A stretch of DNA of 64,000 nucleotides from Oerskovia paurometabola (GTDB taxonomy: Bacteria > Actinomycetota > Actinomycetes > Actinomycetales > Cellulomonadaceae): the NCBI RefSeq assembly GCF_016907365.1, contig NZ_JAFBBV010000001.1, forward strand, positions 124,001-188,000, read 5' to 3'. The notes under the pieces are model-generated. The model was not told the origin of the DNA. It made no database searches and saw only the letters and a list, made by a program, of their open reading frames with translations. The translations under genes were made by a program, and so were the position numbers. The first letter of the stretch is position 1; each line of letters opens with the position of its first letter. Positions 1 through 64,000 of this stretch are shown one piece after another.

Positions 1-1509
1 GACGAACCCCACCACGCCGAGCGGGACCAGGTACCAGAACGCGGGGGCCAGTGCGTCGGTGTAGGCCGTGACGACGACGTCGTGCAGCTGGGCCGGCAAC
101 CCCTTGACCGCCTCCGGGGTGAGGGTGTCCGGGCCGAAGTTCGCCGGGACGTCGCTCGGGGGCAGGCCCTTGGCCGCGTCGGTCAGGTTCGTCGCGAGCC
201 TCGTGGTGAACACGGTCGAGAACACGCTCGTGCCGACCGCGGCACCGATCTCCCGCAGGAAGTTGTTCGTCGACGTCGCCACCCCGACCATCTCGGGGGC
301 GACCGAGTTCTGCACCGCGATGACGATGGTCTGCAGCACGAGCCCCAGCCCGAACCCGAGCACGAAGATCATCGCGCCGAAGGTCACCATCGAGATGTCT
401 GCCGTGAGCTGCGTCAGCAGGACCAGGCCGATCGTCGCGATGCCCATCCCCAGGATCGGGTAGATCTTGTACCGTCCCGTGCGCGCGATCAGCAGGCCCG
501 AGCCGATCGCCGTGATCATCAGCCCGACCGTCATGGGCAGCATGAGCAGCCCGGACTCCGTGGCGCCGTAGCCCTGCGCCATCTGCAGGAAGGTCGGCAG
601 GAACGACAGCGCCGCGAACATCGTCATGCCCAGCACCAGGGCGATCGAGACCGACACGGAGAACGTCGGGCTCTTGAACAGGTGCAGCGGGATGAGAGGG
701 TCGGCCGCCCTGGTCTCGACCACGAGGAACCCGACGAGCGCGAGCACCGCCACGACCAGCACCGTCAGCAGGGCGGGGCTGCTCCAGTCGTACTTCTTGT
801 CGCTCGAGATCGTGCTCCAGCTCGTGAGGAGCACGATGCCCGCGGTCGTGACGGCCATCAGGACCGCACCGCCGACGTCGAACCGGCGGCTCGGCGTGCG
901 GGACGGGAGCCGGAGCTTGAACCAGGCGATCGCCAGCGCGGTCAGCCCGATCGGCACGTTGAGCCAGAAGCACCAGCGCCACCCGGGGCCCTCGGTGAAC
1001 CAGCCGCCCAGCAGCGGGCCGGCGACCGTCGCGATGCCGAAGACCGCACCCATGGGCCCCATGTACTTGCCGCGGTCCCTGGCCGAGACGATGTCGGCGA
1101 TGATCGCCTGGCTCAGGATCACGAGGCCCCCGGCCCCCAGCCCCTGGACCGAGCGCCACACCACGAGCTCGACGAACGAGCCCGACAGCGCGGACCCGGT
1201 CGACCCCACCACGAAGATCGCGATCGCGACCAGGAAGGGCAGGCGTCGCCCGCGCACGTCGCCGATCTTGCCGTAGATCGGCATCACGATCGCGATCGCC
1301 AGCAGGTAGGCCGTGATGATCCAGCCCTCGTCCTGCGCGGCGCCGAGGTCCCCCACGATGGTCGGCAGCGCCGTGCCCACGACCGACTGGTCCAGCGCGG
1401 ACAGGAACATCGCGGCCAGCAGGGAGCTGAAGATCACGTAGACGGTGCCCTTGGAGAGCACGATCTCCGGCTCGCTCGTCGTCGTGGCACGGGACGTGGC
1501 GTCGCTCAT
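1..1509 (-). CDS. MFS drug-efflux transporter, DHA2 type (3' end outside window)
   Basis: This is an integral membrane proton-antiport efflux protein of the 14-TM EmrB/QacA type; the substrate is unknown but probably a drug or toxic metabolite. The first helix carries LSALDQSVVGTALPTI and the 2-3 loop reads GKIGDVRGRR (motif A). Later come the motif C-like GPLLGGWFTEGPGWRWCFW and many hydrophobic segments. The ATG at 1509 is preceded by GAGGAAG on the minus strand. The frame is open for 503 codons and runs off base 1, so the C-terminus is missing. It lies on the same strand as the DUF305 gene, 172 bp downstream of it, so probably has its own promoter. The family is clear; the substrate is not. 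Confidence 0.9.
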   Translation of the reverse strand, partial: MSDATSRATTTSEPEIVLSKGTVYVIFSSLLAAMFLSALDQSVVGTALPTIVGDLGAAQDEGWIITAYLLAIAIVMPIYGKIGDVRGRRLPFLVAIAIFVVGSTGSALSGSFVELVVWRSVQGLGAGGLVILSQAIIADIVSARDRGKYMGPMGAVFGIATVAGPLLGGWFTEGPGWRWCFWLNVPIGLTALAIAWFKLRLPSRTPSRRFDVGGAVLMAVTTAGIVLLTSWSTISSDKKYDWSSPALLTVLVVAVLALVGFLVVETRAADPLIPLHLFKSPTFSVSVSIALVLGMTMFAALSFLPTFLQMAQGYGATESGLLMLPMTVGLMITAIGSGLLIARTGRYKIYPILGMGIATIGLVLLTQLTADISMVTFGAMIFVLGFGLGLVLQTIVIAVQNSVAPEMVGVATSTNNFLREIGAAVGTSVFSTVFTTRLATNLTDAAKGLPPSDVPANFGPDTLTPEAVKGLPAQLHDVVVTAYTDALAPAFWYLVPLGVVGFV

Positions 1510-1681
1510 CGCAGCTTCCTCACTGGCGCACCGGACCTGGCAGCGCCCGTCGGGAGATCTCGGGACTCGCGTGCGGAGGATGCGGCCGGCCCCCGGTCGA
1601 GAGGCTCGTCCGTCGCGTCCCTCGATGGTCGTACGGGGGCCCGGAGGGCGCAACACCTGACGGACTGCCGCTACCCCGGGC

Positions 1682-2425
1682 TCAGAGCCCGTCGAGGAGA
1701 TCGCGCATCCGGTCGATCTCGCCGCCCTGGCCCGACGCCGTCTCGGCGGCGATCTCGTGCGCGAACAGGTCCTGACCGTCGACGAGCACGACGTCGACCA
1801 TGTCGAGCGCGCCCTCGTGGTGCGCGATCATGCCCTCGAGGAAGAGCCGGTCGAACGCCGCCCCGCTCGCTGCCGCGAGCGCCGCCATCTGCTCGTCGGT
1901 GAGCATCCCGACGGCGGCCTCGCCGTGGGTCCCGTGCCCACCGTCCGCACCGTCGGGGACGCGCGGGCCCGTGCCGCCCGCGGTCTCGGCTCCCTCGGGC
2001 ACCTCGACGTCGCGCGCCTGCAGCCACGACGCGAGCGCATGGATCTCCGGTCCCTGCCCGGCGGTGACGCGCTCGGCGAAGGCGCGGACGGCGTCGGACT
2101 CCGCGCGGTCCGGTGCGAGCGCGGCGATCTCCAGGGCCTGCAGGTGGTGCTCGATCATCCCCGCGACGAACCCGACGTCCGCCTGGTTCCAGGAACCCTC
2201 CGCCGGGGCACCGTCGAAGTCCTCGGGTGCGACGGTCGCGTTCCCCTCCCCCGGCAGCCCTGGCTGGACGACGACGCTCGACGGCGTCGAGGTCGGTGCC
2301 GCCTCGCCCGTGCACCCCGAGACCCCGAGCGCCAGCCCGACGACGACGAACCCCCAGGTCAGCGTTCGGGCGCCCGGACGTGGGGCGCTCGCCCACCCTG
2401 CGTTTCCAGCGGGAAAACTCCGCAT
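1682..2425 (-). CDS. DUF305 family lipoprotein
   Basis: This is a predicted secreted lipoprotein of 247 residues. An N-terminal hydrophobic stretch ends in the lipobox LGVSGC (Cys38). Two His-rich DUF305 blocks follow: MIEHHLQALEIA and, near the C-terminus, MIAHHEGALDMV, the ferritin-like histidine pattern of this family, which is often linked with metal handling. A His/Gly-rich linker (GADGGHGTHG) separates them. The ATG at 2425 was chosen because GGAGGG lies about 8 nt upstream; the frame stays open to 2596, but that would put the lipobox far from the N-terminus. It is divergent from the LVIVD-repeat gene across 110 bp, and both products are extracytoplasmic. The biochemical function is unknown; copper or other metal binding is an inference. 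Confidence 0.85.
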   Translation of the reverse strand: MRSFPAGNAGWASAPRPGARTLTWGFVVVGLALGVSGCTGEAAPTSTPSSVVVQPGLPGEGNATVAPEDFDGAPAEGSWNQADVGFVAGMIEHHLQALEIAALAPDRAESDAVRAFAERVTAGQGPEIHALASWLQARDVEVPEGAETAGGTGPRVPDGADGGHGTHGEAAVGMLTDEQMAALAAASGAAFDRLFLEGMIAHHEGALDMVDVVLVDGQDLFAHEIAAETASGQGGEIDRMRDLLDGL

Positions 2426-2535
2426 CGGCTCTGTTCCCTCCGTGTAAAACCTCGCCGGAACCATCCCGTTTAAGTGGTGCATGTCACATTTGACGGTCAG
2501 AATGCGCAGAACCCTACCAAGGAGGTGTTTCCCTC

Positions 2536-4320
2536 GTGCATCGAAGAACGCACAGGCGCAAGAACCGGGTACTGCTCGCCTCGTCCGTGGCCGCAACCCT
2601 CGCCGTCTCCTCGCTCGCGGTCGCGTCGGGCGCGTACGCCGAACCGTCCGACGGATCTCCGGAGGCGGTGGCCGAGCTCCTCGAGCAGGCTCCGTCCTCC
2701 CTTCCCGCGCAACGCCTCGCTCCCCTCGCCCAGGCCACCGACGTCCTGGCCCCCGGGGAGATCGCCGGCAGCCCTAACCTCACCCTCGTCGCCAACATCC
2801 CCAAGAACGGGGCCTTCGCGCCCGAGGGCCAGTACAACAGCGACCTCGCCTTCCAGGGCCGCTACGCGTTCGCCGGCAACTACGGCGGGTTCACGGTCTA
2901 CGACGTCGCCGACCCGACGAACCCCCAGCAGGTCGCGCAGGTCGTCTGCGCCGGCTCCCAGAACGACATCTCGGTCTACGGCGACCTGCTCGTCCTGAGC
3001 ACCGACTCCTCGCGCAGCAACGCCTCGTGCGACAACGTCGCCCAGAGCGCGACGATCAAGGAGTCCTGGGAGGGCCTGAAGGTCTTCGACATCTCCGACC
3101 CGACGTCGCCCCGGTACGTGTCGGCCGTCGAGACCCAGTGCGGCTCGCACACGAACTCGCTCGCCCCGTCGAAGGACGGCAAGGACCTGTTCGTCTACGT
3201 CTCGTCCTACTCTCCCAACGCCGCGTTCCCCGACTGCAAGCCGCCGCACGACCTCATCAGCGTCGTGCAGATCCCGGTCGACGACCCGGAGTCGGCCGAG
3301 CTCGTCTCGACGCCCGTCCTCTTCCCCGACGGCGGCAACCCGGGCGGCAACGGCTCGAGCACGACGTCCGGGTGCCACGACATCACGACCTACCCGTCGA
3401 AGGACATCGCGGCGGGCGCGTGCATGGGCGACGGCATCCTCATGGACATCTCCGACCGTGCGCACCCCGTGGTCACCGAGGTCGTGCGGGACACGACGAA
3501 CTTCGCGTTCTGGCACTCGGCGACGTTCAACAACGCGGGCACCAAGGTCGTCTTCACCGACGAGCTCGGCGGCGGCGGCGCGCCCACGTGCAACGCGACG
3601 GTCGGGCCCGAGAAGGGCGCGGACGCGATCTACGACATCGTCGACGGACAGCTCGTGTTCAAGAGCTACTACAAGATCCCGCGCGAGCAGGCCGCGACCG
3701 AGAACTGCGTCGCGCACAACGGCTCGCTCATCCCCGTCCCGGGCCGCGACATCATGGTCCAGGCCTGGTACCAGGGCGGGATCTCGGTGTGGGACTTCAC
3801 GGACTCGGCCAACCCGGTCGAGATCGCGTGGTTCGACCGGGGCGCGCTGTCGCCCGACCGGCTGATCCTCGGCGGGTCGTGGTCGGCCTACTGGTACAAC
3901 GGCGCGATCATCTCGAACGACATCCAGAAGGGCCTCGACGTCCTGCTGCTCGACGACCCGGTCACCAACGCCGCGAAGTCGGTCCTGACGGACGAGCTCA
4001 ACCCCCAGGCCCAGCCGACGTACGTCGAACCGGCCGCGTGGTCGAAGAAGACCGCCTACGCGGGCGGAGCGATCGTCACGTACGGCGGCGCCGTCTGGCG
4101 GGCCCAGTGGTGGACCTCGGGCCAGACCCCCGGGGACCCGTGGGGCCCGTGGGAGGAGATCGCAGGCGTCGACTCGAAGGGCGTCGGGGCGTGGAAGCCG
4201 ACCCGCGTCTACTCCTCGGGGGACACCGTGACGCACGACGGCACCACGTACACCGCCAAGTGGTGGACGAGGAACCAGGCCCCCGGCGACCGCTGGGGAC
4301 CGTGGGCGCCGCAGGGCTGA
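2536..4320 (+). CDS. Secreted LVIVD-repeat beta-propeller protein with two C-terminal CBM5/12-like modules
   Basis: The product has 594 residues. A twin-Arg-like, Lys/Arg-rich start and a hydrophobic segment end in AYA, a Sec signal peptide with cleavage near residue 35. The body contains blades of the type GGFTVYDVADPTNPQQVAQV, GLKVFDISDPTSPRYV, LMDISDRAHPVVTEV and ISVWDFTDSANPVEIAW, the LVIVD-repeat pattern of a surface propeller. At about residues 500-540 and 551-592 are two near-identical modules with AY(A/S)GG..V.YGG..WRA.WWT..Q.PGD.WGPW, matching chitin/cellulose-binding CBM5/12. The GTG start at 2536 has AAGGAGGTG upstream at good spacing. It is probably an exported wall- or polysaccharide-bound protein; no catalytic site is visible. 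The neighbouring divergent DUF305 lipoprotein suggests a joint envelope role. Confidence 0.82.
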   Translation: MHRRTHRRKNRVLLASSVAATLAVSSLAVASGAYAEPSDGSPEAVAELLEQAPSSLPAQRLAPLAQATDVLAPGEIAGSPNLTLVANIPKNGAFAPEGQYNSDLAFQGRYAFAGNYGGFTVYDVADPTNPQQVAQVVCAGSQNDISVYGDLLVLSTDSSRSNASCDNVAQSATIKESWEGLKVFDISDPTSPRYVSAVETQCGSHTNSLAPSKDGKDLFVYVSSYSPNAAFPDCKPPHDLISVVQIPVDDPESAELVSTPVLFPDGGNPGGNGSSTTSGCHDITTYPSKDIAAGACMGDGILMDISDRAHPVVTEVVRDTTNFAFWHSATFNNAGTKVVFTDELGGGGAPTCNATVGPEKGADAIYDIVDGQLVFKSYYKIPREQAATENCVAHNGSLIPVPGRDIMVQAWYQGGISVWDFTDSANPVEIAWFDRGALSPDRLILGGSWSAYWYNGAIISNDIQKGLDVLLLDDPVTNAAKSVLTDELNPQAQPTYVEPAAWSKKTAYAGGAIVTYGGAVWRAQWWTSGQTPGDPWGPWEEIAGVDSKGVGAWKPTRVYSSGDTVTHDGTTYTAKWWTRNQAPGDRWGPWAPQG

Positions 4321-4357
4321 CCTGCGTCCCGCCCGGGCTGCGGCCCGGGTGAGCCAC

Positions 4358-4404
4358 TGCCCGACGGCGCCGCTCGCCTCACAGGTGAGCGGCGCCGTCG
4401 GGCA
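4358..4404 (+). terminator. Hairpin terminator after the LVIVD gene
   Basis: An 18-bp perfect stem (4358-4375 with 4387-4404) encloses an 11-nt loop, 38 bp past the stop codon. There is no T-tract, as usual in high-GC actinobacteria. Confidence 0.7.
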
Positions 4405-4523
4405 CGGTGCGGCACGAGCGGCACGGGCCACCGGGAGACCCACTACTGTGAGGTGCCCGCTCTGCCCCGAGGCCCGTCCTGCGGGCAGGTGACCGGGCGC
4501 GACGACCGAGAGGGACCGCACGG

Positions 4524-4754
4524 ATGGCCAAGCAGCCCAGGGAACGACCCTTCGTCGCGCTGATCGGTGCGCTCCTGTTCGTGGCCGGGGTGGCCCTCAC
4601 CGCCCTGTTCGCCGCGGTCGCGATCTGGAACCTCGTGCACGGGGAACGAGGAGGGGCGTGGGGGATCTTCGCGGTCACCGTCCCTGTCGGGGCCCTCGGC
4701 TTCTGGCTCATCAGGGTCAGCCGGGTCCCGGTCGGCGATGCCCTCAACATCTGA
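4524..4754 (+). CDS. Small two-helix membrane protein
   Basis: The protein has 76 residues: a charged start (MAKQPRERP), then two predicted membrane helices at about residues 10-34 and 44-63 joined by a short loop (HGERGG). GAGAGGGA precedes the ATG. It stands alone between the LVIVD terminator and the convergent cupin gene. I do not recognise a family; the length and topology resemble many uncharacterised actinobacterial membrane peptides. The frame was chosen because of the clear RBS and the clean hydrophobic pattern. Confidence 0.6.
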   Translation: MAKQPRERPFVALIGALLFVAGVALTALFAAVAIWNLVHGERGGAWGIFAVTVPVGALGFWLIRVSRVPVGDALNI

Positions 4755-4841
4755 TCACCCCTCCAGGGGCCGCCCGGGCGAGAGCCGGTCGGCCACCCCG
4801 CCGAGCGTGAGGACCCCTCACGGAGACGGTCACCGCCTCGC

Positions 4842-5243
4842 TCATCGGGCGGCGTACTCGGTGTCGGTGACGTGCTCGAGCCAGGTCGTGCTCCGGGCAG
4901 GGTCGTCGGCACCCTCCGAGATCGCGAGGTGTTCCATGAAGGAGTCAGGTGCAGCGCCGTGCCAGTGCTGCTCACCCGGAGGGCAGTACACCGTCTCGCC
5001 GGGCAGGGCCCGGACGACCGCGCCGTCCCTGGTACCGACCAGCGCGACACCGGAGACGACATGGAGGAACTGACCGCGGGCGTGGACGTGCCAGGCGGTG
5101 CGTGCACCGGGGGCGAAGCGAACGCGTCCGACGACGGTGCGTTGATCGCCGTCCAGCGGGCTGACGATCATGTCGAGCCAGACGTCGCCGGTGAACTGCT
5201 CGGGCGGGTTCTTCGTCGTGGGGGCCCGCGGCAGGGTACGCAT
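4842..5243 (-). CDS. Cupin-domain protein, (R)-mandelonitrile-lyase/CMD-associated type
   Basis: This is a single small cupin of 133 residues. The metal-binding motif reads AWHVHARGQFLHVVSG (motif 1, with two His, Gln and His) and GETVYCPPGEQHWHGA (motif 2). Such cupins sit next to carboxymuconolactone-decarboxylase-like proteins and aldo/keto reductases in many bacteria. The ATG at 5243 has GAGGAG upstream and overlaps the stop of the XRE regulator by one base (TGATG), so the two are translationally coupled. It probably belongs to the same regulated redox cluster as the four divergent genes. The substrate is unknown. Confidence 0.85.
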   Translation of the reverse strand: MRTLPRAPTTKNPPEQFTGDVWLDMIVSPLDGDQRTVVGRVRFAPGARTAWHVHARGQFLHVVSGVALVGTRDGAVVRALPGETVYCPPGEQHWHGAAPDSFMEHLAISEGADDPARSTTWLEHVTDTEYAAR

Positions 5244-6181
5244 CAGCGTTCTTCTCCTCGAAGCGTGGACTGGGACGGGGACCGGGACGGGGCGGGGCGT
5301 TCCTCCTGCTCGCGGGTCGCGGCCCAGGACGCGAGGAGCTTGAGCCCGTCGTCGGACGGGGACCCGGGGACCGCGGTGTAGACGTTGAGCTGCAGGCCGG
5401 TGTCGGCGGGCAGCTCGAGGGCCTCGTAGTCGAGCTCGAGCGTGCCCACTGCGGGGTGGTGGAACACCTTGGTGCCCGTGCGGTGCAGCCGCACGTCGTG
5501 CGACGCCCACAGCCGGCGGAAGTCCTCGCTGCGTGTGGAGAGCTCCCCGACCAGTCCGGTGAGGGCCGTGTCGTACGGGTTCTTGCCCGCCTCGGCCCGC
5601 AGGATCGCGACCGCGTCGTGCGCGATGCGGTCGTACCGGTCCCCCCAGAATGCCCGTGCCGCCTCCGCGTCGAGGAACTGGAACCGGGCACTGTTGACCG
5701 GCCTCTTCGCGATCCGCTCGGGCGACTCGTACATGGGCGAGTACAGGGCCCGCCCCAGCGTGTTCGCCCCGAGCACGTCGAGCCGACCGTTGCGCACGAA
5801 CGCCGGCGCGCCCTCCATCGAGTCCAGGATCCGCTGGACCACCGGACGGAGGACGGGCGCAGAGGTGCGCCTGGCGCGTGACCGGGCAGCCCCGGACTGG
5901 TTCGCCGCGCGGGCGAGATCGAACAGGTGGTGGTGCTCGGCCTCGTCGAGCTGCAGCGCCTGGGACACGGCCTCGAGGACCTCCTCGGACACACCGCCCA
6001 GGTTCCCGCGCTCGAGCCGCGTGTAGTAGTCGACGCTCACACCCGCGAGCATCGCGACCTCCTCACGGCGCAGGCCCGGCACACGCCGGTTGCCACCGTA
6101 CGCGGGCAGGCCTGCGCGCTCGGGGGTGATGCGCGCCCGGCGGCTGGTGAGGAACTCGCGGGTCTCGGCCTTCAGGTCCAT
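5243..6181 (-). CDS. XRE-family regulator with MmyB-like ligand-binding domain
   Basis: The protein has 312 residues. The N-terminal HTH (about 25-85) includes PGLRREEVAMLAGVSVDYYTR and the rest of an XRE helix-turn-helix. The long C-terminal part has the MmyB-like PAS-type domain (VLDALG-type ANTLGRALYSPMY, DGLKLL near the end). These proteins are DNA-binding regulators thought to sense a hydrophobic ligand. Upstream, TACCGT lies 7 nt before the ATG, the -10 position of a leaderless transcript. One copy of a 16-bp inverted element lies 22 bp further out, so autoregulation is likely. It is co-transcribed with the cupin and divergent from the aldo/keto reductase operon, which it probably controls. 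Confidence 0.88.
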   Translation of the reverse strand: MDLKAETREFLTSRRARITPERAGLPAYGGNRRVPGLRREEVAMLAGVSVDYYTRLERGNLGGVSEEVLEAVSQALQLDEAEHHHLFDLARAANQSGAARSRARRTSAPVLRPVVQRILDSMEGAPAFVRNGRLDVLGANTLGRALYSPMYESPERIAKRPVNSARFQFLDAEAARAFWGDRYDRIAHDAVAILRAEAGKNPYDTALTGLVGELSTRSEDFRRLWASHDVRLHRTGTKVFHHPAVGTLELDYEALELPADTGLQLNVYTAVPGSPSDDGLKLLASWAATREQEERPAPSRSPSQSTLRGEER

Positions 6182-6336
6182 GCCTTCGACGGTACGGCCG
6201 ACGCCCCGCTCCTGGGAGGTTCTGCTGGTACCTGGGGCTCCCTGCTGGCGCGGACCGGCGCCGCGACGTCGTGACGTCCGAGCGGGGTACCAGCAGGACC
6301 TGCCTCATCCGGCGGAAACCTCCTAGCGTGAAAGGC
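6182..6336. promoter_or_regulatory. Mirror-symmetric divergent promoter-operator
   Basis: Two 16-bp elements, AGGTTCTGCTGGTACC at 6217-6232 and its inverse GGTACCAGCAGGACCT at 6286-6301 (one mismatch), flank a 53-bp centre. On each side exactly 22 bp separate the element from a TANNNT box (TACCGT at 6189-6194 on minus, TAGCGT at 6324-6329 on plus), and exactly 7 bp separate that box from the ATG. The dyad centre at 6259 is also midway between the two start codons. The layout suggests one dimeric regulator, presumably the XRE-MmyB protein, abutting both -35 regions. Confidence 0.7.
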
Positions 6337-7236
6337 ATGACGACGAACCCGATCCCCACTCTGACACTGAACGACGGCACCGAGATGCCCGCCCTCGGGT
6401 ACGGCGTCTTCCAGACGCCCCCGCAGGAGACCGTCGACGTGGTCACCGAGGCGCTGCGTACCGGCTACCGGCACATCGACACCGCCGCCGCCTACGGCAA
6501 CGAGCGCGAGGTCGGACGCGCGATCGCCGGATCCGGTCTCGAGCGCGACGAGATCTTCGTCGAGACGAAGGTCTGGATCAGCGACTACGGCTACGACGCG
6601 ACGCTGCACGCGTTCGACAAGTCCGCTGGAAAGCTCGGCATCGAGACCATCGACCTGCTGATCCTGCACCAGGCGCTGCCGAGCCGGTTCGACCTGACGA
6701 TCGAGGCCTACCGAGCGCTGGAGACGCTGCTCGCCGACGGCAAGGTCCGCGCGATCGGCGTCAGCAACTTCATGCCCGAGCACCTGACCTCGCTCCTCGA
6801 GGCCACCACGGTGGTCCCGGCCGTCAACCAGATCGAGGTCCACCCCTACTTCCAGCAGAAGGGCCTCCAGGAGCTGCACGCCGAGCACCGCATCCTCACG
6901 CAGGCGTGGTCGCCGATCGGCGGCATCACGTTCTACCCCGGCTACGGCGAGGAGCGTCGCAGCACGCTCGAGGACCCGACGATCGGCCGGATCGCCACCG
7001 CGCACGGCAGGACGCCCGCGCAGGTGATGCTGCGCTGGCACCTGCAGCAGGGCCGCTCCGCGATCCCCAAGTCCGTCACCCCCGCGCGCATCGCCGAGAA
7101 CTTCGCCGTCACCGACTTCGAGCTCACGGGCGACGAGCTGGCCGCGATCGACGGCCTGGACACGGGCGTCCGCGGCGGTCCCGACCCCGCCGACATCACG
7201 CTCGAGACCTTCGGCCGCGAGATCCCCGAAGCCTGA
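6337..7236 (+). CDS. Aldo/keto reductase
   Basis: This is a cytosolic NADPH-dependent carbonyl reductase of 299 residues. The AKR tetrad is visible: Asp48 (GYRHIDTA), Tyr53 (AAYGNE), Lys78 (VETKVW) and His111 (LLILHQA). The cofactor end has IPKSVTPARIAENF. It resembles AKR5-type 2,5-diketo-gluconate/methylglyoxal reductases. The ATG at 6337 is preceded by TAGCGT and 7 nt, with only AAAGG as a possible RBS, so the transcript is probably leaderless. It is first in a cluster with zinc ADH (67 bp gap), a CMD protein and DUF2255. The shared context suggests carbonyl or electrophile detoxification. Confidence 0.9.
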   Translation: MTTNPIPTLTLNDGTEMPALGYGVFQTPPQETVDVVTEALRTGYRHIDTAAAYGNEREVGRAIAGSGLERDEIFVETKVWISDYGYDATLHAFDKSAGKLGIETIDLLILHQALPSRFDLTIEAYRALETLLADGKVRAIGVSNFMPEHLTSLLEATTVVPAVNQIEVHPYFQQKGLQELHAEHRILTQAWSPIGGITFYPGYGEERRSTLEDPTIGRIATAHGRTPAQVMLRWHLQQGRSAIPKSVTPARIAENFAVTDFELTGDELAAIDGLDTGVRGGPDPADITLETFGREIPEA

Positions 7237-7303
7237 GCACCAGCACCGCCGACGGCGACCGCCACACCCGATCCATCCCCGCACCACCGAGAGGCACCAC
7301 CTC

Positions 7304-8353
7304 ATGCGAGCAACACTCATGTACGGCGCCGGAGACGTCCGCATCGAGACCGTCCCCGACCCCGTCCTCCAGCAGCCCACCGACGCCATCGTGCGCGTCG
7401 TGCGGGCCTGCGTCTGCGGTTCGGACCTGCACCCCTACCACTCCATGCGTGGGGCGACCCAGGGCAACCCGATGGGCCACGAGCTCATCGGCGTCGTCGA
7501 GGAGACCGGCAGCGCCGTGACGAACGTCAAGAAGGGCGACTTCGTCATCGCCCCGTTCGCGTTCTCCGACAACACGTGCGTGTTCTGCCGGGAGGGCTTC
7601 CAGACCTCCTGCGTGCACGGCGGATGGTACGGCTCCCGCGAGACCGGTGGCCTCCAGGCCGAGCTCGCCCGCATCCCGCTGGCCGACGGCAGCCTCGTCG
7701 TCGTCCCCGACGTCGACCCGGCGACCGCCGACGAGGGACTGCTGAACTCCCTGCTCACCCTGTCCGACGTGTACCTCACCGGCTACCACGCAGCGCACAT
7801 GGCACAGGTGCAGCCCGGCCAGATCGTCACCGTGATCGGTGACGGAGCCGTCGGGCTGTCCGCCGTGCTCGCCGCCAAGCAGCTCGGCGCCGAGCGGATC
7901 ATCCTCATGGGCCGGCACGCCGCGCGCACCGACCTGGGGCGTGAGTTCGGCGCGACCGACGTCGTCGCTGAGCGTGGCGCCGAGGGCATCGGCAAGGTCA
8001 TGGACCTCACCGGAGGCGAAGGCTCGCACGCCGTGCTCGAAGCCGTGGGCCACATGCCCGCCTACGAGCAGGCCTACGGCGTCGTCCGCCCCGGCGGGAT
8101 CATCTCCCGCGTCGGCGTCCCCCAGTACGAGGACGCCCCCGTCGGGTTCGGGTCCCTGTTCGGGAAGAACGCACGCCTCGCCGGTGGCCCCGCCCCGGTG
8201 CGGGCCTACCAGGAGGCAGCGATCGCCCAGGTCCTCGCAGGGGAGATCGACCCCGGCAGGGTGTTCGACGCGACCCTGCCGCTCGAGGACGTCGCCGAGG
8301 CCTACCGCCTCATGGACTCCCGCGAGTCCCTCAAGGTCGCCCTGCGGCCCTGA
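7304..8353 (+). CDS. Zinc-dependent alcohol dehydrogenase (MDR superfamily)
   Basis: This is a medium-chain dehydrogenase/reductase of 349 residues. Catalytic zinc ligands are Cys38 (CGSDLHPYH) and the His59-Glu60 pair (GHE). The Rossmann fold starts at VTVIGDGAVGLSAVLAAK. The structural-zinc lobe has Cys92, Cys95 and Cys103, but the position of the usual first Cys (89) is Asp. It ends DSRESLKVALRP, as in threonine-dehydrogenase-like members. The ATG has GAGAGG upstream. It is second in the cluster after the aldo/keto reductase; both interconvert alcohols and carbonyls, so they may act on the same metabolite. The substrate is unknown. Confidence 0.9.
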   Translation: MRATLMYGAGDVRIETVPDPVLQQPTDAIVRVVRACVCGSDLHPYHSMRGATQGNPMGHELIGVVEETGSAVTNVKKGDFVIAPFAFSDNTCVFCREGFQTSCVHGGWYGSRETGGLQAELARIPLADGSLVVVPDVDPATADEGLLNSLLTLSDVYLTGYHAAHMAQVQPGQIVTVIGDGAVGLSAVLAAKQLGAERIILMGRHAARTDLGREFGATDVVAERGAEGIGKVMDLTGGEGSHAVLEAVGHMPAYEQAYGVVRPGGIISRVGVPQYEDAPVGFGSLFGKNARLAGGPAPVRAYQEAAIAQVLAGEIDPGRVFDATLPLEDVAEAYRLMDSRESLKVALRP

Positions 8354-8425
8354 CCACCGGGGGTGGGCGCCCCGGCGCCCACCCCCTTCCCTTCCGTGTC
8401 CCCGACCCCGCCCCGAGGAGTGGTC

Positions 8426-9181
8426 ATGGCCCCCACACCGTCCGCACGCGCCCACCACGACGAGCTGTTCCCCGACCACGTCTCGACGCTCGCAAGGACC
8501 GACCCGGAGCTCGTCGAGTACTTCGACAACTTCGCGTTCGACGAGGTGCAGCGCGACGCTCCCCTGCCCGTGCGCACCAGGCTCATGGTCCAGCTCGCCG
8601 CGCTCATCGCCTGCGGTGCCCTGCACGAGTTCCGCGTGATGGCCGGCGCCGCGCTGACCGTCGGCGTCACGCCGGTCGAGGTCAAGGAGGTCGTGTACCA
8701 GGCGGTGCCGTACGTCGGCATGGGTCGCGTGCTCGACTTCCTGCACGCGACGAACGCGCTCCTGACCGAGCGCGGTGTCAGCCTGCCGCTGCCCGGCCAG
8801 TCGACCACGACGCCGGACACCCGCTCGGAGGCCGGGCTCGCGGTGCAGAAGCAGATCGTCGGCGCGGACGCCGTCGACGCGATGTACGCGAACGCGCCGG
8901 CCGACGAGCAGCACATCCAGCGGTACCTGTCCGCGAACTGCTTCGGCGATCACTACACCCGCGACGGGGTCGACGTGCCCACGCGCGAGCTGCTCACCCT
9001 CGCCATGCTGATCGCCCTCGGCGGAGCCGAGCCCCAGGTCGCCGGTCACGTCCGCGCCAACCTCGACGTCGGGAACGACCGCGCCACGCTCCTGGCGGTC
9101 ATCACCCAGCTGCTGCCCTACGTGGGCTACCCGCGCACCCTCAACGCGTTGCGCGCGCTGGACGAGCACGCCCCCGCCTGA
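8426..9181 (+). CDS. Double carboxymuconolactone-decarboxylase (CMD/AhpD-like) protein
   Basis: The protein has 251 residues with two CMD repeats. The first (about 45-110) has RTRLMVQLAALIACGALHEF and VEVKEVVYQAVPYVG; the second (about 160-245) has RELLTLAMLIALGG and LLAVITQLLPYVGYPRTLNAL. The single Cys in the first repeat is not the Cys-x-x-Cys of AhpD peroxidases. Members of this group accompany cupins and aldo/keto reductases in gene clusters. The ATG at 8426 has GAGGAG about 6 nt upstream; the 72 bp before it contains a C-rich run. It is presumably a trimeric or hexameric cytosolic enzyme of the cluster; the reaction is unknown. Confidence 0.88.
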   Translation: MAPTPSARAHHDELFPDHVSTLARTDPELVEYFDNFAFDEVQRDAPLPVRTRLMVQLAALIACGALHEFRVMAGAALTVGVTPVEVKEVVYQAVPYVGMGRVLDFLHATNALLTERGVSLPLPGQSTTTPDTRSEAGLAVQKQIVGADAVDAMYANAPADEQHIQRYLSANCFGDHYTRDGVDVPTRELLTLAMLIALGGAEPQVAGHVRANLDVGNDRATLLAVITQLLPYVGYPRTLNALRALDEHAPA

Positions 9182-9266
9182 GCAGGCGACGCGCCACCGC
9201 ACCATCGATCCTGAGGGGACGTGCAGGACCGCCGACATGGCCCCCTCACCACGAAGGAGCAGCACC

Positions 9267-9632
9267 ATGAGCGACTGGAGTTCCGCCGACCTGGCGGCCA
9301 TCGACGCCGACGGCGAGCTGCGCGTCGCCGCCCACCGCCCCGACGGGACGCTGCGCACCCCCCGCATCGTGTGGCACGTCGTCGTGGACGACCATCTGTA
9401 CATCCGCTCCGTGCGGGGCGTCGACGGTGCCTGGTACCGCGGCGTGCAACGCACGGGCACCGGTCAGATCGACTCCGGCGGAGTCCGCGCCGACGTGACC
9501 TTCGTCCGCGACGGCAGCCACGACGACGCCGTCGACGCCGCCTACCGCGCCAAGTACGGCAACGGCTCGGCCGTCGACCACATCACGGCACCCGGCGCGC
9601 GCGCCACCACGCTGCGCGTCGAGCCGGCCTGA
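9267..9632 (+). CDS. DUF2255 family protein
   Basis: A small protein of 121 residues with WSSADLAAIDADGELRVAAH, a central RIVWHVVVDDHLYIRS strand pair, a WYRGV motif, and AYRAKYG near the end. This pattern is that of DUF2255, a flavin-reductase-like split-barrel family that often ends oxidoreductase operons. AAGGAG precedes the ATG. It is the last gene of the aldo/keto reductase cluster, 85 bp after the CMD gene. A role in binding a flavin- or deazaflavin-like cofactor is an inference from the fold, not visible as a motif. Confidence 0.78.
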   Translation: MSDWSSADLAAIDADGELRVAAHRPDGTLRTPRIVWHVVVDDHLYIRSVRGVDGAWYRGVQRTGTGQIDSGGVRADVTFVRDGSHDDAVDAAYRAKYGNGSAVDHITAPGARATTLRVEPA

Positions 9633-9690
9633 CCACCTGCCGATCCGAGCGCTGCCGCCGCCCTGGGATGCACCAGCAGCTCGCGTTCAC

Positions 9691-9720
9691 CGTCCAGCCT
9701 AACCTAGGTTAGGCTGGACG
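9691..9720. promoter_or_regulatory. 30-bp perfect palindrome over the promoter of the PadR gene
   Basis: Bases 9691-9720 form a perfect palindrome with core AGCCTAACCTAGGTTAGGCT. Its right arm contains TAGGCT (9710-9715), positioned 6 nt before the GTG start at 9722, so the operator covers the -10 box of what looks like a leaderless promoter. This is the expected layout for an autorepressor. Each half also contains TAGGTTAGGCT, eleven bases shared with IdeR/DtxR iron boxes as I remember them. Confidence 0.8.
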
Positions 9721-9721
9721 G

Positions 9722-10240
9722 GTGACGATCAAGATCTACGCCCTGAGCGTCCTGCGGAACGGCCCGGCCCACGGCTACGAGCTCAAGAGCCGGATACGGC
9801 GCCCGTCGATCGCGCCGGTCAACAACAACTCGCTCTACCCGGCCCTCAAGCAGCTGGAGCGCGACGGCGCGGTGACCAAGTCTGTCGAGCAGCAGGAAGG
9901 GCGCCCGGCGCGCAACGTCTACGCCATCACCGAGACCGGGCGCGGCATGCTTCACGACCTCGTGTCCACACTGCCGCGCGAGCTGGCGAGCGACGACGAG
10001 GAGTTCTTGCTCCGCGTCAGCTTCTTCGACGAGCTCCCGGTACCGTCGCGCCTCGGCGTCCTGGGAGTGCGACGGCAGATCGTCGAGCACGCGCTCGCTC
10101 AGGTACAGGGCCTCCTGGCCGAGGCCCCGCGGGACCCGGCCCTGCCATGGCGGCGCCGCGCGCAGGAACAGCTGGTCGATCGCCTCTCCCAGGAGCTGCG
10201 CTGGCTCGACGACCTGCGCAACGAAGCGGAACGGTCGTGA
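9722..10240 (+). CDS. PadR family transcriptional regulator
   Basis: The protein has 172 residues. The PadR winged helix occupies residues 1-80: LSVLRNGPAHGYELKSRI, NNNSLYPALKQLERDGAV and NVYAITETGRGMLHDL. A C-terminal helical part for dimerisation follows. The GTG at 9722 is adjacent to a 30-bp palindrome containing the -10 box, with no RBS, so a leaderless autorepressed transcript is likely. The stop codon overlaps the start of the following MFS gene (GTGA), so the two form an operon in which PadR probably represses the pump until a drug-like ligand binds. Confidence 0.9.
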   Translation: MTIKIYALSVLRNGPAHGYELKSRIRRPSIAPVNNNSLYPALKQLERDGAVTKSVEQQEGRPARNVYAITETGRGMLHDLVSTLPRELASDDEEFLLRVSFFDELPVPSRLGVLGVRRQIVEHALAQVQGLLAEAPRDPALPWRRRAQEQLVDRLSQELRWLDDLRNEAERS

Positions 10241-11616
10241 CCGTCGACGGCGCGGACACACGCCCCGGTGCCACGAGGATCGGCCGAGCCGCACGCTACG
10301 GACTGCTCATCGGCCCTTCCCTCAGCATGCTCGACTCGAGCATCGTCAACGTCGCGGTCCCGGACATCGCCCAAGACCTCCGCGCCGGGCTCGACACGGT
10401 CCACTGGGTCGTCTCCGGCTATCTGCTGTCCCTCGCCGTAGGACTGGCACTGACCGCGTACGCCTCACGCCGCTTCGGCACGATGCGTGTCTACCTGGTC
10501 AGCATGGCGCTGTTCGTCGCCACCTCCGCCGTGTGCGCCGTGGCCCCGAGCATCGAGCTGCTCGTCACCGCTCGGGTCGTGCAGGGCTTTGTCGGCGCTC
10601 CCCTGGTCCCGCTGGCATTGAGCATCCTGATGGGCAAGGACGGCCTGAGCGGTGGCAAGGTCCCCGTCTCGGCCGCCGTGGTGCTGTTCCTTGCTCCCGC
10701 CCTCGGACCGTCGCTCGGTGGCCTTCTGATCGGCGCCGGAGGGTGGCGGTGGGTCTTCCTGGTCAACGTACCGGTGGGCGCGGCCGGACTGCTTCTCGCA
10801 TCGCGCCTGCGCCACCTCGGAACGCGGGCCAGGGCAGAAGCCCGGTTCGACGCGATCGGGTTCCTCGTGCTGTCGGCCGGCCTGGTGACCACGCTCCTCG
10901 GGGCCACGCGCGGCTCCGCCGGTGGATGGGGCAGTCCCGCACCGCTGACGCTGGTCGTCGCAGGGATCGGGCTGCTCGCCGCGTACGTCAGAACCGCGTC
11001 CCGGCGAAAGGACCCGCCGGTACGCCTCGACGTCGTCCGTAGCGGTCAGTCGCTCCTCGCGCTGGTGCTCCAGGTGCTCGCCTCGATCATCGCCTTCGGA
11101 ACCGTGTTCCTGATACCGGTGTTCACCCAGCAGGTGCAAGGGCACACCGCTCTTGCCACGGGGCTCGCCCTGATCCCCCAGGGCATCGTCATGGGCCTGG
11201 GAACCGCACTAGGTCAGCGCATCTCGACACACATCCCACTGCGAACACTGGTGACACTCGGGTTCGCCGCGCTCGCCGTGTCAAGCGGCGTGATGCTGCT
11301 GCTCACGCACGACACACCGTTGTGGGTCACCGCGATCATGCTGTGCGGCCGCGCCCTCGCCGCGGGATTCGTCACGACGCCGCTGCTCGCCGCCTTCCTC
11401 GCGCCACTCAGCGAGAACGACCTTGCCGACGGCAACACCCTGTACAACATCACCCAGCGGCTCGGCGGTGCGGTCGGAGTAGGCATCCTCGGCTCGATGG
11501 TCGCGACGAGCGCAGACAGCGGTGCGGCACTCGCCGCGTTCCACCAGGTGGGAGCGGTGCTCGTAGCGCTCGCACTCGCAGCGGCCGCCCTAGCCCGGTC
11601 GTTGCCCCGCGCATGA
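10237..11616 (+). CDS. MFS multidrug transporter, DHA2 type, in operon with PadR
   Basis: The protein has 459 residues and about 14 membrane segments. Helix 1 has SLSMLDSSIVNVAVPDIA (the DHA2 motif D1 type), motif C appears as APALGPSLGGLLIGAGGWRW, and several further helices follow to the C-terminal ALAAAALARSL. The GTG at 10237 overlaps the PadR stop (GTGA), giving translational coupling; frames that open earlier lie inside padR. It is a probable proton-coupled exporter of a toxic compound that is also the PadR ligand. The operator half-sites resemble iron boxes, so siderophore export is a conceivable alternative, but weakly supported. Confidence 0.88.
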   Translation: MTVDGADTRPGATRIGRAARYGLLIGPSLSMLDSSIVNVAVPDIAQDLRAGLDTVHWVVSGYLLSLAVGLALTAYASRRFGTMRVYLVSMALFVATSAVCAVAPSIELLVTARVVQGFVGAPLVPLALSILMGKDGLSGGKVPVSAAVVLFLAPALGPSLGGLLIGAGGWRWVFLVNVPVGAAGLLLASRLRHLGTRARAEARFDAIGFLVLSAGLVTTLLGATRGSAGGWGSPAPLTLVVAGIGLLAAYVRTASRRKDPPVRLDVVRSGQSLLALVLQVLASIIAFGTVFLIPVFTQQVQGHTALATGLALIPQGIVMGLGTALGQRISTHIPLRTLVTLGFAALAVSSGVMLLLTHDTPLWVTAIMLCGRALAAGFVTTPLLAAFLAPLSENDLADGNTLYNITQRLGGAVGVGILGSMVATSADSGAALAAFHQVGAVLVALALAAAALARSLPRA

Positions 11617-11803
11617 GCTCGTCGAGGTCGATCATCACCTTGGGAAACAGGTGCCCGATCAGCGCGGCGCGGAAGCCGCACGATCATCAGCGCGAGTCTC
11701 GGCGGTACGGCGTGGCATGAAAAGAAGACCTACGGAGGAGGCACAAGCTGGGCCACATCTCGACATGTCGACGTGCAGCGCAGATTGCGCGGACACGCCG
11801 CTG

Positions 11804-11846
11804 TACTTTACGTGGTCTCGGGCATGTCGCGAGACCACGCAAAGTA
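11804..11846. terminator. 17-bp inverted repeat between convergent genes
   Basis: Arms 11804-11820 and 11830-11846 pair with one mismatch around a 9-nt loop. The site lies between the MFS gene on plus and the helicase gene on minus, so a bidirectional terminator is the likely role. The rest of 11617-11889 shows no gene I can support. Confidence 0.5.
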
Positions 11847-11889
11847 GGTACGACCGCGGATTTGGGACCCGAGGTTCTCGTGTATCGAC

Positions 11890-14800
11890 TCAGTCACTCG
11901 GTGCGACGTCGCTGCTCGCAACGAAATCGACGTCCCGAAAGACGCGGTCGGCTGCCTTCCTCCCCAGGTCGAGCAGCGCGATGATCTCCGCCTTGCTCAT
12001 CCTGGTGGTCGTCTGGAGCTCCGCGGCCCGGCGCGCGACAGCCAGGCGCTCGGGCTGCGCTTCGGGCATCTCGTAGAACCGCGCATCGGCGAGCAGGTCC
12101 TTGACGGTATATGCCGACTTGCCAAGAATCGCCGCTATGTCATCGAGCGTGCACCCTTCACGCTGAAGCGCGAGGGCCTCGGCCGCCTCGGCGGCACGAG
12201 GCAGGCCAACTCCGGTTCGCGACGAAGCCGCCCGGACGTTCGGCGCCGCTCGGGGCACAGCCTCGGGAGCGCCGTCGACGGTGTCGGACCGCGCGGGACG
12301 CAGGCGCATGGGTGCTGGCATCACAGGCGCCTCCCCTGGGACCACAGTGAGGAAGTCGGAAACCGAGATCACCGGCTTGCCGTACTGGGCCGCCTTGCGT
12401 GCCTTACCAGACTGAGTACCAAGCTCGGCAACGACCAGAAGGTCGCACCGCGTCTTGGTGACGTTGTCCACGGGAACGAGACCGATGCGTTCCGCGTGCT
12501 CGTTCAACTCCGCACGCGAGAGAGGCGCACCATCGAGGCCGATGGCGTCACCTGTGAAACAGACGCGCGCACCGCGGAACACCGCCGATGGAGCACCTGC
12601 ACCGCCGCGGGATGCGATCTCGGCGCCGAGGTCCGCCCCGAGCATCGCCGTGAGCAACCTCAGTCGCTCGACGACGGCGGGTGACAACCCGGCGGACTTC
12701 TGCGCCACAGATGCAAGTCGAGCCGCGACGACTTGTCGGATCATCTCGTTGCCTACCGCCGGCTCGGGCGGGGCGGGAACGCCGCGAAGAATCGCATCGC
12801 TGACGGTGCGACTGGCGCTGAGGAGTGATGCCAGCGCAGGTCCTGCATCGGGCACGGTCACCGTGTCACGCGTCAGCAAGTACGACGCCTGATCCTCGGC
12901 GTTCGCGGTCTCGAAAGCAGCCCCGCCGTCTCCGCCGTCGCGCAGGTGGATGGCGAGGGAGGCTCGAGCGCGACGGAGCGCAGACGGCGCGGCGAGCTCC
13001 GCCGTCTCGTCACCCTTGGCGTGCCCAGGATCGACGACGACACCTGGTGGGAACGGACGGACGTTCCCGAGCCTCTTGAGCTCCCAGTCGACGTAGCCCA
13101 GCGTGCGGTCGATGTCGACCCCTACCGGCACAGCGCCGTCGAGGAGCCGCGCCAGGACCGACCACGTCTGGGCGAGGTTCGGCGCCAAGGTGATGTCGTC
13201 GACCCCGATGTCGAAGGCCTCCCGCGCTCCGGTCAGGTCACGCTCAGGGTTGACGAGCGTCGAGATCTCGGTTCCGTCGTCGAAGACCAGTGCGATCTCG
13301 ACGGGCCTCGGCTTCGAGCGGACGTCGTCGTCTCCGACGAGCAGGGTCGCGATCGCGACGTGGCGGTGCGCCTCCGTTCCCGAAGCCGTAGCAAGGAAGC
13401 GGACTACGCGCCGGTCGGTCTGGAGGTGGCGTGCCTCGACGGGGCGGTGGAGCACCAGCCCTTCCATCGAGGTGCAGCGGCTGAGCGCGACGTACGCCTG
13501 CCCGAAGGTGAACGTGCCTCCGGACAGGTCGACGACCAGGCGGTCCAGCGTGAGTCCCTGGCACTTGTGGATCGTGACGGCCCAGGCGAGCTTGAACGGC
13601 AGCTGCGTGTACCGACCGACGACCTCGCGCGACATCGCACCATCGATGAACTGGGGCTCGGTCACCTCCCACGTGTGCGGGGTGACATCGACGACGTCGC
13701 CGTCATTGAGCTGCACGACGACGGTCTCGCCGTCCACCCTCTCGATACGCCCGATCGTGCCGTTGACCCAGCGGTCGGCCGTGTCGTTGTTGAGGAGCAT
13801 GACCTGCGCCCCGACCTTGAAGACCACCACTTCCTCGACGGGGCTGTCGAACTGGGACGTGTCACCCCACGTCGTCGCCCTACGGCTCAAGGCTTCTCCC
13901 GGCAGGCGCTCCAGCGCGGCCCGGTTGCGGGAGGTCACGATGGAGTTCGTCGGGGCGACGGTCAACCAGAACTCGTCGGACGGCGGCTCGAACGCGGCGT
14001 CCGTGCGGGTGTTGAGATCAGCCCGCATCTCGTCGGCGAGAAGTCCCTCACGGACGGCGTTGAGCAGACCGGTCAGGCGGTCGTCGCCGAGCTGGCGGAA
14101 CACCTTCGTGAGCCCCACCGTCGGGAACCGATCGCGCGAGAAGGCTCGCGCAGAGAAGAAGTACTCCGTCTCGTACCGCGACGCGAGCCACTCCTTCTCC
14201 CGCTCGGGCACGACGGGCGGCAGCTGGAACAGGTCGCCCACGAGCACGATCTGCACGCCGCCGAACGGCTCGCCCGGGTGTGGGCCGAAGCGGCGCAGCG
14301 CGATCTCGACCTGGTCGAGGAGATCCGCCCGCACCATCGACGCCTCATCGATGATCAGGGTGTCCATGGCCCGGATCTCGCGCGCGAACCGGCGCGGCCG
14401 GTAGTCGCCCGTCGCGACGTCGTCGAAGGTGGTGCTCGCCCCGAACGAGAACAGGCGGTGGAGGGTGAGGCCGTCGACGTTCAGCGCGGCGATCCCCGTG
14501 GGCGCCGCGACGACCACGCGGCGCCGGGTCGACTCCATGAAGTGCCGGATCAGCGTCGACTTCCCGGTCCCCGCCTTCCCCGTCAGGAACATCGAACCGC
14601 CAGAGGTGAGGATCGCCAGCGCCGTCTCGAACTCCTCGGTCAGCTCGATGCGCTTCGGCGGGACCACTGACGCCGTCGCGTCGTGACCCGTCGGCGCACA
14701 CGAAGCCTGTGAGACGTCGATGACGTTGACAGGCAGGAGTTCGACGACATCCCGCAACGGTCCGTCATAGCCGTGGCGCCCGAGGCCGACGACGACGACC

Positions 14801-15297
14801 TCACGCCCGGCATCGTCGATGCCGACGTCACCCACTCGCGGTGGCGTTGCCGGTCGCCACGCGAACGCGTACCCGCGGCGGTCGTCCTGCGGCGCAAGAT
14901 CGGTGGCCCACGCGGGGAGATCGGCTGCGGGTTCCGGGTGGGACGAGGTGGTGCCGAGGTACTCCACCTGGACGATGACGGGCTCGGCAGCGCTCAATGC
15001 TGAGCCAGTACCTCTGCGCGAGGCGTCGATGGCGCGAAGGAGTGCTTCAGCGGCTCCCGCCTGCTTCCTCCGGAAGTGAAGCTGCACCGTCGGACCATCC
15101 CGCTCGATGGTGATCGAGCCGTTGGCGAGGAGTGTCGCCGCCTTGAACCGCACCCGCTCGATCCGGTCGAGCGAGATCACGACCTCGCGCGCACCGAGCG
15201 CGCCACGACCGGGCAGGCTGGTCGCGCTGACGATGACCGACCTCTCGTCGACGGACACCCGTACGCAGTACAGGTCGAAGTTGCTGGTCTCCGTCAA
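11890..15297 (-). CDS. Pif1-like SF1 helicase with N-terminal PH-like, DnaQ-like, BRCT and C-terminal HTH regions
   Basis: A 1135-residue multidomain protein. Residues 1-90 look like a bacterial PH-like domain (VVISLDRIERVRFKAATL). Residues 218-630 are a Pif1/RecD-like SF1 helicase: Walker A GKAGTGKST (240-248), Walker B TLIIDEAS (313-320), motif III VGDLFQLPPV, and motifs V/VI WAVTIHKCQGLTLD and YVALSRCTS. Residues 660-745 resemble a DnaQ exonuclease (EISTLVNPERDLTG, LAPNLAQTWSVLARLLDG) but lack the DxE pair and the HNxxFD motif. Residues 905-988 are a BRCT domain (RGARVCFTGDA, KTRCDLLVVA). The end is HTH-like (TLDDIAAILGKSAYTVKDLL). The start is TTG at 15297 with AAGGGAGA upstream; no ATG fits as well. 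It is downstream of dnaB on the same strand, separated by 271 bp without a visible gene. The role is probably DNA repair or recombination. Confidence 0.88.
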   Translation of the reverse strand: MTETSNFDLYCVRVSVDERSVIVSATSLPGRGALGAREVVISLDRIERVRFKAATLLANGSITIERDGPTVQLHFRRKQAGAAEALLRAIDASRRGTGSALSAAEPVIVQVEYLGTTSSHPEPAADLPAWATDLAPQDDRRGYAFAWRPATPPRVGDVGIDDAGREVVVVGLGRHGYDGPLRDVVELLPVNVIDVSQASCAPTGHDATASVVPPKRIELTEEFETALAILTSGGSMFLTGKAGTGKSTLIRHFMESTRRRVVVAAPTGIAALNVDGLTLHRLFSFGASTTFDDVATGDYRPRRFAREIRAMDTLIIDEASMVRADLLDQVEIALRRFGPHPGEPFGGVQIVLVGDLFQLPPVVPEREKEWLASRYETEYFFSARAFSRDRFPTVGLTKVFRQLGDDRLTGLLNAVREGLLADEMRADLNTRTDAAFEPPSDEFWLTVAPTNSIVTSRNRAALERLPGEALSRRATTWGDTSQFDSPVEEVVVFKVGAQVMLLNNDTADRWVNGTIGRIERVDGETVVVQLNDGDVVDVTPHTWEVTEPQFIDGAMSREVVGRYTQLPFKLAWAVTIHKCQGLTLDRLVVDLSGGTFTFGQAYVALSRCTSMEGLVLHRPVEARHLQTDRRVVRFLATASGTEAHRHVAIATLLVGDDDVRSKPRPVEIALVFDDGTEISTLVNPERDLTGAREAFDIGVDDITLAPNLAQTWSVLARLLDGAVPVGVDIDRTLGYVDWELKRLGNVRPFPPGVVVDPGHAKGDETAELAAPSALRRARASLAIHLRDGGDGGAAFETANAEDQASYLLTRDTVTVPDAGPALASLLSASRTVSDAILRGVPAPPEPAVGNEMIRQVVAARLASVAQKSAGLSPAVVERLRLLTAMLGADLGAEIASRGGAGAPSAVFRGARVCFTGDAIGLDGAPLSRAELNEHAERIGLVPVDNVTKTRCDLLVVAELGTQSGKARKAAQYGKPVISVSDFLTVVPGEAPVMPAPMRLRPARSDTVDGAPEAVPRAAPNVRAASSRTGVGLPRAAEAAEALALQREGCTLDDIAAILGKSAYTVKDLLADARFYEMPEAQPERLAVARRAAELQTTTRMSKAEIIALLDLGRKAADRVFRDVDFVASSDVAPSD

Positions 15298-15568
15298 CGC
15301 TCGTCTCCCTTGTCTTGCGCACCGACCGGCGCCGAACGGCGGTGTACCCCGCTCCCACAACCGGGTTCCGGGGCACCGGAGGAGTATGGCAGCGGGCCGA
15401 CGGCGGCATCAACGCTCGATCAGCAAGACTCGGCCCGCGACGGCCGTGAGGAGCGTGCGACGCGGCTCGTTGACCACCCTCGTCGAACAACAGGGGAGAA
15501 CCAGGGCCAAGCCGCCCAGACGGAGGATCGTGCACTCCAGGCTGCACGTCGACAACACGACAAGTGCG

Positions 15569-16945
15569 TCAGACCTGCATGTCCACGAACCGCGCGTAGT
15601 GCCCCTGGAACGCGACGGTGATCGTGTCGGTCGGGCCGTTTCGGTGCTTGGCCACGATCAGGTCTGCCTCGCCGGCTCGCGGAGACTCCTTCTCATAGGC
15701 GTCCTCGCGGTGGAGAAGGATGACCATGTCGGCGTCCTGCTCGATAGAGCCCGATTCACGCAAATCTGACATAGCGGGCTTCTTGTCCGTGCGCTGCTCA
15801 GCGCCACGGTTCAGCTGCGAGATCGCGATGACCGGCACCTCGAGCTCCTTCGCGAGGAGCTTGAGCGCACGGGAGAACTCGGAGACCTCCTGCTGGCGGG
15901 ACTCGACGCGCTTGCCCGACGTCATGAGCTGGAGGTAGTCGATCACGACGAGCTTGAGGTCGTGCTTCTGCTTGAGCCGACGGCACTTGGCGCGGATCTC
16001 CATGAGGGACATGTTGGGCGAGTCGTCGATGAAGAGCGGCGCCTCGGAGATCTTGCCCATGGTGCCCGCGAGCTTCTGCCAGTCGTCCTCCCCCATGGAG
16101 CCGTTGCGCATCTTCTGCAGGTGGATGCGCGCCTCGGCAGCCAACAGACGCATCGTGATCTCGTTGCGGCTCATCTCGAGCGAGAACACGACGGACGTCA
16201 TGTTGTGCTTTATGGAAGCACTCCTAACAATATCGATTCCCAGCGTCGACTTGCCGATGGCCGGGCGTGCCGCGATCACGATCATCTGCCCGGGGTGCAG
16301 CCCGTTGGTCAGCCGGTCGAGGTCGGCGAAACCCGTCGGCACCCCGACCATGCCCTCGCCGCGGTGCCCCGCGGCCTCGATCTCGTCGACGGTCCCGCCG
16401 ATGACCTCGCCCAGGACGATGTAGTCCTCGGCGGTACGTCGCTCGGTCACGGCGTAGACCTCGGCCTGCGCGTTGTTCACGACGTCGTCGACGTCGCCGC
16501 CGTCGGTCGCGTACCCGAGCTGCACGATGCGCGTCCCGGCCTCGACGAGGCGGCGCAGCACGGCCCGCTCGCGCACGATGCGTGCGTAGTAACCCGCGTT
16601 GGCCGCGGTCGGGACCATGGCCATGAGGTCGTGGATGTAGGGCGCGCCACCGATCCGGCCCAGCTCGCCGCGGCGCGTCAGCTCGGCGACGACCGTGATG
16701 GCGTCGGCGGGCTCGCCGCGCCCGTAGAGGTCGATGATGACGTCGTAGATCGACTCGTGCGCCGGCTTGTAGAAGTCGGTGCCACGGATCTGCTCGATCA
16801 CGTCCGCGATGGCGTCCTTGGACAGGAGCATGCCGCCCAGGACGCTCTGCTCGGCCGCGATGTCCTGCGGCGGGGTGCGGTCGAACCCGGGACCGCCGCT
16901 GCCTGCGGGTGGTCCGAAGCTCGACTCGAGCTCGTCGATCGACAT
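15569..16945 (-). CDS. dnaB: Replicative DNA helicase DnaB
   Basis: The hexameric replicative helicase has 458 residues and no intein. The N-terminal domain starts near IAAEQSVLGGMLLS; the RecA-like ATPase has Walker A ARPAIGKST, Walker B LVVIDYLQLM, and the conserved block SDLRESGSIEQDADMV near the C-terminus. Two short stretches use codons that are rare in the rest of the gene: 16211-16240, just after Walker A, and 15746-15775, in the SDLRESG/SIEQ block. The upstream region carries four DnaA-box-like sequences. It is the first gene of this strand, followed 271 bp later by the Pif1-like helicase. Its loader DciA is encoded near oriC at 55287. Confidence 0.98.
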   Translation of the reverse strand: MSIDELESSFGPPAGSGGPGFDRTPPQDIAAEQSVLGGMLLSKDAIADVIEQIRGTDFYKPAHESIYDVIIDLYGRGEPADAITVVAELTRRGELGRIGGAPYIHDLMAMVPTAANAGYYARIVRERAVLRRLVEAGTRIVQLGYATDGGDVDDVVNNAQAEVYAVTERRTAEDYIVLGEVIGGTVDEIEAAGHRGEGMVGVPTGFADLDRLTNGLHPGQMIVIAARPAIGKSTLGIDIVRSASIKHNMTSVVFSLEMSRNEITMRLLAAEARIHLQKMRNGSMGEDDWQKLAGTMGKISEAPLFIDDSPNMSLMEIRAKCRRLKQKHDLKLVVIDYLQLMTSGKRVESRQQEVSEFSRALKLLAKELEVPVIAISQLNRGAEQRTDKKPAMSDLRESGSIEQDADMVILLHREDAYEKESPRAGEADLIVAKHRNGPTDTITVAFQGHYARFVDMQV

Positions 16946-17151
16946 GCGGGCCCCTCACTCCCCCGGCATGGCCGGGTATCGTCCTGCGTCGCACATCTGT
17001 TCTACTCCGGCCCACCGACACGTCTTGAGCCCGCGTCGTCGAGGGGTGTCGTGTGGTGCTGCACCGTCGACCGTCCGTAGGCCCGAGCATGCACGACTCA
17101 GCGACAGTAGATCGCGCTTCCATCCCCCGCAAACGACCCTGTTCACAGAGG

Positions 17152-17216
17152 TGTGGACAGCCTGTGGACAGACCCCGCCAGCCTGTTCACAGCCATGTGG
17201 ACAACCATGTGGACAA
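17152..17216. promoter_or_regulatory. Four tandem DnaA-box-like sites between dnaB and the MATE gene
   Basis: TGTGGACAG occurs at 17152-17160 and 17163-17171, and TGTGGACAA (the inverse of the actinobacterial box TTGTCCACA) at 17196-17204 and 17208-17216. Start-to-start spacings are 11, 33 and 12 bp, close to whole helical turns. Each pair is preceded by CCTGTTCACAG, and a third CCTGTTCAC lies at 17252-17260. The 328-bp interval 16946-17273 contains no gene and serves as promoter for dnaB (minus) and the exporter (plus). Confidence 0.75.
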
Positions 17217-17273
17217 CTGACGAGTTGTCCCCTGTACACGCCCATGAGCAGCCTGTTCACTAGGCTCAGGGGT

Positions 17274-18749
17274 GTGGACGAAAGAAATTCCGGCGACACG
17301 CCGCACGCACGCCAGCCAGCTCCCGGTCAGCCCTCCGACGCCGGTCGTTCACCCCGTTCACCCGAGGACCGCTCCCCGGTCACCGACGGCGCTCCGCACC
17401 GGCCGCCGTCGTCCACAGGGGACGGGCCCCCCAGCCGTCGCCTCATCGACAAGCAGATCCTGGCCCTCGCGGTGCCGGCCCTGGGGGCGCTCGTCGCGGA
17501 GCCGATCTTCGTGCTCGTGGACAGCGCCGTCGTCGGGCACCTGGGGACCGCCGAGCTGGCCGGGCTCTCCCTGGCCTCCACGGTCCTGCTGACCCTCGTG
17601 GGACTGTGCGTCTTCCTGGCGTACGCGACCACGGCGGCCGTGGCCCGGCGCATCGGCGCGGGCCACCGGCGCGAAGCCCTCCAGTCGGGGATCGACGGCA
17701 TGTGGCTCGCGCTCGGCCTGGGCCTGGTCCTCGCGGCGACCCTGTGGATCGGGGGCGGCTGGGCGATCGGCGCGATGGGTGGCACGGGCGAGGTGGCCGG
17801 GCATGCGCTGGTGTACCTGCGCTGGTCGGGCCTGGGCCTGCCCGGCATGCTCGTCGTCCTGGCGTCCACGGGCGTGCTGCGCGGCCTGCAGGACACCCGC
17901 ACTCCCCTCTACGTCGCCGCGGGCGGCGCGACGTTCAACGCCGTCCTCAACGTCGTCCTCGTGTACGGCGTGGGCCTCGGCATCGCGGGCTCGGGCATCG
18001 GGACGGCCGTCGCGCAGCTCACCATGGGCGCGGTGCTCGGCGTCGTCGTCGTGCGCGGTGCCCGGCGCGAAGGCGCGTCCCTGCGCCCCGCCGCGGGCGG
18101 CATCTGGTCCAACGCGCGCGCGGGCGCGCCGCTGTTCGTGCGCACGCTCTCGCTGCGCCTCGCGATCCTCCTGACGGTCTTCGTCGCGACCGGGCTCGGG
18201 GAGGTCACGCTCGCGGGCTACCAGGTGGTCGCGTCGGTGTGGGGGCTCGCGGCGTTCGCGCTCGACGCCCTCGCGATCGCCGCGCAGGCCCTCGTGGGCC
18301 ACGGCCTGGGCGCGGGTGACCGGTCGCACGTCCGTTCGGTGCTGCGCCGAACGCTCCAGTGGGGCGTCGCGGCGGGCGCGCTGCTGGGCCTCGTCATGGC
18401 CGTGGGCGGCTGGTGGTTCTCGCTGTTCTTCACGTCCGACCCGGACGTCCGCACCGCCGTCGCGCTCGGCATGGCCGTGTGCGGCCTGCTGCTGCCCATG
18501 GCGGGGTGGGTGTTCGTCCTGGACGGCGTGCTCATCGGTGCCGGGGACGGCCGCTACCTCGCGTGGGCGGGCATGGTCACGTTCGTCGTGTACGTGCCGT
18601 TCGCGCTGGCGGTCCGCGCTCTCGCGCCCGACGGCGCCGCGGGCCTCGCGTGGTTGTGGGCGGCCTTCGCGGGGGTCTTCATGGCGGCGCGCGCGCTGAC
18701 CACGGGGCTGCGTGCGCGCAGCGACCGGTGGATGGTCACCGGGGCGTGA
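17274..18749 (+). CDS. MATE family efflux transporter
   Basis: A 12-helix exporter (491 residues from this start) driven by Na+ or H+. After a Pro/Ser-rich cytosolic N-terminus comes QILALAVPALGALVAEPIFV and DSAVVGHLGTAELAGLSLAS, then LVYLRWSGLGLPGMLVVLAS, RGLQDTRTPLYV and the matching second half with LGAGDRSHVRSVLRRTLQWG. This is the DinF-like actinobacterial MATE pattern. The GTG at 17274 lies 7 nt after TAGGCT (17261-17266), fitting a leaderless transcript; an ATG at 17244 in frame is the alternative but lacks an RBS. DnaA-box-like sites lie directly upstream. It ends at a bidirectional hairpin facing rplI. The substrate is unknown. Confidence 0.9.
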   Translation: MDERNSGDTPHARQPAPGQPSDAGRSPRSPEDRSPVTDGAPHRPPSSTGDGPPSRRLIDKQILALAVPALGALVAEPIFVLVDSAVVGHLGTAELAGLSLASTVLLTLVGLCVFLAYATTAAVARRIGAGHRREALQSGIDGMWLALGLGLVLAATLWIGGGWAIGAMGGTGEVAGHALVYLRWSGLGLPGMLVVLASTGVLRGLQDTRTPLYVAAGGATFNAVLNVVLVYGVGLGIAGSGIGTAVAQLTMGAVLGVVVVRGARREGASLRPAAGGIWSNARAGAPLFVRTLSLRLAILLTVFVATGLGEVTLAGYQVVASVWGLAAFALDALAIAAQALVGHGLGAGDRSHVRSVLRRTLQWGVAAGALLGLVMAVGGWWFSLFFTSDPDVRTAVALGMAVCGLLLPMAGWVFVLDGVLIGAGDGRYLAWAGMVTFVVYVPFALAVRALAPDGAAGLAWLWAAFAGVFMAARALTTGLRARSDRWMVTGA

Positions 18750-18777
18750 ACGTTCTGACAGACCGGTCCAGGGAACG

Positions 18778-18819
18778 CCGACGGCCCGGCCCCCTCCGCA
18801 GAGGGGACCGGGCCGTCGG
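18778..18819. terminator. Bidirectional hairpin between the MATE gene and rplI
   Basis: Arms 18778-18796 and 18801-18819 pair over 19 bp with one mismatch around the loop CGCA, followed on the plus strand by GTGAGATC. It serves the convergent exporter and the ribosomal-protein operon. Confidence 0.75.
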
Positions 18820-18869
18820 GTGAGATCTCCGATCCATCCATCCCTCACGGGACAGGGGCGATCAGTCGA

Positions 18870-19319
18870 TCAGGCAGCCACCACGTTGACCGCGATGTTC
18901 GCCGAGACCTCGGCGTGCAGGCGGATGGTGACCGTGTACGAACCGGTCGACTTGATCGGCTGGCCGATCTCGATCTTGCGCTTGTCGACGGACGGGCCGC
19001 CGGCAGCCTTCACGGCCTCGGCGATGTCACCGGTGGTGACGGCACCGAACAGACGGCCGCCCTGGCCCGCCTTGGCCTGCACGACGACAGGCTTCGACTG
19101 CAGCGAGTCGCGCGTCGCCTTGGCCTCGTCGAGCGTCGCGATCTCGCGAGCCTTGCGAGCCTTGCGGATCGCAGAGATCTGCGACTCGGCACCCTTGGAC
19201 CATCCGGTCGCCAGGCCACGGGGCACGAGGAAGTTACGGGCGTACCCGTCCTTGACCTCGACCACGTCGCCGGGCTCGCCCAGGCCGGTGACCTCGTGGG
19301 TCAGAATGAGCTTTGCCAT
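18870..19319 (-). CDS. rplI: 50S ribosomal protein L9
   Basis: The 149-residue L9 binds 23S rRNA and projects from the ribosome. The N-terminal signature is complete: [35 protein letters not shown] long charged connecting helix and the C-terminal domain ([14 protein letters not shown]) follow. It is the last gene of rpsF-ssb-rpsR-rplI, 17 bp after rpsR. Confidence 0.98.
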
Positions 19320-19336
19320 GTTCTATCCCCTCTCGA

Positions 19337-19573
19337 TCAGCGTGCGGACGACGAGTACGGCAGGAGCGCCATCTCGCGAGCGTTCTTGACGGCACGTGCG
19401 ATCTGACGCTGCTCCTGGACGGAGACGCCGGTCACGCGACGGGCACGGATCTTCCCGCGGTCGGAGATGAACTTCCGCAGCAGGGTCGTGTCCTTGTAGT
19501 CGACCGACTCGATCTTCGCCGACTTCAGGGGGTTGGACTTCTTCTTGGGCTTGCGCACCACTGGCTTCGCCAT
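19337..19573 (-). CDS. rpsR: 30S ribosomal protein S18
   Basis: A 78-residue S18 with [22 protein letters not shown] and [20 protein letters not shown]. It contains no cysteine, so it is the zinc-free (C-minus) form; actinobacteria often carry a second, zinc-binding copy elsewhere. S18 pairs with S6 in the 30S platform, and its gene lies in the same operon as rpsF. The RBS AAGGAGC is 6 nt before the ATG. Confidence 0.98.
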
Positions 19574-19670
19574 GGTGTTGCTCCTTCACAAGGTGCTATC
19601 CCCGGCCGGGGTGGGTGCCGTCGTCGGGCACCTGCCCCGCCGGGAAGGGTTTGTCTGGGGTGAGCGGTGA

Positions 19671-20207
19671 CTAGAAGGGGGGCTCGTCCGAGAACGAGGA
19701 CCCACCCGACGACGCGGGGCCAGCCGTGGCCCACGGGTCGTCGTTGTTCTGCTGGCCACCGCCGGAAGCGCTGAAACCACCGCCGCTCGAAGCACCGCCG
19801 CCGCCGAAACCGCCGCCGCCACCGAAGTTGCCGCCGCCCGAGCGCTGGGCCCGGGTGACCTTCGCGGAGGCGTACTTCAGGGAAGGACCGATCTCCTCCA
19901 CCTGCAGCTCGACGACCGTGCGCTTCTCCCCCTCGCGGGTCTCGTACGAACGCTGGACCAGACGGCCCTGAACAACCACGCGCATGCCCTTGGTCAAGGA
20001 CTCGGCGACGTTCTCCGCGGCCTCGCGCCAGATCGAGCAGCGCATGAACAGCGTGTCGCCGTCCTTCCACTCGTTGCTCTGGCGGTCGAAGGTGCGCGGC
20101 GTGGACGCCACGGTGAAGTTGGCGACGGCAGCCCCTGCGGGGGTGAAGCGAAGCTCCGGGTCCCCGGTCAGGTTTCCGACCACCGTGATGACGGTTTCAC
20201 CAGCCAT
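19671..20207 (-). CDS. ssb: Single-stranded DNA-binding protein
   Basis: The 178-residue SSB coats single-stranded DNA at forks. The OB fold spans residues 1-110 ([55 protein letters not shown]). A Gly-rich flexible linker follows and the protein ends in the acidic interaction tip SFSDEPPF. It is the second gene of the rpsF operon, 97 bp upstream of rpsR and 148 bp downstream of rpsF. The latter gap is long for an operon but shows no terminator I can support. Confidence 0.98.
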
Positions 20208-20355
20208 GCCAGCTCCTCATTGTTCGTTGCGTATCGAAGAAACTTCGAAGGGGATGACCCCCGTCCGCGGACATCCCACCACGTGCCACTGACGGCGCCC
20301 ATGAGGACGCGCAGAGCACCGGGACGGCGCGAGGGAAGTCAGAAAGTGCGGGTGA

Positions 20356-20646
20356 TCAGCGAGCGTCGGTGCGCAGGACCTTCGTGCGCAGGACGACCTC
20401 GTTGAGGCCGAGCTGACGGTCCAGCTCCTTGGCCGTGTCCGACGTCGAGGTGAAGTCGACGACGGCGTAGATGCCCTCGGACTTCTTGTTGATCTCGAAG
20501 GACAGGCGGCGACGGCCCCAGATGTCCACCTTGTCGACAGTGCCACCGTCGGTCTTGATGACCGTCAGGTACTTGTCGAGCGACGGAGCAACGGTGCGCT
20601 CCTCGATCTCGGGGTCGAGGATGATCATCAATTCGTACTGACGCAT
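20356..20646 (-). CDS. rpsF: 30S ribosomal protein S6
   Basis: The 96-residue S6 has the family start [19 protein letters not shown] and [20 protein letters not shown]. It forms a heterodimer with S18 on the 30S platform and, in several bacteria, represses its own mRNA together with S18. The AGGAGG ribosome-binding site (20659-20664) is 12 nt before the ATG and lies inside a predicted hairpin in the leader, which fits such feedback. It is the first gene of the operon. Confidence 0.98.
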
Positions 20647-20652
20647 GCGGTT

Positions 20653-20704
20653 AACCCACCTCCTGCGGACTCAGCGGTCACGGTCTCTCCGTGACAGGAG
20701 GGTT
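20653..20704 (-). promoter_or_regulatory. Candidate S6:S18-responsive leader that sequesters the rpsF RBS
   Basis: On the minus strand, AACCCTCCTG (20695-20704) can pair with CAGGAGGTGGGTT (20653-20665), hiding the SD. Inside lies a second perfect hairpin, GTCACGG-AGAGA-CCGTGAC (20677-20695), followed by CCGCTGAGTCCG. An anti-SD stem with a nearby unpaired CCG is what I recall of the S6:S18 binding motif in rpsF leaders. The pairing is read from the sequence; the ligand is inferred. Confidence 0.5.
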
Positions 20705-20803
20705 GTGCGTCGCTGTGCCGTCCCCGCACTGATGGCAGCACGGATCGAGACACAGCAAGATCCCAAGGTACCCGGTCAGGGCCGGGGTCGGGAAATCTGG
20801 GTG

Positions 20804-23344
20804 CTACCCCTGGGGCGGGCCCTTGGAGACGACGAGGGTGACCGTGCTGCCCGGTGGGACCTTCTGGCCGGCCCCCGGCTCCACCCGGATCACCTGCCCC
20901 TTGGGCAGCTGGCTCTCCTCCTCGCGCACGGTGGAGACCAGGTTGGCACGTCGGATCACCGCCTCGGCAGCGCCTTGCGCCTGGCCGGTCACCTCGGGCA
21001 CGACGACCTCGTTGGTCGGCAGGTTGTTCGGGTCCTGCCCCTTCGAGACGACGACCGCCACGGTCGTCCCCGGCGCGGCGGGCTGCCCCGCGCTGCCCAC
21101 GCGGATGACGACGTCCTTCGCGACGTCCGCCGAGTACTCCTCGGTGAATGCCACGCGGAAGCCCAGCGCCTCGAGTGCCGCCCGAGCATCGGCCTTCGAC
21201 CTGCCGACCAGGTCGGTCGGGATGGCTGTCTGGGTCTCAGGCTGCTCGGGCTGTTCGGGCTCGTCGACCGGCGGGATCTCCGTGGGGACCTCGCTCGGCG
21301 TCTCGGTCGGGACCGGCTTCTTGGGCGTGTACTGCGGGAACTCCTGCACCTCGGCGTACTGCGGGAGCGCGATGACGCCCTCCATGTACTGCGTCCAGGC
21401 GTCCACGGGCCAGGTTCCACCCGTGATGGACTTGCGGTAGTACTCGCCGAAGGGCTCGATCTGCTCCTGCGCCTGCGTCTCGGGGTTGGTCTGGTAGAGG
21501 CCGACGATGGTCGCGAGCTGGGGGATGTACCCGGTGAACCAGGCCGACTTGTTGTCGTTCGACGTTCCGGTCTTGCCCGCCACGGGCCGCTTGAGCGCCT
21601 TGGCCGGCGCACCCGAGGCGCCCTTGGCCTCGACGACCTGCGTCATGGCGTAGGTCGCGGCTGCCATGGTGTCCGGCTCGAAGACGCGCTCGTTGCGGCC
21701 CGCGGGCTCCCAGATCTCGGCGCCGCTGCTGAGCAGCTTGACGGACTGCACGACGTGCGGGGTCGACTCGAAGCCCTGCGCCGCGAACGTCGCGTAGGCG
21801 TGCGCGAGGTCGATCGGGTGGACCGAGGCCGTACCGAGCACGTTCGACGGGACGGGCTTGAGGTCCATGGTGTCGGCCGGGATCCCGGCCTTGACGGCCG
21901 CTTCGACCGTGGCCTCGGGGCCGACCTCCATGTTGAGCGCCGCGTAGACCGAGTTGATCGAGTTCGCGGTGGCCTTGACGAGGTCGACCTCACCGAACGT
22001 GCCGTTGTCGAAGTTCTTGACCCCCTTGCCCTTCTCGTAGAACCCGGGCACCTCGACGTCGTTGTTGCCGTCGTACCTCGCCGACAGGTCGATCCCCTGC
22101 TCGAGCGCCGCCACGAGCGTGAACGGCTTGAAGGTCGATCCGGCCTGCGCGATGCCGTCCGTCGCGGAGTTGAACGGCTTCGTCACGAAGTCCGGCCCGC
22201 CGTAGATGGCCTTGACCGCACCGTCGGCCGAGTCGATCGAGACGATCGACGGGCTCAGCCCCGCGTTGGCCGGGTGCTCGCCGTCTCGCGGGATCGTGCC
22301 CTCGGCGGTCGCGACCGCCAGGTCCTGCATGGCCTTGTCGATCGTCGTGACGATCGTGTAGCCCTTGGTGAACAGGTCCTCGGCGTCGCGGCCCGAGTTG
22401 GCCCACTCGTCCTGGACCATGTCCAGGAGGTAGCCCGCCTGGCCGCCCTTCGTGTTGGTGGCCGTGGCCTTCGGCAGGAGCGTGTCGACCGGGAAGGCGG
22501 CAGCGGCCTTCTCCTCCGGCGTGATCAGTCCCTGCTCACCCATGCGCCGGATCACGCGGTTCCACTTGGCCTCCGCGGTCTCGGGGTTGACCGCGGGGTC
22601 GTAGTTGTTCGGGCTCGGGATGACGGCCGAGATGAGCGCGGCCTGCGAGAGGGTGAGGTTGGCGGCCGGCACGCCGAAGTACGCCTGTGCCGCGGCCTCG
22701 ATGCCGTGCGCGCCACGACCGAAGTAGATCGTGTTCAGGTAGTTCCCGAGGATCTCCTTCTTGTCCTCCTTCTGCGTCAGACGCAGGGCGAGCATCGCCT
22801 CGCGGAACTTGCCCGCGTAGCTGGAGATGGTCTCGTCGGAGTAGTAGCGCTCCGCGTACTGCTGCGTGATCGTCGACGCGCCCTGGCGCGGACCCCCGGT
22901 GACGTTGTTCAGCGCGGCGCGGGCCATGCCCTTGATGTCGACCCCGGAGTTCTCCCAGAACGTCGCGTCCTCGGACGCGACGACCGCGTTCCCGACGTAC
23001 TCGGGCAGGCTGTCGAACGGGACGATCACGCGGTTCTCGACCTGGAAGGTCCCGATCTCGGTCACGCCGTCGGCGTAGTAGACGGTCGTCTTCTGCTGCT
23101 TCGCGTAGGCGGCTTCCTCGGGGACCGTCGTGGTGGCGTAGGCGGCGATGACGATGCCGGCGACCAGCGCGACGCCGGTCAGGAAGGTCCCGAGCAGCAC
23201 GCGCCACGACGGGAGCCAGCGACGGAAGCTCTTGACGTGGGATCGGGGGTAGTTGAAGAAGCGACGCTTGCGCGCCGTGGTGCCCGTCCGCGCTGTGCTG
23301 GCGGTGCGCGCCGTGCCCTTCGTCTGCCTCGCGGAGCTCGCCAC
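20804..23344 (-). CDS. ponA: Class A penicillin-binding protein with two PASTA domains
   Basis: This bifunctional peptidoglycan synthase has 846 residues. A basic cytosolic N-terminus is followed by a membrane anchor (about 48-70), a GT51 transglycosylase domain (catalytic Glu125 in ASEDATFW; GASTITQQYAERYY; GNYLNTIYFGRGAHGI) and a transpeptidase domain with STFK (403-406), SIN (462-464) and KTGTS (591-595). A Pro/Glu-rich linker joins two PASTA domains at about 700-770 and 778-842, which bind uncrosslinked wall or beta-lactam-like ligands. A candidate promoter with TTGTCC and TATTGT lies upstream at 23446-23473. It acts outside the membrane in wall synthesis, upstream of and co-directional with rpsF. 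Confidence 0.97.
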   Translation of the reverse strand: MASSARQTKGTARTASTARTGTTARKRRFFNYPRSHVKSFRRWLPSWRVLLGTFLTGVALVAGIVIAAYATTTVPEEAAYAKQQKTTVYYADGVTEIGTFQVENRVIVPFDSLPEYVGNAVVASEDATFWENSGVDIKGMARAALNNVTGGPRQGASTITQQYAERYYSDETISSYAGKFREAMLALRLTQKEDKKEILGNYLNTIYFGRGAHGIEAAAQAYFGVPAANLTLSQAALISAVIPSPNNYDPAVNPETAEAKWNRVIRRMGEQGLITPEEKAAAAFPVDTLLPKATATNTKGGQAGYLLDMVQDEWANSGRDAEDLFTKGYTIVTTIDKAMQDLAVATAEGTIPRDGEHPANAGLSPSIVSIDSADGAVKAIYGGPDFVTKPFNSATDGIAQAGSTFKPFTLVAALEQGIDLSARYDGNNDVEVPGFYEKGKGVKNFDNGTFGEVDLVKATANSINSVYAALNMEVGPEATVEAAVKAGIPADTMDLKPVPSNVLGTASVHPIDLAHAYATFAAQGFESTPHVVQSVKLLSSGAEIWEPAGRNERVFEPDTMAAATYAMTQVVEAKGASGAPAKALKRPVAGKTGTSNDNKSAWFTGYIPQLATIVGLYQTNPETQAQEQIEPFGEYYRKSITGGTWPVDAWTQYMEGVIALPQYAEVQEFPQYTPKKPVPTETPSEVPTEIPPVDEPEQPEQPETQTAIPTDLVGRSKADARAALEALGFRVAFTEEYSADVAKDVVIRVGSAGQPAAPGTTVAVVVSKGQDPNNLPTNEVVVPEVTGQAQGAAEAVIRRANLVSTVREEESQLPKGQVIRVEPGAGQKVPPGSTVTLVVSKGPPQG

Positions 23345-23445
23345 GGTTCACCTTCCTCTGGGGGTCACTTCAGGTCCGGACCGGACCGCGCTTCGCCCAA
23401 GGAGAGGACGACGGGGGACGCGGGACATGCATCGGACCACCCTGA

Positions 23446-23473
23446 ACAATAGGCCGTCACCCCGTGAGGACAA
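23446..23473 (-). promoter_or_regulatory. Candidate promoter of ponA
   Basis: On the minus strand TTGTCC (23473-23468), a 16-bp spacer and TATTGT (23451-23446) match a vegetative sigma promoter. The predicted leader to the ATG at 23344 is about 95 nt. The 354-bp interval 23345-23698 holds this, the PadR palindrome and no gene. Confidence 0.5.
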
Positions 23474-23614
23474 GGGCCTCGCCAGCACGAATCGCATTGT
23501 TTCGCCACAGCCACGCGGCAGTTCCGCCAGTCCTTCACATCTGGCCGGACGCACCGGTCACACACACCTCTATGCACCGACGCATTGCGCAGCGGTCCGA
23601 TTGCACCTAGCCTG

Positions 23615-23639
23615 TCGATGTATCGACTCGATACATCGA
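23615..23639. promoter_or_regulatory. 25-bp palindrome, PadR operator
   Basis: Bases 23615-23639 form a perfect palindrome around 23627; its inner part is ATGTATCGACTCGATACAT. The ATGT...ACAT ends match the usual PadR-family operator type. It lies about 60 bp before the padR-like gene at 23699, over the presumed promoter, so autoregulation is likely. Confidence 0.72.
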
Positions 23640-23698
23640 GGAGATGACGCAGCCCGATCCGCCCTCCGCGGTGACAGCCTGACCGAGGAGGAGGTGCC

Positions 23699-24307
23699 AT
23701 GGCACGCAGCCGTTCCGACGTGCTGGAGACCGCCATCCTCGGCCTCCTGAACGAGTCTCCGCTGCACGGGTACGAGCTCCGCAAGCGGCTCAACCTGCTG
23801 CTCGGTTCGTTCCGCGCCTTCTCCTACGGTTCCCTCTACCCGGCGCTCAAGGCGATGGTCGCGCACGGCCACATCGTCGGCACCGAGTCACCCACCACCC
23901 CTCCCCACGCGCTGTCCGGCAAGCGGGCACGCATCGTGTACCAGCTCACGGCCGAGGGCAAGGAGCGTCTCCAGACGGTCCTCGCGACCTCGGGTCCGGC
24001 AGCCTGGGAGGACGAGAGCTTCGACGTCCGGTTCGCGTTCTTCGCGCAGACCGACGCCGAGACCCGTCTCCGCATCCTCGAGGGTCGGCGCAGCCGGCTC
24101 ACCGAGAGGTTGGAGTCGGTCAAGGAGTCCGCCGCCCGCACTCGCGAGCGCCTGGACGAATACACCCTTGAGCTGCAGCGTCACGGCCTGGAACAGGTCG
24201 AACGTGAGGTTCGCTGGCTCGACGGACTGATCACGACCGAGCGCGACCGTCGTCGCACCCGGCCGTCGAGCGGCCCCGAGAACCGTCACGGGCAAGACAA
24301 CCACTAA
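23699..24307 (+). CDS. PadR family regulator next to inositol-phosphate synthase
   Basis: The protein has 202 residues. The winged helix includes LETAILGLLNESPLHGYELRK, FSYGSLYPALKAM and ARIVYQLTAEGKERL; the second half is helical (RRSRLTERLESVKESAARTRERL), typical of long PadR-s2 proteins. GAGGAGGTGCC precedes the ATG. The gene lies 52 bp upstream of ino1, a neighbourhood conserved in many actinobacteria, so it may regulate inositol synthesis and thus mycothiol and phosphatidylinositol. An inverted repeat 60 bp upstream is the likely operator. The ligand is unknown. Confidence 0.9.
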   Translation: MARSRSDVLETAILGLLNESPLHGYELRKRLNLLLGSFRAFSYGSLYPALKAMVAHGHIVGTESPTTPPHALSGKRARIVYQLTAEGKERLQTVLATSGPAAWEDESFDVRFAFFAQTDAETRLRILEGRRSRLTERLESVKESAARTRERLDEYTLELQRHGLEQVEREVRWLDGLITTERDRRRTRPSSGPENRHGQDNH

Positions 24308-24359
24308 CTACGAAGCCGTCGGCGCGCAGCGCCCCCGGCACTGACAGCAAGGAGCGAGG

Positions 24360-25451
24360 ATGTCCTCCATCCGCGTCGCCATCGTTGGCGTCGGAAACTG
24401 CGCATCTTCCCTGGTCCAGGGCGTGCACTACTACCGCGACGCTGACCCGAGCAGCACCGTGCCCGGACTGATGCACGTGCAGTTCGGTGACTACCACGTG
24501 TCCGACCTGGAGTTCGTCGCCGCTTTCGACGTCGACGCCAAGAAGGTCGGCTTCGACCTCTCGGAGGCCATCAACGCCTCGGAGAACAACACCATCAAGA
24601 TCGCCGACGTGCCGCCGCTGGGCGTCACCGTCCAGCGTGGTGTGACGAACGACGGCCTCGGCAAGTACTACCGCGAGACCATCGAGGAGTCGGACGCCGA
24701 GCCGGTCGACATCGTCGCCGCGCTCAAGGAGTCGGGCGCTGACGTGCTCGTCTGCTACCTGCCGGTCGGTTCGGAGATCGCCGCGAAGTACTACGCGCAG
24801 TGCGCGATCGACGCGGGTGTCGCGTTCGTCAACGCCCTGCCGGTCTTCATCGCCTCCGACCCCGAGTGGGCCGCGAAGTTCGAGGCCGCCGGTGTCCCGA
24901 TCGTCGGCGACGACATCAAGTCGCAGGTCGGCGCGACCATCACGCACCGCGTGCTCGCGAAGCTCTTCGAGGACCGCGGCGTCGTGCTGGACCGCACGTA
25001 CCAGCTGAACGTCGGCGGCAACATGGACTTCAAGAACATGCTCGAGCGCACGCGCCTCGAGTCCAAGAAGATCTCGAAGACGCAGGCCGTGACGTCGAAC
25101 CTCGAAGGTCCCCTCGGTGGCAAGACCGAGGACCGCAACGTCCACATCGGCCCGTCGGACTACGTCGCGTGGCTCGACGACCGCAAGTGGGCGTACGTCC
25201 GCCTCGAGGGCCGCGCGTTCGGCGAGGTGCCCCTGAACCTGGAGTACAAGCTCGAGGTCTGGGACTCCCCCAACTCGGCCGGCATCATCATCGACGCCGT
25301 GCGCGCCGCGAAGATCGCCAAGGACCGCGGCGTCGGTGGCCCGATCCTCTCGGCCTCGACGTACTTCATGAAGTCCCCGCCGGTCCAGATGGAGGACACG
25401 AAGGGCCGTGCGGCTCTGGAGGCCTTCATCTCCGGCGAGAACGAGCGCTGA
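24360..25451 (+). CDS. ino1: Inositol-3-phosphate synthase
   Basis: The enzyme converts glucose 6-phosphate to inositol 3-phosphate using NAD, the entry point to mycothiol and phosphatidylinositol. The 363-residue protein has the actinobacterial type: Rossmann start [59 protein letters not shown], and the active-site region [29 protein letters not shown] precedes the ATG. It probably shares a transcript with the PadR gene. Its last codons GAGCGCTGA begin the first unit of a 54-bp tandem repeat that forms the 3' region. Confidence 0.96.
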
Positions 25452-25606
25452 TCCGAAGCGAGCTCGCGAGTGCAGGACCAGCGCGACCGTAAGTACCTGC
25501 GCTGATCCGTAGCGAGCTCGCGAGCGCAGGACCAGCGCGACCGTAAGTACCTGCGCTGATCCGTAGCGAGCTCGCGAGCGCAGGACCAGCGCGACGGTAG
25601 TGGCGT
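25445..25606. repeat. Three tandem 54-bp repeats after ino1
   Basis: Copies lie at 25445-25498, 25499-25552 and 25553-25606; an 8-nt start of a fourth unit follows. Copies 1 and 2 differ at two bases; copy 3 diverges in its last 11. Each unit contains the palindrome GCGAGCTCGC flanked by arms CGCTGATCC and GGACCAGCG that can pair with one mismatch, so each unit can form a hairpin. Copy 1 includes the ino1 stop codon. Confidence 0.92.
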
Positions 25607-25629
25607 GCGCTGACCTGACGGCTCATGAG

Positions 25630-25661
25630 GAGGGCCCGGGACCTGAAGGTCCCGGGCCCTC
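25630..25661 (+). terminator. Strong hairpin terminator after ino1 and the repeats
   Basis: A perfect 15-bp GC-rich stem (25630-25644 with 25647-25661) with a 2-base minimal loop is followed by TTCG. It ends the PadR-ino1 transcript. Confidence 0.8.
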
Positions 25662-25724
25662 TTCGCATGCCCGACGGCCTCGCCCCCTGGACACCGGCCG
25701 GCCCCGGCGGGCGGGGGCCCGGGA

Positions 25725-25803
25725 CGAGATGGGTGCTTCCGCACGAGACGGGTCGCGCGGACCGTGGCCCAGAGACCCGTCTCGGACCCAACCACCCGTC
25801 TCG
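25725..25803. promoter_or_regulatory. Ordered array of four decamers, two direct and two inverted
   Basis: CGAGATGGGT (25725-25734) and CGAGACGGGT (25744-25753) are followed by the inverse ACCCGTCTCG at 25775-25784 and 25794-25803. Within each pair the start-to-start spacing is 19 bp; 21 bp separate the pairs. It lies 133 bp upstream of the MFS start in the 485-bp gene-free interval 25452-25936. It could be an operator for two dimers or a nested terminator. Confidence 0.6.
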
Positions 25804-25936
25804 CCGACAGGACCGGCCCCGCCACCTCCTGCCCACCCCACCCCGGCACACCGGCACGCCCCCCGATCCGGGGCGCGTGCCGCCGTCGGGCCGTCCTGGG
25901 GCGGGGATCGCTCTCACCACCGCATACCCTGAACCG

Positions 25937-27274
25937 GTGGGTGTGATCTCGGAACTCGGTGTCCTGCTTCGGCTGCGCGACTTCAGGAAGCTCTTCGCGG
26001 TCCGGCTGGTCAGCCAGGCGGGCGACGGGATGTTCCAGGTCGGGCTGGCGTCGCTCCTCTTCTTCTCCCCGGAGTCCCAGGGGACGGCGGCCTCGATCGC
26101 CGCGGCGTTCGCGGTGATGCTGGCCCCGTTCACGATCGTGGGTCCGTTCGCGGGGGTCTTCCTGGACCGTTGGAGCCGCCGCCAGGTCCTGGTGTGGGGC
26201 AACGCGGTGCGCGTGGTCCTGACGGCCGCGACCGCGGTGCTCATGCTGACCACGGGGGTGACGCCGTGGATCTACGTGCTGGCGCTCGCGACGCTCTCGG
26301 TCAACCGCTTCCTGCTCGCGGGCCTGTCCGCGGGGCTGCCGCGCGTGGTCGACGGCCCGCTGCTGCTGACGGCCAACTCGCTGACCCCCACGCTGGGCGC
26401 CGCGGCGGCGTTCGTGGGCGGTGGCATCGGCTTCCTGCTGAGCCTGACGTTCGAGCCGGGGCGCCAGAAGGACTCGGTCGCGCTCGTGTGCGCGGCCCTC
26501 GTGTTCGGGGCGGCGTCGTTGCTGGCGCTGCGCATGTCGCGCGGGCTGCTGGGGCCGGACCGGCCCGCGGAGGCGGCGATCACGACGGAGATCGCGAAGG
26601 TCGCGCGCGGCCTCGCGGACGGCGCCCGCTATCTCGTCGCGCGCCGCACGCCGGGCCAGGCCCTCGTGGTCATGGCGACGCACCGGTTCCTGTACGGGGT
26701 CACGTTCATCGCGTCGATCCTCATCTCGCGCAACCTGCTCTCCGACCCGGGCAACACGAACGCGGGCCTGGCGACGTTCGCGACGGTCGTGGGCCTCACG
26801 GGGGTCGGTGGCGCGCTCGCCGTCGTACTGACCCCGACGTTGTCGCGGTACACGGGTCCGCACCTGTGGATCGCGCTCATGCTGGGTCTGGCCGCGATGA
26901 GCCAGCTCCTGCTGGCCACGACGCCGTCGCGCACGGTCGTGTTCGCGGGCGCCCTGCTGCTGGGTCTTGCGGCGCAGGCGACGAAGATCGCGGTGGACAC
27001 GATCGTGCAGCGCGACACGGCCGACGCCTTCCGCGGGAGGGCCTTCGCGTTCTACGACGTCCTGTACAACGCGGCGTTCGTGGGCGCGGCGGCCCTCGCG
27101 GCGTTCACGCTGCCGGACACGGGGTACTCGCGCCCGGTCTTCGTGGTCCTCGCGGTCGCGTACGCGGGGGCTGCGCTGGTCTTCGGCCGCTTCGGGGCGC
27201 GTCACGCGGCGGGGCCCGACGGCGACGCTCCCCTTCCCGAGGCGGCTCCGGACGGACGCCCCGCGGCGGGGTGA
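25937..27274 (+). CDS. MFS transporter (12-TM type)
   Basis: A 445-residue integral membrane protein with about 12 helices: RKLFAVRLVSQAGDGMFQVG (helix 1 with an MFS-3-type start), GPFAGVFLDRWSRRQVLVWG (motif A-like), a long central loop and AVDTIVQRDTADAFRGRAFA in the second half. The GTG at 25937 lies 6 nt after TACCCT (25925-25930) without an RBS, so a leaderless transcript is likely; a GTG at 25943 is the alternative. A four-copy repeat array lies upstream. The substrate is unknown; the family includes macrolide and siderophore exporters. Confidence 0.85.
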   Translation: MGVISELGVLLRLRDFRKLFAVRLVSQAGDGMFQVGLASLLFFSPESQGTAASIAAAFAVMLAPFTIVGPFAGVFLDRWSRRQVLVWGNAVRVVLTAATAVLMLTTGVTPWIYVLALATLSVNRFLLAGLSAGLPRVVDGPLLLTANSLTPTLGAAAAFVGGGIGFLLSLTFEPGRQKDSVALVCAALVFGAASLLALRMSRGLLGPDRPAEAAITTEIAKVARGLADGARYLVARRTPGQALVVMATHRFLYGVTFIASILISRNLLSDPGNTNAGLATFATVVGLTGVGGALAVVLTPTLSRYTGPHLWIALMLGLAAMSQLLLATTPSRTVVFAGALLLGLAAQATKIAVDTIVQRDTADAFRGRAFAFYDVLYNAAFVGAAALAAFTLPDTGYSRPVFVVLAVAYAGAALVFGRFGARHAAGPDGDAPLPEAAPDGRPAAG

Positions 27275-27494
27275 GGTAGCCCACCCGCTCGTCCTCCGCG
27301 CGGCCCCGGTGCCGCGGCGACCCGCCGTCGTGGCGCCGATGAGTCCTGCCCGGAAAAGGAGTCGTCAGGACCGGGGGAATATCCGAGGATGGTTCAGCGT
27401 AGTTCTCGTAGGGCGTACGACATCCGGATGGACGCTCCCCCACCTCGCTGCGCACTTCCCCGTCGCGCGTGCGCACCGACCCCACAGGAGAGCC

Positions 27495-29030
27495 ATGCAG
27501 GTACCGCAGAGCACCGCCCCGTCCTTACCCGTCTCGGAGAAGCTGTCACGGGAGAACTTCCTCGTGATCGCGCTCCTCCTCGTCTCTGCGTCGGTCGTCA
27601 TCCTCAACGAGACGACCATGGGCGTCGCGCTGCCTCACCTCATGGAGGAGATGGACATCACGGCGTCGACCGGCCAGTGGCTGACCACGGCCTTCATGCT
27701 CACGATGGCGGTCGTCATCCCGGCGACGGGCTTCCTGCTCCAGCGTCTCGGGACGCGCGGGGCGTTCCTGCTCGCGATGTCGCTGTTCAGCGCGGGCACG
27801 GCCCTGGCCGCGTTCGCGCCGGGCTTCGGCTGGCTCCTCGGGGCCCGCGTCGTGCAGGCGTCGGGCACGGCGATCATGATGCCGCTGCTCATGACGACGA
27901 TCATGACGCTCGTCCCGCCGTCGGCCCGTGGCCGGATCATGGGCAACGTCGCGATCGTCATGGCCGCGGCGCCGGCCCTCGGCCCCACGCTGTCCGGCCT
28001 GGTCCTGGAGACCCTGTCCTGGCGCTGGATCTTCGGCCTCGTGCTGCCGATCGCCCTCGTCGCCCTCGTGTTCGGCGCGAAGTACGTCAAGGACTCGGCC
28101 GACCGTACGCACACGCGCCTCGACCCGCTGTCGCTGTTCCTCGCCGTCCTGGCGTTCGGCGGCCTGGTCTTCGGGCTGTCCAACCTGGGTGAGGCCGCGC
28201 GCGCCACGCCGGCCGTGCCCGTGTGGATCCCGCTCGTCGTCGGGCCCGTGTTCCTCGTGCTGTTCGTCGCGCGCCAGCTCGTGCTGCAGCGCCGCGACGC
28301 GGCGCTGCTCGACCTGCGCGTGTTCTCCTCGCGCGGATTCACGGTCTCGCTCGGCATCATGTCGGTCGCGATGATCGCGCTGTTCGGCTCGATCATCCTG
28401 CTGCCGCTGTACCTGCAGAGCTCGCTGGGTCTCGACCCGGTCTACACGGGTCTGATGATGCTGCCGGGCGGCCTGATCATGGGTCTGCTGGGCCCGACCG
28501 TCGGCCGCCTGTACGACCGCCTCGGCCCGCGCCCCCTGGTCCTGCCGGGGCTCAGCGCGGTCGCGGTCGCGCTCGCGGCGCTGACCACGGTCGGCGCGAC
28601 GACGTCGCCGTGGTTCGTCCTGGGTGCGCACGTCGTGCTGAGCCTGGGCCTGGCCTTCGTGTTCACGCCGCTGTTCACGGGTGCGCTCTCGGCGCTCAAG
28701 CCGTCGCTGTACTCGCACGGCAGCGCCATGATCGGTACGGTGCAGCAGCTCGCGGGCGCGGCCGGGACGGCCCTGTTCATCGCCGTCATGACGTCGCACG
28801 AGGTCGCCAGGACCGCGGAGGGCGCGAGCCCGCAGGTCGCCCTCGCCGACGGAGTGTCCTCGGCGTTCGTCTGGGGTGCCGTGGTCATGCTCGTCGCGGT
28901 CGCGCTGTCGTTCCTGCTGCGCAGGCCGGCGGTCGTGGAGGCCCCGGCGATCCTGTCCGACGACGTCGCGCCCCTCGCGCAGGACGCTCCCGTCCTCGAG
29001 ACGGCGGGCGAGGCGACCGAGCGCCGCTGA
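27495..29030 (+). CDS. MFS multidrug transporter, DHA2 type
   Basis: A 511-residue, 14-helix efflux protein. Helix 1 has VVILNETTMGVALPHLMEEM, the DHA2 signature, followed by TASTGQWLTTAFMLTMAVVIP, the motif C-like APALGPTLSGLVLETLSWRW and a Pro/Ala-rich acidic C-terminus. GGAG precedes the ATG at 27495. The 220-bp gap to the preceding MFS gene suggests its own promoter. It ends at a hairpin shared with the convergent pcnA gene. Similar genes carry lincomycin or tetracenomycin resistance; the actual substrate is unknown. Confidence 0.9.
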   Translation: MQVPQSTAPSLPVSEKLSRENFLVIALLLVSASVVILNETTMGVALPHLMEEMDITASTGQWLTTAFMLTMAVVIPATGFLLQRLGTRGAFLLAMSLFSAGTALAAFAPGFGWLLGARVVQASGTAIMMPLLMTTIMTLVPPSARGRIMGNVAIVMAAAPALGPTLSGLVLETLSWRWIFGLVLPIALVALVFGAKYVKDSADRTHTRLDPLSLFLAVLAFGGLVFGLSNLGEAARATPAVPVWIPLVVGPVFLVLFVARQLVLQRRDAALLDLRVFSSRGFTVSLGIMSVAMIALFGSIILLPLYLQSSLGLDPVYTGLMMLPGGLIMGLLGPTVGRLYDRLGPRPLVLPGLSAVAVALAALTTVGATTSPWFVLGAHVVLSLGLAFVFTPLFTGALSALKPSLYSHGSAMIGTVQQLAGAAGTALFIAVMTSHEVARTAEGASPQVALADGVSSAFVWGAVVMLVAVALSFLLRRPAVVEAPAILSDDVAPLAQDAPVLETAGEATERR

Positions 29031-29061
29031 CGGATCGACCGGTCCCGCAGGGGACCACGCA

Positions 29062-29094
29062 CGAAGGGCGGGCGCCGTCGGTGCCCGCCCTTCG
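29062..29094. terminator. Hairpin between convergent MFS gene and pcnA
   Basis: CGAAGGGCGGGC (29062-29073) pairs with GCCCGCCCTTCG (29083-29094), 12 bp perfect, loop 9 nt. Placed 32 bp after one stop codon and 17 bp before the other, it suits both directions. Confidence 0.78.
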
Positions 29095-29110
29095 GCGTCT
29101 CGGCGTCACG

Positions 29111-30658
29111 TCACGCCTCGCGTGCGGCCCACCAGGTCAGCAGCTCCTCGCGGGCGGCGTCCTCACCGAGCGGCCCGCGGTCGAGACGCAGCTCCAGCAG
29201 GAACTTGTAGGCCTGTCCCACCTCCGGCCCCGGCGCGATGCCCAGGGTCGCCATGATCTGCTGCCCGTCGAGGTCCGGCCGGATCGAGGCCAGCTCCTCC
29301 TCCCCGCGCAGCCGCTCGATGCGCTGCTCGAGGTCCGTGTACGCGTCGGACAGGCGCTGGGCCTTGCGCTTGTTGCGGGTGGTCGAGTCCGCCCGCGTCA
29401 GGCGGTGCAGTCGCTCCAGGAGCGGTCCCGCGTCGGTCACGTAGCGGCGCACGGCGGAGTCGGTCCACTCCCCCTCCCCGTACCCGTGGAAGCGCAGGTG
29501 CAGCTCCACGAGCCGCGACACCTGCTTGACCGTTTCCTTGTCGAAGCGCAGCGCCTTGAGCCGCTTCGCCGTGAGCTTGGCGCCCACGACCTCGTGGTGG
29601 TGGAAGCTGACACCGCCGCCCGGCTCGAACCGCCGCGTGTCCGGCTTGCCGATGTCGTGCAGGAGAGACGCGAGACGCAGGACGAGGTCCGGACCCGGCA
29701 CCGCGCCGTCGGGCCCGGTCTCCTGGGCGATCGCCTGCTCGAGCACGGTCAGCGAGTGCTGGTAGACGTCCTTGTGCCGGTGGTGCTCGTCGATCTCGAG
29801 ACGCAGGGCAGGGAGCTCGGGCAGGACGTGGTCCGCCAGGCCGGTCTCGACGAGGACCTCGAGCCCCTTGCGCGGGTCGTCGGACAGGAGCAGCTTGGTC
29901 AGCTCGTCCCGCACCCGCTCGGCCGAGACGATCTCGATGCGCGACGCCATGTCGACGATCGCGGCACGCGTCGCAGGCTCGACCTCGAAGCCCAGCTGGG
30001 CCGCGAACCGCGCGGCCCGCATCATGCGCAGCGGGTCGTCGTCGAACGAGCGCTCCGGTGCGATCGGGGTGCGCAGGACGCCCGTCGCGAGGTCGGCGAG
30101 CCCGTCGTGCGGGTCGACGAACAGCATCTCCGGGACGCGCACCGCCATGGCGTTGACCGTGAAGTCGCGCCGCGACAGGTCGCCGACCAGGGTGTCGCCA
30201 AACGCGACGAGCGGCTTGCGCGACGCCGGGTCGTACTCGTCGGTCCGGTACGTGGTGACCTCGACGACCAGCTCGTCCACACCGCGCGGGGCACCCTTGG
30301 GCGCGAAGCGCTTGGCACCGATCGTGCCGAACTCCTTGCCGATGTCCCAGTGCGCGTCGCCCCAGGCCGCGAGCAGGGCCTGGGTCTGGTCCGGGTCGGC
30401 CGACGTGGCGAAGTCGAGGTCGTTGCTCGCGCGCCCCAGGAAGGCGTCACGGACCGGGCCGCCGACGAGCGCCAGCTCGTGGCCGGCCGCGCGGAACATC
30501 TCGCCCAGCTCGATCGCCGCGGGCGCCATCTCCGTCAGCACCGCCAGCGCACGCCGCAGGAGCTCGAGCTGTTCGGGCGTCGTCGGCACCCCGCGAGACC
30601 CCTCGACGGGCGGCGCGGCAGGCTCGGGGGCGGGAGAGTTCTGGGAAGGAGTCGGCAC
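29111..30658 (-). CDS. pcnA: CCA tRNA nucleotidyltransferase / poly(A) polymerase family
   Basis: A 515-residue nucleotidyltransferase that adds CCA to tRNA 3' ends. The palm domain has LALVGGPVRDAFLGR and DLDFATSADP (the DxD metal pair), RDFTVNAMAVRVPE and DPLRMMRAARFAAQLGF; an HD domain follows (LLHDIGKPDTRRFEPGG, HHHEVVGAKLTAKRL). The start is uncertain: GTG at 30658 gives VPTPSQNSP..., and a TTG at 30667 is the alternative; neither has a good RBS. It is divergent from the nudix gene by 54 bp, as in mycobacteria (Rv3907c/Rv3908). Confidence 0.92.
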   Translation of the reverse strand: MPTPSQNSPAPEPAAPPVEGSRGVPTTPEQLELLRRALAVLTEMAPAAIELGEMFRAAGHELALVGGPVRDAFLGRASNDLDFATSADPDQTQALLAAWGDAHWDIGKEFGTIGAKRFAPKGAPRGVDELVVEVTTYRTDEYDPASRKPLVAFGDTLVGDLSRRDFTVNAMAVRVPEMLFVDPHDGLADLATGVLRTPIAPERSFDDDPLRMMRAARFAAQLGFEVEPATRAAIVDMASRIEIVSAERVRDELTKLLLSDDPRKGLEVLVETGLADHVLPELPALRLEIDEHHRHKDVYQHSLTVLEQAIAQETGPDGAVPGPDLVLRLASLLHDIGKPDTRRFEPGGGVSFHHHEVVGAKLTAKRLKALRFDKETVKQVSRLVELHLRFHGYGEGEWTDSAVRRYVTDAGPLLERLHRLTRADSTTRNKRKAQRLSDAYTDLEQRIERLRGEEELASIRPDLDGQQIMATLGIAPGPEVGQAYKFLLELRLDRGPLGEDAAREELLTWWAAREA

Positions 30659-30700
30659 GACATCCAAGCGTGCCAGATCAAGCGCGGACTCCACACTCGG

Positions 30701-30712
30701 TAATGTTGGGTC
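30701..30712 (+). promoter_or_regulatory. Leaderless -10 box of the nudix-murJ operon
   Basis: TAATGT (30701-30706) and 6 nt precede the ATG at 30713. There is no RBS in front of that ATG, so transcription probably starts at the start codon. Confidence 0.5.
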
Positions 30713-31372
30713 ATGTCCACCCCAGCGCACTCTCCGGACCATCGCGGTGTACCAGCGCCGCCCGGTGGTCACGCGCTGCGGAGAGACCCGGAGACCCACC
30801 GGGGTCCCGCCCCGTCCGCCAGCCCACCCGCTCCGCTGCCCGTCGTCGAGGAGATCTCCGCAGGTGGGCTGGTCGTCGACACGTTCGAGGGCCTGTTCCG
30901 GGCCGCGGTCATCGCGCGGCGCAACCGCGGCGGTCGGCTCGAGTGGTGCCTGCCGAAGGGCCACCTCGAGGGCGCGGAGACGCCCGAGGAGGCCGCCGTC
31001 CGGGAGATCGCCGAGGAGACGGGGATCACGGGGGCCGTCCAGACCCCGCTCGGGATCATCGACTACTGGTTCACCGGTGAGGACCGTCGGGTGCACAAGG
31101 TCGTCCACCACTTCCTGCTGCGGGCGACCGGCGGGCACCTCACGGTCGAGGGCGACCCCGACGGCGAGGCCGAGGACGTCGCCTGGGTCCCGTTCGAGGA
31201 CCTGCCCGACCGCCTGTCCTATCCCAACGAGCGCCGCCTCGCCGCGGTTGCGCACGACGTCCTGCGAGGGCGACGCACGAGCGCCCACTTCCGGGGTACC
31301 GTGACTCGCACCGTCGTCCGTACCAGCCGGCCGGCACCCGACGACCCACGGAACCCGACCGACCACCCATGA
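30713..31372 (+). CDS. NUDIX hydrolase (MutT4-like)
   Basis: A 219-residue pyrophosphohydrolase for nucleoside diphosphate derivatives. The full Nudix box is visible at about residues 82-104: GHLEGAETPEEAAV then REIAEETG, with the metal-binding glutamates in place. A Pro/His-rich N-terminal extension of about 45 residues precedes the domain. It is first in the operon nudix - DUF6049 - murJ; its stop overlaps the next start (ATGA). The same order is known around mycobacterial mutT4. The substrate is not deducible. Confidence 0.9.
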   Translation: MSTPAHSPDHRGVPAPPGGHALRRDPETHRGPAPSASPPAPLPVVEEISAGGLVVDTFEGLFRAAVIARRNRGGRLEWCLPKGHLEGAETPEEAAVREIAEETGITGAVQTPLGIIDYWFTGEDRRVHKVVHHFLLRATGGHLTVEGDPDGEAEDVAWVPFEDLPDRLSYPNERRLAAVAHDVLRGRRTSAHFRGTVTRTVVRTSRPAPDDPRNPTDHP

Positions 31373-33681
31373 GCTTTCACTTCTCCGGTGGCGCGCCCCG
31401 CGCCTCGACGCACGGTCCGGCAGCGAACGGCCCCCGCCGGACCGACGGCCGCACCGCCCTCGGCACGACGCCACCCGCCCCGAGCCGACGGTCGGCCCGC
31501 TCTCACGTGCGAGCCTTCCTCGCGCCGTTGCTCGCCCTAGGGCTCGCCGTGCTGCCCTCGGCCGCCCTCGCGGCAACGCCTGCCGAGGTCGTGACGGGGG
31601 CCCGGGCCACGTCGGTCGAGGCGAGCACCCTCGCCACCGACACGGACCCCACGGCGGCCCCGGTCGACGAGGCAGACGAGGGAACGGTCACGACGACGCT
31701 CGTGTCGATGTCGCCGACCACGGTGCAGCCCGGCGACACCCTCACGATCGTCGTGCGGATCCACAACGGCACCGAGGACGGGCTCAAGGCTCCCCGTGCC
31801 ACGCTCGGCGTCAGCTGGCGGCCCGTCGGCACCCGGTCCGCCCTCGAGGCCTGGGCCGACGCCCCCGTCTCCCAGCAGCCGGCCGGACGCATGACCACCG
31901 AGGACGTCGACCCGCTCGCACCGGGCGAGGACGCCACGGTCACGTTCGAGGTGGCCGCCGACGACCTCAACCTGGAGCCGGGCTCGACGTGGGGGCCTCG
32001 GCCCCTCTCCGTCATGGTCGAGGACGGCGGCGAGCGGCTCGACGTCCTGCGCACCTTCTTCCTCTGGGGCGACTCGCAGGCACCCGTCCCGGTCCGGGTC
32101 AGCATGATCGCCCCGGTCACCGGCCCCGCTCTCTCCCTGACGAGCACGACCGGGACCGCCACGTCGAGCGTCGACGTCCGCGCCGTGGACGAGGCTCTGG
32201 GAGCCGACCGACGGCTGGGCAGGCTCCTGTCCGCCACGGCCCAGGTCCCCGAGATCGCGTGGGCGCTCGACCCCTCGCTCCTGGCGGCCGCCGAGACGTC
32301 GCCGGACACCGACTCGCAGGCATGGGCTGCGGCGGTGCGCGACGGTGCCGCCAGCCGCACGGTCTTCGGCCTGCGACCCTACGACCCGGACCCCGCCGCC
32401 TATGCGCGGGTCGGCGCGCTCCTGCCCGCCACCACGACCCCGCTGCCGGGGGGCGCGACTCCTGATACCGCGTGGCGGACCGACCTCGTCTACCCGGCCG
32501 ACGACGTCCCCGACGTACAGACGGTCCGCACGGCGGTCCAGTCCGGGTCCCCCCTGGTGGTCGTCCGGGGCGACGGGCTCGCCCCCGAGAGCTCGGTGAA
32601 CTACACCCCGAACGGCCTGGCCACCGTCCCGACCGACGCAGGCCCCGCGACCGCGCTGGTCGCCGACGCCGCCCTCACCCAGGACGTCGAGGACGCGACC
32701 CGTGCCGGGCGCGACGCCGACGACCCGTCCACGGCCGACGCGACACAACGGCTCCTCGCCGACCTGGCGGTGGCAGCCTCCGAGCGACCGACCGAGGCTC
32801 GACACGTGCTCGTCGCCCTCCCGCGCTCGTGGGACCCGGACCCTCACGCCCTCACGTCCGTCCTCGATGCCCTGGCAGAGGCGACCTGGGTCGACGTCGC
32901 CCCGGTCGACGACCTCCTCGGCTCGGCGGTCCCAGACGTCGCGCGCTCCCCGCTGCCCGAGTCCTCGGTGAGCGAGGGAACGCTGCCGGTCTCCCAGATG
33001 AACGAGCTCCAGCGCGCCCGGACCCAGACGGCGGACTTCGCCACGATCACCGCCGATCCCGCGGCCATCGCCCAGGAAGCGGAGCCCGCCCTCGTCGTAC
33101 CCACCGCGGTCGCCTACCGGTCGCTTCCCGACGACCGGACCGTCGCGGTGGACACCGCGGTGAAGGATGCGGCACTGATCCGGTCCGCCGTGTCGATCGT
33201 CCCCCGCGAGCTGGACGTCACCCTGATCAACACGTCGGGCAAGATCCCCGTCTGGGTGCGCAACACGCTCGACCAGCCGGTCACGATCCAGGTGGCGCTC
33301 CGTCCCGACAGCGGTCTCCTGAAGGTCGTCTCCTTCCCGGTCGGGCCCGTCCCGGCAGGCGCCGAGGTCGCCTTCAAGGTTCCCGTCCAGGCCATCGGCA
33401 GCGGTGACGTCGAGGTCGAGGTCGAGCTTCTCGCGGTTCCTTCCGGCGCCGTCGTCTCGCCCTCCTCGGCGTTCGTCGTCCAGGTGCGCGCCGAGTGGGA
33501 GAACACGGGGACCGCGATCTTCGCCGGGCTCGTCGCGCTCCTCATGATCGGCGGCATCTGGCGCACCATCCGACGCGGCCGGTCGCCGCGCCGCGTCGCC
33601 GAGATGACGCCCGCGGCGGGTGTGCCGGGAGCCCACGGGGCGGCGGCGCCGTCGGGCCGCTCGACAGGGCACGACGAGTGA
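31369..33681 (+). CDS. DUF6049 envelope protein (Rv3909-like)
   Basis: A 770-residue extracytoplasmic protein. A disordered N-terminus precedes a signal segment (about 47-68, FLAPLLALGLAVLPSAALA). The large exterior part contains an Ig-like first region (VSMSPTTVQPGDTLTIVVRI) and a later region with WVRNTLDQPVTIQVALRPDS. A C-terminal membrane anchor lies near 700-722 (TAIFAGLVALLMIGGIWRTI) with a basic tail. It is translationally coupled to the nudix gene (ATGA) and to murJ (GTGA). The constant pairing with murJ suggests a role in lipid II flipping or wall assembly, not shown biochemically here. Confidence 0.88.
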   Translation: MSFHFSGGAPRASTHGPAANGPRRTDGRTALGTTPPAPSRRSARSHVRAFLAPLLALGLAVLPSAALAATPAEVVTGARATSVEASTLATDTDPTAAPVDEADEGTVTTTLVSMSPTTVQPGDTLTIVVRIHNGTEDGLKAPRATLGVSWRPVGTRSALEAWADAPVSQQPAGRMTTEDVDPLAPGEDATVTFEVAADDLNLEPGSTWGPRPLSVMVEDGGERLDVLRTFFLWGDSQAPVPVRVSMIAPVTGPALSLTSTTGTATSSVDVRAVDEALGADRRLGRLLSATAQVPEIAWALDPSLLAAAETSPDTDSQAWAAAVRDGAASRTVFGLRPYDPDPAAYARVGALLPATTTPLPGGATPDTAWRTDLVYPADDVPDVQTVRTAVQSGSPLVVVRGDGLAPESSVNYTPNGLATVPTDAGPATALVADAALTQDVEDATRAGRDADDPSTADATQRLLADLAVAASERPTEARHVLVALPRSWDPDPHALTSVLDALAEATWVDVAPVDDLLGSAVPDVARSPLPESSVSEGTLPVSQMNELQRARTQTADFATITADPAAIAQEAEPALVVPTAVAYRSLPDDRTVAVDTAVKDAALIRSAVSIVPRELDVTLINTSGKIPVWVRNTLDQPVTIQVALRPDSGLLKVVSFPVGPVPAGAEVAFKVPVQAIGSGDVEVEVELLAVPSGAVVSPSSAFVVQVRAEWENTGTAIFAGLVALLMIGGIWRTIRRGRSPRRVAEMTPAAGVPGAHGAAAPSGRSTGHDE

Positions 33682-35519
33682 AGCACCTCCGACCTACCGG
33701 GACCACGCGGGCAGGACGCCCCCGTCCCGACGCCGCCATGGCCCCCGTCGAACCCGCTGACGAGACCGAGACGCCGACCGGCGAGCCCGCCGTGGCCACC
33801 ACCCCGAAGAGCAGCCTCGGCCGCAGCTCGGCGCTCATGGCCTCGGGCACCGCGGTCTCCCGCGTCCTCGGACTCGTTCGCAACGTCCTCCTCGTCACCG
33901 CGATCGGCACCACCGGCCTCGCGGCCGACGCGTTCGACGTCGCCAACAAGATCCCCAACGTCCTGTTCGCGATCCTCGCGGGAGGCGTGCTCAACGCCGT
34001 CCTCGTCCCGCAGATCGTCCGTGCCTACCGTTCCAAGAACCCCCAGGAGCGTCTCGACAAGCTCCTGACCCTGTCCGGGGTGCTGCTCCTCGGGCTCAGC
34101 CTGATCCTCACCGCGGGTGCCGCGGTGATCGTGACCCTCTACACCGACGGCTGGGGCTCCGCGCAGTTCTCGCTCGCCGTCGCGTTCGCGTTCTGGTGCA
34201 CCCCGCAGCTCTTCTTCTACGGTCTGTACACGCTCCTCGGGCAGGTCCTCAACGCGCGTGGCCAGTTCGGCCCGTTCATGTGGGCCCCCGTCGTCAACAA
34301 CATCGTCTCGATCGTCGGGTTCGGTGCCTTCATCGCGATCTACGGGCCGTACGCCACGGGCGCGGCCGACGACCTCGGCACCTGGGACGGCACCAAGATC
34401 GCCGTCCTCGCCGGGACCGCGACCCTCGGGGTCGCGTCGCAGGCCCTCATCCTCCTCGTGCCCCTGTGGCGCGCGGGGTTCCGCTGGCACTTCCGGCTCG
34501 GGATGCGCGGCATCGGGCTGCGCTCCGCCGGACAGGTCGCGATCTGGACGTTCGGCGCGGTCATGCTCGAGCAGATCGGCGTCCTGTTCACGACCCAGTT
34601 CGCCTCGAGCGCACCTGCGGCCGCGCTGCGCGAGACCTTCGGTGCCTACGACGGCGACCCCCTGACGAACGGCGTCGTGACCGGCGTGGTCACGGGCGCC
34701 CCCGAGGCCTTCGCCGTCGCGGGCAACGCCGCCTACACGCAGGCGCTCATGATCTACCTGTTGCCGCACTCGCTCGTGACGGTCTCGATCGCGACGGCCC
34801 TGTTCACCGGGATGAGCGCCGCCGCGGGCGCGGGCGACTTCGCACGGGTGCGGCACGACCTCTCGCGCGGGGTGCGGACCGTGGGTGTGTTCACGGTGTT
34901 CGCCACGGCCGTCTTCGCGATCCTCGCCCTGCCGATCACCAAGCTCCTGCTCATCAACGTCACGCCGTCGAGCGCCGTGGCGGTCAGTCAGATCCTCGTC
35001 GCCATGGCCTTCGGCCTCGTGCCGCTGGGTGGGATGGTCCTCATGAAGTGGGTGTACTACGCCTACGAGGACGGCAAGACGGTCTTCTGGATCCAGGTGC
35101 CGGCGACGATCGCGCTCGTCGGGGTCGCCTGGCTCGCGACCCGCACGCTCGACCCCGTGTGGTGGGTCGTCGGGGTCGGGGCGGCGATGTCGCTGTCCAA
35201 CGTCGTCGCCGTCCTGCTGCGGACCGCGGGACTTCGACGCAAGCTCCATGGTCTCGACGCCTTCCGGATCGTGCGGATGCACGTCAAGACCGCCCTCGCG
35301 GCCGGGGTCAGCGCCGGGATCGGCTGGGGGGTCCTCCAGCTCTTCGGAGACCTCTACGGACTCTCGTGGCTGCGGGCTGCTGTGGTCACTACAGTCGTCG
35401 GGATCGTCATGACCGCCGTGTACATCGGCGGCCTCAAGGTCATGCGGGTCCGCGAGCTCGATCAGCTCGCCGACCCGTTGCTCCGCAAGCTCGGGCGGCG
35501 ACGCCCGACCACGAGTTAG
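33678..35519 (+). CDS. murJ: Lipid II flippase MurJ
   Basis: A 613-residue polytopic protein that moves lipid II across the membrane for peptidoglycan synthesis. The MVF family start is ALMASGTAVSRVLGLVRNVL and DAFDVANKIPNVLFAILAGG; VLNAVLVPQIV, FMWAPVVNNIVSI and LLPHSLVTVSIATALFTGMS follow, with about 14 helices. The GTG at 33678 overlaps the DUF6049 stop (GTGA); an ATG 60 bp inside (33738) is a possible alternative. Unlike the mycobacterial protein, the pseudokinase domain is not fused but encoded by the next gene, 59 bp downstream. Confidence 0.95.
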   Translation: MKHLRPTGTTRAGRPRPDAAMAPVEPADETETPTGEPAVATTPKSSLGRSSALMASGTAVSRVLGLVRNVLLVTAIGTTGLAADAFDVANKIPNVLFAILAGGVLNAVLVPQIVRAYRSKNPQERLDKLLTLSGVLLLGLSLILTAGAAVIVTLYTDGWGSAQFSLAVAFAFWCTPQLFFYGLYTLLGQVLNARGQFGPFMWAPVVNNIVSIVGFGAFIAIYGPYATGAADDLGTWDGTKIAVLAGTATLGVASQALILLVPLWRAGFRWHFRLGMRGIGLRSAGQVAIWTFGAVMLEQIGVLFTTQFASSAPAAALRETFGAYDGDPLTNGVVTGVVTGAPEAFAVAGNAAYTQALMIYLLPHSLVTVSIATALFTGMSAAAGAGDFARVRHDLSRGVRTVGVFTVFATAVFAILALPITKLLLINVTPSSAVAVSQILVAMAFGLVPLGGMVLMKWVYYAYEDGKTVFWIQVPATIALVGVAWLATRTLDPVWWVVGVGAAMSLSNVVAVLLRTAGLRRKLHGLDAFRIVRMHVKTALAAGVSAGIGWGVLQLFGDLYGLSWLRAAVVTTVVGIVMTAVYIGGLKVMRVRELDQLADPLLRKLGRRRPTTS

Positions 35520-35578
35520 AGGACGCCCGTACCATGTGGGGGGAAGATGTCGACGGCAAGAAAGTTCGAGGTGGGCAG

Positions 35579-37519
35579 GTGACCGCAGCAGGACCCGGCA
35601 CGACACTGGTGGGCCGCTACCTGCTGGGTGAACGGCTGGCGAGCGACCTGGTCGACGTCACCGCCTGGTCCGCGCACGACTCGGTCCTGAACCGTTCCGT
35701 GCGGGTCTCGCTGCTCGCCGGCGAGCACGTCGCAGAGGCCATCGACTCGGCCCGCCGGGCCGCGCTCGTCGCCGACCCGCGACTGACCCGGGTGCTCGAC
35801 GTCGGGACCGACGACGGTGTCGCCTACGTCATCACCGAGCCGTTCGCCGGGATCACCCTGTCCGAGGTCGTGGCGGGCGGGATCGTCGACGCCCAGCAGG
35901 CGCGCGCCATCGTCGGCGAGGCTGCGGCCGCGCTCGAGGTCGCCCGCCGGCGCGGCGTCCACCACCTGGCACTACGACCGGAAGCCCTGCGGGTCGACGG
36001 GGACCGCGTCGTCGTGACGGGCCTCGGGCTCGACGCGGGCATCAGCGGACAGGACCAGCACGACGCCGACGAGACCTCACGAGCCGACACCCTCGGCCTC
36101 GTCGCGCTGCTGTACTACGCGATGACAGCGCGCTGGGCGGGACCCAGCCTCGACGTGCCCTGGATCAGTCCTGACTCGGTCCACCCGCTCCCCGCCCAGC
36201 GCGACGCGGCAGGAGTGCTCCCGTTGTCAACGCTCGTCCCTGGGGCACCGACGGACCTGTCGGACCTGTGCACCAAGGTCTTCGCCGACGCAGAGGCCTC
36301 GCCCACCCGGGCAGGCACAGACGGTGGCGGGTCGACGAACGACGACACCCAGGAGTTCGACAGCCTCGCAGCACCGCCCTCGTCGCCGGCCGACCTGGTG
36401 AGCGCCCTCGAGCCCTGGGGGGCGCTGTCCGTCGTCGCCGCTCTCCCGACGTTCGTCCAGCCGCCCGCCCCGACCGCGCCGAACCGGGTCAGCCGGCAGT
36501 CCATCCGGAGCGCGTTCGACGTCCCGCTCTCGACACCGCCAGGCACTCCGCCCCCCGCGGTCCCCTTCCACCGGCCCACGACCGGGCGGATCCACCGCGT
36601 GCCCCTCGCGGGCGCCTCCGCGCTCCCTGACGGTGCCAGCTACCCCGCGCCTACCTACGCCGACGCCCCCGTCGCCTACGCGGCATCGTCCGCCCCGACG
36701 ACGGGCGCCTACCCGACCCAGGTCGCCTACCAGCAGCAGCCCCCGACGGGGTCTCACCCGACGGCCCCACCGCCCCCGCCGGTCGCCCCGGTCACGGCGC
36801 AGCCCACCGGGCAGGGTCCCGCCGTCGACCCCGCGACCGGACCGCGGACCGGTCCCTTCGCGACGACGAGCGCCAAGAAGACCAGCGTGAAGAGCACCTG
36901 GATCATCATGCCCGTCGTGCTCCTCCTGGTGATCGCCGCCGTCGTCTGGGGCGTGAAGTCCGGTCTCGGCGGTTTCGGCGCCGTCCTCACCCCGGGATCG
37001 GCTCAGGGTGGATCGTCCTCGACCGGCTCCCAGGCCCCCGAGACGGCCCCCGACGACGGCGAGGTGCCGGTGAACACCGAGCCCCTCCCGATCGCCGCAG
37101 GCGGTCTGCTGGACCCGGACGTCGCGAACCCGGACGACGTCGGCGAGAAGCCCGAGTCCGTGCCCCTCGCGGTCGACGGCGACCCGACGACGTTCTGGTA
37201 CACCTACTCGTACAACACGGCGGCGTTCGGCGGCAACAAGACCAAGACGGGCTACACGTTCACGCTCGACGACGAAGCGACCGTCCAGCGCATCGTGCTC
37301 GACACGAACAACACGGGTGGCCGCGTCGAGGTCCGAGCCGTCACCGACGACGCGCCCACGGGTGGCGACGTCCTCGCATCGGGGACGTTCTCGGACACCG
37401 TCGAGCTCACGCTCGACCCCGCGACCGAAGGCAGCACGTTCGTCCTGTACATCACGGAGCTCCCGACGAACGGTGACGGCAAGTTCCGCGTCGAGCTCAA
37501 CGAGATCACGGTCTACTGA
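35579..37519 (+). CDS. Membrane-anchored pseudokinase with extracellular discoidin-like domain
   Basis: A 646-residue protein. Residues 8-260 have a kinase fold (VGRYLLGERLASDLVDVTAW, LTRVLDVGTDDGVAYVITEP), but the catalytic loop reads HHLALRPEA instead of HRDLKPxN, the DFG position reads GLGL, and the VAIK lysine is absent, so it is inactive. A Pro-rich linker, one membrane helix (about 440-462) and an exterior domain (LAVDGDPTTFWYTYSYN, IVLDTNNTGGRVEVRAV) follow, resembling the F5/8 type C part of mycobacterial MviN. It presumably regulates MurJ through an FHA protein. The GTG at 35579 has GAGGTGG upstream; ATG 35534 is the alternative. Confidence 0.85.
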   Translation: MTAAGPGTTLVGRYLLGERLASDLVDVTAWSAHDSVLNRSVRVSLLAGEHVAEAIDSARRAALVADPRLTRVLDVGTDDGVAYVITEPFAGITLSEVVAGGIVDAQQARAIVGEAAAALEVARRRGVHHLALRPEALRVDGDRVVVTGLGLDAGISGQDQHDADETSRADTLGLVALLYYAMTARWAGPSLDVPWISPDSVHPLPAQRDAAGVLPLSTLVPGAPTDLSDLCTKVFADAEASPTRAGTDGGGSTNDDTQEFDSLAAPPSSPADLVSALEPWGALSVVAALPTFVQPPAPTAPNRVSRQSIRSAFDVPLSTPPGTPPPAVPFHRPTTGRIHRVPLAGASALPDGASYPAPTYADAPVAYAASSAPTTGAYPTQVAYQQQPPTGSHPTAPPPPPVAPVTAQPTGQGPAVDPATGPRTGPFATTSAKKTSVKSTWIIMPVVLLLVIAAVVWGVKSGLGGFGAVLTPGSAQGGSSSTGSQAPETAPDDGEVPVNTEPLPIAAGGLLDPDVANPDDVGEKPESVPLAVDGDPTTFWYTYSYNTAAFGGNKTKTGYTFTLDDEATVQRIVLDTNNTGGRVEVRAVTDDAPTGGDVLASGTFSDTVELTLDPATEGSTFVLYITELPTNGDGKFRVELNEITVY

Positions 37520-37559
37520 CGTCGTGGCCGCACCCTTCGGGGTGCTCAGCCACGACGTC
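37518..37559 (+). terminator. Terminator of the murJ operon
   Basis: An outer stem of 11 bp (37518-37528 with 37549-37559) and an inner stem GCACCC-TTCG-GGGTGC (37530-37545) start within the stop codon of the pseudokinase gene. Confidence 0.78.
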
Positions 37560-37600
37560 GGTGTCGACCATCCATCGGCCCACCGACCGACGGTGCCCTC

Positions 37601-37626
37601 GGAACAGAACGACGCCGCTCGGCGTT
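37601..37626 (+). promoter_or_regulatory. SigR/SigH-type (thiol-stress ECF sigma) promoter of trxBA
   Basis: GGAAC (37601-37605), an 18-bp spacer and GTT (37624-37626, in context GCGTTGG) match the disulfide-stress promoter GGGAAT-N18-GTT used by SigR/SigH for trxBA in other actinobacteria. The predicted leader to the GTG at 37662 is about 30 nt. Confidence 0.65.
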
Positions 37627-37661
37627 GGACCCGGTGCACCACCCACCACTGAGGAGTACAC

Positions 37662-38708
37662 GTGACGGAACAGACCCCCACGACCGCCCCGCGGAACGTC
37701 ATCATCGTGGGTTCGGGCCCCGCCGGGTACACGGCCGCCGTGTACGCCGCGCGTGCGGGCCTCGAGCCCCTGGTCCTGGCGGGTTCGATCACCGCGGGTG
37801 GCGCTCTGATGAACACGACCGAGGTCGAGAACTTCCCTGGGTTCCCCGACGGCATCATGGGCCCCGAGCTCATGGACAACCTGCAGAAGCAGGCCGAGCG
37901 CTTCGGTGCGCAGGTCGAGTGGGACGACGCGATCGAGCTCCGGCTCGACGGCCCGGTCAAGACGGTCGTCACCGGGAACGGTGAGACCTACACGGCTCGT
38001 GCAGTGATCCTCGCGACCGGCTCGGCGTACCGCGAGCTGGGCCTGGAGGACGAGAAGCGACTCTCCGGCCGCGGCGTCTCCTGGTGCGCGACGTGCGACG
38101 GCTTCTTCTTCCGCGACCAGCACATCGTGGTCGTCGGCGGCGGAGACTCCGCCGTCGAGGAGGCCACCTTCCTGACCCGCTTCGCGTCGAAGGTCACGAT
38201 GGTGCACCGTCGTGGCGAGCTCCGCGCCTCGAAGATCATGGCCGACCGGGCCAAGGCCGACCCCAAGATCGAGTTCGCCTGGAACAGCGAGGTCGTCGGG
38301 ATCCACGGCGAGAACAAGGTCGAGTCGCTCACGCTGCGCGACACCCTCACGGGTGAGGAGCGTTCGATCGACGCGACCGGCCTGTTCGTCGCGATCGGGC
38401 ACGACCCCCGCTCCGAGCTCGTCAAGGGGCAGATCGACCTGGACGACGACGGCTACATCCAGGTCGTCGGACGCACCACCGCGACCAACCTCGAGGGCGT
38501 GTTCGCGTGCGGCGACGCGGTCGACCACACGTACCGCCAGGCCATCACCGCGGCCGGCTCGGGCTGCTCTGCGGCGCTCGACGCCCAGCGCTACCTCACC
38601 GAGCTCGTCGACGCGATCGAGGACGCCGAGGGGCTCCCCGAGATCGCCGGCACGCCCGAGTCCCCCGCCCCCGACGAGCTGCCCCGCGCACTGGAGGAGA
38701 TCCGATGA
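37662..38708 (+). CDS. trxB: Thioredoxin reductase
   Basis: The cytosolic flavoenzyme passes NADPH electrons to thioredoxin. The 348-residue protein has the FAD motif GSGPAG (17-22), the redox centre CATC (142-145 in [11 protein letters not shown]), the NADPH motif GGGDSA (159-164) and the closing [20 protein letters not shown]. The GTG at 37662 has GAGGAG upstream. It overlaps trxA by four bases (ATGA). A SigR-like promoter lies 36-61 bp upstream. A sigM/anti-sigma pair, present here in mycobacteria, is absent. Confidence 0.97.
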
Positions 38709-39031
38709 GCAACACCGTCAAGGTCACCGACGACACCTTCAAGTCCGAGGTCCTGGAGTCGAACATCCCCGTCATCGTGGACTTCTGGGCCACCTGGTGC
38801 GGGCCGTGCCTGCAGATCGCCCCGATCCTCGAGGAGCTGGCCGGCGAGTACGCCGGCAAGGTCAAGATCGCCAAGCTCGACTCCGACGAGAACCCCGCGA
38901 TCACCGCGGCGTACGGCGTGATCTCGATCCCCACGCTCAACTTCTACTCCGGTGGTGAGCTCGTGAAGTCGATCGTGGGAGGACGGCCCAAGCGCATCCT
39001 CGCCGAGGAGATCGACGCACTCATCGCCTGA
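38705..39031 (+). CDS. trxA: Thioredoxin
   Basis: A 108-residue thioredoxin with active site WCGPC (31-35), [16 protein letters not shown], the cis-proline strand [13 protein letters not shown] and the C-terminal helix. It reduces cytosolic disulfides and is recharged by TrxB, whose gene overlaps it. A 19-bp hairpin follows. Confidence 0.98.
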
Positions 39032-39064
39032 CGCTCTCGCCCGCCGCGATCTGCGGGCATCGCC

Positions 39065-39105
39065 CCGGAGGGGCGGTCGGTCCACCGGACCGACCGCCCC
39101 TCCGG
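39065..39105 (+). terminator. Terminator of trxBA
   Basis: A perfect 19-bp stem (39065-39083 with 39087-39105) and a 3-nt loop, 34 bp after the trxA stop. Confidence 0.85.
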
Positions 39106-39257
39106 CGTCTGGGCTCGCCGCCGGAGGCATCTGGTCGGGACGGTCTGTCCGTCACCCGGGCCGGCCGGTGAAGGGCTGGCCCCACAGGCTCCCTGCCGTC
39201 GTCCGGTCAGCGGCCCCTTCACGGTTTCCACCGATCCGCCGTGGGAGACTGGGGAGC

Positions 39258-40589
39258 GTGAGCACGACACCGACGCACCCCGCTCAGCCTGCCGCCTCGG
39301 GCGGCACCCGCCTCGACCCGTGGTTCGGCGCCTACGCCGAGCGCGCCCACGGCATGCGAGCGTCGGAGATTCGCGCCCTCTTCGCGGTCGCGAATCGCCC
39401 CGAGGTCGTCTCGCTCGCGGGCGGCATGCCCTACCTCGAGGGACTTCCCCTCGACGTGATCGCGGATGCGATGCAGAAGCTCGTCGCGACGCGCGGCACC
39501 ACAGCGCTGCAGTACGGCTCGGGCCAGGGCGACGAGTCGCTGCGCGAGAAGATCGTCGACGTCGTGCGCCTCGAGGGCATCGACTGCCACCCGGACGACG
39601 TCGTGGTCACCACGGGATCCCAGCAGGCTCTCGACCTCGTGACGCGCATCTTCATCGACCCGGGCGACGTCATCGTCGCTGAGGCACCCAGCTACGTGGG
39701 GGCCCTCGGCGTCTTCCGGTCCTACCAGGCCGACATCGTCCACGTCCCGCTCGACGAGCACGGTCTGATCCCCGAGGCCCTCGAGGAGACCCTCACCCGG
39801 CTGGCCGCCGAGGGTCGGCGCGTCAAGCTCCTCTACACCGTTCCCAACTTCCACAACCCTGCCGGCGTGACGCTCTCGGTCGAGCGGCGGCCCCGCATCC
39901 TCGAGATCGCCCAGCGGTTCGGGGTGCTCGTGATCGAGGACAACCCCTACGGTCTGCTCGGCTTCGACGGCGACCCGCTGCCCGCGATGCGCTCGCTCGA
40001 CGACCAGGGGGTCCTCTACCTGGGCTCCTTCTCCAAGACGTTCGCTCCCGGCTACCGGGTCGGGTGGGTGGTCGCCCCGCACGCCGTCCGAGAGAAGCTC
40101 GTGCTCGCCAGCGAGTCGGCGATCCTGTGCCCCTCGAACGCCTCGCAGCTCGCGATCGCGACCTACCTCGACACCTGTGACTGGCAGGGCCAGATCAAGC
40201 AGTTCCGCGAGCTCTACCGGGAACGACGCGACGCCATGATCGGGGCCCTCTCGGAGCACCTCCCGTCTGCCTCCTGGAACGTCCCGAACGGCGGGTTCTA
40301 CACCTGGGTCAAGCTTCCGGACGGGCTCGACGCGCGGTCCATGCTCCCCCGCGCGGTGACGGCCCGCGTCGCCTATGTCCCGGGGACGGCGTTCTATGCC
40401 GACGGGACGGGCGCGGACCACGTCCGTCTCTCCTACTGCTTCCCGACGCCGGAGCGTATCAGGGAGGGAGTCCGGCGGTTCGCCGGGGTCGTCTCTGCCG
40501 AGCGCGAGCTCGTGGACCTCTTCGGCACCTCCGGCGCCCAGGACCCGGACCTGTCCGACGTCGAGAACCCTGGCCCCAACCTCGCGTGA
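39258..40589 (+). CDS. PLP-dependent aminotransferase, class I/II (2-aminoadipate-like)
   Basis: A 443-residue fold type I enzyme. LAGGMPYLEGLPLDVI and the substrate-end YGSGQGDESLREKIV are typical of the LysN/MocR-like aminotransferase group; TGSQQALDLVTRIFIDPGD, TVPNFHNPAGVTLS, and the PLP lysine in GSFSKTFAPGYRVGW follow. The GTG at 39258 has GGGGAG upstream. The stop overlaps the next gene (GTGA). It transfers amino groups between an unknown amino acid and a 2-oxo acid; the coupling to a Ddl-like ligase hints at D-amino acid or wall-precursor supply, which is speculative. Confidence 0.88.
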   Translation: MSTTPTHPAQPAASGGTRLDPWFGAYAERAHGMRASEIRALFAVANRPEVVSLAGGMPYLEGLPLDVIADAMQKLVATRGTTALQYGSGQGDESLREKIVDVVRLEGIDCHPDDVVVTTGSQQALDLVTRIFIDPGDVIVAEAPSYVGALGVFRSYQADIVHVPLDEHGLIPEALEETLTRLAAEGRRVKLLYTVPNFHNPAGVTLSVERRPRILEIAQRFGVLVIEDNPYGLLGFDGDPLPAMRSLDDQGVLYLGSFSKTFAPGYRVGWVVAPHAVREKLVLASESAILCPSNASQLAIATYLDTCDWQGQIKQFRELYRERRDAMIGALSEHLPSASWNVPNGGFYTWVKLPDGLDARSMLPRAVTARVAYVPGTAFYADGTGADHVRLSYCFPTPERIREGVRRFAGVVSAERELVDLFGTSGAQDPDLSDVENPGPNLA

Positions 40590-41704
40590 GCGCCACCCCT
40601 GCCCGCGTGAGAAACCTGCTGAACGTCGAGAGGACCAAGACCGTGGGTACCGCTGCGGAATCACAGACCGTCACCGAGGACGTCGCCGAGCTCGCGCCGG
40701 CCGATCACCCCGCCTCGCGGGACGGGGGCGCTTCGAAGAACGAACCGCGCCCTGTCGAACGAGTTGCCGTTCTCGCGGGGGGGCTGTCGCACGAGCGCGA
40801 CGTCTCGCTCCGCTCGGGGCGCCGTGTCGCCGACGCCCTGCGTGGTGCAGGCCTCGAGGTGACGGTGCACGACGTCGATGCGTCCCTCCTCCCGTTCCTC
40901 GCCGAGGAGAAGCCCGACGTCGTCTGGCCGCTTCTGCACGGCGCGAGCGGGGAGGACGGCTCGATCCGCGACGTCCTCGAACTGCTCTCCCTCGACTACG
41001 TAGGGACCGGTCCCCGGGCATCGCGAGCCGCCTGGAACAAGCCCATCGCCAAGAACGTCGTGCTGGGCGCGGGCCTCTCGACCCCGGACTACGTGACTCT
41101 CCCCCAGAGCCTCTTCCGCGAGCTCGGCGCTCAGCCTGTGCTCGACGCCATCGTCGGTCGCCTGGGGCTCCCCCTCGTCGTGAAGCCGACCAGAGGGGGC
41201 TCCGCGCTGGGCGTCACGCTCGTCCGCCGTCCCGAGGACCTGCCTCGTGCGATGGTCGACTGCTTCTCCTACGGCGACATCGCCCTCATCGAGCGTGCCG
41301 TCGAAGGCACCGAGATCGCCGTGAGCGTCGTGGACGGTCCGGACGGCCCCGAGGCGCTCCCAGCAGTCGAGATCGTGACCGAGGGCACCTACGACTACGA
41401 CGCCCGCTACAACCCGGGCCGCACCAGCTACTACGCCCCCGCCCGACTGGCTCCCGACGTCGCTGCGCGCGTCGAGGAGACGGCGGTCCGCGCCCACCTC
41501 GCTCTGGGCCTGCGTGACCTCTCGCGATCGGACCTCATCGTCGACGCCGACGGCGTTCCGCACTTCCTCGAGGTCAACGTCGCGCCCGGGATGACGGAGA
41601 CCTCGTTGTTCCCGCAGGCAGTTCATGCTGCGGGGCGCGATCTAGGGGACCTCTACCGCGCGATCGTGACGCAGAGCGCGGTGCGTCAGGGTTCCCAGCG
41701 CTGA
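40586..41704 (+). CDS. D-alanine-D-alanine ligase family protein (ATP-grasp)
   Basis: A 372-residue ATP-grasp ligase. The Ddl start VAVLAGGLSHERDVSLRSGR, VWPLLHGASGEDGSIRDVLE, the ATP-grasp block LGLPLVVKPTRGGSALGV, and the metal site DLIVDADGVPHFLEVNVAPG are present. It would join two D-amino acids or similar with ATP. The first start (GTG 40586, overlapping the aminotransferase stop) gives a 56-residue N-terminal extension; GTG at 40643 with GAGAGG upstream is the alternative. Such a second Ddl-like protein next to parB is seen in several Micrococcales; whether it makes D-Ala-D-Ala is not known from the sequence. Confidence 0.85.
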   Translation: MSATPARVRNLLNVERTKTVGTAAESQTVTEDVAELAPADHPASRDGGASKNEPRPVERVAVLAGGLSHERDVSLRSGRRVADALRGAGLEVTVHDVDASLLPFLAEEKPDVVWPLLHGASGEDGSIRDVLELLSLDYVGTGPRASRAAWNKPIAKNVVLGAGLSTPDYVTLPQSLFRELGAQPVLDAIVGRLGLPLVVKPTRGGSALGVTLVRRPEDLPRAMVDCFSYGDIALIERAVEGTEIAVSVVDGPDGPEALPAVEIVTEGTYDYDARYNPGRTSYYAPARLAPDVAARVEETAVRAHLALGLRDLSRSDLIVDADGVPHFLEVNVAPGMTETSLFPQAVHAAGRDLGDLYRAIVTQSAVRQGSQR

Positions 41705-41727
41705 CCGCTTCTTCCTCGACGAACGTC

Positions 41728-41763
41728 ATCGGCCCCGATGAGCAGCTGCTCACCGGGGCCGAT
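41728..41763. terminator. 36-bp near-perfect palindrome between convergent genes
   Basis: Arms of 18 bp (41728-41745 and 41746-41763) pair with one mismatch. The site lies between the Ddl-like gene (plus) and parB (minus), directly next to a degenerate parS, and serves as bidirectional terminator. Confidence 0.7.
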
Positions 41764-41778
41764 GTTTCACGTGGAACG
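41763..41778. promoter_or_regulatory. Degenerate parS site
   Basis: TGTTTCACGTGGAACG differs from the consensus TGTTTCACGTGAAACA at two positions. It lies downstream of parB between convergent genes. Confidence 0.65.
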
Positions 41779-41801
41779 TCGGGGGTCTGCCCGAGTGGCA
41801 C

Positions 41802-43061
41802 CTACCGGCGCAGCAGGCCCGGATCCTGGGGTGCCATGAGGTCGAGGATCCTGTTGAGGTCCTCGACCGACGCGAACTCGACCGTCAGCCGGCCCTTGTT
41901 CTTCCCGAGGTCGACCTTGACGCGCGTCTCGAAGCGGTCCGAGAGTCGGGATGCCAGCTCGTCGATCGCCGCACTGCGCTGGCCCGGTCTCGGCGTGCGC
42001 TCCACAGGACGCTTCGCATCCAGTCCCCCGAGAGCGACGATCTCCTCCGTGGCTCGCACAGAGAGCCCTTCGGAGACGATGCGCTGAGCGAGGCGTTCGA
42101 TCTCCGCACCATCCGTCAGACCGAGCAGCGCACGGGCGTGCCCGGCGGAGAGAACTCCGGCCGCCACTCGACGCTGGACCAGTGGCGGCAGACGCAGCAG
42201 GCGCAGCGTGTTGGAGATCTGCGACCTGCTCCGGGAGATGCGTGTACCCAGCTCCTCGTGCGTGCAGCCGAAGTCGTCGAGCAGCTGGCGGTATGCCGCA
42301 GCCTCCTCCAACGGGTTCAACGCACTACGGTGCAGGTTCTCGAGAAGCGCGTCGCGCAGGAGGTCAGCGTCGTCCGTCTCGCGAATGATCGCCGGAATGA
42401 CGTCCAGGCCCGCTGCCTGGGTCGCTCGCCAACGCCGCTCGCCCATGATGAGCTCGTAGCCCCCGGGGTTCTCGGGGTCGCGGCGGACGACGACGGGCTG
42501 CAGGACGCCGATCTCCCTGATGGAGCCGACGAGCTCGTCGAGCTCGCCCTCGTCGAAGACGGTGCGTGGCTGACGAGAGTTCGCCCGGATCAGCCCCACG
42601 GGGAGTTCTGCGAACGTCGCCCCCGGCACCGGCACGAGGTCGGCCGGTGCCGGCTCGGTCGAAGCGTCCGTCGTCTCCGTCGTACGTGTTTCACGTGAAA
42701 CGTCGGCCGGCGTGTCGTCAGCCTTGGTGGGCTCGCTGTCGCCTCCGGTCGCTTCGACCGACGAGGATGTCTCGGCCCGTGCCACCCCCTGCTCGGTGCT
42801 CGTGCTGGTGAGCGCGACGAGATCCACCTCGTCGACGCCCCCGAGCGAGGCCGGCGAGTCGGCATCCGTGCGCTCGATGGTCAGCACGGGAGCACCGGAT
42901 TCCTCAGTCTCCCCTCCCCCGGAGTCCGGACTAGCGGGGGAGCTGGACTCCGCCACACGCGGCGCGGAGGGGAAGAAGACGTCCACCGGACGTTCACGCT
43001 CAGGACTGGTCGGAATCAATGCTCCGAGACCACGACCGAGCCCACGGCGCTTCTCACTCAT
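41802..43061 (-). CDS. parB: Chromosome partitioning protein ParB
   Basis: A 419-residue CTP-dependent DNA clamp that binds parS and spreads around the origin. The start [14 protein letters not shown] is the ParA-contact motif; a long acidic, Ser/Thr-rich region (25-145) follows. The CTPase domain has [40 protein letters not shown] (the GERR motif) and [14 protein letters not shown]; the HTH domain has [19 protein letters not shown], and the C-terminal dimer domain ends the protein. The start overlaps the parA stop (ATGA). Its own reading frame contains a parS (42687-42702) that encodes VSRET. Confidence 0.97.
42687..42702. promoter_or_regulatory. parS site inside parB
   Basis: TGTTTCACGTGAAACG, one mismatch at the last base. 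In the parB frame it reads VSRET. Confidence 0.9.
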
Positions 43062-44206
43062 CGTGCATCCTCCTGGTAGCTAGGCAGCACTGCCCATCGC
43101 TCGGCGAGGTAGTTCTGCCGTGAGACGTTGCGAGACGCTCCGTCGACGGTAGGGACAGGCAAGGGTTCAGGGCGGCCGCGATCCGCGACCTCGCGTGCAG
43201 CCTCAAGGTAGGCGAGAGCGCCCGTGGAGCTCGGGTCGTAGGTGATGACACTCTGACCGTGGCTGGGGGCCTCGGAGATCCTCACCGAGCGCGGGATAGA
43301 CGTCTTGAGGGTCTGCTCGGGGAAGTGTTCACGCACCTCTGCGGCGACTTGCTGCGCGAGGTTGGTGCGACCGTCGTACATCGTGAGCAGGATCGTGGAG
43401 ACGTGCAGCCGCGGGTTCAGGTGCGCCTTGATGAGCTCGATGGTCTTCAGGAGCTGGCTGAGCCCCTCGAGGGCGTAGTACTCGCACTGGATGGGGATCA
43501 GCACCTCGCGCCCGACCACGAAGGCATTCACGGTCAGCAGACCGAGACTCGGCGGGCAGTCGACGAGGACGTAGTCGATCGGCTCCAGGCCTTGGGCGAC
43601 ACGCTCCTCCAGGAAGTCGTCGACCGCCTTCCGCAGCCGTGTTTCACGTGAAACCAGCGAGACCAGCTCGATCTCCGCCCCCGACAGATCGATCGTCGCG
43701 GGCACGCACCACAACGTCGGAAGGTCTGGGCACTGCTGGACTGCTGAAGAAAGTGGCGCGCCATCGACCAGAACTTCGTAGACCGAAGGTGTACCCGCAC
43801 GATGCTCGACCCCGAGAGCAGTGGATGCATTGCCCTGCGGGTCGTTGTCGATCACCAGCACGTTGAGCCCAGCCTGCGCCAGCCCGGCTGCCAGGTTGAC
43901 GGTCGTCGTCGTCTTACCGACGCCGCCCTTCTGGTTGGCGATGGTGATGACCCGTGTCGAAGCCGGACGCGGGAAGCGTCGTCCGTGGAGATCGATCCGG
44001 CGACGGGCATCAATCGTGAGCTGCGCCGCGAGGGGGGTGTCGTCATCCATCTCGGGGAGGCTCGCCATCAGTTCCTCGCGCCGGCTCTCGTCGAACGCGG
44101 CGTCCGACGGGTAGCCCTCGGATGTTTCACGTGAAACGCTCGCGAGATACGTCATGTCCCGACTCTCGAACGGGATGTCCTGCTGCTGGTCGGAACTCTC
44201 AGTCAC
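43058..44206 (-). CDS. parA: Chromosome partitioning ATPase ParA
   Basis: A 382-residue deviant-Walker ATPase that moves ParB-parS complexes. The N-terminal 80 residues are acidic and flexible. The ATPase has Walker [19 protein letters not shown], the A' motif [13 protein letters not shown], Walker [19 protein letters not shown] and [17 protein letters not shown]. The GTG at 44206 was chosen because GAGGGAG precedes it at good spacing; ATG 44212 and GTG 44221 in frame are alternatives. It overlaps parB (ATGA). Two parS sites lie within it, both reading VSRET, one in the flexible N-terminus and one between strands of the ATPase. Confidence 0.96.
43640..43655. promoter_or_regulatory. parS site inside parA (ATPase region)
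   Basis: TGTTTCACGTGAAACC, one mismatch at the end. It encodes VSRET in the ParA segment [16 protein letters not shown]. Confidence 0.9.
44123..44138. promoter_or_regulatory. parS site inside parA (N-terminal region)
   Basis: TGTTTCACGTGAAACG, one mismatch. It encodes VSRET in the flexible N-terminal part. Confidence 0.9.
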
Positions 44207-44414
44207 GCCCATCTCCCTCACTTGACCTACTCCAGCATGCGCCCCACCACAGCCTCATTCATGGACCGCCGGACGCGTGTCGTCACCGAGTCTCACCGTC
44301 GGGACCCGGGGCTCTGCCACCCTATGCGGTGCACTCCTCCCCCTGGTCTCCACTCACCGTGACTTCCACGTGGCGGACTCGGGGTCACGTCGCGAAGGGC
44401 CCTAGGGGCACCGT

Positions 44415-45095
44415 TCAAACCTGAGCAGGCGTGCGCCGGATTCGGAGCACGGTTGTCGGCTCGACGCCGTCAACACTCGACGCTTCGAGAATCTCCGGCT
44501 CTTCCGTCTTGTACTTGCGGAGCACCTTGCGCGCCGGCTCGATCTCCTGCGCCACATTGCGCCCCTTGAGGACGACCATCTCCCCGCCACGCTCCACCAA
44601 GGGAAGGGACATGCGCGCCAGCTTCTCAAGGGCGGCAACAGCACGCGAGGTCACTGCGTCACATTGGAAGGCGCCGTGATACTCCTCGGCGCGCCCTCGC
44701 TTGATCTCGACGTTGGAGAGTCCGAGGTCCTCGACGACCTCGGACAGCCACGCGCAGCGTCGTTCCATCGGCTCGATCAGGAGAACCTCTGCGTCGGGGC
44801 GCATCACCGCAATGACGATCCCGGGAAGGCCCGCACCGGAACCGATGTCGGCGATCGTGCCGGTCACAGGAAGAAACTGGACCACCGCTGCGGAGTTGAG
44901 GATGTGCCGCTCCCAGATGCGCGAGACCTCCCGCGGACCGATCAGCCCACGCAGCTCCCCCTGGTCGTGCAGCAGGTCTGCGAAGCGGGCGACAAGCGGG
45001 TACGCCGCACCGAAGTACGCCTGGACTTCTGGAGAGTCGGCGAGTGTTTCACGTGAAACACTGCCCTCGACGGCGTCGCTCATCTCGTGGGTCAT
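44415..45095 (-). CDS. rsmG: 16S rRNA (guanine-N7) methyltransferase RsmG
   Basis: A 226-residue SAM-dependent methyltransferase that modifies G527 of 16S rRNA. It has IWERHILNSAAVVQFLP, the SAM motif IADIGSGAGLPGIVIAVMRP, LIEPMERRCAWLSEV and the late VVLKGRN. AGAGGAG precedes the ATG at 45095. A perfect parS (45045-45060) encodes VSRET near the N-terminus. It is upstream of parA on the same strand with a 208-bp gap that shows no gene. Confidence 0.97.
   Translation of the reverse strand: MTHEMSDAVEGSVSRETLADSPEVQAYFGAAYPLVARFADLLHDQGELRGLIGPREVSRIWERHILNSAAVVQFLPVTGTIADIGSGAGLPGIVIAVMRPDAEVLLIEPMERRCAWLSEVVEDLGLSNVEIKRGRAEEYHGAFQCDAVTSRAVAALEKLARMSLPLVERGGEMVVLKGRNVAQEIEPARKVLRKYKTEEPEILEASSVDGVEPTTVLRIRRTPAQV
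45045..45060. promoter_or_regulatory. Perfect parS site inside rsmG
   Basis: TGTTTCACGTGAAACA, identical to the consensus; the palindrome extends to 45043-45062. It reads VSRET in RsmG. Confidence 0.95.
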
Positions 45096-45971
45096 CTACT
45101 CCTCTTTCGGTGCTCAAGCTCCCAGGGGACGTCGGACGATGCCGAACGGTCCGGGTCCATGGTGTCACGTCTCGCACGGCTGTGGTGCGATGCCCGGCGA
45201 GGCCGGCAACACGTCGAGCCGAGGCGGTCTCGATGCAGCCGGAGGCGTAGCGATGGGCAGGGCGCGGCCCCGAGAACTCGCTGTGCCAACGACCACCGGA
45301 TCTCGCACAGGACGGTGGAACCTGTGCGCGAGCTGGGGTGGATGGGCGGTGCAATCAGCCCCCACGCCGTGAACCTCCACGTACCGCTGGCGACCCGATC
45401 CCCGGGCACCCTCGCCCCCCCCGCCCGCCGAGCGCGGCGATTCCCGGCAGAACCGTCAACGCGCCTCAGGCGACAAGCCGTCGACTGCGGCTGCGTCTCG
45501 GGGATCAGAGACCTCCGCGATGCTCGACGAGCGATACGCGCTTCTCATGCCCCGACCCGTGGCGACCTCCGGAGCGAACCTCGAGGCGGGCCGACCGAGC
45601 GTCGAACCTGGTCGTCCCGCGACCGGCAGGCGACGGGAGATCGTCAGGCACTGACGGTCACACCCCAGGGACCGCCTCGCCTACCGGCAACCAGCTCGTG
45701 GGTCGTCATCAGGCCGTGCTGCTGTCCTGCTCGGGGCGCTGTGCAGTCCCACCGTCACGGCATGGGCCCGTGCCTCTTCCCGCGTCCCGACCTTGTAGAC
45801 AGCCGTCAGTGCATCGGCCACGGCGCGCCAGATCGACAGCCGGGGGCACCTCAGGCTGCGGCCACGCTCCCCTGCGGGGGGACGCAAGGCGCCGGTCATC
45901 TTGCGACGCCCGTCCTGACAACGATCTTGGCTTCACATGAACTCATCGGGCGACACACGGCCCACAAAACA
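45096..45971. other. Gene-free interval between rsmG and jag
   Basis: About 880 bp without a frame I can support. Open frames here have no RBS, no recognisable motif and compositions typical of chance frames in high-GC DNA. It contains C-runs near 45415 and no DnaA boxes. It may be a decayed gene or a ParB-spreading region. Confidence 0.6.
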
Positions 45972-46009
45972 CAGCGGCCCGGTGTTTCACGTGAAACACC
46001 GGGCCGCTG
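45972..46009. promoter_or_regulatory. Perfect parS nested in a 38-bp palindrome, also a likely terminator of jag
   Basis: The consensus TGTTTCACGTGAAACA sits at 45983-45998. The symmetry continues outward through CAGCGGCCCGG and its inverse CCGGGCCGCTG, giving a 38-bp perfect palindrome (45972-46009). It lies 22 bp past the jag stop codon, where a terminator is expected, so one element probably does both jobs. Confidence 0.85.
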
Positions 46010-46030
46010 CGGGGGACGAGACGAAGGAGG

Positions 46031-46552
46031 TCAGGAAACCTCAGCGGGACGGATCACGACGTAGCGCTCCGGGTCCGTGCCTCGCGAGTCACTGCTCAAA
46101 CCGGCTGCGGCGACGACGTCGTGGACGACCTTGCGCTCAAAGGCATTGAGCGGCTCCATCGACAGCTCGGTACCCGACTCGCGCACCTTCGCGATCGCCT
46201 TGGTCGCGAGCTCGGTCAGCTCGATCTTGCGCTGCGCACGGAAGCCAGCGATGTCGAGCATGAGCCGACTGCGCTCGCCGGTCCGCGCCTGAACCGCGAG
46301 CCGCGTCAGCTCCTGGAGCGCGTCCAGGACCTCCCCCTCCTTGCCCACCAGGTGCCGCAACGAGGTCGGCTCGTCGGCGACGATCTCGAGTGCTGCGCGC
46401 CCGTGGTCGATGTCGATGTCGATGTCGCCGTCGAGGTCGGCGATGTCGAGGAACTCCTCGAGGTAGTCCGCTGCGACTTCGCCTTCCTCCTCGAGACGCG
46501 TCATCTCGTCGGGTGCGTGGTCTTCGGCAGCGGGTGCGTCGGTCGACGACAT
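46031..46552 (-). CDS. jag: KH/R3H RNA-binding protein (Jag/KhpB/EloR family)
   Basis: A 173-residue RNA-binding protein. An acidic N-terminus (EEEGEVAADYLEEFLDIADL) is followed by a KH domain (LRHLVGKEGEVLDALQELTR) and an R3H domain (LSMEPLNAFERKVVHDVVA, DPERYVVI). The Jag-N domain of firmicute homologues is absent, as usual in actinobacteria. Its position beside yidC is conserved in most bacteria; it is thought to affect cell elongation and mRNA. It is 72 bp downstream of yidC. Confidence 0.95.
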   Translation of the reverse strand: MSSTDAPAAEDHAPDEMTRLEEEGEVAADYLEEFLDIADLDGDIDIDIDHGRAALEIVADEPTSLRHLVGKEGEVLDALQELTRLAVQARTGERSRLMLDIAGFRAQRKIELTELATKAIAKVRESGTELSMEPLNAFERKVVHDVVAAAGLSSDSRGTDPERYVVIRPAEVS

Positions 46553-46624
46553 TGCTGACTCCTTGGGGTCATGAGAACCCCGGGGTCTCGAAGGAACCTC
46601 GGCGCTCTCGGAACAGGACTGGGG

Positions 46625-47704
46625 CTACTTCTTCGGCTGCTTCGGCTTCGGGGAACCCTTGCCGGTCCCCTTGGCCGGACCGTCGGTCTCACCATCGACC
46701 GGGGCATCGTTGACCGGGGCATCGTTGACCTCGGCAGACGGAGCCGTCGTTCCGTTGATGACGCGAGGCGTGCCTGGCTTCTGGCGGTCCTTGCGCTTGG
46801 GCTGCTGACGCTGGCCGCGGGGCTGCTCGATGACCGGAGCCGCCTCCTCGACGATGCCCTTGGCTGCGGCCTTGCGAGCCTTGCGCTCCTTCATGAGGCG
46901 CTCGGCCTCGGATCCCGGAGCGGGCATGCGCTTGATCGTGTAGAACTGCTGGCCCATGGACCAGAGGTTCGTCGTGGTCCAGTAGACGAGGACACCCACG
47001 GGGAAGTTCACGCCGGAGACCGCGAAGATGAAGGGGAAGACGTAGAGCATCATCTTCTGCGTCGACGCCATGGGGCCCTCGAGCGCCGACTTCGGCATGT
47101 TCTTCATGGTCAGCTGGCGCTGCGTGAAGAAGGTCGTGGCACACATCGCGACGATGAGGACGCCGATGACGATCTTCGCCTGCATGTCGTCGGTCTTGAG
47201 GAAGATGTCCGAGAGGTGCGCCCCGAACAGCGACGAGCTCTCGATGTCGCTCGCGACGCTCGCGTCGATCGGACCGATGGCCTTGGCATCACCGTTGGAG
47301 ATCGGCACCAGGCCGTTGAGCACGCGGAAGAGTGCGAAGAAGATCGGCGACTGGAGCAGGATCGGCAGGCACGACGCGAACGGGTTGGTGCCGTGCTTCT
47401 TGTAGAGCTCCATGGTCTCGCGACTCATGGCCTCGCGGGACGCCGGGTCGGACTTGCCCTTGTACTTCTTCTGGATGGCCTGCATCTCGGGCTGCAGCAT
47501 CTGCATGCCACGAGAGGCCTTGATCTGCTTGAAGAAGAGCGGGATCAGCAGGATACGGATGATGATCACGAGGCCGACGATCGAGAAGACCCAGCCGAGC
47601 CCGGGGCCGTCGCCCATGCCCAGGAACACGAGCCCCTGGTGGCACAGGTACATGATCCACGCCACGACCCATTCGATCGGCGCGAGGAACGCGAAGAAGT
47701 CCAT
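46625..47704 (-). CDS. yidC: Membrane protein insertase YidC
   Basis: A 359-residue insertase (Oxa1 family) that helps membrane proteins into the lipid bilayer alone or with SecYEG. The start MDFFAFLAPIEWVVAWIMYL is the short actinobacterial form without periplasmic domain. RILLIPLFFKQIKASRGMQM holds the conserved hydrophilic-groove arginine; LPILLQSPIFFALFRVLNGL and VLVYWTTTNLWSMGQQF follow. The C-terminal tail of about 90 residues is basic and Pro/Lys-rich, suited to ribosome contact. It lies between yidD and jag. Confidence 0.97.
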   Translation of the reverse strand: MDFFAFLAPIEWVVAWIMYLCHQGLVFLGMGDGPGLGWVFSIVGLVIIIRILLIPLFFKQIKASRGMQMLQPEMQAIQKKYKGKSDPASREAMSRETMELYKKHGTNPFASCLPILLQSPIFFALFRVLNGLVPISNGDAKAIGPIDASVASDIESSSLFGAHLSDIFLKTDDMQAKIVIGVLIVAMCATTFFTQRQLTMKNMPKSALEGPMASTQKMMLYVFPFIFAVSGVNFPVGVLVYWTTTNLWSMGQQFYTIKRMPAPGSEAERLMKERKARKAAAKGIVEEAAPVIEQPRGQRQQPKRKDRQKPGTPRVINGTTAPSAEVNDAPVNDAPVDGETDGPAKGTGKGSPKPKQPKK

Positions 47705-47763
47705 CCGTACTACTCCCTAACCTTCAACAAACTGGGTCCTGACCGGCGTCGCCGGCAGGAGGA

Positions 47764-48081
47764 CTAGTGCGAGTGCTTCCTCAGCGCCTCGGGGACGTCG
47801 TCGACGCCGCCCTTGCTCCAGGGGTTGCACCTCAGCAGCCGCCAGACGGCGAGCCGTACGCCTCGCAGCACACCGTGCCGTCGTATCGCGACGAGCGCGT
47901 ACTGCGAGCACGAGGGGTAGTACTTGCAGGTGGGACCTGTCATCGGTGAGATGACGCTCTGGTACGCCCTGATGAGTCCCACCAGCACGAGCAGCGGGAT
48001 CCGCTGGACGAACCGCCACGACCGGGCGATCCAGCCCGGTGAGCTGATCCCAGCAGGTTCGGCCTGGACCGTGGCGCTCAT
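47764..48081 (-). CDS. yidD: Membrane protein insertion efficiency factor YidD
   Basis: A 105-residue amphipathic membrane-associated protein. The family block [20 protein letters not shown] and [19 protein letters not shown] with the three conserved cysteines is complete; [17 protein letters not shown] follows. The ATG at 48081 overlaps the rnpA stop (ATGA). It acts with YidC, whose gene is 59 bp downstream. Confidence 0.96.
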
Positions 48082-48443
48082 GCGTCGGCCGATCGACGGT
48101 CCCACTGGGCGACGGCGCGCTTGATGCAGGACGCGAGGTCCTGGTCGAGCCGGGCGTAGTCGCTGTCGGACGAGGCCGGAAGAGCCCGCACGACGACACG
48201 GGACCGTGGCGGCAGTGCGTCGAGGTACGCCGAAGACGCGGCGCGCAGGCGCCGCTTCACCTTGTTCCGGTGCACGGCGTTGCCCACGGCCTTGGAAACG
48301 ACAAAACCGACCTGTGGTGGCTCGTCGCCCCCAGGGTCTTGGGAGAGATGAACCACCACGGTCGATCGTCCCGCGCGCACGCCACTTCGCACCGCCCGTT
48401 CAAAATCTACGGAACGGCGCAAGCGGTGCGCCGCGGGTAGCAC
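48078..48443 (-). CDS. rnpA: Ribonuclease P protein component
   Basis: The 121-residue protein subunit of RNase P, which trims tRNA 5' ends. It has [40 protein letters not shown] with the RNR-like motif RNKVKRRLR. The GTG at 48443 is 6 nt after the rpmH stop codon; the RBS-like CAGCAG lies in that gap. It is co-transcribed with rpmH and yidD. Confidence 0.96.
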
Positions 48444-48449
48444 CTGCTG

Positions 48450-48587
48450 TCAGGCAGAGAGCTCGGCGCGGCCCTTGCGACGACGGGCTGCCAGGATGGC
48501 GCGGCCGGCGCGGGTGCGCATACGCAGCCGGAAACCGTGGGTCTTCGCACGGCGCCGGTTGTTCGGCTGGAAAGTCCGCTTGCTCAC
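48450..48587 (-). CDS. rpmH: 50S ribosomal protein L34
   Basis: A 45-residue basic protein read directly from the minus strand: [19 protein letters not shown], then [18 protein letters not shown], ending in ELSA. It is too short for most frame lists but unmistakable. The GTG start at 48587 has TTGGAG 6 nt upstream. It leads the operon rpmH-rnpA-yidD-yidC-jag. Confidence 0.97.
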
Positions 48588-48755
48588 GAGGTACTCCAAG
48601 AACGTCGGGGAGGTACACCGTCTATGTCCTCGACGATGCAGTGCTACAGCTGGAAGGGATGCAGTTCTGCACCCCAGCCGCCCGTGTACCCGCCACGATC
48701 AGTCCGTGGATTCGCCCCCGTGAGGGCGCGCGAAAGTACCTGGAACGGCTGTCTG

Positions 48756-48785
48756 ACGTTACGCCGCGGACCCCCCTCGGGTCAA
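48756..48785 (-). promoter_or_regulatory. Promoter of rpmH
   Basis: On the minus strand TTGACC (48785-48780), an 18-bp spacer and TAACGT (48761-48756) form a good vegetative promoter. The leader to the GTG at 48587 is about 160 nt. The 502-bp interval 48588-49089 has no gene. Confidence 0.6.
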
Positions 48786-48998
48786 ACCCGGGTTCCACGA
48801 CGCCGAGCCTGTCATGATATGTCGTGCAGCGACCGGTACGTCTACCCTGGTCCTGGCGCGAGAGGCCGAGTCCCGCGAGAGAGGCCGAGCGGGGCACCAC
48901 CCTCCGCGCCGTCACCGTCTTGTCGAACGACCGTCCATCACCCGACCACCGGTCGACGGCCGTCATGCTCGGGAGCGTTGCGAGTAATCCCCACAGGT

Positions 48999-49019
48999 TG
49001 TGGAAAACTATGTGGATAA
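48999..49019 (+). promoter_or_regulatory. DnaA-box pair upstream of dnaA
   Basis: TGTGGAAAA (48999-49007) and the perfect box TGTGGATAA (49011-49019) lie 12 bp apart, 71-91 bp before the dnaA start. This is the expected site for autoregulation by DnaA. A partial box on the other strand (ATCCCCACA) lies just upstream. Confidence 0.78.
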
Positions 49020-49089
49020 CGGGTCCGCGTGGCACACTCCAGACTGATCCTGATCATCATGCAGCACCCGACGACGAAGGAATCACCTG

Positions 49090-50517
49090 GTGTCCAACCC
49101 CGACGAGAACATCGCAGACGTCTGGGCTCAGACCATCGCCGTCCTCGAAGCCAGCCCCGACATGACGCCGCGCCAGATCGCCTTCATCAAGCTGGCCAAG
49201 CCGCTCGCGATCCTCGACGACACCGTCTTCATCGCCGTCCCGCACGAGCAGACGCGAACCTACCTGGAGACGCGGGTCCGCGACGAGCTCGTCTCCGCGA
49301 TGGCGGGAGCGCTCGGCAGGGACGTCCGCTTCGGGATCACGGTCGACCCCGAGCTGGCCGCCGAACCGCCGTCACCGGCGGCGCTCACCGCCAGCGTGCC
49401 CGAGCCGCCGATGCAGGTCCACGTCGAGCCCGAGCGCGAGCGCATGCTCCCCGCACCGGTCCCGCAGCGCCCGCACGCGGAGCCGACCCGTCTGAACCCG
49501 AAGTACATCTTCGAGACGTTCGTCATCGGCTCCTCGAACCGCTTCGCGCACGCCGCCGCCGTCGCTGTCGCCGAGGCCCCGGCCAAGGCCTACAACCCCC
49601 TGTTCATCTACGGGCAGTCCGGTCTGGGCAAGACGCACCTGCTCCACGCGATCGGGCACTACGCGCACAACCTGTACCCGAACGTGCGGGTGCGGTACGT
49701 GAACTCCGAGGAGTTCACCAACGACTTCATCAACTCGATCGGCGAGGGCAAGGCCGGGGCGTTCCAGCGCCGCTACCGCGACGTCGACGTCCTCCTCATC
49801 GACGACATCCAGTTCCTGCAGGGCAAGGAGCAGACGATGGAGGAGTTCTTCCACACCTTCAACGCGCTGCACAACGCCAACAAGCAGCTCGTCATCACGT
49901 CGGACCTGCCGCCCAAGCAGCTCAACGGCTTCGAGGACCGCCTGCGCAGCCGGTTCGAGTGGGGTCTCATCACCGACGTCCAGCCCCCCGACCTCGAGAC
50001 CCGTATCGCGATCCTCCGCAAGAAGGCCGCGAGCGAGCGCCTCGCCGTCCCGACGGACGTCCTGTCCTACATCGGTTCGAAGATCTCGACGAACATCCGC
50101 GAGCTCGAGGGCGCCCTGATCCGCGTGACCGCCTTCGCGAACCTCAACAGGCAGCAGGTCGACCTCGCTCTCGCGGAGATCGTCCTCAAGGACCTCATCA
50201 CCGACGACGACGCGTCCGAGATCACGCCCGCGAGCGTCATCGCCCAGACGGCTGCCTACTTCGGCCTGACGATCGAGGACCTGTGCGGCAGCTCGCGCTC
50301 TCGTGTCCTGGTCACCGCGCGCCAGATCGCGATGTACCTGTGCCGCGAGCTGACCGATCTTTCTCTGCCGAAGATCGGTCAGCAGTTCGGCGGCCGCGAC
50401 CACACGACGGTGATGCACGCGAACCGCAAGATCACCGAGCAGATGGCCGAGCGTCGCTCGACGTACAACCAGGTCACCGAGCTGACGAGCAGGATCAAGC
50501 AGCAGCACCGGGGCTGA
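49090..50517 (+). CDS. dnaA: Chromosomal replication initiator DnaA
   Basis: The 475-residue initiator ATPase opens oriC. Domain I (1-85, VWAQTIAVLEASPDMTPRQ) is followed by a Pro/Glu-rich linker. The AAA+ domain begins at LNPKYIFETFVIGSSNRFAH, with Walker A GQSGLGKT (175-182), Walker B LLIDD (235-239) and STNIRELEGALIRVTAFA. The C-terminal DNA-binding domain has the signature GGRDHTTVMHANRKI. The GTG at 49090 has AAGGA upstream. Two DnaA boxes sit in its promoter, and oriC follows directly. Confidence 0.98.
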   Translation: MSNPDENIADVWAQTIAVLEASPDMTPRQIAFIKLAKPLAILDDTVFIAVPHEQTRTYLETRVRDELVSAMAGALGRDVRFGITVDPELAAEPPSPAALTASVPEPPMQVHVEPERERMLPAPVPQRPHAEPTRLNPKYIFETFVIGSSNRFAHAAAVAVAEAPAKAYNPLFIYGQSGLGKTHLLHAIGHYAHNLYPNVRVRYVNSEEFTNDFINSIGEGKAGAFQRRYRDVDVLLIDDIQFLQGKEQTMEEFFHTFNALHNANKQLVITSDLPPKQLNGFEDRLRSRFEWGLITDVQPPDLETRIAILRKKAASERLAVPTDVLSYIGSKISTNIRELEGALIRVTAFANLNRQQVDLALAEIVLKDLITDDDASEITPASVIAQTAAYFGLTIEDLCGSSRSRVLVTARQIAMYLCRELTDLSLPKIGQQFGGRDHTTVMHANRKITEQMAERRSTYNQVTELTSRIKQQHRG

Positions 50518-50822
50518 GCCCCGGCCGTGCCGCGAGCGGTCGCGCTCGCTGGATGAGGGTCGCCCTGGGTGGGGCGGGTGGGGGTGTGCCCCGCTCAACC
50601 CTCCGCGCCCTCGTTCCTCGGGCGGTCTCGCCAGGCCCACGACGAGCGGCGCACCCTGCCCCACCCCAGGTCGACGCACCTTCTGCGTAGCGCAGCCTCT
50701 GGCGAACACCTGCCACCTGGGCTGCGGTGACCTCACCCCTCCGCCCAGCACACGGTGCCCCTGCGCTCCGCGTACACCTCCGCCCCGTCGTCCAGCGGAG
50801 CGCTCGTCCCCGCGGCTGGACG

Positions 50823-51520
50823 TCGTCCACAGCGCCTGTTCACGCGGCCCGAGGAACGTCCGATCAGGAGCGCCGGTACCCGCAGACCCAGCAGCCTGAC
50901 GTCCTCGGACTGATGTCACCGGTGACATCGTCCCCAGCTCGCAAGGACGCCCGCTGCCTGTTATGCACCTTAAGCGGCTTTCCTGTGGATGAACTTCCGT
51001 CGGGTCTTCAACGTCTGTGCACAGAGGCCCGACGTCGGCGCGCGTCCTCGATCTGACGGCTCTCCACAGTCCTGTGGATGCACAGGCAGTTCATGCCCAT
51101 GTGTACAAGTGCCGGTGGATATCCACTTGTCCCCATAGTTGTCCACAAGGCCTGGGGGTATGTCCACCGCTCGACGCCGGCCGTCCCCAGATCAGCATCA
51201 CTGCGTCCCCAGCGGCCTGTGTACAGGGCACTCTGTGCTGTGTACAGATCGCTCGCCGGAGCGCCTCCCCCACAAGCTTGTGCACCTACCTGTGGATAAC
51301 TGTGGACGACGGGGCACATCGTGTGGACAGAGGAGGTCCCGTCGGTGGACGGTGATCTGTGGACAACTCGTCGTCAACAGTGCCTGCGATTTACCCACAG
51401 GCCCGTACCCACTTCGTCCACACGCAGAATCGGCCTCTGACCTGCGCGAAGACCCGTTTTCCACACTTTGCACAGCACCGATGACTACGACGAATGATCT
51501 CTAAGCAGGAAAAATCCACA
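50823..51520. other. oriC: Replication origin oriC
   Basis: The 1.3-kb gap between dnaA and dnaN holds many DnaA boxes on both strands. Perfect boxes are TTGTCCACA at 51139-51147, TGTGGATAA at 51291-51299 and TGTGGACAA at 51358-51366. Near matches occur at 50823, 50984, 51073, 51301, 51322, 51391, 51414, 51457 and 51512. A GTGGATATCCAC palindrome lies at 51115-51126. The least GC-rich part, around 51475-51520, is the probable unwinding element. The flanks 50518-50822 and 51521-51831 show no gene. Confidence 0.95.
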
Positions 51521-51831
51521 CGCCTTCATCTGGTCCCGGGCCGTTCGAGCTGCCTCATCTCGCACCTGTGACCGCCGTCACATCGAGCCCGGGCAGGCGC
51601 AGGACGGACACCGATCCACAGAGCGTGCCAGAGGTACCGGGCAACGCCGGGTCTCGCGTAGGGTTCATGCGGGCACGACGACCCGAACAGGTCTTGCCCT
51701 CCCCGACGGCGAGGAGGGTGACGCGAGAACACGCGACGTGCGATCTTCATGCACAAGCGAACTCACCCCTGTGTACCGCGCGGTCGAGTGCCTGACATGT
51801 GAAGATCGATCCATGGACGAGAGGGTGTGGG

Positions 51832-52962
51832 ATGAAGTTCCGGGTTGAGCGTGATGTCCTGGCCGACGCAGTGACCTGGACGGCCCGTACGTTGCCGACG
51901 CGGCCTCCGGCGCCCGTCCTTGCAGGGGTACGCATCGAGGCCGACGCGGTCGGCACCATCGGGCTGTCGAGCTTCGACTACGAGGTGTCCGCACGCTCCG
52001 AGATCCCCGCGGAGGTCGTCGAGCCGGGGACGGTCCTGGTGTCCGGTCGCCTCCTCGCGGAGATCTCTCGCGCGCTGCCCGCCAAGCCGGTGGACTTCGC
52101 GGTCGAGGGCAACAAGGTGATCGTCACGTGCGGCGCGAGCCGTTTCACGCTCCTCACCATGCCTGTGGAGGACTACCCGGCGCTGCCGGCGATGCCGGAG
52201 CTGTCGGGCACCGTCTCGGGCGACGAACTGACGCACGCCGTGGCCCAGGTGACGGTGGCCGCGAGCCGCGACGACACGCTGCCGCTGCTGACGGGCGTGC
52301 GTATGGAGATCGACGGCGAGCGGATCACGCTGCTCGCGACGGACCGCTACCGTCTCGCGCTGCGCGAGCTCACCTGGACCCCGTCCTCCCCCGACTTCAA
52401 CGCGGTCGCCCTCGTCCGCGCGCGCACGCTCAACGACGTCGCGAAGTCCCTGGGCAGCTCGGGCCTGGTCAACGTGGGTCTCACGGCGGGCTCGGGCGTC
52501 GACCTCATCGGCTTCGAGGCCGGGGGCCGTCACACGACCTCCCAGCTCGTCGACGGCGACTACCCTGCGGTCCGCCGGCTCTTCCCGGACGAGACCCCCA
52601 TCCACGCGGTCATGGCGACCGCCCCGCTGATCGACGCGGCGAAGCGTGTCTCGCTCGTCGCCGAGCGCAACACCCCCATCCGCCTGTCGTTCACGGACGG
52701 TCAGGTCGTGCTCGACGCGGGCCAGGGGGACGACGCGCAGGCGTCCGAGGCCCTCGAGGCCGTCCTGGTGGGCGAGGAGATCTCGGTCGCGTTCAACCCG
52801 CAGTTCCTGCTCGACGGCCTGGGGGCGCTGGGTACGGACTTCGTCCGACTGAGCTTCACGCACCCCAACAAGCCGGTCGAGTTCACCGGTCAGGAGTCGT
52901 TGGACGGCGAGGACTCGTCGCACTACCGCTACCTGCTGGTCCCCATCCGCTTCGCGAGCTAG
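51832..52962 (+). CDS. dnaN: DNA polymerase III sliding clamp (beta subunit)
   Basis: A 376-residue ring-forming clamp. It starts MKFRVERDVLADAVTWTART and has three similar domains; FTLLTMPVEDYPALPAMPE, LLPLLTGVRMEIDGERITLLATDRYRLA and the C-terminal YRYLLVPIRF are the family landmarks. The ATG at 51832 has GAGGG upstream; an in-frame ATG 33 bp earlier lacks one. It lies downstream of oriC and 49 bp before gnd. Confidence 0.97.
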   Translation: MKFRVERDVLADAVTWTARTLPTRPPAPVLAGVRIEADAVGTIGLSSFDYEVSARSEIPAEVVEPGTVLVSGRLLAEISRALPAKPVDFAVEGNKVIVTCGASRFTLLTMPVEDYPALPAMPELSGTVSGDELTHAVAQVTVAASRDDTLPLLTGVRMEIDGERITLLATDRYRLALRELTWTPSSPDFNAVALVRARTLNDVAKSLGSSGLVNVGLTAGSGVDLIGFEAGGRHTTSQLVDGDYPAVRRLFPDETPIHAVMATAPLIDAAKRVSLVAERNTPIRLSFTDGQVVLDAGQGDDAQASEALEAVLVGEEISVAFNPQFLLDGLGALGTDFVRLSFTHPNKPVEFTGQESLDGEDSSHYRYLLVPIRFAS

Positions 52963-53011
52963 CGGCGACCACGCCGCGCACGGCTCGAGCTCTACGGTAC
53001 GGAGGCACGCG

Positions 53012-53911
53012 ATGGTCACGCACATCGGACTGGTCGGACTCGGCAAGATGGGCGCGAACATGCGCACCCGTCTGCGCGCGGGCGGCATCGAGGTCACGGG
53101 GTTCGACCAGAACCCCGAGGTCTCGGACGTCGCCTCGCTCGCGGAGCTGGTCGCCGCGCTGCCCCCGGGGCAGCGGTTCGTGTGGGTCATGGTCCCCTCG
53201 GGGCCCGTCACGCGCGGCGTGGTGACCGAGCTAGCGGGACTGCTCACGGACGGCGACGTCGTGATCGAGGGTGGGAACTCCCACTTCTCGGACGACTCCG
53301 AGCATGCCGCGCACCTCGCCCCGCTGGGCATCGGCTACCTCGACGTCGGCGTCTCGGGGGGCGTCTGGGGGCTCGAGAACGGCTACGGCCTGATGGTGGG
53401 CGGTGACGCGGCGCTCGTCGAGGCCGCGATGCCGGTCTTCGACGCGCTGCGCCCGGAGGGGCCGCGCGAGGAGGGCTTCGTGCACGCCGGGGCGGTGGGG
53501 GCCGGTCACTACGCGAAGATGGTCCACAACGGCATCGAGTACGGCCTGATGCAGGCCTATGCCGAGGGGTACGAGCTGCTCGAGGCCAAGGACATCGTCA
53601 CGGACGTCCCGGGGACCCTCAAGGCCTGGACGCGTGGCACCGTCGTCCGGTCGTGGCTCCTGGACCTCCTGGTCAAGGCGCTCGAGGAGGACCCGGAGCT
53701 GGGCGAGATCAGCGACTGGGTCGAGGACTCGGGCGAGGGCCGCTGGACTGTGGACGAGGCGATCGACAGCGCGGTGCCGCTCCCCGTGATCTCGGCCGCG
53801 CTCTTCGCCCGGTTCGCCTCACGTCAGGGCGCTTCGCCCGCGATGAAGGCGGTCGCGGCCCTGCGTCAGCAGTTCGGCGGGCATGCCGTGAAGCCTGCCG
53901 GCGGTTCCTGA
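53012..53911 (+). CDS. gnd: 6-phosphogluconate dehydrogenase, decarboxylating (short NAD type)
   Basis: A 299-residue cytosolic enzyme of the pentose phosphate route. It has the Rossmann start HIGLVGLGKMGANMRTRLRA, VIEGGNSHFSDD, the catalytic GAGHYAKMVHNGIEYGLMQA and the C-terminal ASRQGASPAMKAVAALRQQF. At about 300 residues it is the short GndA type rather than the 470-residue form. GGAGG precedes the ATG. Its place between dnaN and recF is typical of actinobacteria. Confidence 0.95.
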   Translation: MVTHIGLVGLGKMGANMRTRLRAGGIEVTGFDQNPEVSDVASLAELVAALPPGQRFVWVMVPSGPVTRGVVTELAGLLTDGDVVIEGGNSHFSDDSEHAAHLAPLGIGYLDVGVSGGVWGLENGYGLMVGGDAALVEAAMPVFDALRPEGPREEGFVHAGAVGAGHYAKMVHNGIEYGLMQAYAEGYELLEAKDIVTDVPGTLKAWTRGTVVRSWLLDLLVKALEEDPELGEISDWVEDSGEGRWTVDEAIDSAVPLPVISAALFARFASRQGASPAMKAVAALRQQFGGHAVKPAGGS

Positions 53912-54079
53912 GGCGGAGGTTCTCCCTGCCCGACGACGTCGATCGCCCGGTAGGTCGTCGCACCGGGGAGGCCGCACACTGGTAGGCGTCGTCCGGTGCC
54001 CTCTCCACAGGCCGTCCACATGCTGTGGGCGGACCGCACCGGCACGACCAGACGACCCGACCCGACGCCGTAGGACCTG

Positions 54080-55294
54080 ATGTACATCTCTCACCTCTCG
54101 CTCGCCGACTTCCGCTCGTACACGTCCGTCGACGTCGAGCTCGAGCCTGGTGTGAACGCGTTCGTCGGGCCCAACGGTCAGGGCAAGACGAACCTCGTCG
54201 AGGCGATCGGGTACGTCGCCACGCTGGGCAGCCACCGGGTGCCGTCCGACGCGGCACTGGTCCGTGCGGGGGCCTCACGAGCCGTGGTCCGGGCGCGGAT
54301 CGTCCGGGGCGACCGGGCGAGCACGGTCGAGATCGAGATCGCCGCGGGCAAGGCGAACCGTGCGCGGATCAACCGTGCACCGGCGGGCAAGCCTCGTGAC
54401 GTCCTGGGCATCGCCCGGACGGTGCTCTTCGCCCCGGAGGACCTGGCCCTGGTCAAGGGTGACCCGGACGGCCGTCGACGGTTCCTCGACCAGCTCGCGG
54501 TGCTCCTGGTGCCGCGGTTCGCGGGAGTCCTCTCGGACTACGACCGGGTCCTGCGCCAGCGCAGCGCGCTCCTCAAGTCGGCGGGCGGGGCGATGCGTGC
54601 GTCGCGCTCGTCGACCCCGGACCTGCGCACGCTCGACGTGTGGGACGCCAAGCTCGCGGCGACGGGGGCGGAGATCGTCGCGCTGCGTCTCCAGCTCGTC
54701 GCGGCGCTCCAGCCCTACACCGCCGCCGCGTACGAGCAGGTCAGCTCGGGGCAGGGCGAGGCGCACATCGCCTACCGGTCCTCGGTCGCGGCCGCCCTCG
54801 AGGACGTGGGCGACGCCGTCGGGCAGGACGGCCGGCCGCAGACCGTCGAGTCCCTCGAGGCCCAGCTCCTGGAGGCCATGGCCTCCTTGCGCAGCAAGGA
54901 GATCGAGCGCGGGGTGTGCCTCGTCGGCCCGCACCGGGACGACCTCGTCCTGACCCTGGGCGGTCTGCCCGCCAAGGGGTACGCGAGCCACGGCGAGTCG
55001 TGGTCGTTCGCGCTCGCGCTGCGCCTCGCGTCGTACCGGCTCCTCACGGACGGGGCCCCGGAGGCGGCGGGCTCGCTCCTGTGGTCGCCGGACTGGGGGC
55101 CCGACGGCGAGCCCGTCCTCCTGCTCGACGACGTGTTCGCGGAGCTCGACGTGCGTCGCCGCAACAAGCTCGCCGACCTCGTCTCGGGCGCCCACCAGGT
55201 CATCATCACGGCGGCCGTGCCCGAGGACGTGCCCGCGCAGCTCTCGGGGCTGCGGCTCGACGTGCACGACGGTCAGGTGACCAGGCGTGCGTGA
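54080..55294 (+). CDS. recF: DNA replication and repair protein RecF
   Basis: A 404-residue SMC-like ATPase that loads RecA at gaps. It has [20 protein letters not shown], Walker [10 protein letters not shown] (30-38), the signature-like region near [20 protein letters not shown], and Walker [18 protein letters not shown]. The stop overlaps the start of dciA by 8 bp, so the two are coupled. Confidence 0.97.
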
Positions 55295-55868
55295 GGGCGA
55301 GGAGCCCGCGAAGGACGGCGAGGACGAGGAGCACCGCCGGCCTCCGGGTCTGCCTGTCGGCGAGGTCGTGGACCTCACTCCCCCTGCACAGGTCGCGCGC
55401 GAGGCGCTCAACCGTGCGCGCGCGGCCGCACGGGCGAAGGGCATCCGGCCGGGTCAGCCGTCACGACGCGTCCTGGCGGACCCTCCGCCGTCCACAGGTG
55501 CGCGCCCGGGGGGTCGGGACCCTCAGACGTTCGGGGCGGTCGTGCAGCGGCTCCTGCACGAGCGCGGCTGGGTCCAGGACGTGTCGGTCGGTGGGGTGAT
55601 CGGGCGCTGGCGCGAGGTGGTCGGCGACCAGGTGGCCGACCACTGCGAGCCGGAGACCTTCGAGGACAAGGTGCTCGTCGTGCGCGCGGACTCGACCGCG
55701 TGGGCCACCCAGGTCCGCCTGCTGACGCCTCGGCTGCTCGAACGCCTGGCCCAGGAGGTCGGCGAGGGAGTCGTGGAGACCGTGACGGTCCTCGGCCCGA
55801 CCGGACCGAGCTTCCGGCGCGGACCGAAGTCCGTCCGGGGCCGTGGACCGCGCGACACGTACGGCTGA
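55287..55868 (+). CDS. DUF721 protein, DciA-like DnaB loader
   Basis: A 193-residue protein. A charged, disordered first half is followed by the DUF721 domain: [41 protein letters not shown] and a C-terminal basic tail. DciA is the ancestral loader that places DnaB on DNA; this is the usual actinobacterial copy between recF and gyrB. The GTG at 55287 overlaps recF. Its presumed partner DnaB is encoded at 15569-16945. Confidence 0.9.
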
Positions 55869-55946
55869 CGTGCTGCCCGGTTCGACCTGTTTTGCCCACC
55901 CAGAGGCCCGGCGGACCCGCATCGTCGGTGGATAGATCCCCCACCC

Positions 55947-55968
55947 TGTGGAGAACCTTGTGGAGAAC
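55947..55968 (+). promoter_or_regulatory. Direct repeat of a DnaA-box-like decamer upstream of gyrB
   Basis: TGTGGAGAAC occurs at 55947-55956 and 55959-55968, 12 bp apart. Each nonamer differs by one base from the box TGTGGATAA. A likely gyrB -10 box TAGAAT lies at 56014-56019. The 283-bp gap has no gene. Confidence 0.55.
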
Positions 55969-56151
55969 TTGCCTCCAGGGCCTCATAATCCGCTGTTTCG
56001 GCCACCTCCCAGGTAGAATGGAGAGGTCATTCCGGGTACCTCCGCACGCACCGACTGGTGCACCGCGCGAGCCGGAACCGATGAGCCGTGCAGCGATCCT
56101 CCCCAGCGGGTGAACCTGTCGCGTGCATGATGACGAGGAGCGCTTCCGCCC

Positions 56152-58254
56152 GTGGCAGACCACACAGACAACGTCCCTTCCAGCCTGCCCCCGGAGAGTG
56201 GTGGAGGGCCGGGCGTGGACCGGGATCCCTCTGGCGGCACGTACGACGCGAGCAACATCACGGTCCTCGAAGGCCTCGAGGCGGTGCGCAAGCGACCCGG
56301 TATGTACATCGGGTCGACCGGTGAGCGCGGACTCCACCACCTCGTGTACGAGGTTGTGGACAACTCTGTGGACGAAGCCCTCGCGGGGTACGCCGACACG
56401 ATCGACGTGACACTTCTGGAAGACGGAGGTGTACGAGTCACGGACAACGGCCGTGGCATCCCCGTCGCGATCCACCCGACCGAGGGGAAGCCCACGGTCG
56501 AGGTGGTCATGACGATCCTGCACGCCGGCGGAAAGTTCGGCGGTGGCGGCTACGCGGTCTCGGGTGGTCTGCACGGTGTGGGCATCTCCGTGGTGAACGC
56601 GCTGTCGCGCAAGGTCCAGACCGTCGTCAAGCGCGACGGCTACACCTGGAGCCAGCGCTTCAAGGACGGTGGCAAGACGGACGGACCGCTCGTCAAGGGC
56701 GAGGCGACGACCGAGACGGGCACGACCCAGACGTTCTGGGCCGACCCGGAGATCTTCGAGACGACCGAGTTCGACTTCGAGACGCTGCGCTCCCGCTTCC
56801 AGCAGTACGCGTTCCTCAACAAGGGCCTGCGCATCACGCTCACGGACGAGCGCCGCCAGTTCCTCGACACCGACGACGAGGTCACGGGTCAGGTCGCCGA
56901 TCCTGCGGAGGACCTCGTCGCGGCTCCGGAGGGCGAGGACGAGTTCAAGCCCCGCGTCGTGTCGTACAAGTACGACGACGGGCTCGTTGACTACGTGAAG
57001 CACCTCAACTCGGCCAAGAAGGTCGAGCTGATCCACGACGAGATCATCGACTTCGAGTCCGAGGACAAGGAGCGGCGCATCTCGGTCGAGATCGCGCTCC
57101 AGTGGACCGGCTCGTACTCCGAGTCCGTGCACACGTTCGCCAACACGATCTCGACGACCGAGGGCGGCACGCACGAGGAGGGCTTCCGTGCGGCCATGAC
57201 CTCGTTGGTCAACGAGTACGCGCGGGCCAAGGGCATCATCAAGGAGAAGGACGACAACCTCACGGGTGACGACATCCGCGAGGGCCTCACGGCCGTCCTG
57301 TCGATCAAGCTCGGCGAGCCGCAGTTCGAGGGGCAGACGAAGACCAAGCTCGGCAACACCGAGGCCAAGTCCTTCGTCCAGCGTGTCGTGCGCGCTCAGC
57401 TCACGGACTGGTTCGACTCGCACCCGACCGAGGCGCGCGACATCATCCGCAAGGCGATCCAGGCCTCGCAGGCGCGGCTCGCGGCCCGCAAGGCGCGCGA
57501 GGCGACCCGCCGCAAGGGCCTGCTCGAGTCGGGCGGCATGCCGGGCAAGCTCAAGGACTGCCAGTCGAACCGGCCGGAGGAGTGCGAGGTCTTCATCGTC
57601 GAGGGCGACTCGGCGGGTGGCTCGGCGGTGCGTGGACGCAACCCGCACAACCAGGCGATCCTGCCGTTGCGCGGGAAGATCCTCAACGTCGAGCGGGCGC
57701 GCCTCGACCGGGCCCTGGGCAACAACGAGGTCCAGGCGCTCATCACGGCCTTCGGGACCGGCATCGGCGAGGACTTCGACATCGCCAAGCTGCGGTACCA
57801 CAAGATCGTCCTGATGGCCGATGCCGACGTCGACGGCCAGCACATCTGCACGCTGCTGCTGACGCTGCTCTTCCGGTACATGCGTCCGCTGATCGAGCAC
57901 GGCCACGTGTATCTCGCCCAGCCGCCGCTGTACCGCCTCAAGTGGTCCAACGCGCCGCACGACTACGTGTACTCGGACCGGGAGCGCGACGCGTTCCTGC
58001 TCTCCGGTCAGGCCGCGGGCAAGCGCATCCCCAAGGAGAACGGGATCCAGCGCTACAAGGGTCTCGGCGAGATGGACTACTCGGAGCTGTGGGACACGAC
58101 CATGGATCCCGAGCACCGCACGCTCAACCAGGTCACGCTCGACGACGCCGCTGCCGCGGACGAGATCTTCTCGATCCTCATGGGCGAGGACGTGGAGTCG
58201 CGCCGCAACTTCATCCAGCGCAACGCCAAGGACGTGAGGTTCCTGGACATCTAG
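56152..58254 (+). CDS. gyrB: DNA gyrase subunit B
   Basis: The 700-residue ATPase subunit of gyrase. The GHKL ATPase has [54 protein letters not shown] and [15 protein letters not shown]. The TOPRIM part has [18 protein letters not shown], the EAD metal residues in [12 protein letters not shown], and [20 protein letters not shown]. The GTG at 56152 has GAGGAG 11 nt upstream. Two DnaA-box-like sequences at 56355-56376 lie in the ATPase coding region, written with otherwise rare codons. Confidence 0.98.
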
Positions 58255-58483
58255 CGTGCGGTCGTGGTCGGTGCCACGGAGCGGTCGGGTCCTCGACCCG
58301 GCCGCTCGCGGCGCCCGGCCCGACCCCGGGCCCGGGGCGAGAACCGGGCCCGGACCCGGCACAGCCACCGGCGCCGGCGGACCGTCCGAGAGGGCGGGAC
58401 CCGCTGGCGCGGGCACGGGCTCCGTGCCATGACGACTCAGCTTCACCACCCAGCAGGACCACGACAGGACGAGGTAGACGACG

Positions 58484-61165
58484 GTGACGGACGAGACTCC
58501 CGAGCAGGACGAGAACCAGGGGACCCTTCCCGGGGACGGGACCGAGGCGACGCCGGCCGACGGCGCGGTCGCGGTGCAGCACGGCCGGATCGCGCAGGTG
58601 GACCTGCAGCTCGAGATGCAGCGCTCGTACCTCGACTACGCGATGAGCGTCATCGTGGGTCGCGCGCTCCCGGACGTGCGTGACGGTCTCAAGCCCGTCC
58701 ACCGTCGTGTCCTGTACGCGATGCACGACGGTGGATACCGCCCCGACCGGGCGTTCTCCAAGTGCAGCCGTGTCGTCGGCGACGTCATGGGCAAGTTCCA
58801 CCCGCACGGTGACACGTCCATCTACGACGCCCTGGTGCGTCTGGTCCAGGACTGGTCGCTGCGCTACCCGCTGGCAGCCGGCCAGGGGAACTTCGGTTCC
58901 CCCGGCAACGACCCGGCGGCCGCGCCGCGATACACCGAGTGCCGCATGGCGCCGCTGGCCACGGAGATGGTCCGGGACATCGACAAGGAGACCGTCGACT
59001 TCCAGGACAACTACGACGGTCGCACGCAGGAGCCCGTCGTCCTGCCGTCCCGCTTCCCGAACCTGCTGGTCAACGGTTCGGCCGGGATCGCGGTCGGCAT
59101 GGCCACGAACATCCCGCCGCACAACCTCCGCGAGGTCGCGGACGGCGTGAAGTGGCACCTCGAGCACCCGGAGGCCTCCAAGGAGGAGCTCCTCGAGGTG
59201 CTGCTGACCAAGATCAAGGGCCCCGACTTCCCGACCGGCGCGACGATCCTCGGCCACAAGGGCATCGAGGAGGCGTACCGCACGGGTCGTGGCTCGATCA
59301 CGATGCGCGCGGTCGTCAACGTCGAGGAGATCCAGAACCGGATCTGCCTCGTCATCACCGAGCTCCCCTACCAGGTCAACCCGGACAACCTGGCGCTGCG
59401 CATCGCGGACCTGGTCAAGGACGGCAAGGTCCAGGGCATCGCCGACATCCGCGACGAGACGTCCGGTCGTACGGGGCAGCGCCTCGTGATCGTGCTCAAG
59501 CGCGACGCGGTCGCGAAGGTCGTCCTGAACAACCTGTACAAGCACACGTCTCTCCAGGAGAACTTCGGCGCGAACATGCTCGCGCTGGTCGACGGCGTGC
59601 CGCGCACGCTGAGCATCGACGCGTTCGTCCGGCACTGGACGACGCACCAGATGGACGTCGTCATGCGCCGCGCCCGGTTCGACCTGCGCGCCAAGGAGGA
59701 GCGGGCACACATCGTGCGCGGCTACCTCAAGGCGCTCGACGCGCTCGACGCGGTCATCGCGCTCATCCGTGGTTCGGCGACGGTCGAGGACGCCCGAGAG
59801 GGCCTCATGGCGCTGCTCGAGGTCGACGAGATCCAGGCCCGTGCCATCCTGACCCTCCAGCTGCGTGCCCTCGCGGCCATGGAGCGTCAGAAGCTCATCG
59901 ACGAGTACGCCGAGCTCGAGGCCGCGATCAAGGACCTCAACGACATCCTGGCCCGTCCCGAGCGCCAGCGTCAGATCGTGGGCGACGAGCTCGAGGAGAT
60001 CGTGGCCCGGTACGGCGACGAGCGTCGCACGACGATCCTGCCCTACGACGGAGAGGTGTCGATCGAGGACCTCATCGCCGAGGAGGAGGTCGTCGTCACG
60101 ATCACGCGCGGTGGCTACGCCAAGCGGACGCGCAGCGACAACTACCGCCAGCAGAAGCGCGGTGGCAAGGGCGTGCGCGGCGCGCAGCTGCGCGAGGACG
60201 ACATCGTCGACCACTTCTTCGTCACGACGACGCACCACTGGCTCCTGTTCTTCACGAACCTCGGCCGGGTGTACCGGGCCAAGGCGTACGAGCTGCCCGA
60301 GGGCGGGCGCGACGCCAAGGGTCAGCACGTCGCGAACCTCCTGGCGTTCCAGCCCGGAGAGAAGATCGCCCAGGTCCTCGACCTGCGCGACTACGACGCC
60401 GCCGAGTACCTGGTCCTCGCGACCCGTCGTGGTCTGGTCAAGAAGACGCGCCTGGCGGAGTACAACTCGCCGCGTTCGGGCGGCCTCATCGCGATCAACC
60501 TGCGCGAGGACGAGGACGGCAACACCGACGAGCTGGTCTCGGCCCGTCTCGTGGACGCGACCGACGACCTGATCCTCGTCTCGCGCAAGGGGCAGTCGAT
60601 CCGCTTCACGGCCGACGACGACGCCATGCGTCCCCTCGGACGCTCCACCTCGGGTGTGACGGGCATGAAGTTCCGCGAGGAGGACGACCTCCTGGCCATG
60701 GACGTGGTCCGTGACGACGCCTTCCTGTTCACGGTCACCGAGGGCGGTATCGCCAAGCGGACCCAGCTCACGGAGGACAACTACCGCGTCCAGGGCCGCA
60801 ACGGCTTCGGCATCAAGGTGGCCAACCTGCCGGAGCGCAACGGTGACCTGGTCGGCGCGCTCGTGGTGGACGCGGACGACGAGGTGCTCGTCATCATGGA
60901 GCGCGGCAAGATCGTGCGCTCGTCGGTCGACGAGGTGAAGCCCACGGGTCGCACGTCGCAGGGCGTCATCTTCGCCAAGCCGGACAAGAACGACAAGATC
61001 ATCGCCGTTGCGCGTAATGTCGAACGTCGGCTGGGGGAGGATCGGGATACCGTGGACGAGGACGCGTCCGAGCAGGGGCAGTCCGAGGCAGCCTCTCCCG
61101 CCAGCACCACCGGGCAGGAGGCTTCGTCGGAAGCGGCCCCCGGAGCCACCGAGGATGGTAGATGA
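58484..61165 (+). CDS. gyrA: DNA gyrase subunit A
   Basis: The 893-residue cutting subunit of gyrase. [20 protein letters not shown] begins the winged-helix part; the catalytic tyrosine is Tyr150 in APRYTECRM. The quinolone region reads [12 protein letters not shown], with Thr at the E. coli Ser83 position and Asp at 87. The C-terminal beta-pinwheel includes the GyrA box [10 protein letters not shown] Ser/Ala/Glu-rich tail ends the protein and its stop overlaps the next gene (ATGA). GACGAGG precedes the GTG at 58484. Confidence 0.98.
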
Positions 61166-62139
61166 GCAGCGAGAAGAAGTCCCCGCCGACGATCGTGCCG
61201 AAGGCGGTGTCGCCGCGCCCTGACGAGGTGACGAGCACCGCCACCCGCCCACCGGCGAGCAACGGCACCGCACGGACCGCAGGGGGCGGGACGACCAACG
61301 GTGCCCAGACCGGGGCGAGCGCTCCGGTCCCGCCGCCTCCCCCGGCGACGGGAGCGACGCCGTCGGGCGTGGCAGGGGCGAACGAGACGCCCGTCCCGCC
61401 GCCCCCGAGCAGCACGACCGCCCGGTCCGGCGCGCTGAAGGCGGCCGCCGCCGCCATGGCGACCGCCAAGGCGGCCGCCAAGAAGCTGGCCGAGCCCGCA
61501 CCGGCGCCCGCGCCCGCGAAGCAGAGCGAGAAGTCCTCCGACGAGATCGACGACCGAACGGTGCCACGCGTGAACAAGACCCCGACGAGCGCCGGCGCAC
61601 CCCCTGCAGGAGGCACGCAGGAGGTGCCCGCCATGCACTACACGGCGGCGGGCTTCAGCGGGACGGCGAGCCCGGTCACGGGCGCGACGCCCGCAGCCGC
61701 GGCCCCCGCCGCGCAGCAGGCGCCCAGGCCTGCTCAGCCGGCGACGGGTGCGACGCCTGCGGCGCGCCCGGCCGACGGGCCTCGGCGGGTACGGCTCGCG
61801 ATCTCGCGCGTCGACCCCTGGTCGGTCATGAAGCTGTCGTTCCTGCTCGCCGTGGCGATCGGGATCATGACGGTCGTCGCGACGGCGGTCCTGTGGACCG
61901 TGCTCGACGGCATGGGGGTCTTCACCGAGACCGATGCGCTGATCCGGAGCATCGTGGGCGAGGAGTCCAAGGTCGACGTGCTCCAGTTCGTGGAGTTCAA
62001 CCGGGTGGTCGCGCTGTCCACCCTGATCGCGATCGTGAACATGGTGCTCATCACAGCGCTGTCCACGATCATGGCCTTCATCTACAACATCGTCGCGGCG
62101 ATGGTGGGCGGAATCCACCTGACACTGACGGACGACTAG
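61162..62139 (+). CDS. DUF3566 membrane protein
   Basis: A 325-residue protein. About 210 residues are low-complexity Ala/Pro/Thr/Gly, then comes the DUF3566 domain: [20 protein letters not shown], a first membrane helix ([20 protein letters not shown]), a short exterior segment ([12 protein letters not shown]), and a second helix ending [20 protein letters not shown]. This protein follows gyrA in most actinobacteria; its function is unknown. It is translationally coupled to gyrA. A long hairpin follows. Confidence 0.93.
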
Positions 62140-62154
62140 GACATAACACCCCAT

Positions 62155-62214
62155 ACCGGGACGTCGTCCGAAGGGCCTCGAGCTGCTTCGGAGCGCGTCG
62201 GACGATGTCCCGGT
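62155..62214 (+). terminator. Terminator of the gyrA-DUF3566 transcript
   Basis: Arms 62155-62171 and 62198-62214 pair over 17 bp with one mismatch; the 3' arm is followed by TTG and abuts the -35 box of the tRNA-Ile promoter. Confidence 0.7.
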
Positions 62215-62244
62215 TTGGGCGCACCCCGAGAAGTGCGGTAGTCT
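62215..62244 (+). promoter_or_regulatory. Promoter of tRNA-Ile
   Basis: TTGGGC (62215-62220), an 18-bp spacer and TAGTCT (62239-62244) lie 24 bp before the tRNA 5' end. Confidence 0.55.
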
Positions 62245-62267
62245 CAAGCGCTGCCGCAGCACAGCAA

Positions 62268-62341
62268 GGGCCTATAGCTCAGACGGTTAGAGCGCTTCCC
62301 TGATAAGGAAGAGGTCAGAGGTTCAAGTCCTCTTAGGCCCA
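62268..62341 (+). tRNA. tRNA-Ile (GAT)
   Basis: A 74-nt cloverleaf. Acceptor arms GGGCCTA and TAGGCCC pair; the discriminator is A at 62341. The anticodon loop CTGATAA places GAT at 62302-62304, and the T-loop GGTTCAAGTCC is normal. CCA is not encoded. It is the standard tRNA after gyrA in this order. Confidence 0.98.
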
Positions 62342-62371
62342 CTGCCGGAAACCCACCCGAGGGGGAACGTC

Positions 62372-62491
62372 ATGAAGAAGTTCTTCGTACTGCTGCTCGT
62401 TGCCGGCGCCGGATTCTTGATCTGGCGCAAGGTGTCCGAGGACAACAACGAGCGCGATCTCTGGGCAGAGGTCACCGACACCTTCGAGTGA
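62372..62491 (+). CDS. DLW-39 family micropeptide
   Basis: Exactly 39 residues: an N-terminal membrane-like helix (MKKFFVLLLVAGAGFLIWRK) and an acidic tail carrying the name-giving Asp-Leu-Trp in ERDLWAEVTD. GAGGGGG lies 6 nt before the ATG. The family is found between tRNA-Ile and tRNA-Ala in many actinobacteria; its role is unknown. Confidence 0.92.
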   Translation: MKKFFVLLLVAGAGFLIWRKVSEDNNERDLWAEVTDTFE

Positions 62492-62521
62492 CGGTCTCTG
62501 CGGGGTAGTTCCGCGCGATCT

Positions 62522-62594
62522 GGGGCCATGGCGCAATTGGTAGCGCACCTGCTTTGCAAGCAGGGGGTTAGGGGTTCGAGTCCCCTTGGCTCCA
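62522..62594 (+). tRNA. tRNA-Ala (TGC)
   Basis: A 73-nt cloverleaf with acceptor GGGGCCA/TGGCTCC, including the G3-T70 pair that identifies alanine tRNA. The anticodon TGC is at 62555-62557 in loop TTTGCAA. The discriminator A is at 62594; CCA is not encoded. Confidence 0.98.
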
Positions 62595-62604
62595 CAGGGT
62601 GAAC

Positions 62605-62642
62605 AGGCCGTCGGCCGGGTCTTCGGACCTGGCAGGCGGCCT
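62605..62642 (+). terminator. Terminator after tRNA-Ala
   Basis: AGGCCG (62605) pairs with CGGCCT (ending 62642) with an imperfect inner GGGTC-TTCG-GACCT stem, followed by TTCG. Confidence 0.55.
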
Positions 62643-62697
62643 TTCGCATGCCCACCGCACGGAGCCCCGCGGTACGTGCCTGCACCGGCCTGAACGA

Positions 62698-62734
62698 CGA
62701 GAGCCCCGACCGGTCGTGCCGGTCGGGGCTCTCG
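62698..62734. terminator. Hairpin between tRNA-Ala and the convergent gene
   Basis: A perfect 16-bp stem (62698-62713 with 62719-62734) with a 5-nt loop, 26 bp from the stop codon of the minus-strand gene. It can act in both directions. Confidence 0.8.
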
Positions 62735-62759
62735 GGTACCTCTGGGTGGGGGCGAGGTG

Positions 62760-63737
62760 TCAGACGGTCGGCTTCTTGCCGTCCCCGGCTGCCGTGTCCC
62801 CCTCGTCGCCCGACGGCGCAGCGTCCTTGGCGCGGGTCGTCGCCTTGCGCGTGGCCTCCTTGGCGTCGCTCACCGCCTCCTGGACCTTGCCGGTGATCTT
62901 CTCGCCTGCGTCGGTGACGGCCTCCTGGACCTTGCCGGTGGTCTCGCGGCCCTTGGCGACCGCGACGCCCGCTGCCTCGCCGACGGCCTCGGCCGCGTTG
63001 TTGACCGCTGCCCGCGCGTCCTCGAAGGTCGACGCTGGGACCTGGTCCCAGGGCTCGGCCCAGGGGTCGGTCGTGGGCTGCGCGCGACGCCACAGCACGT
63101 AGGCGCCGCCGGCGGCGGTGACGCCACCGACGACCCACCACAGGGCCTTGCTCTTCTTCTGGGGGTCGGCCTTGTCGGCCGCAGCGGTGAGCTTGGCCGG
63201 CGCGGCCTTGGCGGCCTTCTTGGCCGAGGCGGCCGACGTGTCGAGGCCCTTCTTGGCGGCCTTGGCGGCCTTCTTCGTCGCCCTCCGGGACAGCTTCTCG
63301 GCAGCGGCGGCCGACGCGACGGTCGCCGCGGCCGCGGCCTCGACGTTGCGGGAGGCGGCCTCGGCGGCCGCAGCCGCAGCCGCGTTGAAGCTTGCGACGA
63401 TCTTGGGCAGGACCTCCTCGACCAGCTTGTCGTGGGCCGTGTCGATCGCCGGGCTGGCCTTCTCGGCAGCCTTCTCGACGCGGGGGGCCGCCGCCTGCAG
63501 GCTGTCCTGCCACGCCTTCTCGAGGCGGGGGGTGAGCCACTCGACGAAGGCCTCGACCTTGGGCTGGCCCCACTCCTTGGCCTGGTCGGCGAGCTGGGCT
63601 GCTGTCGTCTGCGCCTTGGCGCCCGCGTCGCCGACGAGCGCGGCGACCTCGGCTGCCTGATCCTTGATCTTCTCGGAGTCGATCGAGGAGATCGTGTCGT
63701 TCACGACTCGGGCGGAACGGCGGGTGCGGTCGGACAT
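62760..63737 (-). CDS. Ala/Lys-rich coiled-coil membrane protein, unrecognised
   Basis: The 325-residue protein starts MSDRTRRSARVVNDTISSID. Nearly all of it is helical and Ala/Lys/Glu-rich (AAAAAAEAASRNVEAAAA, KKAAKAAKKGLDTSAASAKK), apolipoprotein- or histone-H1-like in pattern. One membrane helix is seen at about 203-218 (LWWVVGGVTAAGGAYVLW), followed by WRRAQPTTDPWAEPWDQVP and repeats of the type TGKVQEAV(T/S)DA. The ATG at 63737 has GGAGG upstream. Functions of such proteins are unknown; envelope stress or DNA/membrane association is conceivable. Confidence 0.78.
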   Translation of the reverse strand: MSDRTRRSARVVNDTISSIDSEKIKDQAAEVAALVGDAGAKAQTTAAQLADQAKEWGQPKVEAFVEWLTPRLEKAWQDSLQAAAPRVEKAAEKASPAIDTAHDKLVEEVLPKIVASFNAAAAAAAEAASRNVEAAAAATVASAAAAEKLSRRATKKAAKAAKKGLDTSAASAKKAAKAAPAKLTAAADKADPQKKSKALWWVVGGVTAAGGAYVLWRRAQPTTDPWAEPWDQVPASTFEDARAAVNNAAEAVGEAAGVAVAKGRETTGKVQEAVTDAGEKITGKVQEAVSDAKEATRKATTRAKDAAPSGDEGDTAAGDGKKPTV

Positions 63738-63886
63738 GGAGCCTCCTGTGTTCGCGGTGCTGGTGATGCTCGCTGGGACTCCACTCTGCCACCGTGCCAG
63801 GGGACCCGCGAGACAAGCGCGCCGAGGCGTTCGACACCAGTCGGGCGACTGGCGGGGGCCACAGGGCCTCGTGTGAGAATGAGGTC

Positions 63887-64000
63887 ATGTTCGCAACCCT
63901 CCACACCACTGCTGGTGACATCCGTATCGAGCTCCTGCCGAACCACGCGCCCAAGACGGTGGCGAACTTCACCGGTCTGGCGAAGGGCACCACGACCTGG
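63887..64000 (+). CDS. Peptidyl-prolyl cis-trans isomerase, cyclophilin type (5' part)
   Basis: Thirty-eight codons at the window end: MFATLHTTAGDIRIELLPNH then APKTVANFTGLAKG, the start of a cytosolic cyclophilin. GAGG precedes the ATG at 63887. It is truncated by the window edge. A cyclophilin at this place (ppiA) is usual near gyrA in actinobacteria. Confidence 0.92.
   Translation, partial: MFATLHTTAGDIRIELLPNHAPKTVANFTGLAKGTTTW

Follow-up and report, generated by a model that had tools for sequence, protein, structure and literature searches.

A mirror-symmetric divergent promoter in Oerskovia paurometabola as the probable meeting of two predicted MmyB promoter modules

Genes and features of the locus

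The window, i.e. the whole 64,000-nt stretch analysed here from a contig of Oerskovia paurometabola (NZ_JAFBBV010000001.1), contains a regulator gene, called mmyB, that is divergent from an aldo/keto reductase (AKR) gene, with 155 bp between them (Table 1); the best named relatives of the locus are Oerskovia. The mmyB product matches PF17765 (E 6.4e-55, 186 bits against a cut-off of 26.3) and HTH_31 (E 1.9e-9) in Pfam, where both HTH_31 and HTH_3 pass the cut-off, and among solved structures only 3pxp (MltR; E 1.9e-7) is related to it at E <= 0.001. It has the N-terminal XRE-type HTH and the C-terminal MLTR domain of the MmyB/MltR family, and mmyB and AKR show the divergent arrangement that is usual (though not strictly defining) for this family. 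The top NCBIfam match of the AKR is DkgA, at 264 bits short of its cut-off of 425. The medium-chain dehydrogenase (MDR) gene that follows is probably cotranscribed with it. On the other side, the cupin passes the NCBIfam threshold for (R)-mandelonitrile lyase, which is perhaps a hint that the signal lies in cyanohydrin or aldehyde chemistry.

Table 1. Genes and predicted promoter elements of the mmyB–AKR locus (positions in the window)
Feature	Position	Strand	Remarks
Cupin, (R)-mandelonitrile-lyase-like	4842..5240	-	NF049940 155.5 bits, cut-off 140; directly 3' of mmyB
XRE/MmyB-family regulator (mmyB)	5243..6181	-	XRE-type HTH at N-terminus, MLTR ligand-binding domain at C-terminus
-10 box TACCGT	6189..6194	-	19 nt past 19-bp box, 7 nt ahead of ATG
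19-bp MmyB box of mmyB, GGTACCAGCAGAACCTCCC	6214..6232	-	Site present here in 36 distinct ortholog loci
Centre between boxes, 53 bp	6233..6285		Length varies among relatives
19-bp MmyB box of AKR, GGTACCAGCAGGACCTGCC	6286..6304	+	Module at best AKR, 29/35 genomes with an MmyB at least 70% identical
-10 box TAGCGT	6324..6329	+	19 nt past 19-bp box, 7 nt ahead of ATG
Aldo/keto reductase (AKR)	6337..7236	+	PF00248 E 1.5e-46
Zinc-dependent medium-chain dehydrogenase (MDR)	7304..8353	+	PF08240/PF00107; 67 nt past AKR
Carboxymuconolactone decarboxylase-like protein (CMD)	8363..9181	+	PF02627 E 7.9e-33; start uncertain
DUF2255 protein	9237..9632	+	PF10012 E 3.9e-35; start uncertain

Mirror geometry between mmyB and AKR

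Read outward on the plus strand, GGTACCAGCAGGACCT (6286-6301) is followed by 22 nt, TAGCGT, 7 nt and the ATG at 6337, and on the minus strand GGTACCAGCAGAACCT (6232-6217) is followed by 22 nt, TACCGT, 7 nt and the ATG at 6181-6179, so that the first-pass annotation, which had described this order and spacing on both sides, proves exact on direct reading. The two 16-bp elements are identical at 15/16 positions, and a repeat search extends the inverted pair to 19 nt (89% complementary). When the 155-bp intergenic region was shuffled 100 times with dinucleotides preserved, no inverted pair of 15/16 appeared (the best was 14, once), so that the pair exceeds chance. It is also true that the dyad centre coincides with the midpoint of the start codons, since elements, inner edges and start codons all share the midpoint 6259.0. 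This is without value as independent evidence, because it follows from the element-to-ATG distance being equal on both sides. The AAGGC that had been pointed out before each ATG is indeed present on both sides, but the stretch is only partly kept in relatives. As a Shine-Dalgarno sequence, AAAGGC beside the ATG was rejected, as it appears to lie too near the start codon.

A conserved module ahead of mmyB orthologs

From 52 loci, 40 distinct upstream regions were obtained, of which 36 loci were retained; L002, L020, L021 and L022 were left out, being distant, fragmentary or with the start unset. Boxes were located by anchoring on GTACNGT, the gap being picked by best match, and the box PWM was built from the mmyB-side boxes of this same set of loci (excluding L039). 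Some loci were assigned to genomes through identical 250-bp upstream sequence.

A 19-bp box with a consensus near GGTAMYGSCAGNACCTCCC precedes TACNGT by 19 nt in 32/36 loci and by 20 nt in the other 4/36. In 35 loci, 13-19 of the 19 positions agree with the consensus, against 11/19 in L039, where the mmyB-side box is degenerate and overlaps a clear AKR-side box. The distance from the -10 to the aligned mmyB start is 6 or 7 nt in 35 loci; in L035 the aligned start lies further downstream and an ATG sits 7 nt past the -10. Two blocks are conserved, i.e. the box with its CTCCC and the -10, while the spacer at the place of a -35 is little conserved (32 loci). The ideal palindrome, as constructed in this analysis, is GGTACTG-S-CAGTACC, with CTCCC following it; ortholog boxes have on average 4.8/7 palindromic pairs vs 2.1/7 over all windows of sequence, and the two boxes of the locus have 4/7 each, with differing PWM scores of 29.5 and 23.6 bits. 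A comparison of the spacing in relatives, as the first-pass annotation had proposed, thus gives a divided answer: the distance from box to ATG is kept to about 1 bp, but the centre is not kept.

The module ahead of AKR and MDR in relatives

The AKR side was examined in the 57 genomes whose AKR match reached E <= 1e-100, a module being defined by a box score >8 at a gap of 19 or 20. The best AKR carries a module in 29/35 genomes with an MmyB at least 70% identical (with a gap of 19 in 29/29), in 8/15 genomes with an MmyB 55-69% identical, and in 1/7 genomes whose MmyB match is weaker or absent, this one being weak and at gap 20. The difference between the first and last groups has a Fisher p of 0.001, and at a score >12 (28/35 vs 0/7) a p of 0.0001, both values being optimistic as the genomes are related. 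The six misses among the genomes with a close MmyB are G167, G029, G160, G162, G080 and G033. In G167 and G029 the module sits at MDR instead; G160, G162 and G080 keep CTCCC at N19 before TANNNT without a clear box at AKR, and G033 keeps a weak AKR box (2.7) at gap 19. Among the loci, L004 and L050 have a module ahead of MDR.

The AKR with its module need not be adjacent to mmyB. In eight loci (L003, L006, L007, L010, L011, L035, L045 and L046) the distance to the mmyB start is 0.67-1.8 kb, in G192 it is 0.64 Mb, and in G205 it is 0.23 Mb, but there a 57% paralogue is found at about 1.4 kb. The AKR of L010 and that of L011 each form one half of a second divergent module pair, of which the other half is a flavodoxin-like gene (labelled by eye); counted from the start of mmyB, these second box pairs stand at about +831/+931 and +1618/+1679, and mmyB is not part of the pair.

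Unlinked sites and candidate regulon

The pattern of box + N19 + TANNNT was searched in 7 genomes of the genus with the reversed pattern as control, which gave 27 matches vs 10. A one-mismatch genome-wide search for the box was discarded as a regulon list, since it gave noise (16 matches vs 61 in the reversed control). The unlinked sites precede a DUF2255 gene in G000, G168, G170 and G171, and a second AKR in G167, G168 and G170 (box score 22.8) as well as in G000, G169 and G171 (box scores 11.9-13.0); in G167 the pattern is also found at MDR. The two G000 target genes are DUF2255 and aldo/keto reductase by Pfam, those in the other genomes being labelled by eye. A DUF2255 paralogue elsewhere in the window genome carries an MmyB box: at G000:C1:2458710 (L062/L129) a box with N19-TATGTT stands ahead of this second DUF2255 gene (PF10012). 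The predicted second-AKR target of G000 is at 1474147.

At these unlinked sites the leaders are ~40-83 nt long and the 19-nt gap is nevertheless kept, and therefore N19 is tied to the promoter and not to the ATG. In G170 the boxes of DUF2255 and of the second AKR are present, yet its best MmyB match reaches just E 1.9e-85, which suggests that paralogues may read the same boxes.

Paralogues and the ERG and EQG types

Among 40 paralogues (52-64% identical), 34 have a box scoring >5, with a gap of 19 in 30 of these, and 6/40 have none at that score. All 36 orthologs and all 40 paralogues (76/76) have the motif ERG, at a position that general HTH anatomy would place near the recognition helix. Of 30 class-level loci, 7 read ERG and 23 read EQG. 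A positive-scoring module at gap 19 is present in 4/7 of the former (L192, L195, L197, L204), and a search that required TANNNT near the start found the full module at 0/23 of the EQG-type mmyB genes. In two of the 23 EQG loci, L182 and L189, a weak core resembles the box (scores 6.2 and 5.9), and a related core may exist at EQG-type genes. In the window genome a second MmyB reads IEQD, the mmyB described here being the only ERG type of the two found.

By eye, the EQG genes L177, L180, L181, L183, L187 and L190 have a different upstream block in common, around GTACGACC and AATACTGG or similar, which ends a few nt before the ATG and is perhaps another box in the same leaderless design.

For the broader generalisation the chances seem even: ERG-type MmyB proteins would share a cis-code, GGTACTG-S-CAGTACC + CTCCC placed 19 nt before TANNNT, as a movable activator module at regulator, AKR, MDR, DUF2255, flavodoxin-like and probably MFS genes, with ERG vs EQG marking a switch of box and paralogues in one cell reading overlapping boxes.

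Two probable outward copies of one MmyB module

Following these results, it seems probable that the intergenic region consists of two back-to-back copies of one MmyB module, through which MmyB activates both mmyB and the AKR genes. This reading builds on the module, its spacing and range, its unlinked copies and its co-occurrence with MmyB, all seen in the sequences, and infers binding by this particular MmyB, activation (not repression), a leaderless start, control by a ligand and the loss of an MFS gene. Each box, a pseudo-palindrome followed by CTCCC, is a candidate site for one MmyB homodimer, in the order box, 19 nt, TANNNT -10, 6-7 nt and start codon. MmyB would sit on the box, whose centre, with the start codon counted as +1, falls at about -44, most likely when ligand-bound, and would recruit RNA polymerase to a promoter whose -35 is not conserved, thereby turning on its own gene and the AKR-MDR-CMD-DUF2255 genes. 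The second DUF2255 gene, and probably the second AKR, would be unlinked targets. The promoters are probably leaderless, as judged from the first T of TANNNT, which on both sides lies 13 nt before the ATG (~12 bp being usual for this class). Against this reading stand the degenerate mmyB-side box of L039, the 6/35 close-MmyB genomes that fail the AKR test, the 6/40 paralogues with no box above 5, the cases of G170 and G205, where paralogues may act on these boxes, and the training of the PWM on boxes of the loci under study. What the first-pass annotation had said of a divergent promoter pair is supported, and its natural candidate for the regulator, the XRE-MmyB protein, gains support from the box preceding its orthologs and from the AKR module tracking MmyB presence.

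The same two modules could possibly, but less probably, be sites at which MmyB acts as a repressor and autorepressor, blocking RNA polymerase at the -35 until it is released by ligand. The box does abut the expected -35, as had been annotated, and this position suits an activator but also a repressor; XRE proteins are described as commonly autoregulated (PMC12565409), and MsrR represses its own gene and the divergent mfs gene (PMC7532634). However, a repressor site could sit anywhere over the promoter, whereas the spacing is held to ~1 bp across mmyB, AKR, MDR, DUF2255 and second-AKR promoters; moreover, the -35 is not conserved, and published work describes MmyB as an activator (PMC3406030). 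The fixed gap over a place without -35 conservation is the configuration of a class-II-type site. Activation by an MmyB dimer is thus favoured over repression on the pattern of the sites, because a spacing kept to within ~1 bp across unrelated targets would suit contact with polymerase, for which a repressor has no need, and because of that description of MmyB.

Origin of the symmetry

The first-pass annotation had regarded the symmetry over 157 bp as the device itself, with one regulator setting both directions equally, perhaps by MmyB dimers looping the 53-bp centre. This is very unlikely. What speaks for it is the exact symmetry in this one genome. A second outward box (score >18) between mmyB and its neighbour is found in 17/36 loci, with inner gaps between adjacent boxes of -15 to 134 bp that show no helical phase (R 0.03 for a 10.5-bp turn, and R 0.32, p 0.18, for one of 10.0 bp), i.e. 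without the conserved, phased spacing between operators that looping would call for. The boxes of the locus itself are 68 bp apart centre to centre (~6.5 turns at 10.5 bp, and thus out of phase), which is short for a loop, and the AKR modules at a distance from mmyB, in the eight loci and in G192, speak against a single unit as well. All eight of those loci are among the 19 that lack a second box next to mmyB.

In 8/36 loci the neighbour of mmyB is an MFS gene and in 1/36 (L045) an MFS remnant, the gene being partly deleted with its N-terminal part missing. In 8/9 of these loci a start lies 101-102 bp from that of mmyB and the second box is only degenerate. L003, L006, L007, L012, L018, L031, L042 and L045 have one clear box with a mirrored GGGAG/CTCCC, and their -10 seems to be without the A (TNNNNT); one box may serve both genes in these MFS-partner loci. 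In the sister species L003, whose AKR is 97% identical to that of the window, the MFS gene sits between the two modules, so that the halves are ~1.45 kb apart, each at its own gene, and only 4 nt separate the MFS stop codon from the AKR box.

The window and L025 were aligned with the two L003 flanks taken separately. The GAGCGG before the AKR box is common to the window and L003, where two of its bases belong to the MFS stop codon, so that the right end of the 53-bp centre matches the L003 MFS-stop junction, and the left part of this centre carries a CTCCC in the position of the MFS-side promoter. L025, in which AKR is adjacent without an MFS gene, has GGCTCCC in the position that corresponds to the MFS-side CTCCC. 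No close copy of the L003 MFS protein was found in the window genome (best 40% identity). The simplest reading of these alignments would be that an MFS gene was lost from between the modules in the window lineage, although it may have been gained in L003 rather than lost elsewhere. The mirror symmetry is then most likely a by-product of two equal modules meeting and not a conserved loop, since both modules share a fixed box-to-ATG distance and no gene separates them here. That one promoter was instead duplicated recently in inverted orientation to give the two halves, as their 15/16 identity might suggest, is hardly credible, given that the 22-nt spacers are by eye unlike each other, that L003 has each half at its own gene and that unlinked AKR modules occur.

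The case for two meeting modules shows how exact symmetry could arise without symmetric function. With a sharply predicted operator and a small regulon, binding, the sign of regulation and the ligand become testable with short probes and simple reporters.

Comparison with known systems

No published box for this MmyB group was found in the literature searched (mostly outside subscription papers); the matches listed for the box letters searched literally were unrelated by title, and nothing relevant was among the matches listed for Oerskovia. Neither a box sequence or spacing in the accessible text of PMC3406030, nor a box sequence in that of PMC10717218, was found.

Leaderless promoters of Actinobacteria have TANNNT ~12 bp before the start codon, as here, but are treated in the accessible part of PMC3160421 as a general class without a link to a regulator. 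MsrR of Corynebacterium glutamicum is, like MmyB here, an XRE regulator divergent from a neighbouring gene, in its case an mfs gene, and binds between the two (PMC7532634); the likeness extends to the 9/36 loci in which mmyB has an MFS gene or what is left of one as its partner. It differs in being a repressor of 240 aa that senses oxidation through Cys62 (PMC7532634).

The closest counterpart is MmyB of Streptomyces coelicolor, described in PMC3406030 as a protein of the same family, with an XRE HTH and a PAS-like domain, that is an activator using pseudo-palindromic B-boxes; the likeness here lies in the family, the domains and the predicted kind of box and mode of action. It differs in controlling an antibiotic (methylenomycin) cluster (PMC3406030). 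MmyB-family regulators are numerous in actinomycetes, and MltR held a fatty acid (PMC3406030). Of the S. coelicolor paralogues, 15/16 share their upstream region with an opposite target gene, as here across a short intergenic region and often with an oxidoreductase; those paralogues face SDR/MDR genes, whereas the mmyB of the window faces an AKR (PMC3406030). The MmyB family and the divergent arrangement of regulator and target were thus already known from that source, and what is new is the predicted box, its position in the promoter, the unlinked targets and the proposed explanation of the symmetry. Seen in this way, the locus is an ordinary pair of regulator and oxidoreductase with a sharply predicted operator.
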